Shown here piece after piece: positions 1 through 64,000 of a stretch of DNA of 64,000 bases (positions are counted from its first letter, which is position 1; every line of letters starts with the position of its first letter). The position numbers were made by a program, and so were the translations under genes. Below the pieces are notes generated by a model. The model had not been told where the DNA came from. It did not search any database and saw only the letters and a program-made list of their open reading frames with translations. This DNA comes from Candidatus Zhuqueibacterota bacterium (GTDB lineage Bacteria > Zhuqueibacterota > Zhuqueibacteria > Residuimicrobiales > Krinioviventaceae), in the NCBI GenBank assembly GCA_016934825.1, contig JAFGSB010000160.1:1-64000 (forward strand), in the 5' to 3' direction.

Positions 1-169
1 AAATAAATTTATTTTTTCTCTGTTCTGCCTTCTCGATAATTCGTTGAAGGTATTTTTTTGAATTGTTAATCATTTGATACGGATTCTCCGGACAGCGGCA
101 TCTTTTATGGTCAATATATACCTGTCAAATAAAAAATCCGGTTAAATTTATCTATTATAAAGTAATAAC

Positions 170-727
170 ATGAAAACAAAAATAAAAGCTAAAATTATCG
201 ACGCTGAAGGATTACAGCGGACCATTACACGATTGGTCCTGGAAATAATAGAGCGTAATAAAGGCGTTGACAAGCTTGCCATCGTCGGAGTGAGAACCCG
301 GGGCGCGACAATTGCCGAAAGGCTGGTCAAAAAAATTCGTGAGATCGAGAACAAGAATGTTCCGCTGGGTCTATTAGACATCACATTGTATCGTGATGAT
401 TTTCGCAAAAGGCTGAAACAACCGGTGGTTCAGGTGACGAATATTCCCTTCGAAATCAATGACATGGATGTCGTTCTTGTTGATGATGTTTTATATACGG
501 GCAGAACTTCAAGAGCGGCGCTTGACGCGCTGATGGACTTTGGCAGGCCTTCCAGTATTCAGCTTGCCGTGCTTGTGGACAGGGGACACCGCGAATTACC
601 GATCCGGGCAGATTATGTCGGCAAAGAAATTCCCACATCTGTGGGAGAAGAAATTCAGGTTAAACTTGAAGAGGATGATGACGAAGATTGTGTATTGCTT
701 ATCGAATCGCCAAAGGAGGTCGGATAA
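170..727 (+). CDS. pyrR: PyrR: pyrimidine operon regulator / uracil phosphoribosyltransferase
   Basis: The 185-residue product matches the PyrR family in length (about 180). It carries the PRPP-binding loop [14 protein letters not shown] near residues 101-114, and an arginine/threonine-rich stretch (GVRTRG) near residue 41. In this family the protein binds pyr mRNA in response to UMP to attenuate transcription, and has weak uracil phosphoribosyltransferase activity. It is the first gene of a pyrR-pyrB-pyrC operon: its stop codon shares one base with the pyrB start, so the two are likely translationally coupled. The 169 bases upstream show no clear PyrR-binding loop or terminator. Function is well supported by family and neighbours; whether it regulates here by attenuation is not shown by the sequence. 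Confidence 0.95.
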
Positions 728-1662
728 TGTCATTATCGAGCTCTCATTTGCTTGGTTTGGAAGGCGTACCCAGATCGGATATTCAATTGATACTTGATAC
801 GGCAGTTTCCTTTAAAGAAATATTAAGCCGCGACATTCCTAAAGTTCCCACTCTGCGGGGGAAAACCGTGGTTAATCTTTTTTATGAACCTTCAACCCGG
901 ACACGCATTTCCTTTGAGTTGGCTGAAAAACGTTTGTCCGCGGATACGGTCAACTTTTCCAGTTCCACCAGCTCGGCTAAAAAAGGGGAAACTCTTCGGG
1001 ATACAATCCGTAATATCGAGGCCATGAATATAGATATGGTCGTTGTCCGGCATTCGGCGGCGGGCGTACCGTTGTTTTTAACAAAATGTGTTGACGCCGC
1101 GATTATCAATGCCGGGGACGGCATGCATGAACATCCGACCCAGGCCCTGCTGGATTTACTGTCCCTACGGGAAAAATTCGGTAAACTGGAAGGATTAAAA
1201 GTCGCTATTATCGGGGATATCACCCATGGCCGTGTTGCCACGTCAAATATTTTCGGGTTAAAAAGTATGGGGGCCGAAGTGATGGTATGCGGGCCGAAAA
1301 CCCTTATTCCCAGGGATGTCGATCAATTTGGCGTCCAAGTTACTTATAATGTGGATGAGGCCATTGAATGGGCCGATGCCCTGAATGTTCTTCGTATACA
1401 ACTGGAAAGACAGGATTCCGGTTTGTTTCCGTCAATCCGGGAATACCATGCGGAATTTGGAATAACACTCGAACGGCTAAACCGGGCAAAAAAAGAAATA
1501 ACCATTATGCATCCCGGCCCAATTAATCGTGGAGTAGAATTAGACAGTAATGTTGCGGATTCCGATTTTTCAATCATATTACAACAGGTCACAAACGGTG
1601 TCGCCGTTCGTATGGCCGTTTTATTACTGTTAAGCGGCGTGGAAGCCTCGGGATTAAATTAA
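727..1662 (+). CDS. pyrB: Aspartate carbamoyltransferase catalytic subunit
   Basis: PyrB joins carbamoyl phosphate to L-aspartate, the committed step of de novo pyrimidine synthesis in the cytoplasm. The product is 311 residues from the chosen ATG. It has the carbamoyl-phosphate loop FYEPSTRTR (STRTR at residues 56-60), the HPTQALLDL motif, and the C-terminal HPGPINRG motif. I chose the ATG at 727 because a strong ribosome-binding site (AAAGGAGG) lies at about 711-718 and the start overlaps the pyrR stop as TAATG. An upstream in-frame extension to 688 would lie inside pyrR and gives no family-like sequence. No regulatory subunit pyrI is visible nearby, so this is probably a PyrI-independent enzyme of the kind that partners with PyrC. 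Confidence 0.96.
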   Translation: MSLSSSHLLGLEGVPRSDIQLILDTAVSFKEILSRDIPKVPTLRGKTVVNLFYEPSTRTRISFELAEKRLSADTVNFSSSTSSAKKGETLRDTIRNIEAMNIDMVVVRHSAAGVPLFLTKCVDAAIINAGDGMHEHPTQALLDLLSLREKFGKLEGLKVAIIGDITHGRVATSNIFGLKSMGAEVMVCGPKTLIPRDVDQFGVQVTYNVDEAIEWADALNVLRIQLERQDSGLFPSIREYHAEFGITLERLNRAKKEITIMHPGPINRGVELDSNVADSDFSIILQQVTNGVAVRMAVLLLLSGVEASGLN

Positions 1663-1674
1663 AGGTAAAGAATT

Positions 1675-2967
1675 GTGTTAAAAAAATTGGATAAATATCT
1701 CTTCAAAGGCGGAAAAATTATTGACCCTTTGGGCGGCAGCATGAAACAGCTCGATTTGGTCGTCGTTAACGGGATAATCGATAAAACAGGTCAGATCGAA
1801 CAGACACAATTTGCGGGACAAATAATTGATATTACCGACCACATCGTCGCCCCCGGTTTGTTTGATATGCATGTACATCTCAGGGAACCCGGTCGGGAGG
1901 ACCAGGAAACCATCAAAAGCGGCTGCGCGGCAGCAATGGCCGGCGGGTTCACGGAGATATGCTCTATGCCGGATACGGAACCTGCATGTGATAAGCAGGA
2001 AGTTGTTCGATTCATAAAAAAACATTCCGAATCTGAACTGGTTAATGTAAATCCGATCGCGGCTATAACAAAAAAAAGAGCCGGTAGTGAAATTACGGAA
2101 ATGGCGGAATTGCGAAAAGCCGGCGCCGTGGCTTTTTCCGACGCTGAGAATCCGGTTGTCAATTCTGCGGTTATGCGGCGTGCTCTGGAATATTCGAGCA
2201 TGTACGACATGACTATAATTGACCATTGTGAAGAACTCAAGCTCACCGCCAACGGGCAAATGAATGAAAGTATGATATCTACCCGACTGGGATTGTTGCC
2301 CATGCCCAACGCCGCCGAAGAAATTATAATTGCCAGGGATATATTTTTAGCCGAACTGACCGGAGGAAAAGTACATATTCCCCATATCAGCACCAGGAGG
2401 GGAGTTGATCTCGTTCGCCGCGCCAAAAACGAGGGGCTTAAAATTACCTGTGAGGTCGCTCCACATCAGCTTATTTTATCTGATGAATCAGTTGTGGGAT
2501 ATGATACCAATTTTAAGGTTAATCCTCCGTTCAGGCGGCCGGAAGATATTGACGCGCTAAAAGAAGGGCTCAAGGACGGTACTATTGACGTGATTGCCTC
2601 GGATCATTCCCCTTATTCAATCGAAGAAAAAGATGTTGAATTTAATGTTGCACCCTTTGGTATTATCGGCCTTGAAACAATGCTCGGCATCATTAATACT
2701 CACATTGTCAGGGAAGGTATTTTGTCGCTTGAAAAGGCTGTATCATTGATGTCCATACAACCGAGAAATATTTTGAATTTGCCGGTACCGGAAATCAGGG
2801 AAGGGGAAACCGCAAATATTACCATTTTTAATCCGGATAAAAAGGTGAAAATTGAACGGGCCAAATTACACTCCTTGTCAAAGAATACGCCTTTTGACGG
2901 CAGGACATTTTACGGCTCGGTCAAGTGTGTAATGAATAAAGGTTTGTTGTGGATGTTAGAGGAATAA
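1675..2967 (+). CDS. pyrC: Dihydroorotase, type I (Zn-dependent amidohydrolase)
   Basis: The 430-residue product cyclises N-carbamoyl-aspartate to dihydroorotate. It has the amidohydrolase metal motif DMHVHLREPG (H66 and H68), an Asp at 156 in FSDAENP, likely metal histidines H184 (DHCEE) and H237 (HIST), and the catalytic Asp310 in SDHSPY. These fit the class I, Aquifex-like form that commonly works together with PyrB. It starts with GTG 12 bases after pyrB and closes the pyrR-pyrB-pyrC operon. The carbamoyl-phosphate synthase and later pathway genes are not in this window. Confidence 0.95.
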   Translation: MLKKLDKYLFKGGKIIDPLGGSMKQLDLVVVNGIIDKTGQIEQTQFAGQIIDITDHIVAPGLFDMHVHLREPGREDQETIKSGCAAAMAGGFTEICSMPDTEPACDKQEVVRFIKKHSESELVNVNPIAAITKKRAGSEITEMAELRKAGAVAFSDAENPVVNSAVMRRALEYSSMYDMTIIDHCEELKLTANGQMNESMISTRLGLLPMPNAAEEIIIARDIFLAELTGGKVHIPHISTRRGVDLVRRAKNEGLKITCEVAPHQLILSDESVVGYDTNFKVNPPFRRPEDIDALKEGLKDGTIDVIASDHSPYSIEEKDVEFNVAPFGIIGLETMLGIINTHIVREGILSLEKAVSLMSIQPRNILNLPVPEIREGETANITIFNPDKKVKIERAKLHSLSKNTPFDGRTFYGSVKCVMNKGLLWMLEE

Positions 2968-3011
2968 ATGTTTAACGTTGCACAAAATACCTGATTAACC
3001 GCACAAATTTC

Positions 3012-3040
3012 TTGCATATTTCATTTTTTTTATTTAATTT
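3012..3040 (+). promoter_or_regulatory. Candidate sigma-70 promoter before rplM
   Basis: A TTGCAT box at 3012-3017 and a TAATTT box at 3035-3040 are separated by 17 bases, about 40 bases before the rplM start. The match is moderate and the region is very AT-rich, so chance is possible. The position before a ribosomal-protein operon is sensible. Confidence 0.35.
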
Positions 3041-3079
3041 TTATGTCTATGTAATAATTTAATATGGGAGATGTAAACC

Positions 3080-3508
3080 GTGAAAACATATTCACCTAAA
3101 CCCCAGGATATAGAGCGAAAATGGTATATCATTGACGCGAATGGGTTGATTTTGGGACGTTTAGCCAGTAAAATTGCACAGGTACTTTACGGCAAACATA
3201 AACCGATATGGGCGCCACATGCCGATGTAGGTGATTTTATTGTTGTTGTTAATGCTGATAAAGTACGTGTTACAGGAAGAAAAGCGGAGCAGAAATTATA
3301 TTTTAGACATTCGGGTTATCCCGGCGGTCTGAAAAAAACCTCTTATACAACTGTACTGCAAACAAAACCGGAGTTTGTTCTTCGGCAGGCAGTCAGAGGG
3401 ATGCTGCCGCATAATCGTTTGGGCCGCAAGATGTTGAAAAAATTAAAAATATATGCTTCTGAAGAGCATCCTCATCAAGCTCAGACGCCGGAACAACTGT
3501 CAATTTAA
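3080..3508 (+). CDS. rplM: 50S ribosomal protein L13
   Basis: The 142-residue protein is the usual length for bacterial L13, an early-assembling large-subunit protein. Typical stretches include [16 protein letters not shown] near the N-terminus, a [12 protein letters not shown] segment, and the conserved [10 protein letters not shown] segment near residue 110. It starts with GTG; a GGGAG ribosome-binding site lies at about 3066-3070. It is followed 42 bases later by rpsI, the near-universal rplM-rpsI pair. Confidence 0.97.
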
Positions 3509-3550
3509 AATAAAAACCTATGTCAAGGTTTGAATTAAGGAGATAAAGAG

Positions 3551-3943
3551 TTGAAGGAGAATTCTTACTACGCTACCGGTCGCAGGAAAAATGCTGTTGC
3601 ACGTGTATATTTAAAGCCGGGAAGCGGTAAAATTGAAGTAAACAATCAAGAGCTGTTTGATTATGTAAAGCGAGACACTCTTAAAATGATTGTTGAGCAG
3701 CCGCTTGTTGTTACGGACAGTATCGACAAATACGACATTAAAGCCTTTGTAAAAGGCGGCGGACTTACAGGTCAGTCAGGCGCATTATTATTGGGAATTG
3801 CCCGGGCGCTGGTCAAATCGAATGAAGAATTACGCCCCGCATTACGACAAAACGGTTTTCTGACAAGAGACCCCAGAATGGTCGAACGTAAGAAATACGG
3901 ACAACCCGGCGCGCGAAAACGCTTCCAATTCTCGAAACGTTAA
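3551..3943 (+). CDS. rpsI: 30S ribosomal protein S9
   Basis: The product is 130 residues and matches S9: [17 protein letters not shown] at the N-terminus, [10 protein letters not shown] in the middle, and the characteristic basic tail ending in KRFQFSKR, which reaches the P-site tRNA in known ribosomes. It starts with TTG, unusual for a ribosomal protein, behind an AAGGAG sequence at 3536-3541. The start is fixed because the family N-terminus begins within a few residues of it. Confidence 0.97.
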
Positions 3944-4048
3944 TATTATTGTAATAATTATATAACAACGCACATTCTTCTTATGGGGTGCCCGCAGGGT
4001 TCTTAAAAGGAGAATGGAGGATTAACCCCAAAATAGAGAGGTATACTA

Positions 4049-4840
4049 ATGGCAAATGTAACCATTCAGGATTTGCTCTTGGCCGGATGTCATTTTGGCC
4101 ACCTGACACGCAGGTGGAATCCCAAAATGAAAGAATACATTTTTATGGAAAGAAATGGCATCCACATTATTGATCTTAAAAAAACATTAAATCTACTCGA
4201 AAAAGCGTGCCAGGCAATCACCGAAATTGTTCGCTCTGAGAGCGGAGATATTTTATTAGTCGGAACGAAAAAGCAAGCCAAAGATATTATTGAACTGGAA
4301 GCTGGTCGATGCGGCATGCCTTACGTTACCGAGCGATGGCTTGGCGGTACACTTACCAATTTTATCACCATTAAAAAGAGTATAAAACGATTAAAGAATC
4401 TTGAGAAAAAGGCAACGGACGGAACATACGACAAGTTGTCCAAAAAAGAAATTTTATCGATTGAACGTGAAAAAGAAAAATTGAACAAGATCCTGGGCGG
4501 CATTCGGGACATGAACCATATTCCCTCGGCGATTTTTATTGTTGACGCGAAAAAAGAGTCTATCGCTTTACAGGAAGCAAATAAACTGAATATTCCGGTT
4601 TTTGCTTTATTGGACACAAATTCAGATCCCGATTTGATCGATTATCCGATTCCCTGTAATGATGACGCATTTAAGGCTATTAACCTGATTACCCATACCC
4701 TTGTCGATGCGGTCATCGAAGGTAAAGCCGGAATGGAAGAAAAACGGGCAATCGAGGGTGATAATGTCTCTGAGGAAGAAGAACCTGTTGAAGCTTTTAC
4801 TGCGGACAATGCCGAAGATGATGAAATGTTTGATGAATAA
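4049..4840 (+). CDS. rpsB: 30S ribosomal protein S2
   Basis: S2 of 263 residues. Diagnostic stretches are LLLAGCHFGHLTRRWNPKM near residue 10, the DLKKTLNLLEKA helix, and ERWLGGTLTNF near residue 93. The C-terminal 40 residues are strongly acidic (repeated Glu/Asp), an extension seen in several lineages and not needed for identification. It is the first gene of the conserved rpsB-tsf pair, with pyrH-frr following. The 105-base gap upstream can fold and may hold a leader (see findings). Confidence 0.97.
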   Translation: MANVTIQDLLLAGCHFGHLTRRWNPKMKEYIFMERNGIHIIDLKKTLNLLEKACQAITEIVRSESGDILLVGTKKQAKDIIELEAGRCGMPYVTERWLGGTLTNFITIKKSIKRLKNLEKKATDGTYDKLSKKEILSIEREKEKLNKILGGIRDMNHIPSAIFIVDAKKESIALQEANKLNIPVFALLDTNSDPDLIDYPIPCNDDAFKAINLITHTLVDAVIEGKAGMEEKRAIEGDNVSEEEEPVEAFTADNAEDDEMFDE

Positions 4841-4892
4841 CATTGATATGTTCAATTATTTATAATAGATAATAATAGAAGGAGATATACTT

Positions 4893-5486
4893 ATGGCCAT
4901 TTCGGCTTCGGAAGTAAAATCACTGAGAGAGAAGACGGGCGCAGGCATGATGGACTGTAAAAAAGCATTACAGGAATCTGGCGGTAATGTGGATAAAGCA
5001 ATAGACTATTTACGGAAAAAAGGACTGCAAAAAGTAGAAAAAAAAGCCGGAAGATCAACACAGGAAGGAATTATTCAGTCTTATATACATCCCGGAAGCA
5101 GATTGGGTATTCTTGTTGAAATCAATTGTGAAACAGATTTTGTAGCCAGAACAGACGATTTTTTAAATTTCACCAAAGATGTGGCAATGCATATTGCGGC
5201 GGCAAAACCGGTGGTCGTGGACCGTGAGCAGATGTCCAAGGAAATTGTTGAAAAAGAACTCGAGATATACCGTGCACAGGCTCGTGAGCAGGGAAAGCCT
5301 GAAAATATTATTGAGAAAATGATAACAGGAAAACTGGACAAGTTTTACCAGGAAACCTGCTTATTGGAACAGGCATTTGTAAAAGACCCGGATAAAACGA
5401 TTAGAGATTTGTTGAACGAAATAATTACAAAATTAGGTGAAAATATCGTAATAAAACGTTTTGTCCGGTTTCAGTTAGGCGAATAA
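4893..5486 (+). CDS. tsf: Elongation factor Ts
   Basis: EF-Ts is the GDP-exchange factor for EF-Tu. This 197-residue version is of the short type, compared with about 280 residues in E. coli. The N-terminal UBA-like helical domain includes KTGAGMMDCKKAL near residue 15, and the conserved core has NCETDFVARTDDF near residue 78. A strong AGAAGGAGAT ribosome-binding site precedes the ATG. A rho-independent terminator follows just after the stop, so rpsB-tsf appears to be one transcription unit. Confidence 0.96.
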   Translation: MAISASEVKSLREKTGAGMMDCKKALQESGGNVDKAIDYLRKKGLQKVEKKAGRSTQEGIIQSYIHPGSRLGILVEINCETDFVARTDDFLNFTKDVAMHIAAAKPVVVDREQMSKEIVEKELEIYRAQAREQGKPENIIEKMITGKLDKFYQETCLLEQAFVKDPDKTIRDLLNEIITKLGENIVIKRFVRFQLGE

Positions 5487-5496
5487 ATATTTATCA

Positions 5497-5527
5497 AGAG
5501 CAAAGATTTTTCTTTGCTCTTTTTTTA
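5497..5527 (+). terminator. Rho-independent terminator after tsf
   Basis: A perfect 10-bp stem (AGAGCAAAGA, 5497-5506, with TCTTTGCTCT, 5511-5520) closes a four-base T loop and runs directly into a T tract. It ends the rpsB-tsf unit ahead of pyrH. Confidence 0.88.
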
Positions 5528-5547
5528 TATAAAAAAGAAAAAAGTGA

Positions 5548-6294
5548 ATGTTCCAGGAAGATAAACAAACAGAATTAAAACCAATATACAAGCGGATTCT
5601 GCTTAAATTGAGCGGTGAAGCTTTAATGGGCAATTCCAAAAAGTTGGGTATTGACCCGCAAACCGTCGATCAAATCAGCAGAGAAATCAGTGAAATTTAT
5701 AACATGGGTGTGCAAATTGGTATTATTGTCGGCGGCGGCAATATTTTTCGCGGTTTATCTGCCAGCGCCCGGGGGATGGATCGGGTTACCGCCGATTATA
5801 TGGGAATGCTGGCAACGGTTTTGAATGCTTTGGCTCTTCAGGATTATCTTGAACGGTATCAAATACCCACAAGAGTTATGACAGCCATCAAAATGGAAGA
5901 ATTAGCCGAACCGTTTATTCGGCGACGCGCTATTTCTCACCTGGATAATAATAATGTTGTTATTTTTGGCGCCGGTACGGGAAATCCGTATTTTACAACA
6001 GACACGGCAGCCGCGCTTCGCGCCATTGAAATTGAGGCCGATGCCATATTTAAAGGCACACAGGTTGATGGAGTTTATGATAAAGATCCGCAGATTTATG
6101 ATGATGCTGTAAAATTTGATGAATTAACCTATATGCAAGTCGTTGAAAAACGGTTAAAGGTTATGGATACAACCGCTGTTACTTTGTGTATGGAAAATAA
6201 TTTACCCATTTTGGTATTTAAATTAAAAGTGGCGGGTAATTTAAAAAAAATAATTTCAGGTGAAAAAATCGGAACCAAAGTAATTGGTGAGTAA
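5548..6294 (+). CDS. pyrH: UMP kinase
   Basis: The 248-residue product is a bacterial UMP kinase of the amino-acid-kinase fold, making UDP from UMP. It shows [14 protein letters not shown] near residue 15, the glycine-rich [12 protein letters not shown] loop near residue 60, [13 protein letters not shown], and [20 protein letters not shown] near residue 140. It is placed between tsf and frr as in most bacteria, and the next gene begins one base after its stop. The first dozen residues are a short extension relative to E. coli. Together with the pyr genes at the start of the window it belongs to pyrimidine nucleotide supply. Confidence 0.96.
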
Positions 6295-6295
6295 T

Positions 6296-6853
6296 ATGAT
6301 TGAAGAAACTAAAACTGACGCAAAAAAAAAGATGGAGCTTGCGGTTGACAGTGTACGACACGAATTTACAAAACTGCGAACCGGTAAAGCTTCACCGGCT
6401 TTGCTTGACGGAATACAGGTGGAATATTACGGCAGTAAAATGCCGATAAAACAGGTGGCAAATATCAGCGCACCCGAACCGCGACTCCTTGTAGTACAGC
6501 CGTGGGAGAAAAGATTAATCGGTGACATTGAAAAAGCCATACTTAAATCGGATTTGGGTTTAAATCCGACAAATGATGGAATTGTTGTCCGAATTCCGAT
6601 TCCCCAATTGACGGAGGAAAGAAGACAGGGTTTGGTCAAGATTGCAAAAAAAGTCGGAGAAGATGGTAAAATATCTGTTCGCAATATCAGACGCGACGCC
6701 AATGAGAAACTAAAAAAGGCGGAAAAAAGCCACGAAATTTCTGAGGACAATTTTCATGATGCCCAGAATGACATCCAAAAATTAACGGATGATTACGTGA
6801 AAAAAATCGACGACCTGTTATCCATTAAAGAAAAAGAAATAATGGAAATATAG
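6296..6853 (+). CDS. frr: Ribosome recycling factor
   Basis: RRF splits the post-termination ribosome with EF-G. From the ATG at 6296 the protein is 185 residues, the canonical length, and starts MIEETKTDAKKKM. Conserved stretches are LRTGKASPALLDG and VEYYGSKMPIKQVANIS near residue 45 and PIPQLTEERRQ near 100. In-frame TTG and GTG codons 9-12 bases upstream overlap pyrH and would only add a few residues. The one-base gap to pyrH indicates co-transcription. Confidence 0.96.
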   Translation: MIEETKTDAKKKMELAVDSVRHEFTKLRTGKASPALLDGIQVEYYGSKMPIKQVANISAPEPRLLVVQPWEKRLIGDIEKAILKSDLGLNPTNDGIVVRIPIPQLTEERRQGLVKIAKKVGEDGKISVRNIRRDANEKLKKAEKSHEISEDNFHDAQNDIQKLTDDYVKKIDDLLSIKEKEIMEI

Positions 6854-6877
6854 TCTTTTTAGTTTCGACTTTCCAAA

Positions 6878-6908
6878 CGCTGTTTATTCTCTAATAGCGA
6901 ATTTTTAT
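6878..6908 (+). terminator. Weak candidate terminator after frr
   Basis: CGCTGTT (6878-6884) can pair with AATAGCG (6893-6899) with one G-T pair, followed by a T-rich run. The stem is short, so this is tentative. Confidence 0.35.
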
Positions 6909-6925
6909 TTACCTTATGAAAAACT

Positions 6926-7687
6926 ATGGCAGCTCTTTACGATAAATTTGCCCCGTTTTATGATCTCGAGTATGACCATAAAGATGATGATCTCGACTTT
7001 TATCTTGATTTAGCGCAGGAAACCGGTTCTCCGGTTTTGGAAATTGGCGCGGGTACGGGGCGGATTACTATTCCCCTCGCGGAAGAAGGTCATACTGTTT
7101 GGGGTGTGGATAATTCATCACAAATGCTGGACAGATGCGCCGGATATATCAGTCAAATCCCAAAGAAAATAGCAAAGAACATAAATTTAGTGCAAACGGA
7201 TATGCGGGATTTTTTTTTGGATAAAAAATTTCCGTTGTGCATCATTCCGTTTCGCGCTTTTTTACATAATCTGACTTTAAAAGATCAAATAAGCACTTTA
7301 AATTGTATCAATCGACATTTACTTCCCGGAGGTATTCTTGCCTTGGATCTTTTTGTTCCCCTGTATCAGGTTTTGTCGAATCGGGAATGGAAAGATGAAA
7401 TCCAGGAGGATGAATTAGCTTATGAAAAATCAGGCGTTTCAATTTTGTGTCGTATAAAGCACGATCCTGTAAAACAGCTTTTGAATATTTTTAACACCTA
7501 CAAACAGAAAAATGCCAAAGATAAAACATTAAAAATGGTTTACAGGTATATTTTTCGATATGAAATGGAATTGCTGTTAAAGCTGACCGGTTTTCAACTT
7601 GAATATCTTTACGGGGATTTTCAAAAACAGCATTATGATTATTACAGCGGTTTGTCCATATTCATTGCCCGAAAAATAAATGAGTGA
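6926..7687 (+). CDS. Class I SAM-dependent methyltransferase, substrate unknown
   Basis: The 253-residue protein has the Rossmann-type SAM-binding motif VLEIGAGTGRITIPLAEEG near residues 37-55, motif II with an acidic residue (GVDNSSQML), and a motif with an aspartate in QTDMRDFFL near residue 93. The C-terminal third carries the beta-strand pattern common in small-molecule methyltransferases. Nothing in the sequence or in its neighbours identifies the substrate. It stands alone between frr and a lipid kinase gene, 72 bases after frr. Confidence 0.8.
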   Translation: MAALYDKFAPFYDLEYDHKDDDLDFYLDLAQETGSPVLEIGAGTGRITIPLAEEGHTVWGVDNSSQMLDRCAGYISQIPKKIAKNINLVQTDMRDFFLDKKFPLCIIPFRAFLHNLTLKDQISTLNCINRHLLPGGILALDLFVPLYQVLSNREWKDEIQEDELAYEKSGVSILCRIKHDPVKQLLNIFNTYKQKNAKDKTLKMVYRYIFRYEMELLLKLTGFQLEYLYGDFQKQHYDYYSGLSIFIARKINE

Positions 7688-7810
7688 AAAATCCCTTTGT
7701 TTTTATTTTTTCTGCAATTTATATTTATATATCAATTCATTTTAATTTACCATATTATCCGGATTTGACCGGCGTCTTGCGTTAATTAAATAAAGGACAA
7801 AGTACAGATT

Positions 7811-8695
7811 GTGCAATTAAAAAAAGTAAAATTTATTCACAATCCAACATCCGGGCTCATTCGAAGTCCGCTGATAATACGTAAACTTGTCGAAAACGCT
7901 TTGAACGATCCCCCTTTTGTTTTTGATTTTGAGGAGACACAGTACAAAGGGCATGCGTATAAAATGGCAAAAGAGGCATCACGAAAAGGATATGACGCGG
8001 TTGTCGCCATAGGGGGAGACGGAACGGTGAATGAGGTCGCCACCGCTTTATTATATACCGACACGGCCGTCGGTATTATCCCGATTGGATCGGGTAACGG
8101 ACTGGCTCGTAATATGAACATACCTCTTTCCATCAATAAAGCGATTAAATTATTAACGAACGGTCAAATAAAAACAATAGATGCCGGCAAGATTGAAGAC
8201 CGCCATTTTTTTATTGTCACGGGGATGGGATTTGACGCGGTAATCGGCAAAATATTTGATGAGGGAAATATCCGCGGGCCGTTACCCTATTTTACCATTG
8301 GTTTTCGTGAATTCGTTTACTATAAACCCGAGGTATTTATTTTAAAATTCGACGGTAAACAGATTGCCGTTCCCGCACTGCTTGTTACGATTGCAAACCA
8401 GAAACAATGGGGGGTTGGCGCCATCATCGCACCCTATGCCGAGCCCGATGACGGCCTTTTGGATATTTGCATAATACACAGGGTAAAATTTTTATACGCC
8501 ATTTTTCATTTGCCCAAAATATTTACCGGTAAAATTGATAAAGTTCGAAAATATGAGAGATATCGGGCAAAGTCCGTGCAAATAATAAGGGAAAACCCCG
8601 GGCCGTTTCATTATGACGGAGAACCTGTTGACGCCGGTACAGTTTTAAATATTTCCGTCGAACCGAAAGCGCTTAAAATTATTGTGCCGAAATAA
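7811..8695 (+). CDS. Diacylglycerol kinase family lipid kinase (YegS/DagK type)
   Basis: The 294-residue product belongs to the soluble DAGK_cat lipid-kinase family. The nucleotide-binding motif GGDGTVNEV begins near residue 68, followed by GIIPIGSGNGLARNM near residue 95, which is the family's substrate/ATP loop. The C-terminal beta-sandwich domain holds the DDGLLDI and YDGEPVDAG motifs. Members phosphorylate diacylglycerol or related lipids at the membrane. It starts with GTG; an in-frame ATG only appears well inside the fold. The exact lipid substrate cannot be told from sequence. Confidence 0.88.
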   Translation: MQLKKVKFIHNPTSGLIRSPLIIRKLVENALNDPPFVFDFEETQYKGHAYKMAKEASRKGYDAVVAIGGDGTVNEVATALLYTDTAVGIIPIGSGNGLARNMNIPLSINKAIKLLTNGQIKTIDAGKIEDRHFFIVTGMGFDAVIGKIFDEGNIRGPLPYFTIGFREFVYYKPEVFILKFDGKQIAVPALLVTIANQKQWGVGAIIAPYAEPDDGLLDICIIHRVKFLYAIFHLPKIFTGKIDKVRKYERYRAKSVQIIRENPGPFHYDGEPVDAGTVLNISVEPKALKIIVPK

Positions 8696-8772
8696 AATTT
8701 TTAAAATTGGAACCCGGATAATAATTAAGCGTAATAATAGTATCAATATTACTATCCTTTTTGAGTAAAAGA

Positions 8773-9705
8773 ATGAAATTTTTTAAAAGTCTCCTCATGG
8801 CTGTTTTTGTCTTGATCCTTTCATTCGGGATTTTTTTCCTGCTTGTAAAAGATCAGAAGATAAAAACCGATATTTTTAGATCAACACTTGAATTGTTCGG
8901 TGATGATCTAATGGCAATGGTTCCTGACGGCGAACAGAAAGAACTGTTAAAAAGAAAATATGATGAATTTTTGCAGCAAGCGGACAAAGAGGAAATTCCG
9001 CCGGAGGAAGTTGAACGGGTTGCGGCAACAATATTAAACCTGACTACCGGGGATACCGTAATACATGCTGAGGACGCTCTTACGGCGCTGAATTTTGACA
9101 ACAAAGATTTGGTTTTGCCCCCCCAAAAACCTTTTGAAGCGCCTGAACCCGCCGCCGTGGGCAAAGGGAAAAAGGATAAGACAGGAAAATGGCCTGTTCC
9201 CGGTCCTCCAAAAGAATATTGGAACGATCTTGAAAGAAGGCAAATTGCAGAACGGTTAAGCAAAGTAAAAGAATTTCAGGAAGAAATGCATGAATTAATA
9301 CAACATGATTCCAGTAAAAGGGCTTTACGGAAACAAATGATATTCAATGCCGACAGCGGATTAACTGTTGCGTTGAATGTTGATTTAAAAAACATTATGG
9401 ATTTTACAAAAGATACGACTCTGCAAAATCAAATTGAAAGACTGGAGAAGGAAAAAATTCTGGTCTGGAAGGCTACTTTATCACATCAGGCGGAATTAGA
9501 AAAAGCAATAAATATTGTATTGGAACAAATCCCGAAAATTCCGGTTTACGTACCGGATGTTCAACATATTTTAGACAATGCGGGGTTACCGGATTCCCTG
9601 GAAAAAAACTGGAATTGGAATTTTAATGCCGATTCTCTGCAAAAAATAATTGAGGAAAAAATCAGAAAAGCTGAAGAGAATAGCTCCGATGCCTGGGAAC
9701 AATGA
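8773..9705 (+). CDS. Hypothetical membrane-anchored protein
   Basis: I do not recognise this gene. The 310-residue product begins with a basic segment and one hydrophobic stretch (residues about 5-26, LLMAVFVLILSFGIFFLLV) that looks like an uncleaved signal anchor. The rest is hydrophilic, rich in Glu and Lys, with a Pro-rich linker near residues 115-145 (PPQKPFEAPEP) and probable coiled-coil helices around residues 150-220. An in-frame TTG at 8761 is an alternative start adding four residues. It sits downstream of the lipid kinase in the same direction and is followed immediately by a dispersed repeat. It is probably a periplasmic protein tethered to the inner membrane. Confidence 0.7.
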   Translation: MKFFKSLLMAVFVLILSFGIFFLLVKDQKIKTDIFRSTLELFGDDLMAMVPDGEQKELLKRKYDEFLQQADKEEIPPEEVERVAATILNLTTGDTVIHAEDALTALNFDNKDLVLPPQKPFEAPEPAAVGKGKKDKTGKWPVPGPPKEYWNDLERRQIAERLSKVKEFQEEMHELIQHDSSKRALRKQMIFNADSGLTVALNVDLKNIMDFTKDTTLQNQIERLEKEKILVWKATLSHQAELEKAINIVLEQIPKIPVYVPDVQHILDNAGLPDSLEKNWNWNFNADSLQKIIEEKIRKAEENSSDAWEQ

Positions 9706-9709
9706 ACGT

Positions 9710-9779
9710 CCTCGCAACACGCTACAAAGTGGTTAGCGGACGTTTTTATGAGTATTCCGAAGCAAGCTTCGAAGAATAA
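9710..9779. repeat. Dispersed intergenic repeat, copy 1
   Basis: This stretch of about 70 bases is clearly related to the reverse complement of 34484-34553. Both begin CCTCGCAACA and end with a palindromic segment around GAAGCAAGCTTCG followed by AGAAT. The middle is diverged but of equal length. It begins five bases after the stop of the gene at 8773-9705. The palindromic end could form a hairpin and act as a terminator-like or REP-like unit. Confidence 0.65.
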
Positions 9780-9791
9780 AATCAATAGAGA

Positions 9792-11507
9792 TTAAAGATT
9801 TTTTGCCAGTACAACCGTATCCTGCACCCTGTCAATTTTTTGCCGCTCATGATTTTCGGCTTCGAGTAATATAATGTAAATTCCCATCCGGCAGGTTAAC
9901 CCTTCATCATCAAGCCCATCCCAAAATATTGTACCTTTTGATCCGCCCGGTTCATTATTTATTAAAAAACGGACCTGGCGACCCTGAATATCGAATATAC
10001 GGATGTTGAGATATGCCGTATGAGTATCCAATGTGTATTGGATCGCGGTCAAATCATCATGCCCATCTCCGTCGGGAGAAAAGGGATCGGGAGATATTGT
10101 TAAAGACGTTTTCGCGGGTAACACGGTTGTGAAAATACTGTTCTGAAAACCGGCCGTGTGCCCGGAAGCCCCAACCGAGGTGCCCCAGTTATTTTTCCGG
10201 TTGCCGGCTATGCCGGGATTGATCCTTTCCAGCGATTTACCTTTGGCGCCGCCCCAGCCCTGTTCATATAAAAGTTGTTCAATTATTGTGTGGACGCCGT
10301 CAAATATCGTTACGCCGTCCATATCATTGTTTAAAGAAGGCAAATTTTTGTTTATAAAAACCATCGCCCCCGGATCAAGCTGACTATATATTGCCGAATC
10401 CCTGGTAATGATTATAAATTCATAAGGATTTATAAACACGGATGTGTCACATAAAATTACGGCATTTGCCGTATCCTTATCGGATATTTTCCAGTTTTTC
10501 AGATTGACAGTGAAGGTGCCCGGATTATACAACTCGACCCATTCCGGCATGTCCGGTAACGGATTATACATAATTTCATTTATTATCAACGCCCGTTCAG
10601 GATAACCGGTTATTATTTCATAAAGACAGAGATTATTATCCGGGTTCCGGTCCAGCGGGTGGAAGGCGGCAAGTTTCAATATAAAAACGCCGGAAGGAAT
10701 ATCAGGCCAGGTTATTTTGACCTGTTCACTTTTAAAAGCGTCAATGCAAGGGATTTTTATCGTATCCCCAATCAAACAAAAAAATTCCGCGCCCGCAGTC
10801 TGATAAGCACAAACTACGGACACATCGTATAAAACAGTCATCCCGGCATTTTTTACATTTATAGAGATGAAACCTGTATCTCCATAACCCGGATTCTCCG
10901 GTTCCATTCGAAAGGATTCATTGTTTATCGCAATATCGTATTCTTCAGGGGTAATGGAATTTTTATATCCGGGCGTTCCGCCTTCGACAAGCGAATGTCC
11001 CCAGTTCGATTCATCATCGCCCTGCCCGGGTATTCGTTTTTCTTCAGAAATTCCTTCCGGATTGGGCACGTTATATGTCCATGAGGCGACAATAGTGGAA
11101 TCCGGTGTATATATCGAAACAGTTTCTTCCCTGTCGTTTGCCAGCCCATAAGAACCGAATAAAGAAGAATTTATCGTAAGTTTCAGCGCGGATTCGGGGA
11201 TAGTATTTTCATATTCACTGCTGTTTTCATAATAATTCGGCACAAGAACTACAGCATATTGAAGGGGCTGCAGGACAGTACTGCCACTGGAAGGTAAGAT
11301 GTTGTTATACTTTTCCCCGTCGCTTAAAAGCCAGTGGTCTAAATTGACAGAGTCACTGGCACTTGTATTATACAGTTCAATAAATTCGTTATATCTTTCA
11401 TTGCCAAGCGGATTGAACATAATTTCTGATAAAATAATTTTCGCCGAGAGAGAGACCGGATATAGCAGTGATCCGCTAATTATAAGAATGATGTTAAAAA
11501 TTTTCAT
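9792..11507 (-). CDS. Exported lamin-tail-domain protein with FlgD-like C-terminal domain
   Basis: The 571-residue protein begins with a signal peptide (IFNIILIISGSLLYPVSLSA). Two lamin-tail domains are visible, starting at ILSEIMFNPLG (about residue 25) and INEIMYNPLPDMPEWVELYN (about residue 310); between them lies an Ig-like segment. The last 100 residues are an FlgD-type Ig domain (ISPDPFSPDGDGHDD, then GTIFWDGLDDEG), widespread at the C-termini of proteins exported by FCB-group bacteria. The role is probably extracellular or cell-surface, binding rather than enzymatic, as no catalytic domain is seen. It lies 29 bases downstream of the YihY-type gene on the same strand. Confidence 0.82.
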   Translation of the reverse strand: MKIFNIILIISGSLLYPVSLSAKIILSEIMFNPLGNERYNEFIELYNTSASDSVNLDHWLLSDGEKYNNILPSSGSTVLQPLQYAVVLVPNYYENSSEYENTIPESALKLTINSSLFGSYGLANDREETVSIYTPDSTIVASWTYNVPNPEGISEEKRIPGQGDDESNWGHSLVEGGTPGYKNSITPEEYDIAINNESFRMEPENPGYGDTGFISINVKNAGMTVLYDVSVVCAYQTAGAEFFCLIGDTIKIPCIDAFKSEQVKITWPDIPSGVFILKLAAFHPLDRNPDNNLCLYEIITGYPERALIINEIMYNPLPDMPEWVELYNPGTFTVNLKNWKISDKDTANAVILCDTSVFINPYEFIIITRDSAIYSQLDPGAMVFINKNLPSLNNDMDGVTIFDGVHTIIEQLLYEQGWGGAKGKSLERINPGIAGNRKNNWGTSVGASGHTAGFQNSIFTTVLPAKTSLTISPDPFSPDGDGHDDLTAIQYTLDTHTAYLNIRIFDIQGRQVRFLINNEPGGSKGTIFWDGLDDEGLTCRMGIYIILLEAENHERQKIDRVQDTVVLAKNL

Positions 11508-11536
11508 TTTTCCCCTGTAATTTTGTAGGCATCCCC

Positions 11537-12898
11537 TTAAGAATTAATTTCTTCTTTGATCAGGTCAAGAATACTTGTTTGACCAAAAGACCTGTGTAAT
11601 GTTTTGTTATATTTGTTCATTATTGATAATACTTTATCGTTCAAAATCTGCGGTTCTTTTTCATGTATTATATTAATCCCGGATGTCTGCACCTTATTAA
11701 ATATTTCGTCCACGAATATTTTTTCCAGGCTTTTAGCGGGAACAAAGCCGGGCGGTTCGCGGTCGATAATATATAATATACCCTGGTCTACCAGCAAAGC
11801 AAGCATATCGTGTGTTAGCGGCAGTGGGCAGTTAAATGTGTCCGACAGTTCAGAAGCTGTCGGCGCCTGTTCATTATTATAAAATTTTTGTCCCGTATAC
11901 AGAACTATTTTCAGGGCCAGTTCGTTTTTGACCGAATGACTATAATTGGTATCCCTGATCTCCCAGGAAATCTGATCGATGTTTTGATACACGTAGGACA
12001 GTTCCACTCCCAGGAGCATAATGGCCCAACTGATAAACATCCATAAAAGGAAAAGCGGCAGCGTTGCGAAACCGGCGTAGATGGCTGCCGACGTCCCGTA
12101 TTGATACGCCGAAACTATAAAATGGGCAAAGAGATAATTCGCAATGACCCATAAAACCGCGGAAATTGCCGATCCCGTTAGGGCTGGTTTTAATTTTACT
12201 TTGGTGTTGGGCACATAAGTGAGAACAAAATAAAAAAACAGCCAGGTGATGATAAAAGGGACTGTTTTATTAAAGATATAAGGGATACCGGGAATTTTGC
12301 TGATGGTCTGTACAATGACGAAACTTTGCAGGGAAGCAACAACTCCAACAAAAACAAAAACCAGCAGCGGTCCAACAATCAATACGCTGATATAATCGGT
12401 AAAACGGCGGTGTATGCTTCTTACTTTTCGTATTTTCCATACATCGTTGAATGCGCGTTCAATATTGTTAACAATGGACCAGACGGATAAAAACAAAAGC
12501 AAAAAGCCGACTGTTCCTAATGCGCCGACTTTAACATTATTGACAAAATTGACTATGGTGGGCACAATTGTCTGGACGGCCTGCTGGCCTAACGGCTCGA
12601 AAAACTGGTTCAACGTCGGCTCAAGTTGATTATGGAAACCAAAGCCTTTTAATAAGGAGAACATTACCGCCAAAAGCGGAACGATAGACAAAAGAGTCGC
12701 GTAAACCAGCGCGGAAGCCCGTATCAACAAACGGTCGTGTACAAATGCCCTGCCGACCAGGTAAATGATTAGAATTTGCTGGTAAAAAATTGCCCGAGCG
12801 CGTGAGACCTTGCTGAAATCCAGTACCCAGATGTCGTGGGTAAAAAATATATGCAGGGATTTTAGAAAATTAATGGTGTTTTTTATTGCTGTTTTCAT
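11537..12898 (-). CDS. YihY/BrkB family inner-membrane protein with C-terminal helical domain
   Basis: The 453-residue product has the six-helix YihY/virulence-factor-BrkB core. Family stretches are LIRASALVYATLLSIVPLLA near residue 60, VWSIVNNIERAFNDVWKI near residue 135, and LPLFLLWMFISWAIMLLGVE near residue 285. Earlier databases called these proteins ribonuclease BN, an assignment since rejected. The last 130 residues are cytoplasmic and resemble a winged-helix domain (APTASELSDTF, then DMLALLVDQGILYI), an extension found in part of the family. The cellular role is unknown. Confidence 0.87.
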   Translation of the reverse strand: MKTAIKNTINFLKSLHIFFTHDIWVLDFSKVSRARAIFYQQILIIYLVGRAFVHDRLLIRASALVYATLLSIVPLLAVMFSLLKGFGFHNQLEPTLNQFFEPLGQQAVQTIVPTIVNFVNNVKVGALGTVGFLLLFLSVWSIVNNIERAFNDVWKIRKVRSIHRRFTDYISVLIVGPLLVFVFVGVVASLQSFVIVQTISKIPGIPYIFNKTVPFIITWLFFYFVLTYVPNTKVKLKPALTGSAISAVLWVIANYLFAHFIVSAYQYGTSAAIYAGFATLPLFLLWMFISWAIMLLGVELSYVYQNIDQISWEIRDTNYSHSVKNELALKIVLYTGQKFYNNEQAPTASELSDTFNCPLPLTHDMLALLVDQGILYIIDREPPGFVPAKSLEKIFVDEIFNKVQTSGINIIHEKEPQILNDKVLSIMNKYNKTLHRSFGQTSILDLIKEEINS

Positions 12899-12968
12899 TT
12901 TTCAATGTGGATTAAAAGGGTGATTTTAATATCCATTTTTTTTATATTATTTCTTGAACTCTCTTGTT

Positions 12969-12990
12969 GCCGGTTAACGGACATTGGTGA
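12969..12990. repeat. Single copy of the TTAAC/GGACAC palindromic motif
   Basis: The reverse complement of this segment reads CACCAATGTCCGTTAACC. It closely resembles both terminal arms of the element at 46223-46401 (CACCAGTGTCCGGTT and CACTAGTGTCCGGTTAAC). It lies alone between the YihY gene and the aldo/keto reductase gene and may be a solo remnant. Confidence 0.45.
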
Positions 12991-13071
12991 CCTTGGTTTT
13001 AAATGATAAATAATAATAATAATAGATTTGAGAAAAAGCAAGATAAAAGCTAACAATCAGGGTACGACAAA

Positions 13072-14055
13072 ATGATTACAAAAAAACTTGGCTGGACCGA
13101 TCTTGACTTTACCCGAATCGGTTTGGGTACCTGGGCGATGGGCGGTCCTGAATGGCAGTTTGGATGGGGTCCGCAGGATGACAAAAAATCTATCAAAACA
13201 ATATATAAAGCCCTGGATAACGGCATAAACTGGATCGATACGGCGGCCGTATACGGACTCGGTCATTCCGAAACCATTATCGGCAAGGCGCTGAAAGGAA
13301 TGGGCCAAAAGCCGATTATCGCCAGCAAATGCTCGCGGGTTTGGAACGAGAAAAAGGAATTGGGTTCCAATCTGAAACGTGATAATATCCGCAAGGAGTG
13401 TGAATCAAGCCTGAAACGTTTGCAAATAGAAACCATTGATCTGTACCAGATACACTGGCCCAGACCCGAGGAAGATATTGAAGAAGGCTGGGGCGCTGTC
13501 GCCGAGTTGATCAGGGAGGGCAAGGTCCGATACGGCGGCGTATGTAATTTTAACGTTCGTCAGCTCGAACGTATTCTGCCGATCCATCCGGTCGCGTCGC
13601 TGCAGCCGCCTTACAGTATGCTGGTTCGTGGCATTGAAAACGAAATTTTACCTTTCTGCGGCGAAAATAATATCGGCGTGGTCGCTTACAGTCCGATGTA
13701 CAAAGGTTTGCTGACCGGTAAATTCACCAGGGAACGCGCTGAAAATTTGCCGGAATCCGACCACCGCTGCCGCGACCCGCGTTTTATGGAACCTGAATTG
13801 ACTCTTAACCTGCATCTGGTGGAGGAACTGGAAAAAATAGCCGGGGACAACGGTAAAACCGTATTGCAGTTGGCCATTGCCTGGGTGCTGCGCCACCCGG
13901 AAATGACTTCCGCGATTGTCGGCGCCAGAAAACCGGAACAACTTGATGATTTCTTCGGCGCGGCGGACTGGACACTTTCCGGGGATGACGTCAATAAAGT
14001 GGAAATGCTGCTGAAAGAACGTGAGGAAAAACTGGATAAAATAAAAAAGGAATGA
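13072..14055 (+). CDS. Aldo/keto reductase
   Basis: The 327-residue protein is a full-length NADPH-dependent aldo/keto reductase with the (beta/alpha)8 fold. The catalytic tetrad is visible: D56 and Y61 in WIDTAAVYGLGHSE, K86 in IIASKCS, and H128 in LYQIHWP. Coenzyme-binding residues appear in the C-terminal SAIVGARKPEQ segment. It belongs to the subgroup related to sugar-aldehyde and general stress protein 69-type enzymes, but the substrate is not evident. It is a single-gene unit ending in a hairpin shared with the convergent receptor gene. Confidence 0.9.
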   Translation: MITKKLGWTDLDFTRIGLGTWAMGGPEWQFGWGPQDDKKSIKTIYKALDNGINWIDTAAVYGLGHSETIIGKALKGMGQKPIIASKCSRVWNEKKELGSNLKRDNIRKECESSLKRLQIETIDLYQIHWPRPEEDIEEGWGAVAELIREGKVRYGGVCNFNVRQLERILPIHPVASLQPPYSMLVRGIENEILPFCGENNIGVVAYSPMYKGLLTGKFTRERAENLPESDHRCRDPRFMEPELTLNLHLVEELEKIAGDNGKTVLQLAIAWVLRHPEMTSAIVGARKPEQLDDFFGAADWTLSGDDVNKVEMLLKEREEKLDKIKKE

Positions 14056-14082
14056 TTTGAATTATTCCAAACCATTCCTTTT
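14045..14082. terminator. Bidirectional terminator between convergent genes
   Basis: AAAAGGAATG (14045-14054) pairs perfectly with CATTCCTTTT (14073-14082) around an 18-base loop. Each arm supplies a T or A run, so it can serve both the aldo/keto reductase gene and the TonB receptor gene on the other strand. The stem includes the reductase stop codon. Confidence 0.55.
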
Positions 14083-14101
14083 CTAAAATATTAAGGATTT
14101 A

Positions 14102-16315
14102 TTACAATCTTCCCTTTAATCCCGCCGTGAATGTTCGCATGGGCATCAGGTTGCTTTCCCGGGGCGCGTAATTGTAATTCAATAGATTAACCACGCCCAG
14201 TTGGATCGTAAAAAGACTGATGTCGTAGTCCAGGCGCATGTCTACAAATTTCATGGGAACCCTGTCGTTGATGGGATATATTTTGACTTCGGCTATTTCA
14301 CTGGCGTAGCGGTAATCCGCCTGGAAATTGAAATTTTTCACTTTGACGGATGTTTTGACGGTCGCCAGCACATCGGGACGATAGGTCAGGGGTTCATGGT
14401 ATTTCATGTCTTCATGGTCCATATATGTCAGGCTTGCCTGGATGCCCGGCGTCCAGTTCAATCCCAGTAAATAAACCGGGTAACTGAAATTGGTCGTCGC
14501 TTCCACACCCTGGATCCGGGCGCGGGGAATATTGCGGAACTGTATTTGTCCCCTTATCAGGTCCAGATGCGCCTCGATGAGTTCCCAGTAATCGTTCAGA
14601 AATACCGATACGTCCACATTCCAGTCCCTGTTGATGTACTGCCGGATTCCGACATCATACGCCCATGAGCTTTCGGATTTAAGCGCCGGGTTGGCTTTGA
14701 TTTTGAAATTCATGATCGAGTGTTCGAGGAACCGCTCGATGATCGTTGCGGCGCGGAACCCACTGCCGACTGACATTCGTAAACTGGTCTTTTCCCACGG
14801 CTGCCAGTTTACGCCGAAACGCGGACTGAACAGGTCCTCTTTTAAACCGCCGATTAATTTGTAGCGGTCATAACGTAAGCCGGTCGTGATCCTGAGGTTA
14901 TGACGGGTTTTCCATTCATCCTGAATAAAGGGACCGAGGAAATATCCTTCATGCTTGCCGAAATACTTTGTGCTGCCGGAATCATCCTGGTACTGCAATC
15001 CAAAAGTTACAACATGTCCGGGATATGGGATCCAGTCCGCCTGTATTTCGCCGCCTTGTCCGTATGCGGGATTAAAATCCGCTTCCCTGCCGAACTGGTT
15101 GCCAAGCAACGACCGGTTCATGGAGGCGCGCGCGTTTATCGCGAAACGAGAGGAGAACGGCACCGCCAGTTTGGTGTACAGGTTAAGCTGATTGACCTTG
15201 CCGCGGTTTTTTAGGTTGGTCACATCCACTTCGTAGGGATCGTTCTGGCCTTTCCACTGCACGAAAAATCCCTTGTTGATTTTGCTGTAAGCAGAATAAA
15301 CCGTCCATTTGATGCCGTTATTAAAACGATAATCCGCTTTTGCGGTTAAATTGTATTTGCGGAAATCACCCAGGACGGTATAACCGGTGGAAAAAAACCG
15401 CCCGGCAGACACACGAAATCCCAAATTCCCTAACCGTTTACTGTAACTGATGTCCTCGCGGGTGTAATGCAGCCGGTTCGGGTCCGTCCATTCCCATTCG
15501 CTGTAATACGGTTTGTCGTATTTCCCTGCGGCAAAGGCAAACAACAATTCGCCTTCCGGTTTGGGGTCTTTGGTGATGATATTCACCACCCCGCCCAGCG
15601 CGGACGAGCCCCACAGGGTCGAACCGGCGCCTTTCAGCACCTCGATCTGTTCGATGTCCAGCGGCGGCAGCATGTCCCAGTTAAACGCGCCGGTATCGCT
15701 GGCGTATACCGGAACGCCGTCCAGCAGCAGCAGGGTTTTGTTCCCGGCGCCGAAGGTAAAGCCGGTCGAGCCGCGGATATTGATCTGCTCGCCGATAAAA
15801 TTGACCCCCGGCGCGGTTTCCAGGGCTTCGATGATGCTGGTGGGATTCCGCTGTTCGATGTCCTTGGATGTAACGACGGACATGGAGACACTCGCTTCAT
15901 CCAGTCTCTGCTCCATTTTCCCGGCCAATACGACAATCGGATCATATTCCAGGGTGGTTTCCTGCAGAGTGATTTTCAACTCTGTTTCACGATCGGCCAG
16001 AACTTTAACGTCGGCGATAGAGACCGTACGGTAGCCGATCATCGAAGCGCGCAGCGTATATGTACCCGGCGGCATTTTTTTGATCACAAAATGACCGTCC
16101 GCGTCCGCGCTGGCGCCTCGGACTGTACCCTGCACGACGATATTCACGGCCTGCAGCGGTTCGTTGCTGTCGGCGTCTGTTACCGAGCCTTTGATGGTGC
16201 CGGTAATGGCGGCCCATGCCGGAGGTGAAATAAAAATAAAAAGGTTAACAAGAAAAATTATAACGGACAAATTTTTAAATTGTATAGTCAAAGTCGCTGA
16301 ATCATTTTTATTCAT
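14102..16315 (-). CDS. TonB-dependent receptor with carboxypeptidase-regulatory N-domain (copy B)
   Basis: The 737-residue product is an outer-membrane TonB-dependent transporter. A signal peptide (SVIIFLVNLFIFISPPAWA) is followed by a CarboxypepD_reg-like beta-sandwich with GSVTDADSNEPLQAVNI, about residues 40-120. Next comes the plug (VVTSKDIEQRNPTSII, then IEQIEVLKGAGSTLWGSSA) and a beta-barrel ending in a C-terminal strand. I chose the ATG at 16315: a GGAG lies eight bases before it and it overlaps the upstream lipoprotein stop by eight bases; an ATG 30 bases further upstream has no such site. The substrate is unknown. It is a paralogue of the receptor at 20807-22948; both share a late motif (ADYRY, then IYP, then VP) near the C-terminus. 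It is not a SusC type: it is shorter and has no SusD partner. Confidence 0.92.
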   Translation of the reverse strand: MNKNDSATLTIQFKNLSVIIFLVNLFIFISPPAWAAITGTIKGSVTDADSNEPLQAVNIVVQGTVRGASADADGHFVIKKMPPGTYTLRASMIGYRTVSIADVKVLADRETELKITLQETTLEYDPIVVLAGKMEQRLDEASVSMSVVTSKDIEQRNPTSIIEALETAPGVNFIGEQINIRGSTGFTFGAGNKTLLLLDGVPVYASDTGAFNWDMLPPLDIEQIEVLKGAGSTLWGSSALGGVVNIITKDPKPEGELLFAFAAGKYDKPYYSEWEWTDPNRLHYTREDISYSKRLGNLGFRVSAGRFFSTGYTVLGDFRKYNLTAKADYRFNNGIKWTVYSAYSKINKGFFVQWKGQNDPYEVDVTNLKNRGKVNQLNLYTKLAVPFSSRFAINARASMNRSLLGNQFGREADFNPAYGQGGEIQADWIPYPGHVVTFGLQYQDDSGSTKYFGKHEGYFLGPFIQDEWKTRHNLRITTGLRYDRYKLIGGLKEDLFSPRFGVNWQPWEKTSLRMSVGSGFRAATIIERFLEHSIMNFKIKANPALKSESSWAYDVGIRQYINRDWNVDVSVFLNDYWELIEAHLDLIRGQIQFRNIPRARIQGVEATTNFSYPVYLLGLNWTPGIQASLTYMDHEDMKYHEPLTYRPDVLATVKTSVKVKNFNFQADYRYASEIAEVKIYPINDRVPMKFVDMRLDYDISLFTIQLGVVNLLNYNYAPRESNLMPMRTFTAGLKGRL

Positions 16316-17177
16316 TGATATGACTCCAATCAGCATGAATTTCAATTCCGGAAATGGGTTTGTCGGGTTTTGGCTTTAATTCCACGGGAGTTCCCGGATT
16401 GTTGGGGTCTTCATAAAAGCCCAGGGTTTTAAAATCGTCCAGGCCGGAACGGTCCGACAACCAAAAGACAGCCAGGTATCGAACAGTACCTTTTCCATCG
16501 ACGGGCAGTTTAAAATGATATGGATTTTCATCAATACTAAAATCCATGGATTTTAAATATATAAGATAATCGATTTTCATTTCCGGTTTTTTAACATAAG
16601 CGCCAATAGCCGTCGCCAGGGTATTCCCGGGAATCGGTCCGTTAAAATAGATCGTCCCTTCAATGTATGTGTTACGTTCCACCCTGTTCAGATCGGCCCA
16701 CATATCCGTTGTATGAACAGGTTCTTCCGGTGTGATATCAAATTCGTAAGGTAAATAATTATTGCCGATTTTTAAGGAAAACACATCCGCCAGATTCGAT
16801 TCCGTGGTTTTGTTATACCACCACAATCCGATCGCCTCATAATGACCGTAAGGCAGATCCATTTCGGTATGAATCGTGTCCGCCCCAAGCGGCAAACTGT
16901 TGGGACTGAGATATAATTCATTTATCGCGTGCGGGGGGAATTTCGGCGCGACAAACAGGTAAACACCTTCCGTGTTTTCAGGGATTTCCGGGTTGAAAAA
17001 CATCACGTCCAGTTCCAGTTTGCCGGGAAGAGGAGCAATACCATGATCGTCGCCGCAAGACAAACACAGCAGAGCAAAACACATTATACCGACAGCAATT
17101 TTTCCAATTGTAAAAATTTTAACACCGGCGATCAGTCTGAATTTTTGTCGCAACTGATTTTTCATAAAGACCTTCAT
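16308..17177 (-). CDS. Outer-membrane-type lipoprotein paired with TonB receptor (copy B)
   Basis: The 289-residue protein has a basic N-terminus, a hydrophobic stretch and a lipobox LLCLSC giving a lipidated Cys near residue 42. The first about 20 residues before the hydrophobic core are unusually long, so the true start may be internal. I recognise no named domain. The C-terminal segment (VRYLAVFWL, later LGFYEDP, ending in ADWSHINE) is similar to the end of the lipoprotein at 22969-23433 (LVAAVWK, LGFYGFDP, CDWSILPE), so the two are probably paralogues. Its stop overlaps the receptor start by eight bases, indicating that the lipoprotein and receptor act together, perhaps in ligand capture. 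Confidence 0.75.
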   Translation of the reverse strand: MKVFMKNQLRQKFRLIAGVKIFTIGKIAVGIMCFALLCLSCGDDHGIAPLPGKLELDVMFFNPEIPENTEGVYLFVAPKFPPHAINELYLSPNSLPLGADTIHTEMDLPYGHYEAIGLWWYNKTTESNLADVFSLKIGNNYLPYEFDITPEEPVHTTDMWADLNRVERNTYIEGTIYFNGPIPGNTLATAIGAYVKKPEMKIDYLIYLKSMDFSIDENPYHFKLPVDGKGTVRYLAVFWLSDRSGLDDFKTLGFYEDPNNPGTPVELKPKPDKPISGIEIHADWSHINE

Positions 17178-17251
17178 GTATTTAAACAGAAAATTTTAAA
17201 ATGGATATTTATTGTTATTGGAAAATTCAGATGTTTTCACGTTAGCAAATG

Positions 17252-17278
17252 TGCGGCGTATCCTGACGATACGCCGCA
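17252..17278 (-). other. Perfect 11-bp hairpin between cassette genes
   Basis: TGCGGCGTATC (17252-17262) pairs without mismatch with GATACGCCGCA (17268-17278) over a five-base loop. It lies just downstream of the exported-protein gene ending at 17287 and upstream of the lipoprotein gene starting at 17177. Neither side has a T tract, so it is not a standard intrinsic terminator. It may stabilise the 3' end of the upstream message or tune read-through between the two halves of the cassette. Confidence 0.7.
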
Positions 17279-17286
17279 GACATTTA

Positions 17287-19032
17287 TTATCGTACTAAAA
17301 TTAATTTTTTATGTAATGATTGTGCCCCGGCTTGTAACTGATAGAAATAAATTCCGGATGGTACTTCTTTACCCAGTTCATCTGTACCGTTCCAGTGGAA
17401 TTTATGTATGCCCGAAGTGTAAAAACCCTGTGTTAAATTTTTAACCAGCCGGCCGTTGGTGTCATAAATTTTAAAACTAATGTTTTCAGCCCGGGGTAGA
17501 ACAAAGCTGAATTGAGTCGAGTTGTTGAATGGATTCGGATAATTTTGCGCAAGGGCAAAAATCAGCGGTGCAACCGTATTATTTTCTCCCTCGACGTCGG
17601 TTATGATATTGCTGCCGATTTTTACCGGATTGGCAAGATTATATGCAAGGTTTTCGGCAAAAGATTTTGATTTATCTTTCTCCGGCATCATGTAAATGTT
17701 ATAATCCAGTTCAAAGACGATAGTATCGCTAACCGATGCTTTGAATAAAACACCGTTATCGCTGTATGAAACTTTATCACCGGTATCATTTATATCAAAA
17801 ATATGTTTATCGGCCGTTCCGCCATTTTTATTATCAAAATAATAGAGAAAAATTGAATCCCACTTGGTATTGGCAAATTCTCCATAGGTAAATAGAGTGC
17901 CCTGATTACCTGTAGCCATGCTCCACACATTAATCTTTTGGGACGGGTCTGCAGGAATATCAACTTTTTTATCAATCTGATCCTGATTTCCATCTACAGG
18001 TATATTATCATTGTGTTTTGTGAACATTTTCATACCGGACGATTTTTGATTCAGGTCCCATGAAAAACGCAAGTCCGTTAATTTAAGTTCAACACCTTCT
18101 CCCATATGTTTCTCCAGAGCATCCGGTGTCAGGGTGTCGCCCCCGGCAATTGTCCCGCTAAACGGATAGAATTTCGTGTCAACTTTGAAGAAATTAGCAA
18201 CCTCGACGATTCCCGCTATTTCAAAATTAAAACTTGTTGACCGGATTATCCTGACAACCGGCTCCTGTGTATAATAGAGTCCCGCACTGACCAACACTTC
18301 TTCGTTTAAAGTTATGGGTAATACAAGAAATGTATTTATCACCCCTTTTATTCTTGCTTTCAAACGATCCAGTATGTCTTCTCCACTCCCTCCGGGTGTT
18401 TTTATTGTAATTCCTTCAACCAAGCCGGGACTGCTGAAAGTAAAATTATAATAAGCGGAAGAAACGGTGGAGGTTCCTGCATTATATGACATATTATAAG
18501 GCTTTGGGACATCTTCTTTTTTTAATGTAGATGAGCGGTATAAGTAGATATAGGCTTTTTTATCAGAATCATTCGGATCGGACAAAATAATTTCCAGTCT
18601 GTCGTTTTTCTTTGCCGCTTCGTCATCGATCCAACAGTTGTCCGGCGCCTTGTCGCCCATGTCTTTGATCATAAACACCAGTTCGTCGTGGTCATCAAAT
18701 ATACCGTTGTGTTTCAGGTGCTTTAACGAATCAATATTTGCCCATACTTCATCAAAATAATACCATTTTTTCTCTCCAGATCCACTCAGAGGGTCAGTGC
18801 CAAATGTTCTTTCGTCGATCTGGAACGGGATCATGCTCCAGGTTCCGGCTGGACTGTTGTAAGCGTAAGCGAAAATTTCATTAACAGGTACATCTATAAA
18901 TCCTTTTACTTCCTGGGCGGTAAAAACCGCCGGTTCATATTTGCGGTCTTCCTGTAAAGTCCCGGCCGTCAATACAGACCGGCTCAATAAAATGACCATT
19001 ATTATTGTTAACATTGTTATTAAATTTTTCAT
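17287..19032 (-). CDS. Large exported protein with type IX-style sorting tail (copy B)
   Basis: The 581-residue protein starts with a signal peptide (LITMLTIIMVILLSRSVLTA). The central part has no domain I can name. It shares with its neighbour at 19110-20774 a pattern of PFQ-D-E, then DDHDELVFMIKDMGDKAP-like Asp-rich segments (about residues 110-130), and a later GGTAD, then GDKVSYSD, block near residue 410. The last 85 residues are a sorting tail beginning LAQNYPNPFNNSTQF and containing FHWNGTDELG and PSGIYFYQL, as in proteins exported by FCB-group type IX systems. It is probably secreted or displayed on the surface and may bind the ligand handled by the receptors. Function unknown. Confidence 0.8.
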   Translation of the reverse strand: MKNLITMLTIIMVILLSRSVLTAGTLQEDRKYEPAVFTAQEVKGFIDVPVNEIFAYAYNSPAGTWSMIPFQIDERTFGTDPLSGSGEKKWYYFDEVWANIDSLKHLKHNGIFDDHDELVFMIKDMGDKAPDNCWIDDEAAKKNDRLEIILSDPNDSDKKAYIYLYRSSTLKKEDVPKPYNMSYNAGTSTVSSAYYNFTFSSPGLVEGITIKTPGGSGEDILDRLKARIKGVINTFLVLPITLNEEVLVSAGLYYTQEPVVRIIRSTSFNFEIAGIVEVANFFKVDTKFYPFSGTIAGGDTLTPDALEKHMGEGVELKLTDLRFSWDLNQKSSGMKMFTKHNDNIPVDGNQDQIDKKVDIPADPSQKINVWSMATGNQGTLFTYGEFANTKWDSIFLYYFDNKNGGTADKHIFDINDTGDKVSYSDNGVLFKASVSDTIVFELDYNIYMMPEKDKSKSFAENLAYNLANPVKIGSNIITDVEGENNTVAPLIFALAQNYPNPFNNSTQFSFVLPRAENISFKIYDTNGRLVKNLTQGFYTSGIHKFHWNGTDELGKEVPSGIYFYQLQAGAQSLHKKLILVR

Positions 19033-19109
19033 TTTTTATCCCTCGCATTTTAAAATGTTCATGTCTTTTACAACAATATATACTATTTCTTTGTTCCATT
19101 GCAACAAAT

Positions 19110-20774
19110 TTATTTGACGATTAAAATTTTTCCGCTCAAAGAATCCTGCGCGTTGTACAACCGGTAAAAATACATTCCGGGCAGAACCAGCGCGCCGTTT
19201 TTGTCCCGGCCGTCCCACAGAACGGTTCTTTGAACTTCCATTAACGCGGTAATATTGTTAAATTTTCTGATTTCCTGCCCGAGGATATTATACACTGTCA
19301 GGCCGTAATCATCGCGAAGTTTTTCGCTTATAAACCGAAATTTCAGGGCTCCGCGTTCGTTATTATAGGGATTGGGAAACGGCTGCAACAACCGGAAAGT
19401 AGCCGGGATATAACTTTTCTGTTTTTTGACCAGTGTCGTGTTATAGTTTTGTAAGATCGCGGTCAATTGATACGGATTGCTTTCCCAGACCTGTAATTTA
19501 TCTCCCCATTCCGCGGCGTCCTGACTCAGGTCCTTATTGATGAAATAGACGGTAAAATTGACATCCAATAGACTGGCTTTAATCGCATCGCTGGTGGACT
19601 GAATGTAAACACCCATATCGCTGAAGGATTTACCGTCTCCGGTATCTTTCGTTCCGTCGGCCGAACCTCCGGCGCTGTTATCGTGATAATACAGGTATAC
19701 GTTTGCGTTTTCGACCTGCGGCATTTTGATGAATACGAGAATGGTTCCCTGCCGGCCTGTGGCCATAACCCAGTTCAAAGCATTGGGATTGTCGATATCC
19801 GATACCAGGCTGTCAGGGATGCCGTCGATATTTATACCGTCCCTGTTTTTTTGCGAGAAAAAAAGCATACCCTTGCTTTCCGGTGACAGATCGAAGGAAA
19901 GCCGGATCAGTTTCACGCCGATTAATCCGGCGGCAACACCTTCCACAGGCAGATTCACTTTGCCGGACACGGAATATGGAAAATATTGTAATTTCGGATC
20001 AAAACCTTTTTCCCCGACGATGGGCAGATCAATCTTTGTGCGCACGTCCCGGAATGTTCTGACCTGGCCCAAAAAAGGGGAAACCGGATTGGATTGCGGT
20101 GATATACTGTTTTCGTCAATATTATAAGACTGGCCTAAAAAAGTTTTACCCGCAAAACGGAGTTTTAACCGGTCCATCAAATCGGTTTTAACCTCGGGCG
20201 CAAAACCGACATGATTAAAAAAGCCGTTGTCGGCGTGGCCCAGTATAAAATCTTTAGTCTTGACCGTATCGGCGGCCGAATTAGTATTGGGCGGCGGAGA
20301 ATAGCTGAAATAACTTTTTACGATCGGCGGATTGTTGACATTTTTGAACAGGTATATCCAGCCTTTTTTGGATTCATTTAGGGGATCACTGACAGTAAGT
20401 TCGATGCGGGGCGATTGTTCGGGATCGATAATGTCCACCCACGCGGATTCCGGGGCCCGGTCGCCGAGGTCTTCCGGCATGAAGACGATTTCATCATTGT
20501 TATCGATTTTGGGATCAAATTGATCATTGCTTTCATCATGTTCATAGTTGCCCGGAGTTTTTACCTCATCCACCTGGAACGGGACGGCTTTCCAGGTTTT
20601 TGTTTGCGCGTTATATGAATAAGCCAGCCAGTCGTTTTTATCCATCTTTAAAATAGGTTCATCAAGATTGCTCAGGATAATGGGTACATACTGACGGTCC
20701 AGGGTTTTGTCCTGTGAAAAGGCCTGTAAGGCAGCCAATAATAAAACGACTAAAATCAGATATATTTTTTTCAT
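19110..20774 (-). CDS. Large exported protein with type IX-style sorting tail (copy A)
   Basis: This 554-residue paralogue of the next gene has a signal peptide (KIYLILVVLLLAALQAFS) and mature start near QDKTLDRQYVP. The shared Asp-rich block is DNNDEIVFMPEDLGDRAP, near residue 95. A second shared block, YLYYHDNSAGGSADG, occurs near residue 365, where the acidic and Gly residues suggest metal or carbohydrate contacts (inference). The tail begins LLQPFPNPYNNERG and ends GMYFYRLYN. I chose the ATG at 20774, which has GGAA eight bases upstream, over an in-frame ATG 12 bases earlier with no such site. It follows the receptor gene by 32 bases. Confidence 0.8.
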   Translation of the reverse strand: MKKIYLILVVLLLAALQAFSQDKTLDRQYVPIILSNLDEPILKMDKNDWLAYSYNAQTKTWKAVPFQVDEVKTPGNYEHDESNDQFDPKIDNNDEIVFMPEDLGDRAPESAWVDIIDPEQSPRIELTVSDPLNESKKGWIYLFKNVNNPPIVKSYFSYSPPPNTNSAADTVKTKDFILGHADNGFFNHVGFAPEVKTDLMDRLKLRFAGKTFLGQSYNIDENSISPQSNPVSPFLGQVRTFRDVRTKIDLPIVGEKGFDPKLQYFPYSVSGKVNLPVEGVAAGLIGVKLIRLSFDLSPESKGMLFFSQKNRDGINIDGIPDSLVSDIDNPNALNWVMATGRQGTILVFIKMPQVENANVYLYYHDNSAGGSADGTKDTGDGKSFSDMGVYIQSTSDAIKASLLDVNFTVYFINKDLSQDAAEWGDKLQVWESNPYQLTAILQNYNTTLVKKQKSYIPATFRLLQPFPNPYNNERGALKFRFISEKLRDDYGLTVYNILGQEIRKFNNITALMEVQRTVLWDGRDKNGALVLPGMYFYRLYNAQDSLSGKILIVK

Positions 20775-20806
20775 AGTTGTTTCCATTCAATAATCATACC
20801 AACAAG

Positions 20807-22948
20807 TTAAAAATTGCTGCTCACTGAAAATCCGTAATTGCGAATTTCTCCCAGAACTCTTTCGGATACCGTATAATTATAATTCAGTGCATTTTTAATC
20901 ATAAATTGAAATTTAAACGACGACCAGTTGTAGCTCCAGCGTAAATCCCATACTTTGGTCGGCACCTGTTCGTCCAGCGGATAAATTGCCAGTTTTCTTA
21001 GTTTGCTCATGTAACGATAGTCCGCTTCAAATGTAAAGGCTCCGTAATAAAAAGCAGGTGAAAAGTAAGCGATAAATTTTGGCCGGTACGGCAGCGGCTC
21101 GTTTGATTCGAGTTCTCGCGGGTCCATCCAGGTGGCGGACGTTTGCAGCCGGATATGATCGCGCCATAAATCCCAGCGTAATTCGGATTCAATTCCCCGT
21201 ATACGGCCTTTGGGATAATTTAAAAACAGCGCCGTCAAATCGGAGCGGAGTGTGGGTTCGATCAAATTTTTATAGCTGCTGGAAAACAGGGTCGCTTCCG
21301 CGTAAGCGGTTTCGCCGATGTTCTGACGCACGCCCAAATCGAACAATGTCGACCGTTCCGGCTGTAAATCCGGGTTGGGCAGCGCTTTAAAATCTTTTGA
21401 ACCGGCGGTTATAAATCTTTCAACCACTGTCGCCGCGCGAAAACCCCTGCCAATCGAGAAATGGATTATCGTGCCGTACCACGGCTGGTAGCTGCCGCCG
21501 ATTTTTGGACTTAACTGCATTTCAACCGAATCCCCTACCAGAGTATAGGTGTCAAGTCTTAAACCCGCGTTCAATTGCAGCAGTTCCGAAAATTTCCAGA
21601 TTTCCTGCAGGTAAGGCGATATACCGTTTGCCCGTCGTTTACCGTAATATTTGGATTCGACCTGGTCATATTTATAATCCACACCCAATGACAGGCTGTG
21701 GTCCCGGTGCGGTTTCCAGTTTACCTGCATTTCGCCGCTCAGTCCTAACGCCGGAGTGAATGCGCCGGTTATATTGAACGGTATACCGACAAGCTGCTGG
21801 TTGTACGACACCCTGATCTTTGTCGACAGTGTCGGCGAGAACAGTTTATTGAATACCGCGTAACCCACATATCCGTCGATAGCATAAGAATTCCCCCGCT
21901 CGGTTGGCGGAACGTTCAGGGCCCTGTCCTGTTCCATCCATTGTAAAAACAGTTCCCTGTCCTCTTTGCTGTAAGTGGAGAACAGGGATAGTGTTGACTG
22001 CCCGGGCAGTTGAATATGGGTTTTACCGGTAAAATACCAGCGTTCAAAAAAGCCGTTTTCCCGGTCGCCTGTGGACCGGTGATGCGACACGGCCAGCCGC
22101 AGACCCACCGGGCCGAATGTGTCGGTCAGGCTCAGGTCGGTCCGGGTATAGTATAAAGTTTTGTCCGTCCATTTCCATTCCGGCACAGACGGGTTGTCAT
22201 ATATTCCTGAGCTTTGCCGGACTGACAGGCCCGGTTTACTTCCGGGCATTTTGGTAAATATATTGATCACGCCGCTTATCGCACCGGAACCGTACAGGGA
22301 TGACGCGGCGCCTTTTAACACTTCTATATGCTCGATTTCGGTAACCGGCAGAATATTCCAGTTAGCGGCGCCAAGATCGCTGGTCAGGATGGGCACGCCA
22401 TCCAGCAGAACCAGTGAACGGCTGCCGCCGAGCCGGTTATACCCGGACCCGCCGCGTATGTTAATATTTTCGCCGACAATAGCAACGCCGGGAACGCTGA
22501 GCAGCGCCTCATCGATGCGCATGTTGTTGCGGCGTTCGATTTCATTGTAACCCAGGATATTTATGCTTGAAGCAGCGGAACTCAGTGTCTCGGGCTGCCG
22601 CGAGCCGGTGATAATGATCTGTTCGGATTGTAGCGTGGTGGGTTCAAGATTAAAATTTACAGTAATCGTCCGGTTCTGTTTGACAAGAATCGGTTGCGCG
22701 GCGGCTTTATAACCGATGTAACTTGCTTTTAAAGAGTAGGTCCCGGGCGGTACGGAGATAATAAAATGGCCGTTTGCGTCGGTACTGGCGCCAATAAATG
22801 TGTTTTCGATGAACACATTGGCCCCCGGAAGCGACTCGTTATTGTCCCCGGATCGAACCACACCTTCGACAAGACCGGTTATTTTTGCCTGTGCGGTTAC
22901 GATCAATAACAGTAATATGATTATTTTTAATTTGAGAATTCTGTACAT
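20807..22948 (-). CDS. TonB-dependent receptor with carboxypeptidase-regulatory N-domain (copy A)
   Basis: The 713-residue outer-membrane receptor has a signal peptide (LKIIILLLLIVTAQA), a CarboxypepD_reg-like domain (VEGVVRSGDNNESLPGANV to about residue 105), a plug (ERRNNMRIDEALLSVPGV, then IEHIEVLKGAASSLYGSGA) and a barrel with a typical terminal strand. It transports an unidentified ligand using TonB energy. It follows the lipoprotein gene by 20 bases and precedes two exported sorting-tail proteins. It is a full-length paralogue of the receptor at 14102-16315. Confidence 0.92.
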   Translation of the reverse strand: MYRILKLKIIILLLLIVTAQAKITGLVEGVVRSGDNNESLPGANVFIENTFIGASTDANGHFIISVPPGTYSLKASYIGYKAAAQPILVKQNRTITVNFNLEPTTLQSEQIIITGSRQPETLSSAASSINILGYNEIERRNNMRIDEALLSVPGVAIVGENINIRGGSGYNRLGGSRSLVLLDGVPILTSDLGAANWNILPVTEIEHIEVLKGAASSLYGSGAISGVINIFTKMPGSKPGLSVRQSSGIYDNPSVPEWKWTDKTLYYTRTDLSLTDTFGPVGLRLAVSHHRSTGDRENGFFERWYFTGKTHIQLPGQSTLSLFSTYSKEDRELFLQWMEQDRALNVPPTERGNSYAIDGYVGYAVFNKLFSPTLSTKIRVSYNQQLVGIPFNITGAFTPALGLSGEMQVNWKPHRDHSLSLGVDYKYDQVESKYYGKRRANGISPYLQEIWKFSELLQLNAGLRLDTYTLVGDSVEMQLSPKIGGSYQPWYGTIIHFSIGRGFRAATVVERFITAGSKDFKALPNPDLQPERSTLFDLGVRQNIGETAYAEATLFSSSYKNLIEPTLRSDLTALFLNYPKGRIRGIESELRWDLWRDHIRLQTSATWMDPRELESNEPLPYRPKFIAYFSPAFYYGAFTFEADYRYMSKLRKLAIYPLDEQVPTKVWDLRWSYNWSSFKFQFMIKNALNYNYTVSERVLGEIRNYGFSVSSNF

Positions 22949-22968
22949 ATAAATTGAACCGTTATGCT

Positions 22969-23433
22969 TCAGTTATTCTGTTTTTCCGGCAATATCGACC
23001 AGTCGCAGTATATATCGATATTTTTTGCAACGGGCTGTTCTTTTGTTAAAACAACTTTGACGCTGTCGAAAGTAAAATTGACCGGATCAAATCCGTAAAA
23101 GCCTAAAATTTTCGAATAATTCCAGGCTTGCCCTTTTTCTTTCCAAACAGCGGCCACCAGTTGATAAGTTGCCAGCGGCGCCGGCACATAATAATCCGGT
23201 TCGTCCTTGCTTAAATTGACAGATGTATTTGTAAAGACCACATCTCCCAGACTTTGCGGCGGCAGATTAACGGCGGCGACAATACGTACGGATTCCACAT
23301 AGTCCGGTTTTTTGTCCTGATTCAAAAAAATAACCCTGCCGGTTATTCTCGAATCCAGCGTCCCGAGTCCGTGATCGATTTCACATGCTGTGATTAAAAA
23401 CAATATAAATAATAGGGCTAAAGTTTTTCTCAT
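22969..23433 (-). CDS. Small lipoprotein paired with TonB receptor (copy A)
   Basis: The 154-residue product has a classic lipoprotein signal, with TLALLFILFLITAC placing the lipidated Cys at residue 17. The mature part begins EIDHGLGTLDSRITGRVIF, a beta-rich start. The C-terminal 60 residues resemble those of the longer lipoprotein at 16308-17177. It leads the six-gene minus-strand cassette; a promoter candidate lies about 35-63 bases upstream. No named domain is recognised. Confidence 0.75.
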   Translation of the reverse strand: MRKTLALLFILFLITACEIDHGLGTLDSRITGRVIFLNQDKKPDYVESVRIVAAVNLPPQSLGDVVFTNTSVNLSKDEPDYYVPAPLATYQLVAAVWKEKGQAWNYSKILGFYGFDPVNFTFDSVKVVLTKEQPVAKNIDIYCDWSILPEKQNN

Positions 23434-23467
23434 ATTTGTCCTGATGAATTCTTATAAACATTTTTAA

Positions 23468-23496
23468 ACAATACCAAATGGTTATTTTATTCACAA
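23468..23496 (-). promoter_or_regulatory. Candidate sigma-70 promoter of the lipoprotein/receptor cassette
   Basis: On the minus strand TTGTGA (23491-23496) and TATTGT (23468-23473) are separated by 17 bases. This is the first plausible promoter before the lipoprotein gene that opens the cassette. The match is moderate. Confidence 0.4.
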
Positions 23497-23697
23497 TATA
23501 TTAAACGTTAATTTACAAATTTAAAAATAGACCTGTATCACAAAATCAACATATTTTAAAATCACGTAAATAAAGTAATTTTATTATTTTTACGATTTAA
23601 TATTTTACAAGTTGCTTAATAATTTAGCGGCATAGTGTAAATTGCGGAATAGTGAAAAAAATAAAAAACCGGGGCTAAAAAATACAATTGGTAAACA

Positions 23698-24786
23698 TCA
23701 GGTGCGCGAAAAATTGACTTTGATTTGCGGTATCTTTTCACCGTTGGCATTTTCCAGGGATGACAGGATAAAGGGCCGTTTTTCTTTGGTATAACGTCTC
23801 ATATTCGGATTGAACTCAATGTACCCCAAATATATAACATCGATCATTAAAAGTTGTTTCAATTTCCCTTTAAAAGCGCTGGATTCCCTTGCCTCCAATT
23901 TATTATAAACCATATTGGAAATTATTTTCGGTTTAAATCTCTGTATGACGGCCATAAATACGGCGCCGGCGCGGGGATCTTTCATTAATATTTTGTCAAA
24001 AATGGGTCTTAATGGTTTATCATATTTTACCCAGTCCCAGTTTTCAAATTCCTTGAGTTTTTTCATGGAATAATCACTGAAATTGAGCGACTTGTATAAT
24101 TTTCTGAGCAGGCAACTGCGGATAAAGTTAAAAGAGTCCATAAAAGAAGTGGGTTCCGGAATGGTAATGACAATTCCCTCATCGCAGGAGATAAAGATAT
24201 CCACAGTTTGATACGCCACTCCCGGGCTCAGATCAACAAAAACAAAATCAGAATCCAGGGTATGCAGTTGACGTAAAAATTTTAAACGTTTAAAGAATTT
24301 CGGGGTAGAAAATGCGATATTACCCACTTCACCGCTGATCAATTTAACATTTTTATATGGCGTGTCGATGAGTAAATGCTCAAAAGTAATATTACGGTAA
24401 GTAAAAAATGAATTCAAAGTGATAGACGGACGGCTTACGCCCATCCACTCATGCAGATCCGGTCCGCCGAAATCAGCATCCACAACCACGACTTTTTTAC
24501 CTAACTTGCCGAGTTCGATAGCCATTGAGGCCGTTAAAGCGGTTTTCCCGACACCTCCCTTGCCGCTGGCGAAAGCGACGACTTTGGCCCTCTTCTTTTT
24601 GCTTTGTAATTCTTCGAAATACGGGCGAAATCTTTCGTAATTGCCCAGCCGGGTCCAGGTATTATCTTTCACATCCCATATCAAATCCTGGGCTGTTGAT
24701 ACACCATCCTGGATTAACCGTTTTGCGTCTTCGGGAGATAACGGCCCGTATTGAAATTGAGGTGTTTTTATATATATCTTATCCAT
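23698..24786 (-). CDS. MinD/ParA-like P-loop ATPase with N-terminal GYF_2-like domain
   Basis: The product is 362 residues from the ATG at 24786, chosen for the AGAAGGAAG site upstream; an in-frame TTG 30 bases earlier is the alternative. Residues about 1-55 look like a GYF_2 domain (FQYGPLSPEDAKRLIQDG, then DLIWD and TWTRLG). The MinD-type ATPase follows, with the deviant Walker A ASGKGGVGKTALTAS near residue 75, switch I-like VVVDADFGGPDLHEWMG, and Walker B-like DFVFVDLSPGVAYQT. The C-terminal part resembles flagellar/MinD-like proteins such as FlhG. It likely positions a complex at the membrane or pole; no partner is adjacent. It is a single-gene unit on the minus strand, upstream of the divergent tRNA cluster. 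Confidence 0.83.
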   Translation of the reverse strand: MDKIYIKTPQFQYGPLSPEDAKRLIQDGVSTAQDLIWDVKDNTWTRLGNYERFRPYFEELQSKKKRAKVVAFASGKGGVGKTALTASMAIELGKLGKKVVVVDADFGGPDLHEWMGVSRPSITLNSFFTYRNITFEHLLIDTPYKNVKLISGEVGNIAFSTPKFFKRLKFLRQLHTLDSDFVFVDLSPGVAYQTVDIFISCDEGIVITIPEPTSFMDSFNFIRSCLLRKLYKSLNFSDYSMKKLKEFENWDWVKYDKPLRPIFDKILMKDPRAGAVFMAVIQRFKPKIISNMVYNKLEARESSAFKGKLKQLLMIDVIYLGYIEFNPNMRRYTKEKRPFILSSLENANGEKIPQIKVNFSRT

Positions 24787-25078
24787 AGGACACAATACTT
24801 CCTTCTGTTTGTACAAATATTTTATACAATAATTGTTCCACAGAATAAAATATTTTGTATGATATAAAATTATATATAAATTCTATCTAATACTAACGTT
24901 TTTTTCTAAAACAAGCAAATAAAATCGATAATTTATGTTGAATTAAACAAAATTTTATTTGAATTCGGGCATATTAAAATGTAAATTAAACGGTTAACAG
25001 ATAATTTAATCCATTATTTTGTTTACTTTAGGGGACAATGAAAAAAACTTTACACAATTTTCCCGGTTATGAAAAAAG
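24787..25078. other. AT-rich divergent intergenic region
   Basis: Between the ParA-like gene and the tRNA promoter the DNA is strongly AT-rich. I see no open frame with a ribosome-binding site and no RNA fold. It presumably holds the promoter of the minus-strand gene. Confidence 0.5.
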
Positions 25079-25107
25079 TTGACTTTATTTTTTAAAGTAT
25101 GTATATT
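25079..25107 (+). promoter_or_regulatory. Strong sigma-70 promoter of the tRNA-tadA cluster
   Basis: TTGACT at 25079-25084 and TATATT at 25102-25107 are separated by exactly 17 bases, and the first tRNA begins 30 bases after the -10 box. This is the best-formed promoter in this part of the window and fits a stable-RNA operon. Confidence 0.72.
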
Positions 25108-25136
25108 GAAAGGTTGTAGAAATAAAAAACTATGAT

Positions 25137-25209
25137 GGCGCGTTCGTCTAGGGGTCTAGGACGCTGGCCTCTCACGCCGGTAACACGGGTTCGAATCCCG
25201 TACGCGCTG
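25137..25209 (+). tRNA. tRNA-Glu (anticodon CTC)
   Basis: A full cloverleaf of 73 bases. The acceptor arms are GGCGCGT and ACGCGCT with one G-T pair at the first position. The anticodon stem CTGGC/GCCGG closes the loop CTCTCAC with anticodon CTC. The T arm is ACGGG-TTCGAAT-CCCGT. The discriminator is G and no CCA is encoded. It is the first gene behind the promoter at 25079. Confidence 0.93.
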
Positions 25210-25232
25210 CTCTGATATATATGCAGGAATAC

Positions 25233-25306
25233 GCGCCCGTAGCTCAATTGGATAGAGCGTCTGGCTACGGACCAGAAGGTTGGGGATTCGAGTTCCTCCG
25301 GGCGCG
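25233..25306 (+). tRNA. tRNA-Arg (anticodon ACG)
   Basis: A 74-base cloverleaf with acceptor GCGCCCG/CGGGCGC, anticodon loop CTACGGA (anticodon ACG) on stem TCTGG/CCAGA, T loop TTCGAGT, discriminator G, and no encoded CCA. A34 of this tRNA is the usual bacterial target for conversion to inosine by TadA, whose gene starts 26 bases downstream. Confidence 0.93.
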
Positions 25307-25331
25307 CAATAACTTACGGCACTAATGATTT

Positions 25332-25805
25332 ATGGAAGACCACAAAAAGTGGATGCGAATTGCCCTCCAGGAAGCGAAAAAAGCTTTTAAAAAACTGGAA
25401 GTGCCGGTGGGTGCGGTGATAGTTCATGAAGGGGAAATAATCGGAAAAGGCTATAATCTTGTGGAAACTCTTCATGACCCGACCGCGCACGCAGAAATGA
25501 TGGCAATAAGCGCCGCATCTCGATCACTGGCCTCGTGGAGACTGGACGATTCAATCCTGTATACAACCCTGGAACCGTGTTCGATGTGTACAGGCGCCAT
25601 TTTATTGTCAAGAATTTCAACCGTTGTATACGGCGCTCCTGATCCCAGATACGGAGCATGCGGTTCAGTTCTGCAGATCGCTGATAATGAAAATCTGGAT
25701 ATTAAAGTTAAAGTGATCGGCGGAATACTGAAAGACGAATGCAGTACAATTTTAAAGGATTTTTTTTCACAAATCCGGCAAAAAAACGAAAAATTATTTG
25801 ATTAA
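25332..25805 (+). CDS. tadA: tRNA-specific adenosine deaminase
   Basis: TadA converts A34 of tRNA-Arg(ACG) to inosine so that one tRNA reads CGU, CGC and CGA. The 157-residue protein has the deaminase zinc site: H53 and catalytic E55 in TAHAEMMA, and C83/C86 in EPCSMCTGA. The N-terminal part (MRIALQEAKKAF, then VPVGAVIV) also fits the family. It lies inside the tRNA cluster, between tRNA-Arg(ACG) and the tRNA-Ser genes, and no terminator separates them, so it is probably co-transcribed with its substrate. Guanine deaminase-like relatives are the alternative, but the length and context favour TadA. Confidence 0.95.
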   Translation: MEDHKKWMRIALQEAKKAFKKLEVPVGAVIVHEGEIIGKGYNLVETLHDPTAHAEMMAISAASRSLASWRLDDSILYTTLEPCSMCTGAILLSRISTVVYGAPDPRYGACGSVLQIADNENLDIKVKVIGGILKDECSTILKDFFSQIRQKNEKLFD

Positions 25806-25808
25806 TAT

Positions 25809-25893
<85 letters not shown>

Positions 25894-25914
25894 CTTTTAT
25901 ACATAAATGATAAT

Positions 25915-26001
25915 GGAGAGGTGTCCGAGTGGCTGAAGGAGCACGCTTGGAAAGCGTGTGTAGGGTTATCTCTACCGCGGGTTCGAATCCCGCCCTCTCC
26001 G
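25915..26001 (+). tRNA. tRNA-Ser (anticodon GGA)
   Basis: An 87-base class II tRNA. Acceptor arms GGAGAGG/CCTCTCC, anticodon stem CACGC/GCGTG with loop TTGGAAA (anticodon GGA), a long variable arm, T arm GCGGG-TTCGAAT-CCCGC, discriminator G and no CCA. It differs from the preceding tRNA-Ser mainly in the anticodon arm and variable arm, as expected for related isoacceptors. Confidence 0.92.
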
Positions 26002-26036
26002 CTTGATATGTTTTTATAGGGATTGTTTTTTTATCA

Positions 26037-26109
26037 GGGGCCGTAGCTCAGTTGGGAGAGCGATACGTTCGCAACGTATAGGTCGTGGGTTCGACTCCCA
26101 TCGGCTCCA
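26037..26109 (+). tRNA. tRNA-Ala (anticodon CGC)
   Basis: A 73-base cloverleaf with acceptor arms GGGGCCG/CGGCTCC. The third pair is G-T, the G3-U70 identity element of tRNA-Ala. Anticodon stem ATACG/CGTAT, loop TTCGCAA (anticodon CGC), T loop TTCGACT, discriminator A and no encoded CCA. Confidence 0.93.
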
Positions 26110-26206
26110 CAGGTCTTTATGTTTGTGTGTTTGACTTTGTTGAGACTTACCGTTTGATTTGTTGATGTGAATTTAATTATGTAACATCAAACCAGGAAGA
26201 CTAATA

Positions 26207-26303
26207 AGCCAGGCCCTGCGCAACAGATGCGTACCCAACCCCGTCAGGATCGGAAGATAGCAGCGGTAAGTACTTAATCTGTGTGCCGCAGGATCACCTG
26301 GCT
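26207..26303 (+). ncRNA. ffs: Small bacterial SRP RNA (4.5S type)
   Basis: The RNA scaffold of the signal recognition particle, which binds Ffh. The signature GTCAGGATCGGAAGATAGCA at 26243-26262 matches the conserved domain IV internal loops and the GGAA tetraloop. Outer arms AGCCAGG (26207-26213) and CCTGGCT (26297-26303) pair perfectly, and the next segments (CCTGCG with CGCAGG) extend the rod. The length of about 97 bases indicates the small form without an Alu domain. It lies 88 bases before dnaX, as in the well-known ffs-dnaX-ybaB-recR arrangement. Confidence 0.93.
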
Positions 26304-26391
26304 ATTTAAACACATTTATAATTCATGTTACAATTAGTTTGAATTTTCTTTCTAAAATCCTGCAAAGATAAAAAATCCGTAGAGTGATAAT

Positions 26392-28092
26392 ATGTCTTAT
26401 TTAGTATTGGCCAGAAAATATCGCCCCATGTTTTTCGAACAAGTCGTGGGACAGCAACATGTGACCAAAACATTGCAAAACGCCATTCAGCAGAATCGTA
26501 TCGCCAACGCGTACCTTTTTTCGGGACCCCGTGGTGTGGGGAAAACTACAGTTGCAAGAATTCTGGCCAAAGCGTTAAATTGCGAAAAAGGCCCGACGAT
26601 AACCCCCTGTGATAAATGTTCATATTGTGTTGAAATAAATGAAAGCCGCAGCCTGGATGTGTTTGAAATTGACGGCGCGTCCAATCGCGGTATCGATGAA
26701 GTCCGTAATCTTCGCGACAGTTTACGCTATTCTCCGAATCCGGGAAAGCACCGGATATATATAATTGATGAAGTCCACATGTTAACGAACGAAGCTTTTA
26801 ACGCCTTGTTAAAAACTCTGGAAGAACCGCCAAAAAACGTTTTGTTTATCTTTGCAACCACAGAGTCCCACAAAGTTCCGGCCACTATTTTGTCCCGCTG
26901 TCAGCGATTTGATTTCAAAAGGATCACCAATAAAAAAATCAGTGAACAGTTAAAAATGCTGTGCGAAAAGGAAGAAATACAAATAGATGAAGAATCCTTA
27001 CGCCATATTACCAATAAAGGCGACGGGAGTATGCGCGATTCGGAAAGTATTCTTGACCAGATCATCGCTTACGCCGGGAAAACCGTTACCGCCGGTGACG
27101 TTGAGAGCCTTCTGGGAATCATAAACCAGGATCTGTTTTTCCAGGTAACCGATTATATTATAAACGGCGATGTCAAGGGAGGGATTGATCTTTCAGGGCA
27201 AATTTTTATCGAAGGGTATGATTTTAGTGAATTTTTAACAGGCCTGTCCGAACATTTTCGTAATATTCTTGTTGTCAAAACCACAAAAGCGATCTCGGAA
27301 CTGGACGTTTCCGAGGAAGTCGCGCAGCGGTATCTCTCTCTCTGCGACGCTTTTGAAGTCGAAGACCTGTTAAGATTAATAAAAATTTCTTCCGATACCG
27401 AATATATAGTCCGTCGCAGTTCCAGCGCCCGGCTGCATCTGGAAATGGCGCTGGTCAAGATGATAAATATGAATAAAAGTGTGATGTTATCGCAACTTTT
27501 GCAAAATGTTGAATTAAAAAAAAAAGCGGACACCCCAACACGAGTAAATGATTATCCAACTGCTTCTTTTTCAACGTTTAAGCCACAAACTGCCCCTCCG
27601 AAAACAAACGGATATCCAAAAAAAATCACAAACAGCCAGCCCGATCAGGAAATAGAGGAGAATGAAGAGTTACAGAATGATTTTAACGCCAAGGAGGAGA
27701 CAGATCACCAACCAACACTTGATGAAATAGAGGAGAACTGGGAAAGGATCATTGAAAACGTGAAAAGCAAGAAAATTGCCGTGGGTTCCTGCCTGGCTGA
27801 AGGCTGGCCGGTTAGCATCAACGGTAAACTTGTTGAGATATCATTTGATCCTCAGAACAGTTTTCAAATGAGCAATGTGGAACGAAATCGTAAAGATGTT
27901 CAGGAAATTATGGCGGCGATACTGCATTGTCCGATAAGAATAAAATGTGTCAGGGATGAAAAAGGCGCATTAAAAAATGTGAAAAAAGTGGCTGTGGCGT
28001 ATGATAAAAAAAGTCAGTTCAATCAACTGGTAACTGAAAATAAAGTGATAAAAAATATTGTTGATACATTTGATACGGAATTAATTGAATAA
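26392..28092 (+). CDS. dnaX: DNA polymerase III subunit tau (and probably gamma)
   Basis: DnaX is the ATPase subunit of the clamp loader. The 566-residue tau form has Walker A GPRGVGKT (residues 45-52), zinc cysteines C64, C73, C76 and C79, Walker B/DEVH in YIIDEVHMLTNEAFNALLK, and the SRC motif ILSRCQRFDF. Domain III ends near residue 373. It is followed by a run of ten adenines at 27516-27525 that encodes Lys 376-378. Slipping there in either direction meets a stop within ten codons, giving a gamma-like product. The C-terminal region after a Pro/Glu-rich linker would carry the tau-specific contacts. It precedes ebfC and recR. Confidence 0.95.
   Translation: MSYLVLARKYRPMFFEQVVGQQHVTKTLQNAIQQNRIANAYLFSGPRGVGKTTVARILAKALNCEKGPTITPCDKCSYCVEINESRSLDVFEIDGASNRGIDEVRNLRDSLRYSPNPGKHRIYIIDEVHMLTNEAFNALLKTLEEPPKNVLFIFATTESHKVPATILSRCQRFDFKRITNKKISEQLKMLCEKEEIQIDEESLRHITNKGDGSMRDSESILDQIIAYAGKTVTAGDVESLLGIINQDLFFQVTDYIINGDVKGGIDLSGQIFIEGYDFSEFLTGLSEHFRNILVVKTTKAISELDVSEEVAQRYLSLCDAFEVEDLLRLIKISSDTEYIVRRSSSARLHLEMALVKMINMNKSVMLSQLLQNVELKKKADTPTRVNDYPTASFSTFKPQTAPPKTNGYPKKITNSQPDQEIEENEELQNDFNAKEETDHQPTLDEIEENWERIIENVKSKKIAVGSCLAEGWPVSINGKLVEISFDPQNSFQMSNVERNRKDVQEIMAAILHCPIRIKCVRDEKGALKNVKKVAVAYDKKSQFNQLVTENKVIKNIVDTFDTELIE
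27516..27552 (+). promoter_or_regulatory. Probable dnaX slippage site (A10) with stops in both other frames
   Basis: Ten adenines (27516-27525) lie at the end of the gamma-equivalent part of dnaX. Reading in the -1 frame after the run ends at a TGA after AGC GGA CAC CCC AAC ACG AGT AAA. The +1 frame ends at TAA after six codons. This matches the logic of Thermus dnaX, where slippage on an A9 run makes gamma. Confidence 0.7.
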
Positions 28093-28110
28093 CCAAATCA
28101 GGAGTGTAAA

Positions 28111-28446
28111 ATGAATAAAGCGGCAATGGGAGGGTTATTAAAACAAGCCCAAAAAATGCAACGAGAAATGGAAAAGACCCAGGAAAATCTCGTAAATATT
28201 AAAGTGGAAGGCAGCGCGGGCGGAGGGATGGTCACAGTAACCGCGAATGCGGCCCAGGAAATACTGGAGATTAAAATCGATCCTGAAGTTGTGGACAAAG
28301 ATGACATCGAAATGCTGGAGGACCTGGTATTGGCAGCCGTCAATCAGGCCATAACAAATGCCAAATCCAAAGCCGAAGAAGAAATGGGTAAAGTCACCGG
28401 CGGCATGATGCCCAATTTAGGAAATATGAAAATACCCGGGTTTTAA
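28111..28446 (+). CDS. ebfC: Nucleoid-associated protein, YbaB/EbfC family
   Basis: The 111-residue protein is the usual YbaB/EbfC size. It shows the N-terminal amphipathic helix LLKQAQKMQREMEKTQENL, the strand VKVEGSAGGGMVTVTANA-like core, and the acidic segment DKDDIEMLEDLVLAAVNQA. The C-terminus is Met/Gly-rich as is typical. The family forms DNA-binding dimers. It lies between dnaX and recR, its conserved position, 18 bases after dnaX with an AGGAG site. Confidence 0.94.
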   Translation: MNKAAMGGLLKQAQKMQREMEKTQENLVNIKVEGSAGGGMVTVTANAAQEILEIKIDPEVVDKDDIEMLEDLVLAAVNQAITNAKSKAEEEMGKVTGGMMPNLGNMKIPGF

Positions 28447-28478
28447 TTTATTTCAGCATGATTTGTTGGGAGCTTTGA

Positions 28479-29075
28479 ATGAAATATTCATCAGAAGCTG
28501 TGGAAAGAGCGATTCATGAACTGTGTAAATTACCGGGCATCGGCCGGAAATCCGCACAGCGGCATGTTTTTTACCTGCTAAAGTCACCCGATGAAGAGGT
28601 GAATAACCTGGCGAATGCATTAATGGAGCTCAAAACTAAAGTCCGTTATTGTTCCATATGCTTCAATATTACCGAACATGATCCCTGCCCGATATGCAAA
28701 AGTGAACGCCGTAATAAAAGTATTATTTGTGTCGTAGAAGAGGCGAATGACATTATTGCGTTTGAAAATACTGGCGAATATAAGGGCCTTTATCATGTGC
28801 TTGGAGGCGTTTTATCGCCGCTTGACGGGGTTGGCCCAGATGATTTGCGGATCAAAGAACTGCTTGCAAGATTAGGAGAAAATATCGATGAAGTTATTCT
28901 TGCCACAAATCCGAATACGGAAGGAGAGGCAACAGCTATTTATCTCGCAAAATTAATTAAACCCCTGAATATTAAATTGTCCCGTATTGCCCGGGGGATT
29001 CCTGTCGGAGCTGATTTGGAGTATGCAGATGAGTTGACCCTTGCTCGGGCCCTGGAAGGAAGAATGGACTTTTAA
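28479..29075 (+). CDS. recR: Recombination protein RecR
   Basis: RecR works with RecF/RecO to load RecA on gapped DNA. The 198-residue protein has the helix-hairpin-helix LPGIGRKSAQR (about residues 18-28), a Zn finger with C58, C61, C70 and C73, and the Toprim domain starting at ICVVEEANDI with the later GVGPDDL segment. The Walker B-like C-terminal segment includes RIARGIPVGADLEYAD, a near-universal signature. It completes the dnaX-ebfC-recR unit. Confidence 0.96.
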   Translation: MKYSSEAVERAIHELCKLPGIGRKSAQRHVFYLLKSPDEEVNNLANALMELKTKVRYCSICFNITEHDPCPICKSERRNKSIICVVEEANDIIAFENTGEYKGLYHVLGGVLSPLDGVGPDDLRIKELLARLGENIDEVILATNPNTEGEATAIYLAKLIKPLNIKLSRIARGIPVGADLEYADELTLARALEGRMDF

Positions 29076-29193
29076 TCTCGTCGGATTGATATCCCTATGT
29101 TTTTTAATTGTATAAAGTGAATAAACAGATTTATTATCGCAGCATACGGGAAAGTGATTAAAAGTATCTTTTTTTACGCATCCTTTTTAAAAC

Positions 29194-29222
29194 TTGCCTT
29201 TATCAGATTGTTTTTTTAATAT
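29194..29222 (+). promoter_or_regulatory. Candidate sigma-70 promoter before pgpA-cinA-thpR-recA-recX
   Basis: TTGCCT (29194-29199) and TAATAT (29217-29222) lie 17 bases apart, about 57 bases before the pgpA start. This would serve the five-gene operon. I found no LexA-like palindrome near it. Confidence 0.5.
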
Positions 29223-29278
29223 AACAGAATAAATACAGTTTTCTAATAATTTAATACACATAACACATTTGAGAAAAT

Positions 29279-29746
29279 ATGAAAAAAACAACAGCGCTTT
29301 TTATTGCGACCACTTTTTACTCCGGTTATTTTCCCATCGCGCCCGGTACGGTCGGTTCTTTTGTGGCAATTGTGGCTTTATGGCTATTACCTCCGCTTTC
29401 CTGGTTGTCATTAAGTATAATATCAATTGTCGGCTTTATTATCGGTGTTTGGGCCTCAAATATTGCTGAAGAGCACTGGGGTCATGACCCCGGCCGCGTA
29501 AACTGGGATGAAGTCGTCGGTATGATTATAACCATAATCGCTTTACCCAAAAACTGGATCATTTATGTGTGTGCTTTTTTTGTTTTTCGATTGTTCGACG
29601 TTGTAAAACCTTATCCGGTAAACAAAACGGAAAAACTGCCCGCCGGTCTGGGTATAATGAGTGATGATGTGGTTGCCGGAATCTTTGCGAACGTCGTATT
29701 ACAAATTGTATTTCGTTTTATTGTTAAATTACCTTTTACTTTTTAA
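29279..29746 (+). CDS. pgpA: Phosphatidylglycerophosphatase A
   Basis: PgpA removes phosphate from phosphatidylglycerophosphate to make phosphatidylglycerol in the inner membrane. The 155-residue protein has the family motifs APGTVGSFVAI near residue 22, NWDEVVGM with the catalytic acid pair, FRLFDVVKPYP, and the C-terminal MSDDVVAGI. Hydrophobic segments near residues 30-60, 80-105 and 125-150 fit an integral membrane protein. It leads the operon with cinA nine bases downstream. Confidence 0.95.
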   Translation: MKKTTALFIATTFYSGYFPIAPGTVGSFVAIVALWLLPPLSWLSLSIISIVGFIIGVWASNIAEEHWGHDPGRVNWDEVVGMIITIIALPKNWIIYVCAFFVFRLFDVVKPYPVNKTEKLPAGLGIMSDDVVAGIFANVVLQIVFRFIVKLPFTF

Positions 29747-29755
29747 TAGATATGT

Positions 29756-31000
29756 ATGAAAGTTGAAATTATTTCTATCGGCGATGAACTGCTCATCGGG
29801 CAGACAATCAATACCAACGCCGGCTGGATCGGCGAACAGTTGCTCAATATTGGTATACAGGTGCACTGGATCACCACGATCGGGGATAATTATGAATATC
29901 TGACGAATGCGCTGCAACTGGCTGAATCACGCGCCGATATTGTTTTATTGACGGGAGGACTCGGTCCGACCCATGATGATATAACAAAAAAAGTGGTTTG
30001 TGAATATTTTGGTTCCAAATTGATTATGGATCGTAACGTTTTGGAGCAGGTCAGGGAACGTTTCCGAAAACGCGGCATCCCGATGGTTAAAATTAATGAA
30101 GAACAGGCATTGGTGCCTGACAAGGCCATTATTATTAAAAATAATCTGGGAACCGCCCCGGGTTTCGTTTTTAAAAGAAACAACAGGTACTTTTATGTTA
30201 TGCCCGGTGTGCCGAGAGAAATGAAAGGCATGATGAACAATTTTATTTTGCCGGATATATCAGGCCGGTTAAGCGGCAATATTTTTATTCGTAAAACACT
30301 GGTAACAACCGGTATTCCGGAAAGCACGTTATATGAACGGATAAAAGACCTGCCCGCCATCGAAAAACTGGCGAAAATTTCATTTTTGCCCAATCTTGCC
30401 GGTGTCAAGATTCGTCTGACTGCGGAAGGGAAAAACCGGCAGGAGGCAGATACGCAGTTAGCAAAAGCAGAAAAACTAGTCCGTAAAAACATCGAATCTT
30501 TTATATTTGCGGAAAAAGATATTACAATCGAAGAGATCATTGCGGAATGGTTTATTAAGCACAACAAAACGCTGGCCGCCGCCGAATCCTGCACCGGCGG
30601 TCTTGTTGCCAATCAATTTACAAATATTCCGGGAAGTTCGGCATTTTTTCTGGGAGGTATAATTAGTTATAGTAACCAGGTTAAAATCGACACCCTGGGA
30701 GTACCGGAAGAATTAATCAACAAACACGGCGCCGTGAGTGATAAAGTAGCGGGCGCTATGGCAAAAGGTGTCCGGGAGCGATTGGGCGCGGATTACGCGA
30801 TCTCGACCACGGGGATTGCCGGCCCGTCCGGAGCCACCCCGGGCAAACCCGTCGGATTGGTTTATGTCGGTTATGCCGACGCCGACGAAACAACAACCGC
30901 CCGATTTACTTTTGCCGACGACCGTCTGGGAAACAAGCAAAGATTTTCCCAGGCCGTAATGAATCTGTTACGTTCAAAAATCATGGAAAAGAAATTTTAA
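29756..31000 (+). CDS. cinA: CinA family protein (ADP-ribose pyrophosphatase / NMN amidase)
   Basis: The 414-residue protein has both CinA domains. The N-terminal COG1058 domain shows ISIGDELLIGQTINTNA and LLTGGLGPTHDD. The C-terminal amidase-like domain shows AAAESCTGGLVANQ (about residue 277) and YAISTTGIAGPSGA (about 345). In characterised members the two domains act in pyridine-nucleotide salvage, hydrolysing ADP-ribose and deamidating nicotinamide mononucleotide; a competence role is specific to some bacteria. It sits between pgpA and thpR-recA, a conserved order. Confidence 0.94.
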   Translation: MKVEIISIGDELLIGQTINTNAGWIGEQLLNIGIQVHWITTIGDNYEYLTNALQLAESRADIVLLTGGLGPTHDDITKKVVCEYFGSKLIMDRNVLEQVRERFRKRGIPMVKINEEQALVPDKAIIIKNNLGTAPGFVFKRNNRYFYVMPGVPREMKGMMNNFILPDISGRLSGNIFIRKTLVTTGIPESTLYERIKDLPAIEKLAKISFLPNLAGVKIRLTAEGKNRQEADTQLAKAEKLVRKNIESFIFAEKDITIEEIIAEWFIKHNKTLAAAESCTGGLVANQFTNIPGSSAFFLGGIISYSNQVKIDTLGVPEELINKHGAVSDKVAGAMAKGVRERLGADYAISTTGIAGPSGATPGKPVGLVYVGYADADETTTARFTFADDRLGNKQRFSQAVMNLLRSKIMEKKF

Positions 31001-31001
31001 A

Positions 31002-31562
31002 ATGCCGGATATTCGCACATTTATTTGTTTTGAAATTCCTGTTCCGATAAAGGAGCGGATTGTTAAATTACAAAACGAACTCAGGTCCTTAGGGAGAGGT
31101 GTACGCTGGGTCAATCCCGACGGCATTCATTTGACTTTGAAATTTTTGGGTGATGTGCAGGAAAAAGATATTGTTAAAATCGCGGAGGCCGTCAAAACGT
31201 CGGTGAATGGATTCATGCCCGTTAAGATAAAAATTGCTAATACCGGAGCATTTCCGAATTTCAAAAGACCCAGAGTAATCTGGATCGGCGTTGAGGAACC
31301 CACGGGACAATTGGTGGAAATTCATAGAGTCATTGAACAAGAACTGGAAAAACTGGAATATGAAAAGGAAAACAGGAATTTTTCACCGCACCTGACCCTG
31401 GGCAGGATCAAATCCAGCGACGGGATTGAAAAGATTACCAATAAATTATCAAATAGGGAAATAAATTTTGGTGAATTTACCGCAGTTGAAATAATTATTA
31501 TGAAAAGCGAATTAAAACCGTCCGGCGCAGTCTATACACCGCTTTTCAAAATAGAACTTTAA
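31002..31562 (+). CDS. thpR: RNA 2',3'-cyclic phosphodiesterase
   Basis: The 186-residue protein is a 2H phosphoesterase with two H-x-T motifs: HLTLKFLG (H43, T45) and HLTLGRIK (H129). It belongs to the ThpR/LigT branch, which opens 2',3'-cyclic phosphates on RNA. The start lies one base after the cinA stop and recA follows after 16 bases, so it is part of the cinA-recA transcript. Confidence 0.93.
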
Positions 31563-31578
31563 AATTAGGGATATTAAT

Positions 31579-32625
31579 ATGGCAAACGATGTAAATGAAC
31601 GAAGAAAAGTCATTGATATGGCAATGAGTCAAATTGACCGCCAGTTTGGCAAAGGGTCGATCATGTGGCTGGGTGAAAATAAAACAGTTGACATTGACAG
31701 TATTCCAACCGGGTCAATTTCCCTTGATGCGGCGCTGGGAATCGGCGGTATTCCCCGCGGCCGGATTGTTGAAATTTTCGGCCCGGAATCATCCGGTAAA
31801 ACCACACTGGCTCTGCATATCATAGCCGAAGCGCAAAATAAAGGGGGCCTTGCCGCCTTTGTTGATGCCGAGCATGCCCTGGATGCCGTGTACGCGAAAA
31901 AATTAGGCGTGAATACCGATAATCTGCTAATTTCCCAGCCGGATACGGGTGAGCAGGCGCTGGAAATTACGGAAACCCTGGTACGCAGTAACGCTCTGGA
32001 CGTAATTGTTGTGGATTCCGTGGCCGCCCTGGTGCCGCGCTCTGAAATAGAAGGTGAAATGGGTGACGCGCAGATGGGCCTGCAGGCAAGGCTGATGTCG
32101 CAGGCAATGCGGAAACTGACTGCCGCTATCAGTAAATCCAATTGTTCCGTTGTTTTTATCAACCAGATCCGCGAAAAGATCGGTGTGATGTTTGGCAGCC
32201 CGGAAACGACCACAGGCGGTCGGGCGCTTAAATTTTATTCGTCGGTTCGTATCGACATTCGCCGTATTGCCGCCATTAAAGAAGGTGAAAACGTCATTGG
32301 TAACCGCACAAAGGTCAAGGTCGTTAAAAACAAGGTTGCGCCGCCTTTCCGCGAAACACAGTTTGATATTATTTACGGTACCGGAATTTCCAAAACCGGA
32401 GATCTGCTTGATTGCGCGGTAACCCATAATATCATTGAAAAATCCGGGACCTGGTTTTCCTATGGAGAAGAGCGTCTGGGCCAGGGACGTGAGAACGTTA
32501 AAAGATATCTTTCTGAAAATGCACAATTGATAACCGAGATTGAAAAAAAGGTTCGTGAGGCGCTGGGACTGATTCAATCGGCTCCTGAAGAGGAAAAAAC
32601 TGAAAAAAAAGAGGATAAGGAATAA
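31579..32625 (+). CDS. recA: Recombinase RecA
   Basis: RecA catalyses strand exchange and triggers LexA cleavage where LexA is present. The 348-residue product has Walker A GPESSGKT (residues 68-75), Walker B in [14 protein letters not shown], loop L1 with [20 protein letters not shown], loop L2 with [20 protein letters not shown], and an acidic, Lys/Glu-rich C-terminal tail. No SOS box is visible in the short gap before it, so expression depends on the upstream operon promoter or on a promoter I cannot see. Confidence 0.98.
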
Positions 32626-32637
32626 TTTTCAGGATTC

Positions 32638-33288
32638 ATGTCTGAGTTGCATAAAGTAACGGATATCCAGGTTCAGGTAAAACGAAACAGCAGGTATTCC
32701 GTTTTTCTGGATGGTGAATTTGCCTTTGGCATCGATCAGGATGTTCTGCTCAGATCCGGGATTGCCAGGGGTGATGAACTATCCGAAGAACAGATCAACA
32801 AAATCCTGGAACTGGAGGAAAAGAAAAACGCAAAAGACAAGGCAATCCGGTTACTGGCCGTCAGGGCGCGCAGTAAAAAGGAGATTCGCGACAGACTGCA
32901 ACAGGCAAACTTTAACGAGCAGGTTATCGAGTGGGTTATTGCGGAACTGGAAAGACTGGAATTGTTAAACGATTCTCTGTTCGCAGTCATGTACGCGCGA
33001 AACAGAATGGTAACCAAACCAGTCGGCGAGTTTTTATTAAAACAGGAACTCAAGGTAAAGGGCTTGTCCGAGGACGATATCCAAAAAGGGGTAAAGGAAG
33101 CATATTTGGAATTGTCCGAGGGTAAAATAGCCCGTAATTTAGCTGTAAAGACGAAAAAAAAATATCGTAACCTGAATGAAATCAAAGCCAGGCAAAAGAC
33201 AAATGATTTTTTATTGAGAAGAGGTTTTTCCTGGGATATTGTAAACGATATTATGGATAACTGGGAAAATTTGACCGAGAATGAATAA
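32638..33288 (+). CDS. recX: Regulatory protein RecX
   Basis: RecX caps RecA filaments and limits recombination. The 216-residue protein has the three-helix RecX repeats, with RARSKKEIRDRL near residue 76 and YARNRMVTKPVGEFLLKQEL near residue 118. The N-terminal strand region (YSVFLDGEFAFGIDQDVL) is the usual extension. It follows recA by 12 bases. Its last eight bases overlap the next gene start (ATGAATAA), so that gene may be co-translated. Confidence 0.93.
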   Translation: MSELHKVTDIQVQVKRNSRYSVFLDGEFAFGIDQDVLLRSGIARGDELSEEQINKILELEEKKNAKDKAIRLLAVRARSKKEIRDRLQQANFNEQVIEWVIAELERLELLNDSLFAVMYARNRMVTKPVGEFLLKQELKVKGLSEDDIQKGVKEAYLELSEGKIARNLAVKTKKKYRNLNEIKARQKTNDFLLRRGFSWDIVNDIMDNWENLTENE

Positions 33289-34471
33289 AAACGATTTAAA
33301 ATCTTTGAAACATGGTACTCGTATGATTCGGGCCGCGTCCGTAATAGACAGACCGGTTCGGTCTCATGTGCCGCCCATATATCAAACCGTAAATTTTGAA
33401 TATCCCGACGTCGAAGAAGGGCTGGATATTTTTCAGGGTAAAAAATCAGGATATGTCTATACTCGCGACGGCAACCCCACAACCGACTTGTTCGCGAATA
33501 TGGCGGCTTTGCTTGAAGAGGGAGAAGCGGGCATCGCGACCGCTTCCGGGATGGCGGCCATCAGCAATGCTGTGTTAACCTTTGTTAAACCCGGAGACCA
33601 TATTGTTTCTTCGTCCGCTATTTACGGCGGAACAAGAACCTGGTTCAGGGACCATCTCAACCAATTTGATGTCCGGACCGATTTTGTGGATATTACTGAC
33701 CCCGATGCGGTAAAAAGCGCCATAACCGAAAACACCCGGATTTTATATACCGAAGTGGTCGGTAATCCAAACCTGGTCGTCGCGAATATCAGGTTGCTGG
33801 CTCAAATTGCAAAACAACATCGTATTCTTCTGATAGTTGATAATACATTCACGCCGCCGCCTATTATCTTACCGTTAACCCTTGGCGCGGAGATAGTCAT
33901 TCACAGCGCGACGAAATATTTCGGCGGGCATGGTGATATTATCGGCGGGGTTATCGTCAGTTCAATGCCACGTATAAAAGAAATAAGCGTAACCGTCAGT
34001 AAATTCGGCGGAGTTATGAGTCCTTTTAATGCCTGGCTTGCTATACGCGGATTGAAAACTTTAAATTTACGGCTGGAAAGGCATAATTCCAACGCTTTGC
34101 ACATTGCGACATTTTTAAGCAAACATTCCGCGATTAATAAAGTGTTTTATCCCGGTCTGAAAAGTCATCCGTTTCATAAAATCGCCGTATCCCAGTTAAA
34201 CGGTTTTGGCGGAATGCTGGCTTTTGAAGTAAAGGGCGGTCTTGACGCCGGTAAAAAAGTCTTGAGCGGTGTCCGCGTTTGCAGTTTTACTGTCAGTCTG
34301 GGTGAAATAGACACATTGATCATGCACCCCGCCTCCACCTCACATATCGGACTGTCACAGAAAGAACGAGAATCAATCGGCGTGACCGATGGCCTTATTC
34401 GTTTATCTGTCGGTATAGAAAATATTGAAGACCTGTTAGGCGACTTGGAAAACGCCTTGTCTTTGATTTAA
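33281..34471 (+). CDS. PLP-dependent transsulfuration enzyme (cystathionine gamma-synthase/lyase or methionine gamma-lyase type)
   Basis: The 396-residue protein is a Cys/Met metabolism PLP enzyme. The Schiff-base lysine is K212 in HSATKYFGGHGD. Other motifs are YTRDGNPTTD near the N-terminus, ATASGMAAISNAVL with the PLP-phosphate segment, SSAIYGGTRTWF, and the substrate-binding FTVSLGEIDTLIMHPASTSH segment near residue 345. Sequence alone does not choose among cystathionine gamma-synthase, gamma-lyase, methionine gamma-lyase and O-acetylhomoserine sulfhydrylase. It overlaps recX by eight bases and is the last gene of the operon. Confidence 0.9.
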   Translation: MNKNDLKSLKHGTRMIRAASVIDRPVRSHVPPIYQTVNFEYPDVEEGLDIFQGKKSGYVYTRDGNPTTDLFANMAALLEEGEAGIATASGMAAISNAVLTFVKPGDHIVSSSAIYGGTRTWFRDHLNQFDVRTDFVDITDPDAVKSAITENTRILYTEVVGNPNLVVANIRLLAQIAKQHRILLIVDNTFTPPPIILPLTLGAEIVIHSATKYFGGHGDIIGGVIVSSMPRIKEISVTVSKFGGVMSPFNAWLAIRGLKTLNLRLERHNSNALHIATFLSKHSAINKVFYPGLKSHPFHKIAVSQLNGFGGMLAFEVKGGLDAGKKVLSGVRVCSFTVSLGEIDTLIMHPASTSHIGLSQKERESIGVTDGLIRLSVGIENIEDLLGDLENALSLI

Positions 34472-34483
34472 TCTCTTTTGGTT

Positions 34484-34553
34484 TAATTCTCCGAAGCTTG
34501 CTTCGGGATATTAATAAAATCGAACATTAGTGACATCGTATCTTGTTGCGAGG
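34484..34553. repeat. Dispersed intergenic repeat, copy 2 (inverted)
   Basis: This is the reverse-complement relative of 9710-9779. It contains the near-perfect palindrome CCGAAGCTTGCTTCGG (34491-34506) and ends CTTGTTGCGAGG. It lies 12 bases after the PLP enzyme gene. The segment ATCTTGTTGC (34540-34549) is also repeated in inverse at 34599-34608 (GCAACAAGAT). Confidence 0.65.
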
Positions 34554-34754
34554 TAGTATATTTATTAAATTTTTAAATATTTTATGAAAAAATCACATGC
34601 AACAAGATTTCGAATTTTTGAAAACAACTGTAATAAAAACATAGATATTATAATATTATTTTGTTTTTTAATAGATTTATATTTATTAAATTCTTATCTT
34701 ACAGATAGTGTATGAATTTTTTAAAAACGGAAGAGCTCGTAACCAGGTTTTTTT

Positions 34755-37373
34755 ATGACATCGAATGAAATCAGACAATCATTTTTAGATTTTTTTAAAG
34801 GTAAAAGCCATCATGTTGTTCCCAGCGCGCCGGTCGTGCCGCAGGACGATCCGACATTATTGTTCACCAATGCGGGAATGAACCAGTTTAAAGATATTTT
34901 TATGGGAACCCGCCAAATTAAGTATCCGCGTATTGCCGATTCACAAAAGTGTATCCGGGTGTCCGGTAAACATAACGATCTGGAAGAAGTTGGCCGGGAC
35001 ACTTATCATCATACTTTTTTTGAAATGCTGGGTAACTGGTCGTTCGGAGATTATTTTAAGGCGGAAGCAATTCAATGGGCGTGGGAATTGTTGACCGATG
35101 TTTGGAAGTTACCCAAAGATAAATTATACGCAACCGTTTTTGCCGGTGATGAAGCAGATAAAGTGGAACCGGATATTGAAGCGGAAGAAGAATGGAAAAA
35201 GCAGACCGATATCAATCATTCGCATATATTACGTTTTGATAAAAAGGATAACTTTTGGGAAATGGGCGATACCGGTCCCTGCGGCCCCTGCTCCGAGATC
35301 CATATCGACCGCGGCCCGGAATTTTGTGACAACAGTGATCCGGACCACGTTTGCGCCGTAAACAGCGGCTGCGCGCGTTTTATCGAATTATGGAACCTGG
35401 TGTTCATACAATATAATCGCGATCAAAACGGCAAATTGCATTTATTGCCCGCCAAACATGTTGACACAGGAGCGGGTTTTGAAAGACTGGTGTCGGTTTT
35501 ACAAAACACAAAATCAAATTACGATACGGACACTTTTACACCAGTAATACAGGCGATCTCCGATTTAACCGGAAAAACATATACGGACGGAGAAACCGGG
35601 GTGGCGTTCCAGGTATTGGCCGATCACATCAGGGCTTTGTCGTTCGCTATTGCCGACGGTGCCATTCCCGGAAATGAAGGAAGAGGTTATGTTTTAAGAC
35701 GTATTCTCCGACGGGCGGCAAGATTCGGCCGAGTGCTGGACATGCACGAACCGTTTTTTTATAAACTGGTTTTCCCCCTCGTTACAGTGATGGGTAACGC
35801 TTACCCGGAAATAAAGGAACGACAGGATTATATATCACGTGTTATCCGGGCCGAGGAAGAAAGCTTTGGAAGGACTCTTGACCGCGGGATCGAGATTTTT
35901 GAACAAAAAGCGAAAAAAACTTTGGCCGGGGGCGGTAATATATTCCCGGGTAAAGATGCCTTTTTACTTCATGACACCTATGGTTTTCCACTGGATTTGA
36001 CGCAGCTGATGGCGGAAGAAAAGGGATTATCTGTGGATGTAGCGGGTTTTAATCTGGAAATGGATCAACAGCGTGAAAGATCGGGTAAAGACCGCAAGGC
36101 TGTGTATGAAACGGTCAATTTAACGACGAACGACAAGTCGGAATTTGTCGGTTATGAAAAGGACGAGACGGAGACGGAAATTATTCTTTTTGAAAAAGAC
36201 CGTATAATATTGAAAAAAACGCCGTTTTACGCGGAATCGGGAGGTCAGGTTGGTGATACCGGTATCATAACCAATGACAATTTCCAATTCAATGTAACCG
36301 GCACCAAATATGTCGGCGAGCATATCGTTCATTTTGGCGAAATGGTTTCCGGTAATCCGCCCAAAGCAGGCGACCGCGTGACCGCCAGAATAAATATTCA
36401 AAAACGGCGCGCAACGGAAAGAAATCACACGGTCACACATTTGCTACATAAAGCGTTACGGACCGTGCTGGGAGAGCATGTTCACCAGGCCGGTTCGCTG
36501 GTCCATCCCGATTATATGCGGTTTGATTTTTCTCATTTTGAGAAAATAAGCGATCGGGACCTGAGGAAAATTGAAGATATTGTCAATCAGCAAATACTTG
36601 AAAACCGTAAAACAACCTGGCAGGTTATGCCGCTTGAAGAAGCAAAGCAGAAAGGCGCAATGGCCCTTTTTGGTGAAAAATACGGCGAAAATGTCCGTAT
36701 GGTTGAAATAGAGAATTACTCCCGGGAATTATGCGGCGGCACCCATGTTTCCGCAACCGGGGAAATCGGAGAGTTTGTTATTACCGGGGAGAGTGCGATA
36801 GCGGCCGGGACCCGGAGAATCGAATCGATAACCGGTTTAAAATCGCTGGAATATTTTCGGGGTTTTAAACAATTACTGGAAGACTCTTCCAAACTGCTTG
36901 CCTGTCCCCCTGAAGAAACCATAACGCATATCAAAGTATTACTTGATGAAAGAAAGGCCCTTGAGCAGGAGCTTAAAAAATATCGGGAGAAAAGCTCAAA
37001 AAAGGAAATCGAATCTCTGCTGGAGAATAAAAAGAATATAAATGGTATTAATATAATTGCCGGAGAAATACATGTAAACAATGTTGATGAATTACGAGTA
37101 TCCGGCGATATCTTGAGAAAGGGGCTTGGTTCGGGAATCGGTGTTTTGGGGGCAGTTATAAATGAGAAAGTGAATTTTGTATGTATTGTCACAAAAGATG
37201 TGATCGAAAGCAAAAAGATTAAAGCCGGAGATATTGTGAAAGAAGTGGCCGCGATAGCCGGAGGCAGCGGCGGCGGGAGTCCGCACATGGCGGTTGCCGG
37301 AGCTAAAGACTTGTCAAAACTTGGATCAGCACTTTCTGAAACGGAAAAAATAATTAAACGTAAGTTAAATTAA
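34755..37373 (+). CDS. alaS: Alanine-tRNA ligase
   Basis: AlaRS of 872 residues, the full-length class II enzyme with editing. The class II motif 1 region appears in FTNAGMNQFKDIF, motif 2 in TYHHTFFEMLGNWSFGDYF, and motif 3 near GNEGRGYVLRRILRRA. The editing domain metal motif is HTVTHLLH (H at about 557 and 561) with the later CGGTHV (about 659-664). The C-terminal oligomerisation domain ends in GGSGGGSPHMAVAGA, typical of AlaRS. The window also encodes tRNA-Ala(CGC), a substrate. It starts a run of closely spaced plus-strand genes. Confidence 0.98.
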   Translation: MTSNEIRQSFLDFFKGKSHHVVPSAPVVPQDDPTLLFTNAGMNQFKDIFMGTRQIKYPRIADSQKCIRVSGKHNDLEEVGRDTYHHTFFEMLGNWSFGDYFKAEAIQWAWELLTDVWKLPKDKLYATVFAGDEADKVEPDIEAEEEWKKQTDINHSHILRFDKKDNFWEMGDTGPCGPCSEIHIDRGPEFCDNSDPDHVCAVNSGCARFIELWNLVFIQYNRDQNGKLHLLPAKHVDTGAGFERLVSVLQNTKSNYDTDTFTPVIQAISDLTGKTYTDGETGVAFQVLADHIRALSFAIADGAIPGNEGRGYVLRRILRRAARFGRVLDMHEPFFYKLVFPLVTVMGNAYPEIKERQDYISRVIRAEEESFGRTLDRGIEIFEQKAKKTLAGGGNIFPGKDAFLLHDTYGFPLDLTQLMAEEKGLSVDVAGFNLEMDQQRERSGKDRKAVYETVNLTTNDKSEFVGYEKDETETEIILFEKDRIILKKTPFYAESGGQVGDTGIITNDNFQFNVTGTKYVGEHIVHFGEMVSGNPPKAGDRVTARINIQKRRATERNHTVTHLLHKALRTVLGEHVHQAGSLVHPDYMRFDFSHFEKISDRDLRKIEDIVNQQILENRKTTWQVMPLEEAKQKGAMALFGEKYGENVRMVEIENYSRELCGGTHVSATGEIGEFVITGESAIAAGTRRIESITGLKSLEYFRGFKQLLEDSSKLLACPPEETITHIKVLLDERKALEQELKKYREKSSKKEIESLLENKKNINGINIIAGEIHVNNVDELRVSGDILRKGLGSGIGVLGAVINEKVNFVCIVTKDVIESKKIKAGDIVKEVAAIAGGSGGGSPHMAVAGAKDLSKLGSALSETEKIIKRKLN

Positions 37374-37406
37374 AAACTGAAACATCCGAAAGGACTTGTT
37401 AAATAC

Positions 37407-38153
37407 GTGAAGGTAATAGAAAAGCTTTTTCAGGCTAAAGAGACAAGAGGGGCGGGTTATTTTGTTTTGATTGATCCCGATAAACAGGATATTCCCAGGG
37501 CTGTTAAAATGGCAAAAAAATGTGAGAAAGCGGATGTAGATGCCTTGCTTGTGGGTGGCAGCCTTTTGTTCGCCCATTATTTTGATGAACTCATACAGGC
37601 GATAAAGGCCGAATGTGCTCTGCCGGTCATTATTTTCCCGGGAGGAACGAGACAAATTTCACCTTTTGCCGACGCCATTTTATTTATTTCTCTGATAAGC
37701 GGGCGAAATCCAAACACGCTTATCGGTGAACAGGTTACTTCCGCTCCCATTATCAAAGCCATGGGACTGGAAGCCATATCCACGGCGTATATGTTTATCG
37801 AATCGGGCAACATCACCACCGCCCAGTTTATGAGCGATACCAGGCCCATACCACGGGAGAAACCGGATATCGCAATTGCCCACGTGCTGGCCGCGGAATA
37901 TCTTGGGATGAAATTTGCTTACCTTGAAGCCGGAAGCGGCGCGAAACATTCGGTCCCGGACAGCCTCATCAGCACTCTCCAGGAGTATGTTACCATACCC
38001 CTGATCGTGGGCGGCGGGATCCGAACGCCGGAAGAGGCCCGAAACAAAGTCCTTGCGGGCGCCAGTTTTATTGTAACGGGTAATGTTTTGGAAAAAAACA
38101 ACGATTCGGAATTTATTAAAGCGTTTGCACAGGCTGTGCATATAAAAGATTAA
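37407..38153 (+). CDS. Geranylgeranylglyceryl phosphate synthase-like protein (PcrB/GGGPS family)
   Basis: The 248-residue protein has the TIM-barrel motifs of the GGGPS family: YFVLIDPDK (residues 18-26), VDALLVGGSL, PVIIFPGGTRQISPFADAIL, ISLISGRNPNTLIGEQV, a YLEAGSGAKH motif, and the phosphate-binding IPLIVGGGIRTPEEA. The enzyme joins a prenyl diphosphate to glycerol-1-phosphate, the first ether-lipid step in archaea; it also occurs in some bacteria, where its physiological product is less clear. The chain length cannot be told from sequence. It starts with GTG 33 bases after alaS. Confidence 0.88.
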   Translation: MKVIEKLFQAKETRGAGYFVLIDPDKQDIPRAVKMAKKCEKADVDALLVGGSLLFAHYFDELIQAIKAECALPVIIFPGGTRQISPFADAILFISLISGRNPNTLIGEQVTSAPIIKAMGLEAISTAYMFIESGNITTAQFMSDTRPIPREKPDIAIAHVLAAEYLGMKFAYLEAGSGAKHSVPDSLISTLQEYVTIPLIVGGGIRTPEEARNKVLAGASFIVTGNVLEKNNDSEFIKAFAQAVHIKD

Positions 38154-38286
38154 TCAGGTATTTTTAGAAATTATAAATAATAAATTAACAATTTAAATCA
38201 CTAAAAACTGACTAAAAAAGAGGGCACATATCGCTCATTCAAAAATTCATAATGTTTAGAAGAAAAACAGAGTTTTTAAATTATAT

Positions 38287-39081
38287 ATGCAATTTATTGA
38301 TACTCACTCTCATGTGTTAGCCTACTGCGACGACGGCGCTCCAAATTGGGAAATTTCTCTGGAAATGTTGAGGGATGCCGAGAATGATGGAATTGCTGAA
38401 CTGGTCTGTACCCCTCATATCCTGTCCAGGGGTGAACTTGAAAATGAAACAGAGTTATGGTCTTTATACAAGGAGCTTTTGAAACTGGCTGAAAACGCCC
38501 AAATTGCAATAAAAATTCATATGGGCTCTGAGCTTTATGTCTACCCCGAATTAAAAATTGAAAAAAGAATATCCACCCTGGCACAAAACGGCAAATATTT
38601 TTTAGCGGAATTTCCGATGGCTCTGATACCGGAATTTGTTCCACAATTGTTCTTTGATCTGCTTATGGAAGGGAAAACGCCGGTTATAGCGCATCCTGAA
38701 CGGAACGGCGGTTTTATTGAAAATCCTAAAAAGGCTTATGAATTTGTTGAAAGAGGATCATTGCTGCAATTAACTGCCGGAAGCCTGCTGGGGATTTTTG
38801 GCAGAACCATACAAACTGTGGCCGAACAATTGATTGATGCCAATCTGGTTCATATTATTGCAACCGATGCCCATAATCTTTCCTCCAGACCTTTAAGATT
38901 AAAAGAAGCATTTCTTTATGTTCAGGAAAAATGGGGGGATGAAAGGGCACGCGCCCTCTGTTATGAAAATCCTAAAAAACTCATTCAGGGACAACAGATT
39001 AATATTGGGGAGCCCGTTTCCATAAATTTTTCCAATAAAAAATCACTGACCGGGAAGATAAAGTCGCTTTTTTTACGTTAA
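38287..39081 (+). CDS. PHP-domain tyrosine phosphatase, CpsB/YwqE type
   Basis: The 264-residue protein has the four PHP metal motifs in order: DTHSH near the N-terminus, CTPHIL, VIAHPERNGG and ATDAHN. It fits the CpsB/CapC/YwqE family of Mn-dependent protein-tyrosine phosphatases that act on capsule and exopolysaccharide kinases. Polymerase-type or histidinol phosphatase PHP proteins are the alternatives. No capsule cluster is adjacent, but the next gene is a GmhA-like isomerase, so a cell-envelope sugar role is possible. Confidence 0.82.
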   Translation: MQFIDTHSHVLAYCDDGAPNWEISLEMLRDAENDGIAELVCTPHILSRGELENETELWSLYKELLKLAENAQIAIKIHMGSELYVYPELKIEKRISTLAQNGKYFLAEFPMALIPEFVPQLFFDLLMEGKTPVIAHPERNGGFIENPKKAYEFVERGSLLQLTAGSLLGIFGRTIQTVAEQLIDANLVHIIATDAHNLSSRPLRLKEAFLYVQEKWGDERARALCYENPKKLIQGQQINIGEPVSINFSNKKSLTGKIKSLFLR

Positions 39082-39128
39082 TAATAATAAACCTTTTCTT
39101 GTTATAAAAGATATACAGGAAGGTAAAT

Positions 39129-39713
39129 TTGAATACTCTTTTAAAAGACATACAGGATCAGCTTCGCGACAGCGCAAGGATTAAAGACGTAATCCGGGAA
39201 AATTTCAGCAACGAAATTTTGACCACTGCGAATCAAATGATAAATTGTTTTAAAAACGGCGGTAAATTGCTTATTTGCGGAAATGGCGGAAGCGCCGCCG
39301 ACGCCCAGCATTTTGCGGCCGAAATGGTGGGAAGGTTAAATTATGATCGCGGTGCTTTAGCGGCTGTCGCCCTGACAACAGACAGTTCCATCCTTACCGC
39401 CGTATCCAATGATTATTCATTCGATCATTTTTTTGCCAGGCAGGTTGAGGCGCTTGGAAACCGCGGCGATACGTTGATTGCGCTCAGTACGAGCGGGCAT
39501 TCTCAAAATGTTTTGAATGCTGTTTATGCCGCGAAAGAGAAAAAAATACAAACAATCGCTTTATCGGGAAAAGACGGAGGAGCTTTGGCAGAATTAGCGG
39601 ATTATAATATTACAATACCTTCCCATAATTCGCAGCGAATTCAGGAAGGCCATATAACAATCATTCATATCTGGTGTAACCTGATAGAAAAAACGCTTTT
39701 CCCGGTAAAATAA
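39129..39713 (+). CDS. gmhA: Sedoheptulose-7-phosphate isomerase-like SIS protein
   Basis: The 194-residue single SIS-domain protein matches GmhA, which makes D-glycero-D-manno-heptose-7-phosphate for the LPS core. Family segments are LLICGNGGSAADAQHFAAEMVGR (about residues 48-70), LTTDSSILTAVSNDYSF, ALSTSGHSQNV and QEGHITIIHI. Catalytic and metal residues of GmhA (His and Glu in the C-terminal half) are visible in the last of these. DiaA, a DnaA-binding relative, is the alternative. It starts with TTG behind AGGAAGGT. Confidence 0.85.
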   Translation: MNTLLKDIQDQLRDSARIKDVIRENFSNEILTTANQMINCFKNGGKLLICGNGGSAADAQHFAAEMVGRLNYDRGALAAVALTTDSSILTAVSNDYSFDHFFARQVEALGNRGDTLIALSTSGHSQNVLNAVYAAKEKKIQTIALSGKDGGALAELADYNITIPSHNSQRIQEGHITIIHIWCNLIEKTLFPVK

Positions 39714-39740
39714 ATCATTACGTTTTTATTAATTTAGTGT

Positions 39741-41831
39741 GTGAACTTGAACTTTTTAAATCCTGGAATCCTTTTCGGTTTATTTGCAGCTGCCATTCCT
39801 CTTTTAATTCATTTTTTAAACAGATCAAAATCAAAGAATATACCTTTCAGTACGCTTGTTTTCCTGAAAGAACTGCAGCAGCAAAAAATACGTCGGATTA
39901 AGATAAAGCAATTATTGTTGTTGATAATCCGCACTCTGATTATCATTTTTCTGGTACTGGCATTCGCGCGGCCTTCTATACGGGGGCCTTTATCAGGCGG
40001 GATGGGATCGAACGCGAATACCAGCGCGGTTCTTATTCTCGACAATTCCTACAGTATGGATTGTTTACAGGAGAACCGGACCCTGCTGTCCATTGCCAAA
40101 TCGACAGCACAACGAATAACGGATCAGATGCGGCAGGGCGATGAAGTGTACCTGTTCACATCCACAGACTCTTCTCAGGATGTCTCCCGGCAAATATATC
40201 ATGATTTTGATTTACTGAAGCAGGACATTCAAAAGAAATCAATCGATTTTCATCCGGCAAATTTGTCGGCGTCTATAAAAACTGCGCATGATATTTTGCA
40301 AAAATCCGCCAATATCAATAAAGAGATATATCTTTTATCGGATTTGCAGCAATCCGCATTCGGCAGGGATTCGAGTAAAATAATAAGCGATAATATAAAG
40401 GCCATTGCGTTTCCGCTGGTAAAAAAACCGGTCAATAACCTGTTAATTAAAGAAATCAATATAGTTTCTACAATTATCGAAAAGGGAAAGTTAGTCGAAC
40501 TGGAAGGAGTTTTCGTCAATACCGGGGATGTACCATCGGGAAACAAACTGGCACAGTTATTTATCAATGAAGAAAAAACCGCGCAAACGACCATAAATCT
40601 CGAGCCCAAAACATCTACGACGGAAAGTTTTAAATTTCTGTTAAACAAAACGGGTTTTATTTCCGGTTATATTTTGCTCGAAGACGATGATTTAAATGAC
40701 GACAACAAACGGTATTTTTCTCTTTTTGTGCCGGATCAGATTAAAATAGCGATTTCCGGAGTGGATGCTTTTGACACCCAGATCATTGAACTGGCTCTGA
40801 ATCCCGGGACTATTCAAAAGTCAAATTTTTTAATTAAAGAAGTGTCCCTCCCTAAAATGAGTTTAATCGAGGCGGAGCAATACGATGTTATTGTATTGTC
40901 CAATAGTGCAGATATTTTACCGGAAACGGTTGAACAAATTAAAGAGTTTGTCGAATCGGGCGGCGGTTTTTTTCTGGTATTGGGAGATAAAATCGATGTG
41001 AATGTCTATAACAGGCTGCTGTCGCGTTTGGGATTACCCAAAATATTAAATGTGATCGGCGGATATTCGGTAGAAAACCCTGTTTTTTCTCTGAGCCGGG
41101 AAGATCTTACGCATCCGATATTTCATGGCATGTTTGAAAGTGAAACGGCAAATTACGCAAAACCCGGGTTCCGCTTTGCCTTTAAAATGGAAGAACAGCA
41201 AGGTGTAGATAAAATAATGTTATACAGCACCGGTGATCCTTTTTTGCTTGAAAAGAAATCAAAAAACGGAACAATGCTGGTAATGACGACCGGATTGAGA
41301 CCCGAATTGTCGGATATTACCCGCCGTACTATTTTCGCCCCTCTCATGACGCGAATCGTCAGTTACGCCGGTTACGGGAAATATTCCAGGCCTCAAAATT
41401 TAAATATCGGTCAGTTTTTGAATTATAAACCAGGTCCCGATTTAATAAGCAGTGATCTTGAAATGAAACGTCCGGATTTACAATATGACCGGCTGGAACC
41501 TGATGTTCGCCCGAACGGCGCCTGGATTAATTATCCCGGAACGGACATACCGGGTATTTATTCCCTGGTAGCGAAAAATAATGTGAATATGCAGTGGGCG
41601 GTAAATGTTTATTCCATAGAATCGGACCTGACACAAATTGAACCAACCGTATTAAAAGATCGTTATAATATAACACTCGCAGATCCGAATTCCGATATGC
41701 AAAAACTGGTTACCCAAAACCGTTATGGTTTTGAATTGTGGAAATATTTTGTTTTTTTCGCTTTTTTACTGTTAATTATAGAGATGATATTATACAGGGC
41801 CGACAAATCTGTTGAAACGGAACAGGCGTAA
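39741..41831 (+). CDS. BatA-like membrane protein with N-terminal helices and vWA domain
   Basis: The 696-residue product begins with a BatA/aerotolerance N-terminal domain: a hydrophobic helix PGILFGLFAAAIPLLIHFL, the STLVFLKELQQQKIRRI segment, and a second helix LLLLIIRTLIIIFLVLAFA with the typical ARP ending. A vWA domain follows, with a DNSYSM MIDAS motif near residue 102, where the family has DxSxS. A last transmembrane segment lies near residue 680 (FVFFAFLLLIIEMIL). It resembles the long vWA proteins of FCB bacteria with unknown function. No MoxR partner is adjacent. Confidence 0.83.
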   Translation: MNLNFLNPGILFGLFAAAIPLLIHFLNRSKSKNIPFSTLVFLKELQQQKIRRIKIKQLLLLIIRTLIIIFLVLAFARPSIRGPLSGGMGSNANTSAVLILDNSYSMDCLQENRTLLSIAKSTAQRITDQMRQGDEVYLFTSTDSSQDVSRQIYHDFDLLKQDIQKKSIDFHPANLSASIKTAHDILQKSANINKEIYLLSDLQQSAFGRDSSKIISDNIKAIAFPLVKKPVNNLLIKEINIVSTIIEKGKLVELEGVFVNTGDVPSGNKLAQLFINEEKTAQTTINLEPKTSTTESFKFLLNKTGFISGYILLEDDDLNDDNKRYFSLFVPDQIKIAISGVDAFDTQIIELALNPGTIQKSNFLIKEVSLPKMSLIEAEQYDVIVLSNSADILPETVEQIKEFVESGGGFFLVLGDKIDVNVYNRLLSRLGLPKILNVIGGYSVENPVFSLSREDLTHPIFHGMFESETANYAKPGFRFAFKMEEQQGVDKIMLYSTGDPFLLEKKSKNGTMLVMTTGLRPELSDITRRTIFAPLMTRIVSYAGYGKYSRPQNLNIGQFLNYKPGPDLISSDLEMKRPDLQYDRLEPDVRPNGAWINYPGTDIPGIYSLVAKNNVNMQWAVNVYSIESDLTQIEPTVLKDRYNITLADPNSDMQKLVTQNRYGFELWKYFVFFAFLLLIIEMILYRADKSVETEQA

Positions 41832-41852
41832 AGATTTATTAAAGAGGTTTTA

Positions 41853-43145
41853 TTGATATATACAGAACAAAAAAATAAAGAACGGGCCATAGTGGTCGGT
41901 TTAATCCGTGCCGGGCAAAGCAGAAAACAGGTGGAAGAATATCTGGATGAATTGGAACTGCTGGCGGACACTGCGGGAGCCGAAATTCTGGAACGTGTTG
42001 TCCAGGACAGGGACAGAATCGATCCGGCATTTATGATTGGCCGTGGAAAGGCCCGAGAACTGGCAGAGACGGCAAAATATCTGGATGCCGATCTCATTAT
42101 ATTTGACGACGATCTCTCACCCGCACAGGTCAAAAATATCGAGGAATTGTGTAAAATAAAAATAGTTGACCGAAGCGGTTTAATTCTTGATATTTTTGCA
42201 AGTCACGCCCGTACAAGGGAAGCGCGGACCCAGGTAGAACTGGCGCAATTAAAGTATTTTTTACCCCGTCTTACTCGGCAATGGACTCACCTTTCCAGGC
42301 AAGTTGGAGGTATCGGAGTAAGAGGTCCGGGCGAAACGCAGTTGGAGGTCGACCGGCGTATGATCCGCAAAAGGATCGCGCTGCTGGAGAGTGAACTTGA
42401 AAAGATCGCCAGGCAAAGAACGCTTCGCCGTAAAAACCGCAGGAATGTTTTTAAAGCGGCTCTTGTCGGTTATACAAACGTGGGGAAATCCACCATTTTA
42501 AATTCGTTGACCAATGCGGAAGCGCTGGTAAAAGATCAATTGTTCGCAACCCTTGATTCGACCATCCGTTCAATGGATCTGTCCAACCGGAATAAAGTGC
42601 TGTTGATCGACACGGTGGGCTTTATTCGTAAATTGCCGCATCACCTTGTCGCTTCATTTAAAAGTACTTTGGAAGAAGTTTCTGATGCGGACCTTTTATT
42701 GCATGTTATTGATATTTCCCTTCCGGAATTCCGTGAACAAATGAGTGTGGTTGATTCGGTTTTGTCGGAATTAAAAATAAATAACCGGCCGGTTTTAAAA
42801 GTTTTCAATAAAATCGATTTACTGGAAGATCCTTCCATAATGCCTTACATCAGGCAAACGGAACAGCCCTGTGTTTTTATTTCGGCTCAGCGTGGTATTT
42901 ATTTGGACGAACTGGAAAAACATATTTTAACCTTAGCCGAACAGCATTCAAAACAAATCCGGATTATATTACCTTTGGATCAGACCAAAATTCTTTCCCA
43001 ACTGCATAATATGGCTGAAATATCAACAATTGAATATCAGGATGACAAGACAATTGTTCATTTAACGGCGTCACCGGTTAACGCAAGTAAAATTAACAGG
43101 CTTGTTAATAATATAAAATTTAAAGATGAATATACTGGTAGCTGA
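41853..43145 (+). CDS. hflX: GTPase HflX
   Basis: HflX is a ribosome-associated GTPase that rescues or splits stalled 70S ribosomes. The 430-residue protein has the N-terminal HflX domain (FMIGRGKARELAE near residue 57, GPGETQLEVDRR near 160), followed by the G domain with G1 GYTNVGKST (about 205-213), the G3 segment LIDTVGFIRKLPHHLV and G4 FNKIDLL. It starts with TTG behind AAAGAGG. Its last 20 bases overlap the start of the next gene, a response regulator. Confidence 0.94.
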   Translation: MIYTEQKNKERAIVVGLIRAGQSRKQVEEYLDELELLADTAGAEILERVVQDRDRIDPAFMIGRGKARELAETAKYLDADLIIFDDDLSPAQVKNIEELCKIKIVDRSGLILDIFASHARTREARTQVELAQLKYFLPRLTRQWTHLSRQVGGIGVRGPGETQLEVDRRMIRKRIALLESELEKIARQRTLRRKNRRNVFKAALVGYTNVGKSTILNSLTNAEALVKDQLFATLDSTIRSMDLSNRNKVLLIDTVGFIRKLPHHLVASFKSTLEEVSDADLLLHVIDISLPEFREQMSVVDSVLSELKINNRPVLKVFNKIDLLEDPSIMPYIRQTEQPCVFISAQRGIYLDELEKHILTLAEQHSKQIRIILPLDQTKILSQLHNMAEISTIEYQDDKTIVHLTASPVNASKINRLVNNIKFKDEYTGS

Positions 43146-44487
43146 TGATGACAAAAACATCTGTACTTCTTTAAAATGGCTGTTGACCCGGGAAGGACAC
43201 GATGTTAAAATATGTTCGAACGGCGAGGAGGCCGTAAAAATCGCCGGTACGGAACAATTTGATGTCGGTTTTATGGATGTGATGATGCCGGGAATAAGCG
43301 GTATTGAAGCCCTTGCGCAGATTATAAAATTGCAGTCCGGCATCAAAATTTTTATGATATCCGGGCAGGCCGATGTTGCAACCGCAGTAAAAGCCACAAA
43401 ACTGGGCGCCTATGATTTTCTGGAAAAGCCGCTCAACCCGGAAAAAGTCATTCTGGAGATTAAAAAAATTCGTGAACAATTTGCGATTAAAACCCGTGTC
43501 AATGAGTTACAAAAACTGGTCGACATTGAGCATAAGATGGTCGGCGACTCCCCGGCCATGCAGAACCTTCGTGAAATTATAACCCGGGCGGCGCCAAGCG
43601 ATGGACGGATTTTGATTTATGGTGAAAACGGGTCCGGGAAGGAACTGGTGGCGCGGGAAATACATTATAAAAGCCACCGGAAAAACGGACCGTTTATTCA
43701 GTTAAACTGCGCCGCAATTCCGAGAGATCTTATCGAAAGCGAATTGTTCGGTTATGAAAAAGGTTCGTTTACAGGCGCTCTTCGCAAAAAACAGGGACTT
43801 ATTGAGCAGGCGGAAGGCGGTTCACTGTTGCTTGATGAAGTGGGAGACATGGCGCTGGAAACACAGGCAAAATTACTGCGCGTCCTGCAGGAAAACGAAT
43901 TTTTTCGTCTTGGCGGTACGAAACCGCAAAAGTTTGATGTCAGAATTATATCGGCCACAAATAAAAATCTGCTGCGGGAGATATCGCTGGGCCATTTTCG
44001 TGAGGACCTGTACTTTCGATTAAATGTTATCCCGGTGACGGTTCCCCCGTTAAGGGAAAGAACGGAGGATATACCCATACTGGTAAAACATTTTGCTGAT
44101 ATTTATTCAAATAAAAACGGCAAGCGGCCGAAAATTTTTTCGGACAGCGCCATGGCGCTTCTTGTTAAGTATCATTGGCCCGGAAATATCCGGGAACTAA
44201 AAAATATTGTTGAGCGATTAGGCATTATGATAAACAATCAGGAGATCGGGGTGCAGGATGTGAATTCGGTGTTGAGCGGCGCGCTGCCTCAAAATTTAAC
44301 GGAAGAAAAAGCCCTGTCTTTTGATGAATCAGTCCCGTTAAAAGAGCAAATCAATAATTTTGAAAAAGATATTATTCTGCAATTATATGATCGATATAAT
44401 GGCAATGTCAGCCGAATAGCCAGTGTTTTACAAACAGACAGAGCAAATCTGCATAAAAAATTAAAAAAGTACGGAATCAGGCCTTGA
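43126..44487 (+). CDS. Sigma-54-dependent response regulator (NtrC family)
   Basis: The 453-residue protein has three domains. The receiver (residues 1-118) has the acidic pocket ADDDK and phospho-acceptor D51 in FMDVMMPG. The sigma-54 activator AAA+ domain has Walker A GENGSGKE (about 166-173) and the GAFTGA-type loop reading GSFTGA (about 212). The Fis-type HTH lies at the end (NVSRIASVLQTDRANLHKKL). It activates sigma-54 promoters on phosphorylation. No histidine kinase is next to it, so it is an orphan regulator here, and its overlap with hflX suggests co-expression. Confidence 0.94.
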   Translation: MNILVADDDKNICTSLKWLLTREGHDVKICSNGEEAVKIAGTEQFDVGFMDVMMPGISGIEALAQIIKLQSGIKIFMISGQADVATAVKATKLGAYDFLEKPLNPEKVILEIKKIREQFAIKTRVNELQKLVDIEHKMVGDSPAMQNLREIITRAAPSDGRILIYGENGSGKELVAREIHYKSHRKNGPFIQLNCAAIPRDLIESELFGYEKGSFTGALRKKQGLIEQAEGGSLLLDEVGDMALETQAKLLRVLQENEFFRLGGTKPQKFDVRIISATNKNLLREISLGHFREDLYFRLNVIPVTVPPLRERTEDIPILVKHFADIYSNKNGKRPKIFSDSAMALLVKYHWPGNIRELKNIVERLGIMINNQEIGVQDVNSVLSGALPQNLTEEKALSFDESVPLKEQINNFEKDIILQLYDRYNGNVSRIASVLQTDRANLHKKLKKYGIRP

Positions 44488-44497
44488 GGGGATTTGA

Positions 44498-46204
44498 ATG
44501 TATATTAAAATCAAATTACAAATTTTAATTATTCTTTTGGCGGGTGTATTGTTTTTTCTGTCGGTACCTCTGCAGGCTGTTTCTTATCGAATAAAGGGGA
44601 CGAATAGAAATTATCAGCAGGGGGACTGGATAACCTATTCCTCAACCCGTTTTGTCAGAAATATTGCGATTGGCGACCGGTTCATATACTTTGCGACGAC
44701 GGGGGGTATAACACGATATAATTTTTTCGGTGACAACTGGGATTTTCCGTGGACCATCAGTAACGGCCTTGCCGATAATAATATGTACCTGGTGGCTATG
44801 GATTTCGCCACCGGGTACCTGTGGTGCACGCATGAAGCCGGGATCAGTTATCTGGAACCCGCCTCCCAGTTGTGGAATAATTTTTATTATGATGAATTAC
44901 CGCTGGGCGGGGATGAAACGATAACATCCATCGGATTCGGGGATTATAAAGTATACCTGGCAACCTCCTGGAATAATTATTATACAACGGAAAATAATGA
45001 CGCTAATTTTTATTTTGCGGCAAGCGGGGAGGAGAATTATAAAAGATTAACCTCGGAACACAACATCAGGTGGTATGGAGAACTGGCGCCGTCCGAGCCG
45101 GTACTGATGAATATGTTCATGTCCGACGGCTATTTTTTTGATGAAGGAAATCGACGGATCAGCGATATGCAGTTCCGCCGCTATCCAATTACATGCTGGG
45201 CCTATGATAAATGGAAAAATCTGTGGATCGGGACATGGGGACTGGGCGCCGGCCGCGGTGATGTAAATACGATCCGGCTGAATTTGTTGGTTAACGGATT
45301 ATGGGACCCGGTTGTCGATGCCATTTCCAAAGATGGGGACTCGTTTTGGCTTGGCGGTATTCAGGACAATGATGAAATGGCTTCCGGTGTAACGGAATGG
45401 TTCCCGGCAGTAAACACTTCAAAATATTACGAAGCTTATTTGTTAACGGGATTTGATAATGATCAGATTACTTCTATCGCGGTTGATGGAGATATCGTCT
45501 GGTTTGGCACCCAGGACGGATTGACACGGTTTGACCGGAACAGAAATAACTGGCGGACCCTGACGGTGGTGGATAATTTGGTCGATAATTTTGTTCATGA
45601 TATCGTAATTGATGATTCATTTATATGGGCCGCGACGGAAAGGGGCGTTTCCAAACTCAATAAAGCACCCTGGGGCAGCGATTCCCTTAAAATACGCCAT
45701 GTCCTTTATCCAAATTTAGGCAATATTGCGGTTTATGATCTTGAAAAACAGCACAATCTTTTATGGATGGCCACAGAATTCGGTATTTTTGTGTATGATA
45801 CGGAAAAGAATACCGGAGGTTTTTATACCAGCACTGTAGGCCCCGCGGGATTGGCAACCTTTGCCGTTTCCGGTTATGAGGATGAAATATGGTTTGGTAC
45901 GGATGAAGGGATAGCCGCGTTTAACACAGCAACCAAAGAATGGTTAAATCCACCGGCCCGGTTATATAAAACCGATTCCGGGATTAACAGAATTTTAGCC
46001 GCAAAAGATGCGGTATGGGTTGCCACCAACGAAGGAGTGTTAAAATTTGACCGCGAAAGGAACAGATGGGTCCATTACACGGTAATGGATGGCCTTTCTT
46101 CCGACAATGTCTATTCGCTTTGTCTTGACGGCGATTATATCTGGTTTGGAACCGCGGAGGGATTGACCCGTTTTTACTGGAATTCACCATATCGAATTGA
46201 TTGA
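44498..46204 (+). CDS. Exported beta-propeller protein with two-component-regulator-type repeats
   Basis: The 568-residue product has a signal peptide (LQILIILLAGVLFFLSVPLQA). It then carries about ten degenerate propeller repeats, with the recurrent pattern IWFGTQDGLTRFD, VWVATNEGVLKFD and IWFGTAEGLTRFY. These are the Reg_prop-type repeats found in sensor domains and in free secreted propellers. There is no transmembrane anchor or kinase domain. It follows the response regulator by 10 bases; whether it is the sensor for that regulator is only an inference. Confidence 0.8.
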   Translation: MYIKIKLQILIILLAGVLFFLSVPLQAVSYRIKGTNRNYQQGDWITYSSTRFVRNIAIGDRFIYFATTGGITRYNFFGDNWDFPWTISNGLADNNMYLVAMDFATGYLWCTHEAGISYLEPASQLWNNFYYDELPLGGDETITSIGFGDYKVYLATSWNNYYTTENNDANFYFAASGEENYKRLTSEHNIRWYGELAPSEPVLMNMFMSDGYFFDEGNRRISDMQFRRYPITCWAYDKWKNLWIGTWGLGAGRGDVNTIRLNLLVNGLWDPVVDAISKDGDSFWLGGIQDNDEMASGVTEWFPAVNTSKYYEAYLLTGFDNDQITSIAVDGDIVWFGTQDGLTRFDRNRNNWRTLTVVDNLVDNFVHDIVIDDSFIWAATERGVSKLNKAPWGSDSLKIRHVLYPNLGNIAVYDLEKQHNLLWMATEFGIFVYDTEKNTGGFYTSTVGPAGLATFAVSGYEDEIWFGTDEGIAAFNTATKEWLNPPARLYKTDSGINRILAAKDAVWVATNEGVLKFDRERNRWVHYTVMDGLSSDNVYSLCLDGDYIWFGTAEGLTRFYWNSPYRID

Positions 46205-46222
46205 TCGTTCTTTAGCAAATAT

Positions 46223-46401
46223 CACCAGTGTCCGGTTTTTTAACCGGAAACGACACTCTTAATATATTATATTACTAAAATTATCAGATATTTAATCATT
46301 ATTAGACTTTGTAAAAAGTAAATTGTTATAATTACATTAATTGATTTTATTGAATTTGTAAACCGAATCAGGTAGCGGTGTCCGTTAACCGGACACTAGT
46401 G
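46223..46401. mobile_element. MITE-like element of about 179 bp with terminal inverted repeats
   Basis: CACCAGTGTCCGGTT (46223-46237) matches the reverse complement of 46387-46401 (CACTAGTGTCCGGTT) at 14 of 15 positions. Each arm is itself a hairpin: CCGGTT-TTTT-AACCGG on the left, and GTGTCCG around TTAA with CCGGACAC on the right. The interior is AT-rich and non-coding. There is no transposase. The right end touches the folC start. A single related arm lies at 12969-12990. No target-site duplication is clear. Confidence 0.55.
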
Positions 46402-46406
46402 TGAAT

Positions 46407-47699
46407 ATGTATAAAAAATTAAATGAAAACCAGGCAATTGAGTATTTATTCGGGCTGGAACGGTTTGGCTGGAAGTTAGGGCTGGAGAGAATTCATGAAT
46501 TGCTGAAAACGTTTGACAATCCGCACCGGAAGGTTTCTTTTGTCCATGTTGCCGGAACAAACGGCAAGGGGTCCGTATCCGCCATGCTGGCTTCAATATG
46601 CCGCCAGGCCGGGTATCGGACGGGTTTATATACATCACCTCATCTGCAGGATGTCCGCGAAAGGATCCGGTTAAACGGACGTATGATCCCCCAAAAAACG
46701 TTTACAGAAATTGTCAATCAACTTTTTCCGGTAAGCGAAGAGTTGAAATGTACCTTTTTTGAATTTATCACCGCGCTTGCTTTTATTTATTTTACCGCTC
46801 AAAAAGCGGGAATAGTAATACTGGAAACCGGATTGGGAGGACGTTTTGACGCTACCAATGTTGTCGTTCCGTTATTGTCTGTTATCACCACTATTGATTA
46901 TGAGCATACGGAACATCTGGGGATCGATCTTGTTTCCATTGCAAAAGAAAAGGCAGGAATTGTAAAAAAAACGATACCCTGTCTTATCGGCGAAATGCCG
47001 GAAGAGGCTGAAAAAGCCATTATCGATGTATGTAAAAATAACAACAGCGCGTTTTACCGCGCCGAAACATATTGTCAATGCCGGAATATAAATCAACAGA
47101 TTACCGGCAATGAATTGGATATTTATATACAGAATGAACCGGTCGGCAGGGTAAAACTGCCGTTACCCGGTATTAAGCAGGTTGAAAATGCCAGGATAGC
47201 CGTTTATGCTGTAGAAATATTACGCCAAAACGGATTTAATATCGAGTATAATCATATAATTAAAGGATTGAATAAAGTAAACTGGCCCGGTCGTTTTCAA
47301 ACAATCAGCAGGAATCCGTATATAATTATCGATGTTGCACATCATATCGCGTCTTTTCAGCAAATATCCGGTGTCTTGGAAAAATTGGCAGATAAATATA
47401 AAATTATTGTTATTTTCGGATTGTTAAACGACAAAAATCTGCATGAAATCGTAAAGTTCATTTCTGGATTTGCAGACCGGGTCGTTGCCGTTCAGGCGCA
47501 GTCGGATCGTTCGATTGCCGCAGAAAAGATAAAGAAAGAATTTCAGCAACAAAATATACCGGTGACAGCATTTAATTCCGTTAGCGAGGGTTTAAAATAT
47601 TCTATTGATAACTATAAAAGAGGACAACTATTATTGATAACAGGATCGCATTATATTGCAGGAGAGGCATTAAAAAAAATAAAAAACTTGACAAACTGA
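46407..47699 (+). CDS. folC: Bifunctional folylpolyglutamate/dihydrofolate synthase
   Basis: FolC adds glutamate to dihydropteroate and to folates. The 430-residue product has the P-loop HVAGTNGKGSVSAML (about residue 46-60), the TSPHLQDVRERIRLNG motif, the omega-loop region LETGLGGRFDATNVV, and the Mur-ligase-like C-terminal domain starting near INKVNWPGRFQ-like sequence. I chose the ATG at 46407; a GTG six bases earlier coincides with the end of the repeat element. No good ribosome-binding site is visible, since the element occupies that space. Confidence 0.93.
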   Translation: MYKKLNENQAIEYLFGLERFGWKLGLERIHELLKTFDNPHRKVSFVHVAGTNGKGSVSAMLASICRQAGYRTGLYTSPHLQDVRERIRLNGRMIPQKTFTEIVNQLFPVSEELKCTFFEFITALAFIYFTAQKAGIVILETGLGGRFDATNVVVPLLSVITTIDYEHTEHLGIDLVSIAKEKAGIVKKTIPCLIGEMPEEAEKAIIDVCKNNNSAFYRAETYCQCRNINQQITGNELDIYIQNEPVGRVKLPLPGIKQVENARIAVYAVEILRQNGFNIEYNHIIKGLNKVNWPGRFQTISRNPYIIIDVAHHIASFQQISGVLEKLADKYKIIVIFGLLNDKNLHEIVKFISGFADRVVAVQAQSDRSIAAEKIKKEFQQQNIPVTAFNSVSEGLKYSIDNYKRGQLLLITGSHYIAGEALKKIKNLTN

Positions 47700-47850
47700 A
47701 ATATTTTTAATAACTTTTACCAAATAACCTGCGTTACCTCAAGGAAATTAACACACCAATTACTTCTCCTTTGATATTATAAATGTTCAATTTTTATTGA
47801 AATATGATAGTTTGTTATGTAATAAAATGATTGATGTGTTGGGGTAACAT
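47700..47850. other. AT-rich spacer before the pseudogene
   Basis: No gene or RNA is apparent. The last bases (GGGG shortly before 47851) look like the old ribosome-binding site of the decayed ABC gene. Confidence 0.5.
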
Positions 47851-48700
47851 ATGGCAAATCCTGATATATGTAATTTAACCAAAAAATTTGATTATAATAT
47901 ACAAACAGTAAATTCGTCATAGCAGAATAAGGAATGAATTTATTGTTCCTGTTGGACCATCGGGATATGGGAAAGCAACTTTAGTGCGAATGATTGCCGG
48001 ACATGACGAAATATCAGCCGGCGTAATTTATATTGATGATAAAACCATAAATGACGTACCCCTAAAGACAGCGAAAAAGCAAATGTTTTTCATTATTGTT
48101 TCCCTGATTCCTATATGATGGTGTTCCAAAATACGGCCTTTGGGCGATATTCAAGAAAATTCGGCTATCTCAAAGTGAAAACAGGGAAACAGTGGAGGCG
48201 GATATTTTAGGGACCTCTCATTTACTAAACAGAAAACCGAAAGTTCTTTCAGTAAATCAACAATAAAGGATAACAGTCGGTCACGTAACTATACGAAAAC
48301 CCAAATTATTATATGTGATGAACCATAATATTCTGTGTTTGCGAAACCGAGGATATTATAGAAGCAGTCTTTCAATGAATATTATGAAAGGGAAAATTGT
48401 TCAAGATGATGGGTTGTAGTAAAAAGTCAACAAATCAGGATTAAAATTCCGACAAGAGAATAAAACGGTACAATAATTGTTATCATTTCAATTGTATTAT
48501 TGTTAGGGAACCGAAAGATTTATATGAGCAGTCTTTAAATATTGATAATTCATAACTGAATATGATCATCTCCAAAGCCGAGATTTATGCGCCGATGGAA
48601 AATAAATCATGAACATCGGCTCACAGAGTTTTGCTGTCGGGGAAAAGCCGGTAAAAATTCGAAGTTTTTTTTGTTTCAATAAAAGACAAATTTAATTTAT
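47851..48700 (+). pseudogene. Decayed sugar-ABC transporter ATPase (MalK/UgpC/MsmK type)
   Basis: Several pieces of one MalK-like protein appear in order but in different frames and with stops. The start is MANPDICNLTKKF (47851). One open piece at 47933-48118 carries the Walker A GPSGYGKATLVRMIAGHDE, where the family has GPSGCGKST, and IDDKTINDVPLK. Later pieces are ADILGTSHLLNRKPKVLSV followed by NQQ-stop-RITVGH in place of the ABC signature, then IIICDEP (48305-48325, the Walker B), IVQDDG near 48400, and EPKDLYEQSLNI (48508-48543). A C-terminal TOBE-like remnant reads SFAVGEKPVKI. It cannot make a functional ATPase. No transporter partners are nearby. Confidence 0.85.
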
Positions 48701-48936
48701 AAACGGAGAAAGCCATTTAAAAACAGTTACAAAAGGTATAATAATTTGGGGAGGTTAAGTTACAAATACCATTAAATAACAGTTTAAAAGAACCAATGCC
48801 AGCCAAACCAGGTCCATTTTATACGAATAATAAAAGAATTCAATTAAATTAATAACTTCGTTTATTAAATAATATATAGTTACAATACTCATTTTTCGTA
48901 AAGCCGACATTTGATAAACAAAATAAGAGGAGATAA
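48701..48936. other. AT-rich region before rho
   Basis: I see no gene here. The last bases hold AGAGGAGAT, the ribosome-binding site of rho. A longer 5' leader for rho is possible because Rho commonly autoregulates, but no fold stands out. Confidence 0.4.
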
Positions 48937-50184
48937 ATGGATATAGCGGAACTCAAAAATCTTAAAATAGCCGAATTAACTCATATGGCACAGGAATTGG
49001 GCGTGACCGGTGTGACGGGTCTGAAAAAAGCGGAATTAATTTTTAAAATTTTGGAAGAACAAACCAAAAAGGAAGGTTTGATTTTTGCGGAAGGCGTACT
49101 GGAAGTTTTGCCGGACGGTTATGGCTTTCTGCGTTCACCGGATTTTAATTACCTGCCAGGGCCTGATGATATATATGTATCCCCGTCCCAGATCAAAAGA
49201 TTTGGTATGAGGACAGGCGATACCGTATCCGGTCAAATTCGACCGCCAAAAGAGAATGAACGATTTTTTGCCCTTTTAAAGGTCGAGGCCATCAATTTTG
49301 AAAATCCCGAGGAAGCAAAATCCAAAATTTTATTTGATAATTTAACACCTCTTTATCCGAATGAACATATCAATCTTGAAACAACGGGCAGGGAGCTCTC
49401 CATGAGGGTTATGAACCTGTTGACGCCCATTGGAAAAGGACAGAGGGGTTTAATTGTCGCCCAGCCGAAAACCGGAAAAACCATATTACTGCAAAAAATT
49501 GCCAACGCCATCACCAAAAATCATCCCGAGATCACATTGATCGTGCTACTCATAGATGAAAGACCGGAGGAAGTGACCGACATGGAGAGATCTGTGAATG
49601 CGGAGGTGGTCAGTTCTACTTTTGATGAACCAGCGGAGCGGCATGTCCAGGTTGCCGATATGGTTTTGGAAAAGTCAAAAAGACTGACCGAATATGGGCA
49701 GGATGTCGTGATTTTATTGGATAGTATTACCCGTTTGGCCCGCGCGCATAATGCCGTTGTGCCGCATAGCGGCAAGATATTGTCCGGTGGTGTTGATGCA
49801 AACGCCCTGCATCGTCCGAAACGGTTTTTCGGTGCAGCCAGAAACATTGAGGAAGGCGGCAGCCTGACAATTATTGCCACGGCGCTCATCGATACCGGCA
49901 GCCGTATGGATGAAGTTATTTTTGAAGAATTCAAAGGCACCGGAAACATGGAACTGGTTCTTGACAGACGCCTGTCCGATCGAAGAGTTTTCCCGGCCAT
50001 TGATGTGAACCGCTCCGGGACCAGAAAAGAAGAACTCCTGCTGGCAGCAAAAGAACTTAACCGGGTCTGGATTTTAAGAAAACTGTTAGCGGAACTTTCT
50101 ACCGTGGAAGCCATGGAGTTCCTGCTCAGTAAAATTCAAGGGACCAAGTCAAATAAATCTTTTCTGGAATCTATGAGCATGTAA
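48937..50184 (+). CDS. rho: Transcription termination factor Rho
   Basis: Rho is the hexameric RNA helicase that ends untranslated transcripts. The 415-residue protein has the N-terminal Rho_N SAP-like helix bundle ([17 protein letters not shown]), the OSD RNA-binding fold ([20 protein letters not shown]), Walker A QPKTGKT (about 176-183), the [14 protein letters not shown] segment, and the R-loop region [11 protein letters not shown]. Length is that of the compact form without a large insertion. Confidence 0.97.
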
Positions 50185-50275
50185 AGGTTTTTCTTGCAAT
50201 CATAAATAAATTTTATTAAATTATTTGTTTGTAAAGAAGAAATTCGTTTATTTTTTAATAAAAGGAGGTAACCCC

Positions 50276-50500
50276 TTGAAAAAGGATATTCATCCTAAAT
50301 ATGAAGTGATAAATGTTACCTGCGCCTGCGGTAACACTTTTCAAACGCGGTCTACAATGGGTGATATACAGCTTGAAATTTGTTCGGAATGCCATCCATT
50401 TTTCACCGGGAAACAGAAACTGGTTGATACTGCCGGTAGAGTAGAGCAGTTCCGCCGCAAGTATGAAAAATTTCAAAAGAAATCCGCCCCCAAAGCTTAG
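50276..50500 (+). CDS. rpmE: 50S ribosomal protein L31 (zinc type)
   Basis: L31 of 74 residues from the TTG at 50276. The start is chosen because AAAGGAGG lies at 50261-50268 and the family N-terminus begins MKKDIHP; a longer frame from 50225 adds 17 residues that do not fit the family. The four zinc ligands C16, C18, C36 and C39 (CAC and CSEC) mark the C+ type. The order rho-rpmE-prfA-prmC is conserved in many bacteria. Confidence 0.95.
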
Positions 50501-50518
50501 CAAAATATTTTAAAGAAA

Positions 50519-50565
50519 AAGCGGAATATCTATTCCTGTTTTAGGGAGTTATTCCGCTTTTTTTT
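50519..50565 (+). terminator. Rho-independent terminator after rpmE
   Basis: AAGCGGAATA (50519-50528) pairs with TATTCCGCTT in the 50550-50559 region, followed by a run of T to 50565. The loop is about 20 bases. It separates rpmE from prfA. Confidence 0.8.
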
Positions 50566-50685
50566 GTCCTTACGTCATAATTTTAAAAGACAGATAAAAT
50601 CAATTATGTTATAAATTATCAATCATTAAGAATATAAGAATTTTTAATGCCAGGATAACACCATTTATTTTTTTGAGAGAATAAC

Positions 50686-51753
50686 GTGTTAGAAAAACTT
50701 GAAAATGTTGAAAACCGATATAAGGAACTGGAACTTAAATTAAGTGATCCAAAAGTTATAAGCAATAATAAATTATATCGAGAGCTGGCCAAAGAGGAAA
50801 GCGATCTTGGGAATATTGTAAAACAATATCGTAAATATAAAAAAGTTTTGGCCGATACTCAAAGCGCAAAGCAGGTAATAAAAGAAACAAACGATCCCGA
50901 AATGCACGAGTTGGCCGAAACGGAACTTGAAGAGCTCGAGGAAAAAAAGCAGGATTTGGAGGAAGAACTAAAAATTTTATTAATTCCGAAAGACCCGCAG
51001 GATTCCAGAAACGCGGTGGTGGAAATTCGCGCGGGAACCGGGGGTGACGAGGCCGGTTTGTTTGCCGGGGATTTGTTCCGGATGTACCAGCATTATGCCG
51101 AAAATAACAAATGGAAGCTGGAAATTTTAAGTTCAAATCCGCAGGGGATCGGCGGTTTTCGGGAAATTATTTTTTTGTTGTCGGGAGAAGATGTATACGG
51201 CAACATGAAATATGAAGCCGGCGTTCACCGGGTACAGAGAGTACCAACGACCGAAACCAGCGGCAGGATTCACACCTCGGCGGCGACTGTGGCGGTACTT
51301 CCGGAAGCGGAAGAAATTGATGTTCAAATTGAACCAAATGATCTGCGTATTGATGTGTACCGCTCTTCAGGTCCGGGTGGTCAAAGTGTTAATACAACGG
51401 ATTCGGCGGTTCGTATTACGCATATTCCGACAGGACTGGTTGTCACCTGTCAGGATGAGAAATCCCAGCATAAAAACAGGGCAAAAGCCCTCAAAGTTCT
51501 CCGCTCCAGGCTTTACGAAATGGCATTGGAAGATGAACAGGCAAAATTATCTCAGGAAAGACGTTCGATGGTGAGTACGGGAGATCGAAGCGCCAAAATC
51601 CGCACGTATAATTTCCCCCAGAGCCGTGTAACGGATCATCGAATATCGCTTACATTATACCGTCTGGAAGAAATTTTGCAGGGAGAAATTGACGAATTTA
51701 TTGATGAACTCAAAATAGCTGACAGGGCGGAAAAGCTTAAATTAATGGATTAA
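50686..51753 (+). CDS. prfA: Peptide chain release factor 1
   Basis: RF1 ends translation at UAA and UAG. The 355-residue product carries the peptide-anticodon motif in [16 protein letters not shown] (PTT at the PxT position), and the catalytic GGQ in [18 protein letters not shown], at about residues 231-233. The N-terminal helical domain contains the coiled region rich in Glu. It starts with GTG. The prmC gene that methylates its GGQ glutamine begins six bases after its stop. Confidence 0.96.
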
Positions 51754-51759
51754 ATCGTA

Positions 51760-52656
51760 TTGCCCGATCATGATAACACACAAAAGCGCTGGACGATTTT
51801 AGAACTATTAAATTGGACCACAAATTACCTGACGGAAAAGGGTTTTGAGAACAGCAGGCTGAATGCGGAAATTCTGTTGGCGCATGTGTTAAATTTTAAC
51901 AGGGTTCATTTGTATCTGAATTTTGATCGGCCGCTGGATGTGAATGAACTGGCCGGATTTAAAGCTCTTTTGAAAAAAAGGCTGAATCATGAACCAATAC
52001 AATATATCACCGGGGAAACGGAATTTATGTCGCTCCCTTTCAAAGTCGCCCCGGGAGTTCTCATCCCCCGGCCGGAAACCGAAATGCTGGTCGAAAAGAC
52101 TATGGAATATTGTAATTCCATGAGTTCCGAAATAAAAAGTACGGAAATTCTTGATGTTGGTACAGGTTCCGGGAACATTGCGGTTTCCCTCGCAAAAAAT
52201 ATTTCGAATTGCAGGATCTATGCGGTTGATATTTCCGATGCCGCATTACAAATTGCTAAAGAAAACGCCCGGCTCAATCAGGTTGAAAAAAAAATCGAAT
52301 TTAATCAGCTCAACGCTCTCGATTCCTGGCCGGAAGAGTATAAAAAATTTTTTGACGTCATTGTGGCAAATCCTCCTTATATCAGTCAATCCGAATATTC
52401 CAGGTTGCCGTTAGAAATTAAAAATTTTGAACCGAAAAAATCTTTGCTGGCGGGTAAAGATGGACTTGATTTTTATCGACAATTTACGCACATTTTACTT
52501 TATCTGTTAAACGACAAGGGAAAAGTTTTTTTTGAAATCGGCGAACAACAAGCGACTCTGTTGATGGAATTATATTCAAAAGCGGGTTTTAAAAATATTA
52601 ATATTCATAAAGATTTGGCCGGTAAGGACAGGTTGTTGGAAATGAACAGAAATTAA
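51760..52656 (+). CDS. prmC: Release factor glutamine methyltransferase
   Basis: PrmC methylates the GGQ glutamine of RF1/RF2. The 298-residue product has the PrmC N-terminal helical domain (SRLNAEILLAHVLNFNR), the SAM-binding motif ILDVGTGSGNIAVSLA (about residue 129), and the NPPY catalytic motif (about 204-207) followed by YISQSEYSRLP. It uses a TTG start; no ATG lies near the expected N-terminus. It is paired with prfA, its substrate gene. Confidence 0.95.
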   Translation: MPDHDNTQKRWTILELLNWTTNYLTEKGFENSRLNAEILLAHVLNFNRVHLYLNFDRPLDVNELAGFKALLKKRLNHEPIQYITGETEFMSLPFKVAPGVLIPRPETEMLVEKTMEYCNSMSSEIKSTEILDVGTGSGNIAVSLAKNISNCRIYAVDISDAALQIAKENARLNQVEKKIEFNQLNALDSWPEEYKKFFDVIVANPPYISQSEYSRLPLEIKNFEPKKSLLAGKDGLDFYRQFTHILLYLLNDKGKVFFEIGEQQATLLMELYSKAGFKNINIHKDLAGKDRLLEMNRN

Positions 52657-52666
52657 AGGAGCAGTA

Positions 52667-54046
52667 ATGAATTTAAGCATTTTCAGGGAATATGATATAA
52701 GGGGGATCGTAAAAACCGACCTGACGGATGATGTCGTACTCAATCTCGGCAAAGCTTTTGGTACTTTAATGGTCAGACGCCATTATAAAACACTGAACAT
52801 CGGTTATGATTTACGGTTGTCCTCGCCCCATCTCGCCTCGGTTTATATCGAAGGGATTACATCTACCGGTTTGAATGTGACCAATATCGGCCAGGTTACA
52901 ACACCAACGCTGTATTTTTCAATTGTACACCTGAAAGCCGACGGCGGCGTTATGATAACCGGAAGTCATAATCCGATAGAATTCAACGGTTTTAAAATGT
53001 GCGAGGGGATTGCCTCGGTATACGGTAAAGACATTCAGGAAATAAAAAGAATTATCCTTGAAAAAGATTTTATAACCGCCGAAAAAGGGGATATTAAAAA
53101 TATTGATATTATGCCCGACTATATAAATATGCTGAAAGGCAAATTTGAATTTAAAAAGAAATTAAAAGTCGTTGTGGATGCAGGCAACGCAACAGCCGGA
53201 CCCATCGCTCCGGGTCTGTGGAGCGGGCTGGGTATGGAGGTTATCCCGATGTATTGCGAACCCGACGGTAGTTTCCCCAATCATTTGCCCGATCCGGCCG
53301 TTCCCAAATATATGAAAGATTTGATCAATAAAGTTGTCGAGGAAAAAGCGGATTTGGGCCTGGCGTATGACGGCGATTCCGACCGCGTTGGCGCCGTAGA
53401 CGAAAAGGGCAATCTGATATATGCCGATACCCTGCTGACCATTTTCAGCATGGATGTTTTGAAAAGGAAACCGGGCGCACAGATACTGTTTGATGTCAAA
53501 TGTTCCCAGGCCGTTACAGAAGTTATAAAAAAACACGGCGGCAGGCCCCAAATGTGGAAAACCGGCCATTCCTTGCTCAAAGCGAAAATGAAAGAAACGC
53601 ATGCGCCGTTTGCCGGCGAGATGTCCGGTCACATGTTTTTCGCGGACGATTACTATGGGTTTGATGACGGTATTTACGCTTCAGGTCGACTCCTGGAGAT
53701 TCTTTCCAATTCGGATAAAAGCTTCTCCGAAATAGTAAGTGAAATACCGAAATACGAATCCACTCCTGAAATCCGGGTACACTGTGACGACAGTGAAAAA
53801 TTTGACGTTGTAAAAAAGCTGGTTCAGGATTTCAGCACGGAATATCATACGATCACTATTGACGGAGCGCGTGTAGAATTTGGAGACGGCTGGGGACTGG
53901 TGAGGGCGTCGAACACGGAACCTACTCTTGTATTGAGATTTGAAGCCAAGACCAGGTCCAGGCTGCAGGAAATAGTAAATATATTTAAGGAAAAGCTTGC
54001 AAAATATCCGGCCGTTAAATTAACGGATACAGATTTTGAATTTTAA
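52667..54046 (+). CDS. Phosphomannomutase/phosphoglucomutase
   Basis: The 459-residue protein is an alpha-D-phosphohexomutase of the AlgC/ManB type. The N-terminal FREYDIRG, the active phosphoserine loop TGSHNPIEFNGFK (Ser at about 100), the metal loop YDGDSDRVG (about 235), the sugar-binding GEMSGH motif, and the C-terminal phosphate loop RASNTEPTLVLRFE are all present. It interconverts mannose or glucose 6- and 1-phosphates for envelope sugars. It lies 10 bases after prmC. Which hexose is preferred cannot be decided from sequence. Confidence 0.93.
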   Translation: MNLSIFREYDIRGIVKTDLTDDVVLNLGKAFGTLMVRRHYKTLNIGYDLRLSSPHLASVYIEGITSTGLNVTNIGQVTTPTLYFSIVHLKADGGVMITGSHNPIEFNGFKMCEGIASVYGKDIQEIKRIILEKDFITAEKGDIKNIDIMPDYINMLKGKFEFKKKLKVVVDAGNATAGPIAPGLWSGLGMEVIPMYCEPDGSFPNHLPDPAVPKYMKDLINKVVEEKADLGLAYDGDSDRVGAVDEKGNLIYADTLLTIFSMDVLKRKPGAQILFDVKCSQAVTEVIKKHGGRPQMWKTGHSLLKAKMKETHAPFAGEMSGHMFFADDYYGFDDGIYASGRLLEILSNSDKSFSEIVSEIPKYESTPEIRVHCDDSEKFDVVKKLVQDFSTEYHTITIDGARVEFGDGWGLVRASNTEPTLVLRFEAKTRSRLQEIVNIFKEKLAKYPAVKLTDTDFEF

Positions 54047-54066
54047 TTAATCGAAAGGACATTAAT

Positions 54067-54726
54067 ATGAGAAACGCGATTATCCTTCTGTTGATTGCGG
54101 CAAGTGTTTTATCTTTGAGTTGCGCTTCAACTCTTGGCGGTTTCAAAGAGCCAACCAAAGAGAACACAATGCTGGTTGTCGGGCACATTCTTCTTGAAGA
54201 TGATTATTACACGGATGAAATTAACACCTATACCAAAAATATTGAAGTCGCTGTAATTGGTAAAACCAGTGCCGGAAAAGAATTGGGATTGTGGACAAAA
54301 ACTGATGAAAACGGCTATTTCGCTGTAGCCGATGTGCCAATGGGAGAGTATGCATTAAAAGGGATACGCACAATAATTGGACGAAGCAACGCAATTACGG
54401 TCACAAACCGGTTACGATTATCTACGGACCCCTACAGGGTAGAGTCCTCGGAAAAACCGATCACGTTTAACGCGCAATATTACCCATTGGAACCGGTCGG
54501 CCGGATCCAGAGTTTACAGCACAACCTGTTCAAGCTGGATCAAATGAGCGGCCAAACCAGCCAGGCCAACACAAATATGGTCTTTACAATTAAAGATTAT
54601 AAAACAGTAACGGGTGAGGTCATGAATGCCGGTCCGGTTGAAGATTATTTTATGGAAAAGTATCCGGATTCCGCATGGAAACCGTTTCTTGAAAATAGCA
54701 GGGAAACCCTTCGGTTTAAAAGATAA
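54067..54726 (+). CDS. Hypothetical lipoprotein
   Basis: The 219-residue product has a lipoprotein signal (IILLLIAASVLSLSC) with a lipidated Cys near residue 19. A short segment GLWTKTDENGYFAVADVPMGEYAL (given in part: DENGYFAVADVPMG) resembles a carboxypeptidase-regulatory-like beta fold near residue 90. The rest is unknown. It follows the mutase gene by 20 bases. RNase R begins one base after its stop. Confidence 0.7.
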   Translation: MRNAIILLLIAASVLSLSCASTLGGFKEPTKENTMLVVGHILLEDDYYTDEINTYTKNIEVAVIGKTSAGKELGLWTKTDENGYFAVADVPMGEYALKGIRTIIGRSNAITVTNRLRLSTDPYRVESSEKPITFNAQYYPLEPVGRIQSLQHNLFKLDQMSGQTSQANTNMVFTIKDYKTVTGEVMNAGPVEDYFMEKYPDSAWKPFLENSRETLRFKR

Positions 54727-54727
54727 T

Positions 54728-56824
54728 TTGAATGATCTTGATAAAAAAGTACTGGAATTATTAAAATCCGAACCTTCACGTACTTATAAAACAAAGCAAA
54801 TATCCCGGCTTCTTGGCCTGCCGCAAAGCAGTTATCACACACTGCGGGCGACCATTCGTCAACTGGCAAAAGATGGGCGGATATTAAAATTTACCAAAAA
54901 CAAATATGGTCTGGCTTCAAAATCGGCCGATGTGACCGGGCAATTATTCGTAAACTCCCAGGGATACGGCTTTGTCAGCCGCGATGACGGCGAGGATATT
55001 TTTATCAGTCAAAAAAACATGGGTCTGGCTCTGCACAAAGATATTGTGCAGGTCAGGCTTTTTGCGACCTCGAGGGGAAAAAGTCCCGAAGGTATTATAA
55101 CACAGGTCCTGGAAAGAACCCGAAAAAAAATCGTCGGTACATTTACACAAGGGAAACATTACAATTATCTTATTCCGGATGATTTAAAGATCAATCAGGA
55201 TATCATCATCGCCCCGGGAGAAGAAAAAAATGCCCGCAACGGGGATAAAGTCGTCATAACGATCGATTCATGGGAACATAAACAGCTCAATCCGGTTGGA
55301 AAAGTCATCGAGTTGCTGGGCAGTCCCGAAAAACCAGGCATAGATATTTCTTCACTCATTCATCATTTCGAACTGCCGGCCGAGTTTCCAAACAAAATTT
55401 TGCGGGAAGCCGACAGCTATGATGATGTTATCCCGGAAGAAGAAAGTAAACGGCGGCTCGATCTGCGAGGGAAAACCGTTTTTACGATTGACCCGGAGGA
55501 CGCCAAAGATTTTGACGACGCCGTTTCCCTGGAAAAACTCGGCAATGGTAATTTACGGCTGGGAGTACATATTGCGGATGTGAGTTATTATGTTAAAGAG
55601 AACAGTATCCCCGACCAGGAAGCGGCCGACAGAGGAACAAGTGTTTACATGGTAGACCGGGTTATCCCAATGCTGCCCGAGAGGATATCGAATATTTTAT
55701 GCAGCCTTGTACAAGGCCGGGACAGGTTGTGCTACAGCGTATTGTTAGAGCTCACACCTTCCGCCGATGTCATTAATTACGATATAAAAGAGACGATCAT
55801 AAACAGTAGTAAACGTCTGACCTACCGGGAAGCCCAGAACATTCTTGACGGGAAACGAGACAGCACATTAAAACCTGTTTTGCTCGAGATGCGGACGTTA
55901 TCCAGAAAATTAATTGAAAAGCGAACAATGCGGGGGGGTGTTGATTTTGACAGTCTCGAAGTGGAAGTAGTATTAGACGATGAGGGTAAACCTGTCAGTC
56001 TCATCCGGAAGGAGAGACTGGATACAAACCGGCTAATTGAAGAATTTATGCTGTTGGCGAATGAAACCGTTGCAAAACATGTTGCTGTCAAAATACAAAA
56101 TCAGTATGGTGAAAAAGTGCCGTTTGTTTACCGGGTGCATGAAAAGCCGGATCAACAGAAAATTAATGAATTTTTATTAACCGCCAAAGTGTTTGGATTT
56201 AAAGTTTTCCCGCCTAAACGGTTTACAACAAAGTTTTTTCAAAAGATCGCAAAACAATTTCAGGCCCACCCGGCGGCGGCCGTTTTGGAAGATACGCTGA
56301 TCCGCACGATGATGAAAGCCAGGTATTCTACGGAAAATGTCGGTCATTTTGGCCTGGCTTATGAATATTATACCCATTTCACATCCCCTATTCGGCGTTA
56401 CCCGGATTTAATGGTACACCGGTTGTTGAAAAAATATCTGAATGGAAATTTCGCGGGTATAAATAAAAAAGACCTGAAGAACAAGTGTAATATTTCAACG
56501 GACAGGGAAATTCGGGCGCAGGAAGCGGAACGGGCGAGTATTAAACTTAAAAAAGCGGAATATATGGAGCGTCATCTGGGTGATGAATTTACCGGTGTTA
56601 TCGCCAGAATGGTTCCTTTCGGCTTTTTTGTCGAAATCCCGGAACTGCTTGTTGACGGGCTGGTGCACGTTACCAGTCTCGATGATTATTACATATGGGA
56701 TGAAAAGAATTTCAGTTTTGTGGGTAAAAACAACAGGAAAAAGTATAAACTGGGGGATACGGTTCGCGTCCGCGTCAGTCATGTTGACCGGAATGAACGC
56801 ATAATCGATTTTGTATTGGCATAG
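54728..56824 (+). CDS. rnr: Ribonuclease R
   Basis: RNase R is a 3'-5' exoribonuclease that degrades structured RNA. The 698-residue product starts at a TTG one base after the lipoprotein stop; an ATG in the same frame further upstream lies wholly inside that gene and gives unrelated residues. It has an N-terminal winged-helix (RTYKTKQISRLLGL), cold-shock domains (GQLFVNSQGYGFVSRD), the RNB catalytic motif TIDPEDAKDFDDAVSLE with its Asp cluster (about 252-263), the HFTSPIRRYPDLMVHR segment and a C-terminal S1 domain (FTGVIARMVPFGFFVEI). The lysine-rich tail of E. coli RNase R is absent. Confidence 0.95.
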   Translation: MNDLDKKVLELLKSEPSRTYKTKQISRLLGLPQSSYHTLRATIRQLAKDGRILKFTKNKYGLASKSADVTGQLFVNSQGYGFVSRDDGEDIFISQKNMGLALHKDIVQVRLFATSRGKSPEGIITQVLERTRKKIVGTFTQGKHYNYLIPDDLKINQDIIIAPGEEKNARNGDKVVITIDSWEHKQLNPVGKVIELLGSPEKPGIDISSLIHHFELPAEFPNKILREADSYDDVIPEEESKRRLDLRGKTVFTIDPEDAKDFDDAVSLEKLGNGNLRLGVHIADVSYYVKENSIPDQEAADRGTSVYMVDRVIPMLPERISNILCSLVQGRDRLCYSVLLELTPSADVINYDIKETIINSSKRLTYREAQNILDGKRDSTLKPVLLEMRTLSRKLIEKRTMRGGVDFDSLEVEVVLDDEGKPVSLIRKERLDTNRLIEEFMLLANETVAKHVAVKIQNQYGEKVPFVYRVHEKPDQQKINEFLLTAKVFGFKVFPPKRFTTKFFQKIAKQFQAHPAAAVLEDTLIRTMMKARYSTENVGHFGLAYEYYTHFTSPIRRYPDLMVHRLLKKYLNGNFAGINKKDLKNKCNISTDREIRAQEAERASIKLKKAEYMERHLGDEFTGVIARMVPFGFFVEIPELLVDGLVHVTSLDDYYIWDEKNFSFVGKNNRKKYKLGDTVRVRVSHVDRNERIIDFVLA

Positions 56825-56853
56825 TATTTATTTCAGGGATATCAAGAAAAAGT

Positions 56854-57552
56854 ATGCAAACTTTTAAAACAAAATTAGCCGCAATAAATGAAGTGGCGGA
56901 AAAAACCATGGAATTTGTGTTCGAAAAACCGGAACATATTGAATACAAAGCGGGCCAGCATGTCAATTTTAAACTGCCGGAATTATATTATGAAGATAAA
57001 AAAGGGCCCCGCAGGACCTTTACCCTTGTTTCCTCCCCGCGGGAAAGTTCACTGAAAATTGCCACGCGGTTAACGGGCAGCGGTTTTAAAAGAACATTGC
57101 TTGAAATGCCGGTAAAAACAGAACTGGAATTTATCGGGCCCATGGGAGAATTAGTTTTAAATATGCAGTACCCGGCAGTGTTTATTGCGGGGGGAATTGG
57201 TATAACCCCGTTTAAAAGTATGCTGACCGATATTGAAAATATCAATTTTAATAATAAAATCATGCTGTTATACACAAATAAGAGCATCAAACGGAGCGTT
57301 TATTTTAATTATTTTACTGAATACAAAAACAAAAAATTTACGTTCATTCCCATATTTACGGCGGAAAAATCCTGGACAGGCGAACAAAGAAGAATTGATA
57401 CCAATTTAATAAAAGAATATATTGAAAATGTAAAACAATCCATTATTTATCTATGCGGCTCTACGCAAATGGTACGGCAATTAACGGAAGAGTTGATAAA
57501 GGAAAATATAAATCAGGATCAAATCCGTTCGGAATCGTTTTTTGGTTATTAA
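56854..57552 (+). CDS. Ferredoxin-NADP reductase-like FAD oxidoreductase
   Basis: The 232-residue protein has the FAD-binding and NAD(P)-binding domains of the ferredoxin-NADP reductase superfamily. The flavin motif reads RRTFTLVSSP near residue 51, and the nucleotide motifs are AGGIGITPFKSML (about 110) and LCGSTQMV near 206. There is no 2Fe-2S domain, so it needs an outside electron partner. The closest arrangement resembles small flavin or ferredoxin reductases; the acceptor is unknown. It follows rnr by 29 bases. Confidence 0.82.
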   Translation: MQTFKTKLAAINEVAEKTMEFVFEKPEHIEYKAGQHVNFKLPELYYEDKKGPRRTFTLVSSPRESSLKIATRLTGSGFKRTLLEMPVKTELEFIGPMGELVLNMQYPAVFIAGGIGITPFKSMLTDIENINFNNKIMLLYTNKSIKRSVYFNYFTEYKNKKFTFIPIFTAEKSWTGEQRRIDTNLIKEYIENVKQSIIYLCGSTQMVRQLTEELIKENINQDQIRSESFFGY

Positions 57553-57783
57553 AATAAATTTTCTGCTTGATACATTCCTTCCTGTTTATTAATTTATTCT
57601 TTTTAAGGAAAATCCGGCAAAGGGATTCTTTCTTTAAATCTGTCAAAATCCTCAAAAAGTAAATATCGAATTTTTTCACTGATATTTATAAAATAAAAAA
57701 CATTAATTATTTGTTCATATTTATACACTCAATTAATTCGGGATTAATAGATAACGCCTTTTTTAAAATAATAAAGTATTGGG

Positions 57784-60700
57784 ATGAATAAAGATCAATA
57801 TATACGAGCAGGACTTGATATCGGATCCGTAAGCGCAAAGTTAGCGGTGCTGGTGCCGGAAGCGTTGGCTGAAGAAAAATTTGGTCAAAACAATCATCCT
57901 GTGTTTGTTGAAAAGAAAATAGTTTCTGCGAAAGACAGATTGTATATTTGTAACCCTGTTAAAGTTTTGGGCGACCCCGTAAAGGCGGCCAAAAGACTTA
58001 TCAGCTATCTGGAAATATTTACAAATGAAACTTTTTCGATCCAGGTCACCGGTTCACAGGGAAAGTTGATTGCAGAGCTGCTTCAATGTCCCTATGTCAA
58101 TGAATTCAGAGCAATTGGCCGGGGAGTGGCGGAAATTGTTCCCGACGCGAAAACCATATTGGAAATCGGCGGGGACAAGTCACGATTTATCAGGATCAGT
58201 TATGACCGGGGAAATGACAAAATGTCGGTATTGGATTACAACCGAAACGGGGAATGTGCCGCAGGAACCGGTTCATTTATTGATCAACAGGCCGAAAGAT
58301 TAAATTATACTATTTCGGATATCGGTCAGCTTGTATTGGGCGCGAATTCAACAGCCAACATAGCCGGCCGTTGTTCGGTTTTTGCCAAATCGGATATGAT
58401 TCACGCACAACAGCGCGGATACTCGCCGCCGGCAATTTTCAAAGGCTTATGTGAGGCTGTCGTCAGAAATTACAAAGGAACGGTGCTGCATGGCAAGGAA
58501 CTGGAACCGAAAATTGTATTTATTGGCGGAGTGGCGGCAAACGAGGGTGTGGTACAGGCCATATATGATATTTTTCAATTAACGGCAGACGAACTCATTG
58601 TTCCCGATTGTTATATGCACATGGGCGCTTTGGGAAGTCTTATGTTAAAAAACGGCCCCGCTTTTACACTTGCGCAGGTCATGAATTCACTTGAATTGAA
58701 TGGTGATCACACCAAGGCATTCTCGGGTTCTCCCGCACTGAACACCTTAAAAGTAAGATTTGAAAACAAAAAAAAGCTTGTCAGCAAAAGAGGGGGGGAC
58801 AGTTCGATACGCGCTTATTTGGGGCTTGATGTGGGTTCTGTCAGCACAAATCTTGTTTTGCTTGATGAAGATGGTTTTGTTTTGGATGAAATTTATACCC
58901 GGACAGAGGGAAAACCGGTTCAGGTTATAGAAAGAGAATTTAACAAATGGCGTGACAAATGGGGCGCCGCAGTTGAAATAATAGGGGTTGGTTCGACCGG
59001 TTCGGGACGGGAGTTGATCGGCGAACTTGTCGGTGCGGACGCCGTTCATGATGAAATCACCGCGCATAAAATCGGCGCCTGTACGCTTGCCGAAAGATTG
59101 TTTAACGAAAAAGTGGATACGATTTTCGAAATTGGCGGCCAGGATTCCAAATACATTTCAATTGAAGACGGTATCGTCGTGGATTTTACAATGAATGAAG
59201 CCTGCGCCGCGGGCACGGGTTCTTTTCTGGAAGAACAGGCATTAAAAATGGGGATTTCGATCAAAGACGAGTTTGCCGGTTTGGCATTCAGCTCCGCCCG
59301 TCCCATCAAAATGGGTGAAAGATGCACAGTTTTTATGGAAAAAGATGTCACCGCTTTATTACAGCAGGGCCACCGGAAAAGCGATATCGCCGCCGGACTG
59401 GCATACGCCGTTGTACATAATTATATTAACCGGGTTGTCCGGGGAAGAAAAATTGGCGACAAAATTTATTTTCAGGGGGGTACGGCATATAATCGGGCCG
59501 TCGCATCCGCTTTTGCCACTGTTCTTGGCAAAGAAATTATTGTGCCGCCGCATAACGGCGTCATCGGCGCGATAGGCGCGGCGCTGCTTGCCAAAGAAAA
59601 AATTGAACTTTTAAATGTGTCGACGCGTTTCCGCGGTTTTGATTTGTCCAAAGTCAAATTTTCCATGCGGAATATTACGTGCAATGGCTGTACGAACCGG
59701 TGTGATGTGCAGGAATGCACGGTCGACGGTGAAAAAACATACTGGGGCGATAAATGTTCCGAACGTTTCCGTAAAAAATTTAAGTTCCCCGGACGGGCTG
59801 AAATCCCCGATCTTGTTAAAATTTACAATGATCTCCTAATTAAAGAAACCACAGCCCCCAAAACGGGGGCAAAAATCGGCATCCCCCGCAGTATGACTTT
59901 TTATGACCGGTTTCCTTTCTGGCGGACTTTTTTCGAAACGCTCGGCGCGGAAATTATTCTTACGGAAAAAACAAACAAAGAGATCATCCGCAAGGGCAGG
60001 GAACTGAGTATTGCCGAACCCTGTTTCCCGATAATAGTGGCGCACGGTCATTTTGCCGAGTTGCTGCACAGTGATATTGATTTTATATTTACTCCCAACA
60101 TTGTCAGTTCGGAAACGGAAATCCCGGAAAAGGAATCCTGGTATTGTCCCTGGGGGCAAACGGTTCCGTATGTCATTAAAAATACTCTTGTCGATCAGGT
60201 GGACAGGGATAAAATGCTGATCCCGGTGATCCGGTTCAGGAACGGAAAAGAATATATCAAAAAGTCACTCAGACCTGTTGCCCGAAAATTAGGGGCCCCG
60301 GCAAAATGGAGTGATAAAGCCGTTGACGCGGCTTATGACGCGCAGCAAAAATTCGGCAATGAATTAAAACGGTACGGCATAGAGACGCTCGCAAAATTAA
60401 ACCGTGAAAAACAAAAAGCGGTTGTGCTTATCGGCAGGCCCTATAATTTATATGATTCAGGCGTAAACCTGAATATCCCGGCAAAATTGAGAAAATATTA
60501 CGGTATCAATATTGTCCCGATGGATTTTCTACCGGACGATAATATAGATGTTCGCCCTTTTCATGAGAATATGTTCTGGAATTACGGGCGGCGGATTTTG
60601 CAGGCCGCCATATTTATCGGCCGGAATAAAAACCTATCGGCTATATATATTACCAATTTCAAATGCGGCCCCGATTCGTACATCAAACATTTTGTTTCCG

Positions 60701-60855
60701 ATTGTATCGGTTCTCCATACCTGACCCTGCAATTTGACGACCATAGCAACGATGCCGGTATTATGACGCGTTGTGAAGCTTTCCTCGCCAGTAAAAACCT
60801 GTTATCCCTTGAAAATCTGCTGAAGGAGAAGAAAACGGCCCGGGCTTTTGTCTAA
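57784..60855 (+). CDS. Tandem 2-hydroxyacyl-CoA dehydratase activase (BadF/BcrA-type ATPase) with C-terminal extension
   Basis: The 1023-residue protein holds two activase (BadF/BadG/BcrA/BcrD) ATPase units. The first shows AGLDIGSVSAKLAVL, LEIGGDKSRF, CAAGTGSFIDQQ and GRCSVFAKSDM; the second shows LGLDVGSVSTNLVLL, FEIGGQDSKYI, CAAGTGSFLEEQ and ERCTVFMEKD. The Cys in each CAAGTG and RCxVF pair match those that hold the 4Fe-4S cluster in HgdC-type activases. A Cys-rich segment (CNGCTNRCDVQEC, about residue 640) is followed by a DUF2229-like domain. Such proteins are usually fused with the domain encoded by the next gene. They use ATP to inject electrons into radical dehydratases; a cognate dehydratase is not visible here. 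Confidence 0.87.
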   Translation: MNKDQYIRAGLDIGSVSAKLAVLVPEALAEEKFGQNNHPVFVEKKIVSAKDRLYICNPVKVLGDPVKAAKRLISYLEIFTNETFSIQVTGSQGKLIAELLQCPYVNEFRAIGRGVAEIVPDAKTILEIGGDKSRFIRISYDRGNDKMSVLDYNRNGECAAGTGSFIDQQAERLNYTISDIGQLVLGANSTANIAGRCSVFAKSDMIHAQQRGYSPPAIFKGLCEAVVRNYKGTVLHGKELEPKIVFIGGVAANEGVVQAIYDIFQLTADELIVPDCYMHMGALGSLMLKNGPAFTLAQVMNSLELNGDHTKAFSGSPALNTLKVRFENKKKLVSKRGGDSSIRAYLGLDVGSVSTNLVLLDEDGFVLDEIYTRTEGKPVQVIEREFNKWRDKWGAAVEIIGVGSTGSGRELIGELVGADAVHDEITAHKIGACTLAERLFNEKVDTIFEIGGQDSKYISIEDGIVVDFTMNEACAAGTGSFLEEQALKMGISIKDEFAGLAFSSARPIKMGERCTVFMEKDVTALLQQGHRKSDIAAGLAYAVVHNYINRVVRGRKIGDKIYFQGGTAYNRAVASAFATVLGKEIIVPPHNGVIGAIGAALLAKEKIELLNVSTRFRGFDLSKVKFSMRNITCNGCTNRCDVQECTVDGEKTYWGDKCSERFRKKFKFPGRAEIPDLVKIYNDLLIKETTAPKTGAKIGIPRSMTFYDRFPFWRTFFETLGAEIILTEKTNKEIIRKGRELSIAEPCFPIIVAHGHFAELLHSDIDFIFTPNIVSSETEIPEKESWYCPWGQTVPYVIKNTLVDQVDRDKMLIPVIRFRNGKEYIKKSLRPVARKLGAPAKWSDKAVDAAYDAQQKFGNELKRYGIETLAKLNREKQKAVVLIGRPYNLYDSGVNLNIPAKLRKYYGINIVPMDFLPDDNIDVRPFHENMFWNYGRRILQAAIFIGRNKNLSAIYITNFKCGPDSYIKHFVSDCIGSPYLTLQFDDHSNDAGIMTRCEAFLASKNLLSLENLLKEKKTARAFV

Positions 60856-60940
60856 AAATTTCGCCTGATGTTGTGATTTAATTACAAAAAATTTTTATCA
60901 CCGGAAAAGTTATGAATGATTTTAGAATGATTGTATTATA

Positions 60941-62215
60941 ATGCAAAAGAACAAAAGCCTGAAAGGCAGAACACTGTATATTCCGCAAATGTCCTATGTT
61001 GGCGCCCGCTGTGTTGCCGCGGCATTCAACTCTTTGGGATTTGATGCCAGGCCTTCGCCCGACAGCGACTCGAGGACCCTGGAACTGGCTCGAAAATATC
61101 TGTCCGGCGATGAGTGCCTTCCCGAAGCCGTAACCCTGGGTAACTTTCTCAAGGTGACTGAAATGCCGGATTATGACCCGGACAAAACCGCATTTTTTAT
61201 GCCCACGTCAAACGGACCGTGCCGGTTCGGACATTATTTACCGCTGGCGTGTAAAGTATTTCAACAACGCGGTGAAGACGTTTTGCTGTTTTCGCCGTCC
61301 AGTTCAAGCGGGTATGAAAATATCGGCGAAGAAGCGAACGACCTGCTGAGAACAACCTGGCGGGGTGTTCTCTGTTCCGATATATTACGAAAATTGCAGC
61401 TCAAAACCAGGCCGTATGAACGGGAAAAAGGTAGTACGGACCGGGTTTTTCACAAATCGCTTGATCGGGTATGCGAAGCTATTTCCATACAAAATGTTTC
61501 TCATAAAATACGTTTGAAAAAGATTTTAGCCGCATTGATGCACAGCCGGGATGAATTTCGTGCTGTTAAAGTTGACAAAACCAGAAAGAAATTGCTGATC
61601 GGTATTGTAGGAGAGATTTATTGCCGTTTGAATGATTTCAGCAATGATTTTATTATTAACAAGATCGAGCAACTGGGCGGAGAGGTCTGGATGTCGGATG
61701 TATCCGAGTGGGTGTTTTATACGAATGACGAGGAAAGGGTTCGGCTGATACGTCAGGGGAAAAGATTTTCCGGGCAAATGCTGAACTGCCTGGTACGGCA
61801 AAAAATCCTCAAAAAGGATGAAAAGGCACTGTTGTCATTATTTAAAGATGATTTTATCGGTTACGAAGAACCGCATCATGTGCTGGAAATTTTAGACAGG
61901 AGCCAGCCATACTTACCGCGGGACGGCTCGCATGGTGAGATGGTGATGAGTGCGGGTAAAACGGTATGGTATTATGAAAAGGGCGCCAGCGGTGTCATCG
62001 ATATCAGCCCGTTTACATGTATGAACGGTATCATTACCGAAGCGGTTTATCCTAAACTGAGCAGAGAGCTTGGAGGTTTTCCGATCCGGGTTTTCTATTT
62101 TGACGGAAATATAGCCGACCTGGAAAGCGATCTGGAAATTTTTATGGAACTGGCGCGTAATTTTGCAGATCGAAACTCTTCGCTAAAAGTATCTGAGCAA
62201 GAACTTGTTTTATAA
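60941..62215 (+). CDS. CoA-dehydratase-activase partner domain protein (HGD-D/DUF2229 type)
   Basis: The 424-residue product resembles the C-terminal part of the large fused activases. Motifs are YIPQMSYVGARCVAAAFNSL near the start, YLSGDECLPEAVTLGNF, and FFMPTSNGPCRFGHY, with conserved Cys in each (ECLPE and GPCRFGHY). A later FTCMNG with a further Cys near residue 350 suggests a cluster-binding role, as in the D-component of hydroxyglutaryl-CoA dehydratase. It follows the tandem activase gene by 85 bases. In related genomes the two are often one polypeptide, so this is a split form. Confidence 0.82.
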   Translation: MQKNKSLKGRTLYIPQMSYVGARCVAAAFNSLGFDARPSPDSDSRTLELARKYLSGDECLPEAVTLGNFLKVTEMPDYDPDKTAFFMPTSNGPCRFGHYLPLACKVFQQRGEDVLLFSPSSSSGYENIGEEANDLLRTTWRGVLCSDILRKLQLKTRPYEREKGSTDRVFHKSLDRVCEAISIQNVSHKIRLKKILAALMHSRDEFRAVKVDKTRKKLLIGIVGEIYCRLNDFSNDFIINKIEQLGGEVWMSDVSEWVFYTNDEERVRLIRQGKRFSGQMLNCLVRQKILKKDEKALLSLFKDDFIGYEEPHHVLEILDRSQPYLPRDGSHGEMVMSAGKTVWYYEKGASGVIDISPFTCMNGIITEAVYPKLSRELGGFPIRVFYFDGNIADLESDLEIFMELARNFADRNSSLKVSEQELVL

Positions 62216-62408
62216 CCGCATTTATGAATAATTTAAAATTCTGGAGACAATTAAATGTTCTCTCCACAACGGATTATGAAACAGCTATATCCTGCAGACT
62301 TTATATTTTCGCCTCAAAAAAACTTTTTATAAATTTATTTAAGAAACAAAATAGATTTTATTTGTTATTAACGTCCTGTAAGTTCTTTTAAAAAGCATAA
62401 AAACTGTA

Positions 62409-62621
62409 TCAGGATTGTGCCCTGACCCGCGTTACGTTAGCTGCCTGGGGACCTTTATCTGTATCTTCAATTTCAAATTCTACTGTATCTCCTTCACGTA
62501 ATGAACGAAAGCCGTCTCCGTTAATTCCGGAGTAGTGAACAAAAATATCTTCGCCGGATTCTTTCGTAATAAATCCGTAACCCTTAGAAGTGCTGAACCA
62601 CTTTACTTTTCCCTTTTCCAT
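62409..62621 (-). CDS. cspA: Cold-shock protein
   Basis: The 70-residue product is a single cold-shock domain. It has the two RNA-binding motifs KGYGFIT and DIFVHYSGI, and starts [14 protein letters not shown]. Family members bind single-stranded RNA or DNA and melt RNA structures at low temperature. The minus-strand gene has a strong ribosome-binding site (AAGGATT) and a very good promoter about 185 bases upstream, so it has a long leader. Confidence 0.95.
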
Positions 62622-62799
62622 CAGGTAATCCTTTCAAATTTGAATGCTCCAATCGTACTTTATGCCTTGTTAGAATCGCAAAAGGTACATTTTACATCAA
62701 TTTTATTTGAGGCGATTATTGTATTGCAAATGAAGGTAATTTTTATGGCGTCCATGCAGCAAAACATTACAAGGGGATTCATTGGTGCACATAGTTAAT
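62622..62799 (-). promoter_or_regulatory. Long 5' leader of the cold-shock gene
   Basis: If transcription starts about seven bases after the -10 box at 62807-62812, the mRNA has about 175 bases before the cspA ATG. Long leaders are typical of cold-shock genes, where they act as temperature-responsive structures in E. coli. No named element was matched here. Confidence 0.5.
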
Positions 62800-62806
62800 T
62801 TTATGA

Positions 62807-62835
62807 AAAATAATCCTTTTGAAAATAAATGTCAA
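62807..62835 (-). promoter_or_regulatory. Strong sigma-70 promoter of the cold-shock gene
   Basis: On the minus strand a consensus TTGACA (62830-62835) is followed by 17 bases and TATTTT (62807-62812). This is the closest match to consensus in the window. Confidence 0.75.
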
Positions 62836-62951
62836 GAATTTTCCCAAAAAAAAGAGAAAAATTTTTTAACAAACCGCACCTGTTAGCAGGACCATGACGA
62901 CTTAATTAAAACTCTTAAATCTTTGAAAAAAGGTTATTATGATTGAAATCC

Positions 62952-62980
62952 TTGACTAATTACAGAATTATTGTTAGTTT
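62952..62980 (+). promoter_or_regulatory. Candidate sigma-70 promoter of the Gfo/Idh gene
   Basis: TTGACT (62952-62957) and TAGTTT (62975-62980) are 17 bases apart, about 73 bases before the ATG at 63054. The AAAGGAGGT at 63042-63050 is the ribosome-binding site. The divergent cspA promoter lies just upstream. Confidence 0.45.
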
Positions 62981-63053
62981 CAATTCCAATTATTTGAAAA
63001 ATAATTTATCCCGTCAATGAATTATTTTTTTGATCTATAAAAAAGGAGGTAAC

Positions 63054-64000
63054 ATGATTGAAGGCAGAGAATCCGAGGGGGTCAGCCGTAAACTGCGCAT
63101 GGGGATGGTAGGCGGCGGACCGGACGCTTTTATCGGCGAGGTGCATCGGAAGGCCGCCCGCATGGATGGGAAAATTGAGATTGTTGCCGGGGCGTTTTCC
63201 TCCAAACCGGAAAAATCACGGCAAACCGGCATGGAGTTAAATCTTGATCCAAAGCGGGTATACGGAAGTTACAAGGAAATGGCGGAAGCGGAAAAAGCGC
63301 TTCCGCAAGATGAACGTATTGATTTTATCACCATCGCCACTCCCAATGTAATACATTTTGATGTTGCCAAAACTTTTCTTGAAGCAGGATTTCATATTGT
63401 ATGCGAAAAGCCGATGACGTTTAACCTGGAGCAGGCAAAAAAATTACAGCAAATTGTAAAACAAACAGGTAAAGTATTCGCCCTGTTTCACAATTATACC
63501 GGGTATCCCCTGGTCAAGCACGCCAAATACCTGGTCGATACGGGCCAGCTTGGCGAGATCCGTAAAATCATAACCGAATATCCGCAGGGCTGGCTGATCA
63601 CAAGGCTGGAAGATACCGGGCAGAAACAGGCCGCATGGAGAACCGATCCCGAGGTTGCCGGCGCCGGCGGCTGTCTGGGTGATATTGCCACCCACGCCGA
63701 AAATCTTGCCAGGTATATCACCGGACTGGAACTGACCGAAATTTGCGCCGACCTGACCATATTTGTCGAAGGGCGCAAGCTGGATGATGACGTGAATATC
63801 CTGCTGCGTTATAACAACGGCGCCAAAGGAGTTCTGCATTCCTCACAAATTTGTACGGGCCGGGAAAATGATATCAACATCCGGGTATTCGGCTCCAAGG
63901 GCGGGTTGAAATGGGTGCAGGAAAATCCCAATGAATTGTTTTATTATCCGGCCAGCGGCCCGACTCAGGTGCTCACCCGCGCCAACGATTATTTATGCGA
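63054..64000 (+). CDS. Gfo/Idh/MocA family oxidoreductase (partial, runs off window)
   Basis: At least 315 residues are visible before the window ends. The N-terminal NAD(P)-binding fold shows RMGMVGGGPDAFIGEVHR (about residues 15-32); the hinge motif is CEKPM, near residue 120, where the lysine is the likely catalytic one. A GGCLGDIATHAEN segment near residue 202 fits the C-terminal beta-sheet domain's substrate side, with D205 and H209 as candidates. These enzymes oxidise sugars or related polyols. The substrate is unknown. The ATG at 63054 has an excellent ribosome-binding site. Confidence 0.9.
   Translation, partial: MIEGRESEGVSRKLRMGMVGGGPDAFIGEVHRKAARMDGKIEIVAGAFSSKPEKSRQTGMELNLDPKRVYGSYKEMAEAEKALPQDERIDFITIATPNVIHFDVAKTFLEAGFHIVCEKPMTFNLEQAKKLQQIVKQTGKVFALFHNYTGYPLVKHAKYLVDTGQLGEIRKIITEYPQGWLITRLEDTGQKQAAWRTDPEVAGAGGCLGDIATHAENLARYITGLELTEICADLTIFVEGRKLDDDVNILLRYNNGAKGVLHSSQICTGRENDINIRVFGSKGGLKWVQENPNELFYYPASGPTQVLTRANDYLC

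Follow-up and report, generated by a model that had tools for sequence, protein, structure and literature searches.

A duplicated lipoprotein, TonB-dependent receptor and type IX-exported protein locus in Zhuqueibacterota, a possible outer-membrane uptake system

What is the function of a compact run of six genes that form two related sets of a lipoprotein (Lp), a TonB-dependent receptor (R) and an exported protein (E) in a bacterium of the uncultured phylum Zhuqueibacterota (KSB1)? The genes occupy positions 14102-23433 on the minus strand of the window, i.e., the whole 64,000-nucleotide stretch of DNA analysed here, in the order Lp2-R2-E2-E1-Lp1-R1. Our leading answer, which we hold tentatively and at slightly less than an even chance, is a two-copy, lipoprotein-assisted TonB-dependent outer-membrane uptake system of KSB1, in which E is displayed by the type IX secretion system (T9SS) and the likeliest ligand is a carbohydrate. 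The features of the locus are given below in gene order.

22969..23433, minus strand: Lp2, single-domain lipoprotein of 154 aa, with a Cys followed by an E-I-D-H-G motif; homologous to Lp1
20807..22948, minus strand: R2, TonB-dependent receptor of 713 aa with CarbopepD_reg_2, Plug and barrel; partnered with Lp2 in relatives
19110..20786, minus strand: E2, exported protein of 558 aa, consisting of the E core and a T9SS type A tail
17287..19032, minus strand: E1, exported protein of 581 aa, with a core at ~28-476 (N-terminal domain and beta-supersandwich) and a T9SS type A tail at ~498-579
17252..17278, minus strand: perfect 11-bp hairpin without a T-run, between E1 and Lp1
16308..17177, minus strand: Lp1, two-domain lipoprotein of 289 aa with an invariant Cys41
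14102..16345, minus strand: R1, TonB-dependent receptor of 747 aa when called from TTG
14042..14085, minus strand: long, A/T-rich, terminator-like hairpin just 3' of R1, from a consensus scan only

The first-pass annotation, made from the sequence, had described six consecutive minus-strand genes in two sets, the second of them permuted in order. The open reading frames indeed sit where it had placed them, and Lp2-R2-E2 stands against E1-Lp1-R1. Gaps along the run are 20, 20, 77, 109 and -38 bases, and the true start of R1 is probably an internal ATG and not the called TTG. When the window was compared with its genus mate (L059), codon position 3 changed 2-6 times as frequently as position 2 in all six genes, its divergence lying far above that of positions 1 and 2; thus, the six open reading frames are real genes under purifying selection. 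Identity between the two genomes was highest for the receptors (80% and 75%) and lowest for the exported proteins (54%). The hairpin at 14042..14085 is likely to mark the end of the transcript. At the E1/Lp1 site, the genus mate carries a terminator-like hairpin with a T-run, matching the hairpin of the window. Since a hairpin separates E1 from Lp1 in both genomes, E may be produced more abundantly than Lp1-R1, as far as a consensus-level hairpin observation can be read.

The two sets are paralogous throughout, as had been proposed: identity was 28% over 585 columns for E1 and E2 (E 7e-54), 38% over 701 for R1 and R2 (E 4e-161) and 24% for Lp1 and Lp2 (E 1e-10). One correction concerns the lipoproteins, namely that Lp1 has two domains and Lp2 has one. 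The C-terminal half of Lp1 gave a second Lp2-like match (E 1e-5), and Lp1 is a tandem duplication of the Lp2 domain.

Lp and E are nearly universal in the phylum. The contig of the window was itself assigned to KSB1 on the strength of its named relatives. Of the 82 KSB1 genomes searched, 74 have Lp and 76 the E core, and each was present in 46 of the 49 genomes of high quality. The first-pass annotation had proposed looking for co-occurrence of the three genes, and the Lp/R/E triad was found repeatedly across KSB1. For 40 of the 53 best two-domain Lp matches in the 60 nearest genomes, the gene immediately upstream is E, in the same orientation, with a median gap of 58 bp. The other 13 lie on contigs without a listed E match, some of them short or with Lp near the contig end. 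The co-directional order Lp2-R2-E2 ... E1-Lp1-R1 is seen in the window, in L059, L063, L065, L067 and L071, and in others. E2 and E1 are direct neighbours in the window and in its genus mate; in other families, one to four genes lie between them. The only frequent additional gene in the scanned loci encodes a D-serine-dehydratase/alanine-racemase-like PLP enzyme, which lies between E2 and E1, directly before E1, in six loci (L060, L063, L066, L067, L068 and L071).

The exported proteins carry the sorting tails that had been claimed for them. Matches to the T9SS type A model (TIGR04183, cut-off 23) reached 46.1 bits for E1 and 28.3 bits for E2, and the SprA translocon is encoded in the same genome (contig G000:C13), so that E has both the sorting domain and the genomic T9SS of a type A cargo. 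What sets it apart from known cargo is its core, as the ~450-residue E core had no Pfam match beyond chance among 47 members and, sorting tail aside, no sequence match among PDB chains. At the level of sequence, the E core is a new family, not found in the databases searched. The shared blocks that had been noticed in both proteins (DE-VFM, D-GD-AP and GG-AD) are conserved columns of this family. The statement that the exported proteins could not be assigned to a known family is therefore right for sequence, in that no characterised family was matched, but not for fold, which is a recognisable, PL26-like beta-supersandwich.

This fold was seen in a confident AlphaFold model of E1 (pLDDT 89), whose core comprises an N-terminal domain and the beta-supersandwich. 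The closest solved structure is the PL26 exo-rhamnogalacturonan lyase (PcRGLX; Z 16.7 over 326 residues, rmsd 4.4 A), and the superposition covers model residues 24-480, corresponding to the first two PL26 domains. Endo-fucanases, mannosidase and galactosidase domains, a PL4 lyase and aldose epimerases follow at Z 12-14. Foldseek alone gave low TM-scores (0.27-0.35), so the match to PL26 is one of domain arrangement and not a close copy. In a profile comparison, the start of the supersandwich was aligned with seven KSB1 PcRGLX proteins at a score of 29.5-32.6, against at most 24.9 for 120 shuffled templates and 16.3 for the reversed one, although the reported probability was only 5-8%; this weakly supports a distant common origin of the E core and PcRGLX. 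However, none of the 47 E members matched the PcRGLX Pfam domains, PF19501 matches being found elsewhere in KSB1 and none on E genes, and the third PcRGLX domain is missing, its place after residue ~480 being taken by the T9SS tail. Moreover, the beta-supersandwich also occurs in non-glycan proteins in the structure comparison, e.g., YidC, and a common fold with PL26 is no proof of a common substrate.

Eleven polar residues (Q71, D73, Y163, K225, E244, R322, S324, D326, D419, S422 and D425) are invariant in the 47 E cores, which come from several phyla, and this suggests a putative ligand or catalytic site. According to the DSSP line of the E1 model, K225 and R227 share one strand face, and R322, S324 and D326 likewise lie together on theirs.

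E is also found apart from Lp. Some KSB1 genomes of one family (f9) have E without Lp (G025, G038, G047 and G059), and so do genomes named Acidobacteria, Sulfidibacter, Anaerolineae/Caldilineae, Marinimicrobia and Gemmatimonadetes, where names of metagenome-assembled genomes can mislead: the 'Calditrichaeota' L114 matches identically to a member of the window's own family. In Chloroflexota the E core is rare (4 of 251 genomes, three of them weak). E cores also occur in longer proteins of 650-1340 aa. No common neighbours were recognised by eye around the solo E genes. Tandem or solo E cores away from Lp-R were noted at L153:6420-10490, L154:6331-10084 and L051:5907-8594, and in L153 and L051 they come after a short STAS-like (anti-sigma-antagonist-like) gene. 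Because E cores occur alone elsewhere, E is independent of Lp-R, also in its biochemical role. One could imagine E1 and E2 as adhesin- or coat-type proteins of the surface or matrix, co-transcribed with the transporter genes and otherwise outside uptake. Solo E cores, their presence in long proteins or in tandem pairs, and the hairpin between E1 and Lp1 would all fit. Nevertheless, we consider this improbable, as E is strongly linked to Lp (40/53) and its invariant charged residues look more like a site than like part of a scaffold.

In our preferred reading, an uptake system, the receptors are the import step. R1 and R2 are TonB-dependent transporters of ordinary size, with CarbopepD_reg_2, Plug and barrel domains and matches to PF07715 and PF00593 well above the cut-off in both. 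SusCD is the precedent for lipoprotein-assisted TonB uptake of glycans, a strategy known mainly from Bacteroidota, and the KSB1 locus recalls it in having a TonB receptor with an N-terminal CarbopepD_reg_2 domain beside a lipoprotein and a surface protein of carbohydrate-enzyme fold. The differences are larger: the receptors have only ~710-750 aa as called and reach 126 and 120 bits where the SusC model (NCBIfam TIGR04056) has its cut-off at 368, matching in the N-terminal region only; the lipoproteins are all-beta, judged from the Lp1 model, and unmatched to SusD; the locus has no recognised CAZyme; and E is exported by the T9SS and not lipid-anchored. Receptor score and lipoprotein fold rule out membership of SusCD, and the earlier remarks that the receptors are not SusC and the lipoproteins not SusD were correct. 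BtuB identity was rejected as well (TIGR01779, 118 and 116 bits vs 600), as was haem-receptor membership, the scores being far under the cut-off. The closest NCBIfam models for R1 and R2 are haemin/B12-type receptors, every one of them below its cut-off, and the same holds for all named receptor families shown.

In a maximum-likelihood tree of 41 receptors, all 34 Lp-linked ones form one group (support 98/99), separate from the seven others, in a set that was picked by Lp adjacency and whose outside receptors are few, mostly long-branched and, in six of seven cases, from the window's own genome. The R1 and R2 clades are each supported at 100/100, and R1, R2 and R3, the receptor of a third Lp-R lineage, are separate lineages.

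The lipoproteins belong to no family that we could name. Lp1 and Lp2 matched no Pfam or NCBIfam family, and 22 Lp1-type homologues gave no credible Pfam match, SusD included. The AlphaFold model of Lp1 is confident (pLDDT 87) and shows two small beta-sandwiches, for which Foldseek and VIA returned no convincing fold relatives (best Z 7.1, one domain). Judged by these searches, Lp is a new small-lipoprotein family, absent from the databases used. The vitamin B12 system BtuB-BtuG, an ordinary-size TonB transporter with a lipoprotein lid (PMC10404256), offers the same combination of partners as R-Lp, whereas Lp1 has its two sandwiches and a D-H-G motif after the Cys, has no detected relation to BtuG, and stands in a locus without a B12 riboswitch.

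Lp-R pairs without E have other neighbours. The third Lp-R lineage adjoins a FadL/TodX porin, in many cases close to a regulator of TetR type (L136 and L138-L142), and in the window's own family M49 and M3 peptidases come after it. In the window's own genome (contig C139, L136:6162-14636) this pair is co-directional with the porin, an M49 peptidase lipoprotein and an M3 oligopeptidase. Another pair (L144) adjoins an M20 peptidase. In Neomarinimicrobiota, where Lp matches were weak (16 of 199 genomes), a single-domain Lp, in some cases with a C-D-H-G-L motif, directly precedes an R-like receptor (L179-L183), and Marinimicrobia Lp-R pairs come after a GDSL lipase-like lipoprotein. By eye, carotenoid-desaturase-like genes adjoin an Lp-R pair at L185:3686-5200 and L186:9080-10672. 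Lp-family proteins of 550-600 aa, apparently with several tandem Lp domains, were seen at L142:8382-10037 and L143:6541-8337.

These neighbours bear on two further readings of the transporter. The same architecture could serve a small molecule or peptide (haem, corrinoid, metallophore or oligopeptide), which E would concentrate and Lp-R import in the manner of BtuG/BtuB. The haemin/B12-type models nearest to R1 and R2, the ordinary size and high conservation of the receptors, and the M20, M49 or M3 peptidases beside some Lp-R pairs speak for it; but no Rfam riboswitch was found in the locus or in six relatives, metal, haem and ABC-transporter genes were not recognised beside it, and the E fold is typical of carbohydrate enzymes, so we regard it as unlikely, if a serious competitor. 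Import of lipids or hydrophobic compounds, with E stripping or presenting them at the surface, draws on the porin and the regulator often found near it, the GDSL lipase-like protein and the predicted hydrocarbon degraders within KSB1 (PMC11683472). Against it, no lipid genes were recognised beside the R1/R2 loci, and R1, R2 and R3 are separate lineages whose ligands may therefore differ; we judge it to have only a small chance of being correct.

We return to carbohydrate uptake. E1 and E2 would leave the cell through the type IX system and be displayed at its surface; there, their beta-supersandwich core would bind an external ligand, with a carbohydrate as the likeliest candidate, and might also cleave it. 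Lp, acting as a capture lid on or beside the receptor, would take over the product, and R would import it with TonB energy. The computed basis is gene content, paralogy, phylum-wide linkage, the Lp-linked receptor clade, the sorting tails, the T9SS translocon and the predicted folds; from these we infer that Lp lies at the surface, that it forms a complex with R and that E hands over to it, as well as the ligand class and the earlier reading of an 'uptake or binding system'. Carbohydrate may be taken as a leading guess only, favoured because of the E fold. No CAZyme domains were found in the six operon proteins or two scanned neighbours, and neighbourhood clustering gave no recurrent CAZyme neighbour. 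Receptor identities of 60-80%, together with near-universal presence, fit a common nutrient better than they fit the variable kind of locus used for polysaccharide utilisation. Three observations keep small-molecule, peptide and lipid ligands in play, namely that CAZyme neighbours are missing, that the receptors are highly conserved, and that the sister pairs have the neighbours described above.

The KSB1 system falls outside SusCD, BtuB-BtuG and PL26, and most likely works in the manner of lipoprotein-lidded TonB transport. A bolder version, which we find doubtful though conceivable, would make the E core an undescribed surface carbohydrate-active family (with a PL26-like scaffold that lacks the third domain and acts as a lyase or hydrolase) and Lp-R an undescribed family of lipoprotein-lidded TonB transporters, together a core uptake machine of KSB1 parallel to and independent of SusCD. 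If a separate, T9SS-partnered lid family is indeed near-universal in this uncultured phylum, the FCB group would have more than one version of the strategy. The locus also adds two protein families that lack database entries, and it offers a concrete way of finding out what KSB1 bacteria import. Our literature search found nothing on KSB1 and T9SS, or on TonB and type IX secretion combined, and neither TonB nor secretion comes up in the Zhuqueibacterota paper (PMC11683472).

Some features of the surroundings may be added. The gene next upstream of the operon encodes a ParA/MinD-like ATPase with an N-terminal GYF_2-like domain (window 23698-24816, minus strand), and the genus mate also has it upstream. 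On the other side, the gene at 9792-11507 (minus strand) encodes a protein in which two lamin-tail domains (LTD) are combined with a weak T9SS-like tail, and it stays close to the operon in the genus mate as well (L059:17592-19295). At 25137-26306 on the plus strand, five tRNA genes and then the small SRP RNA stand just ahead of a DnaX-like gene.
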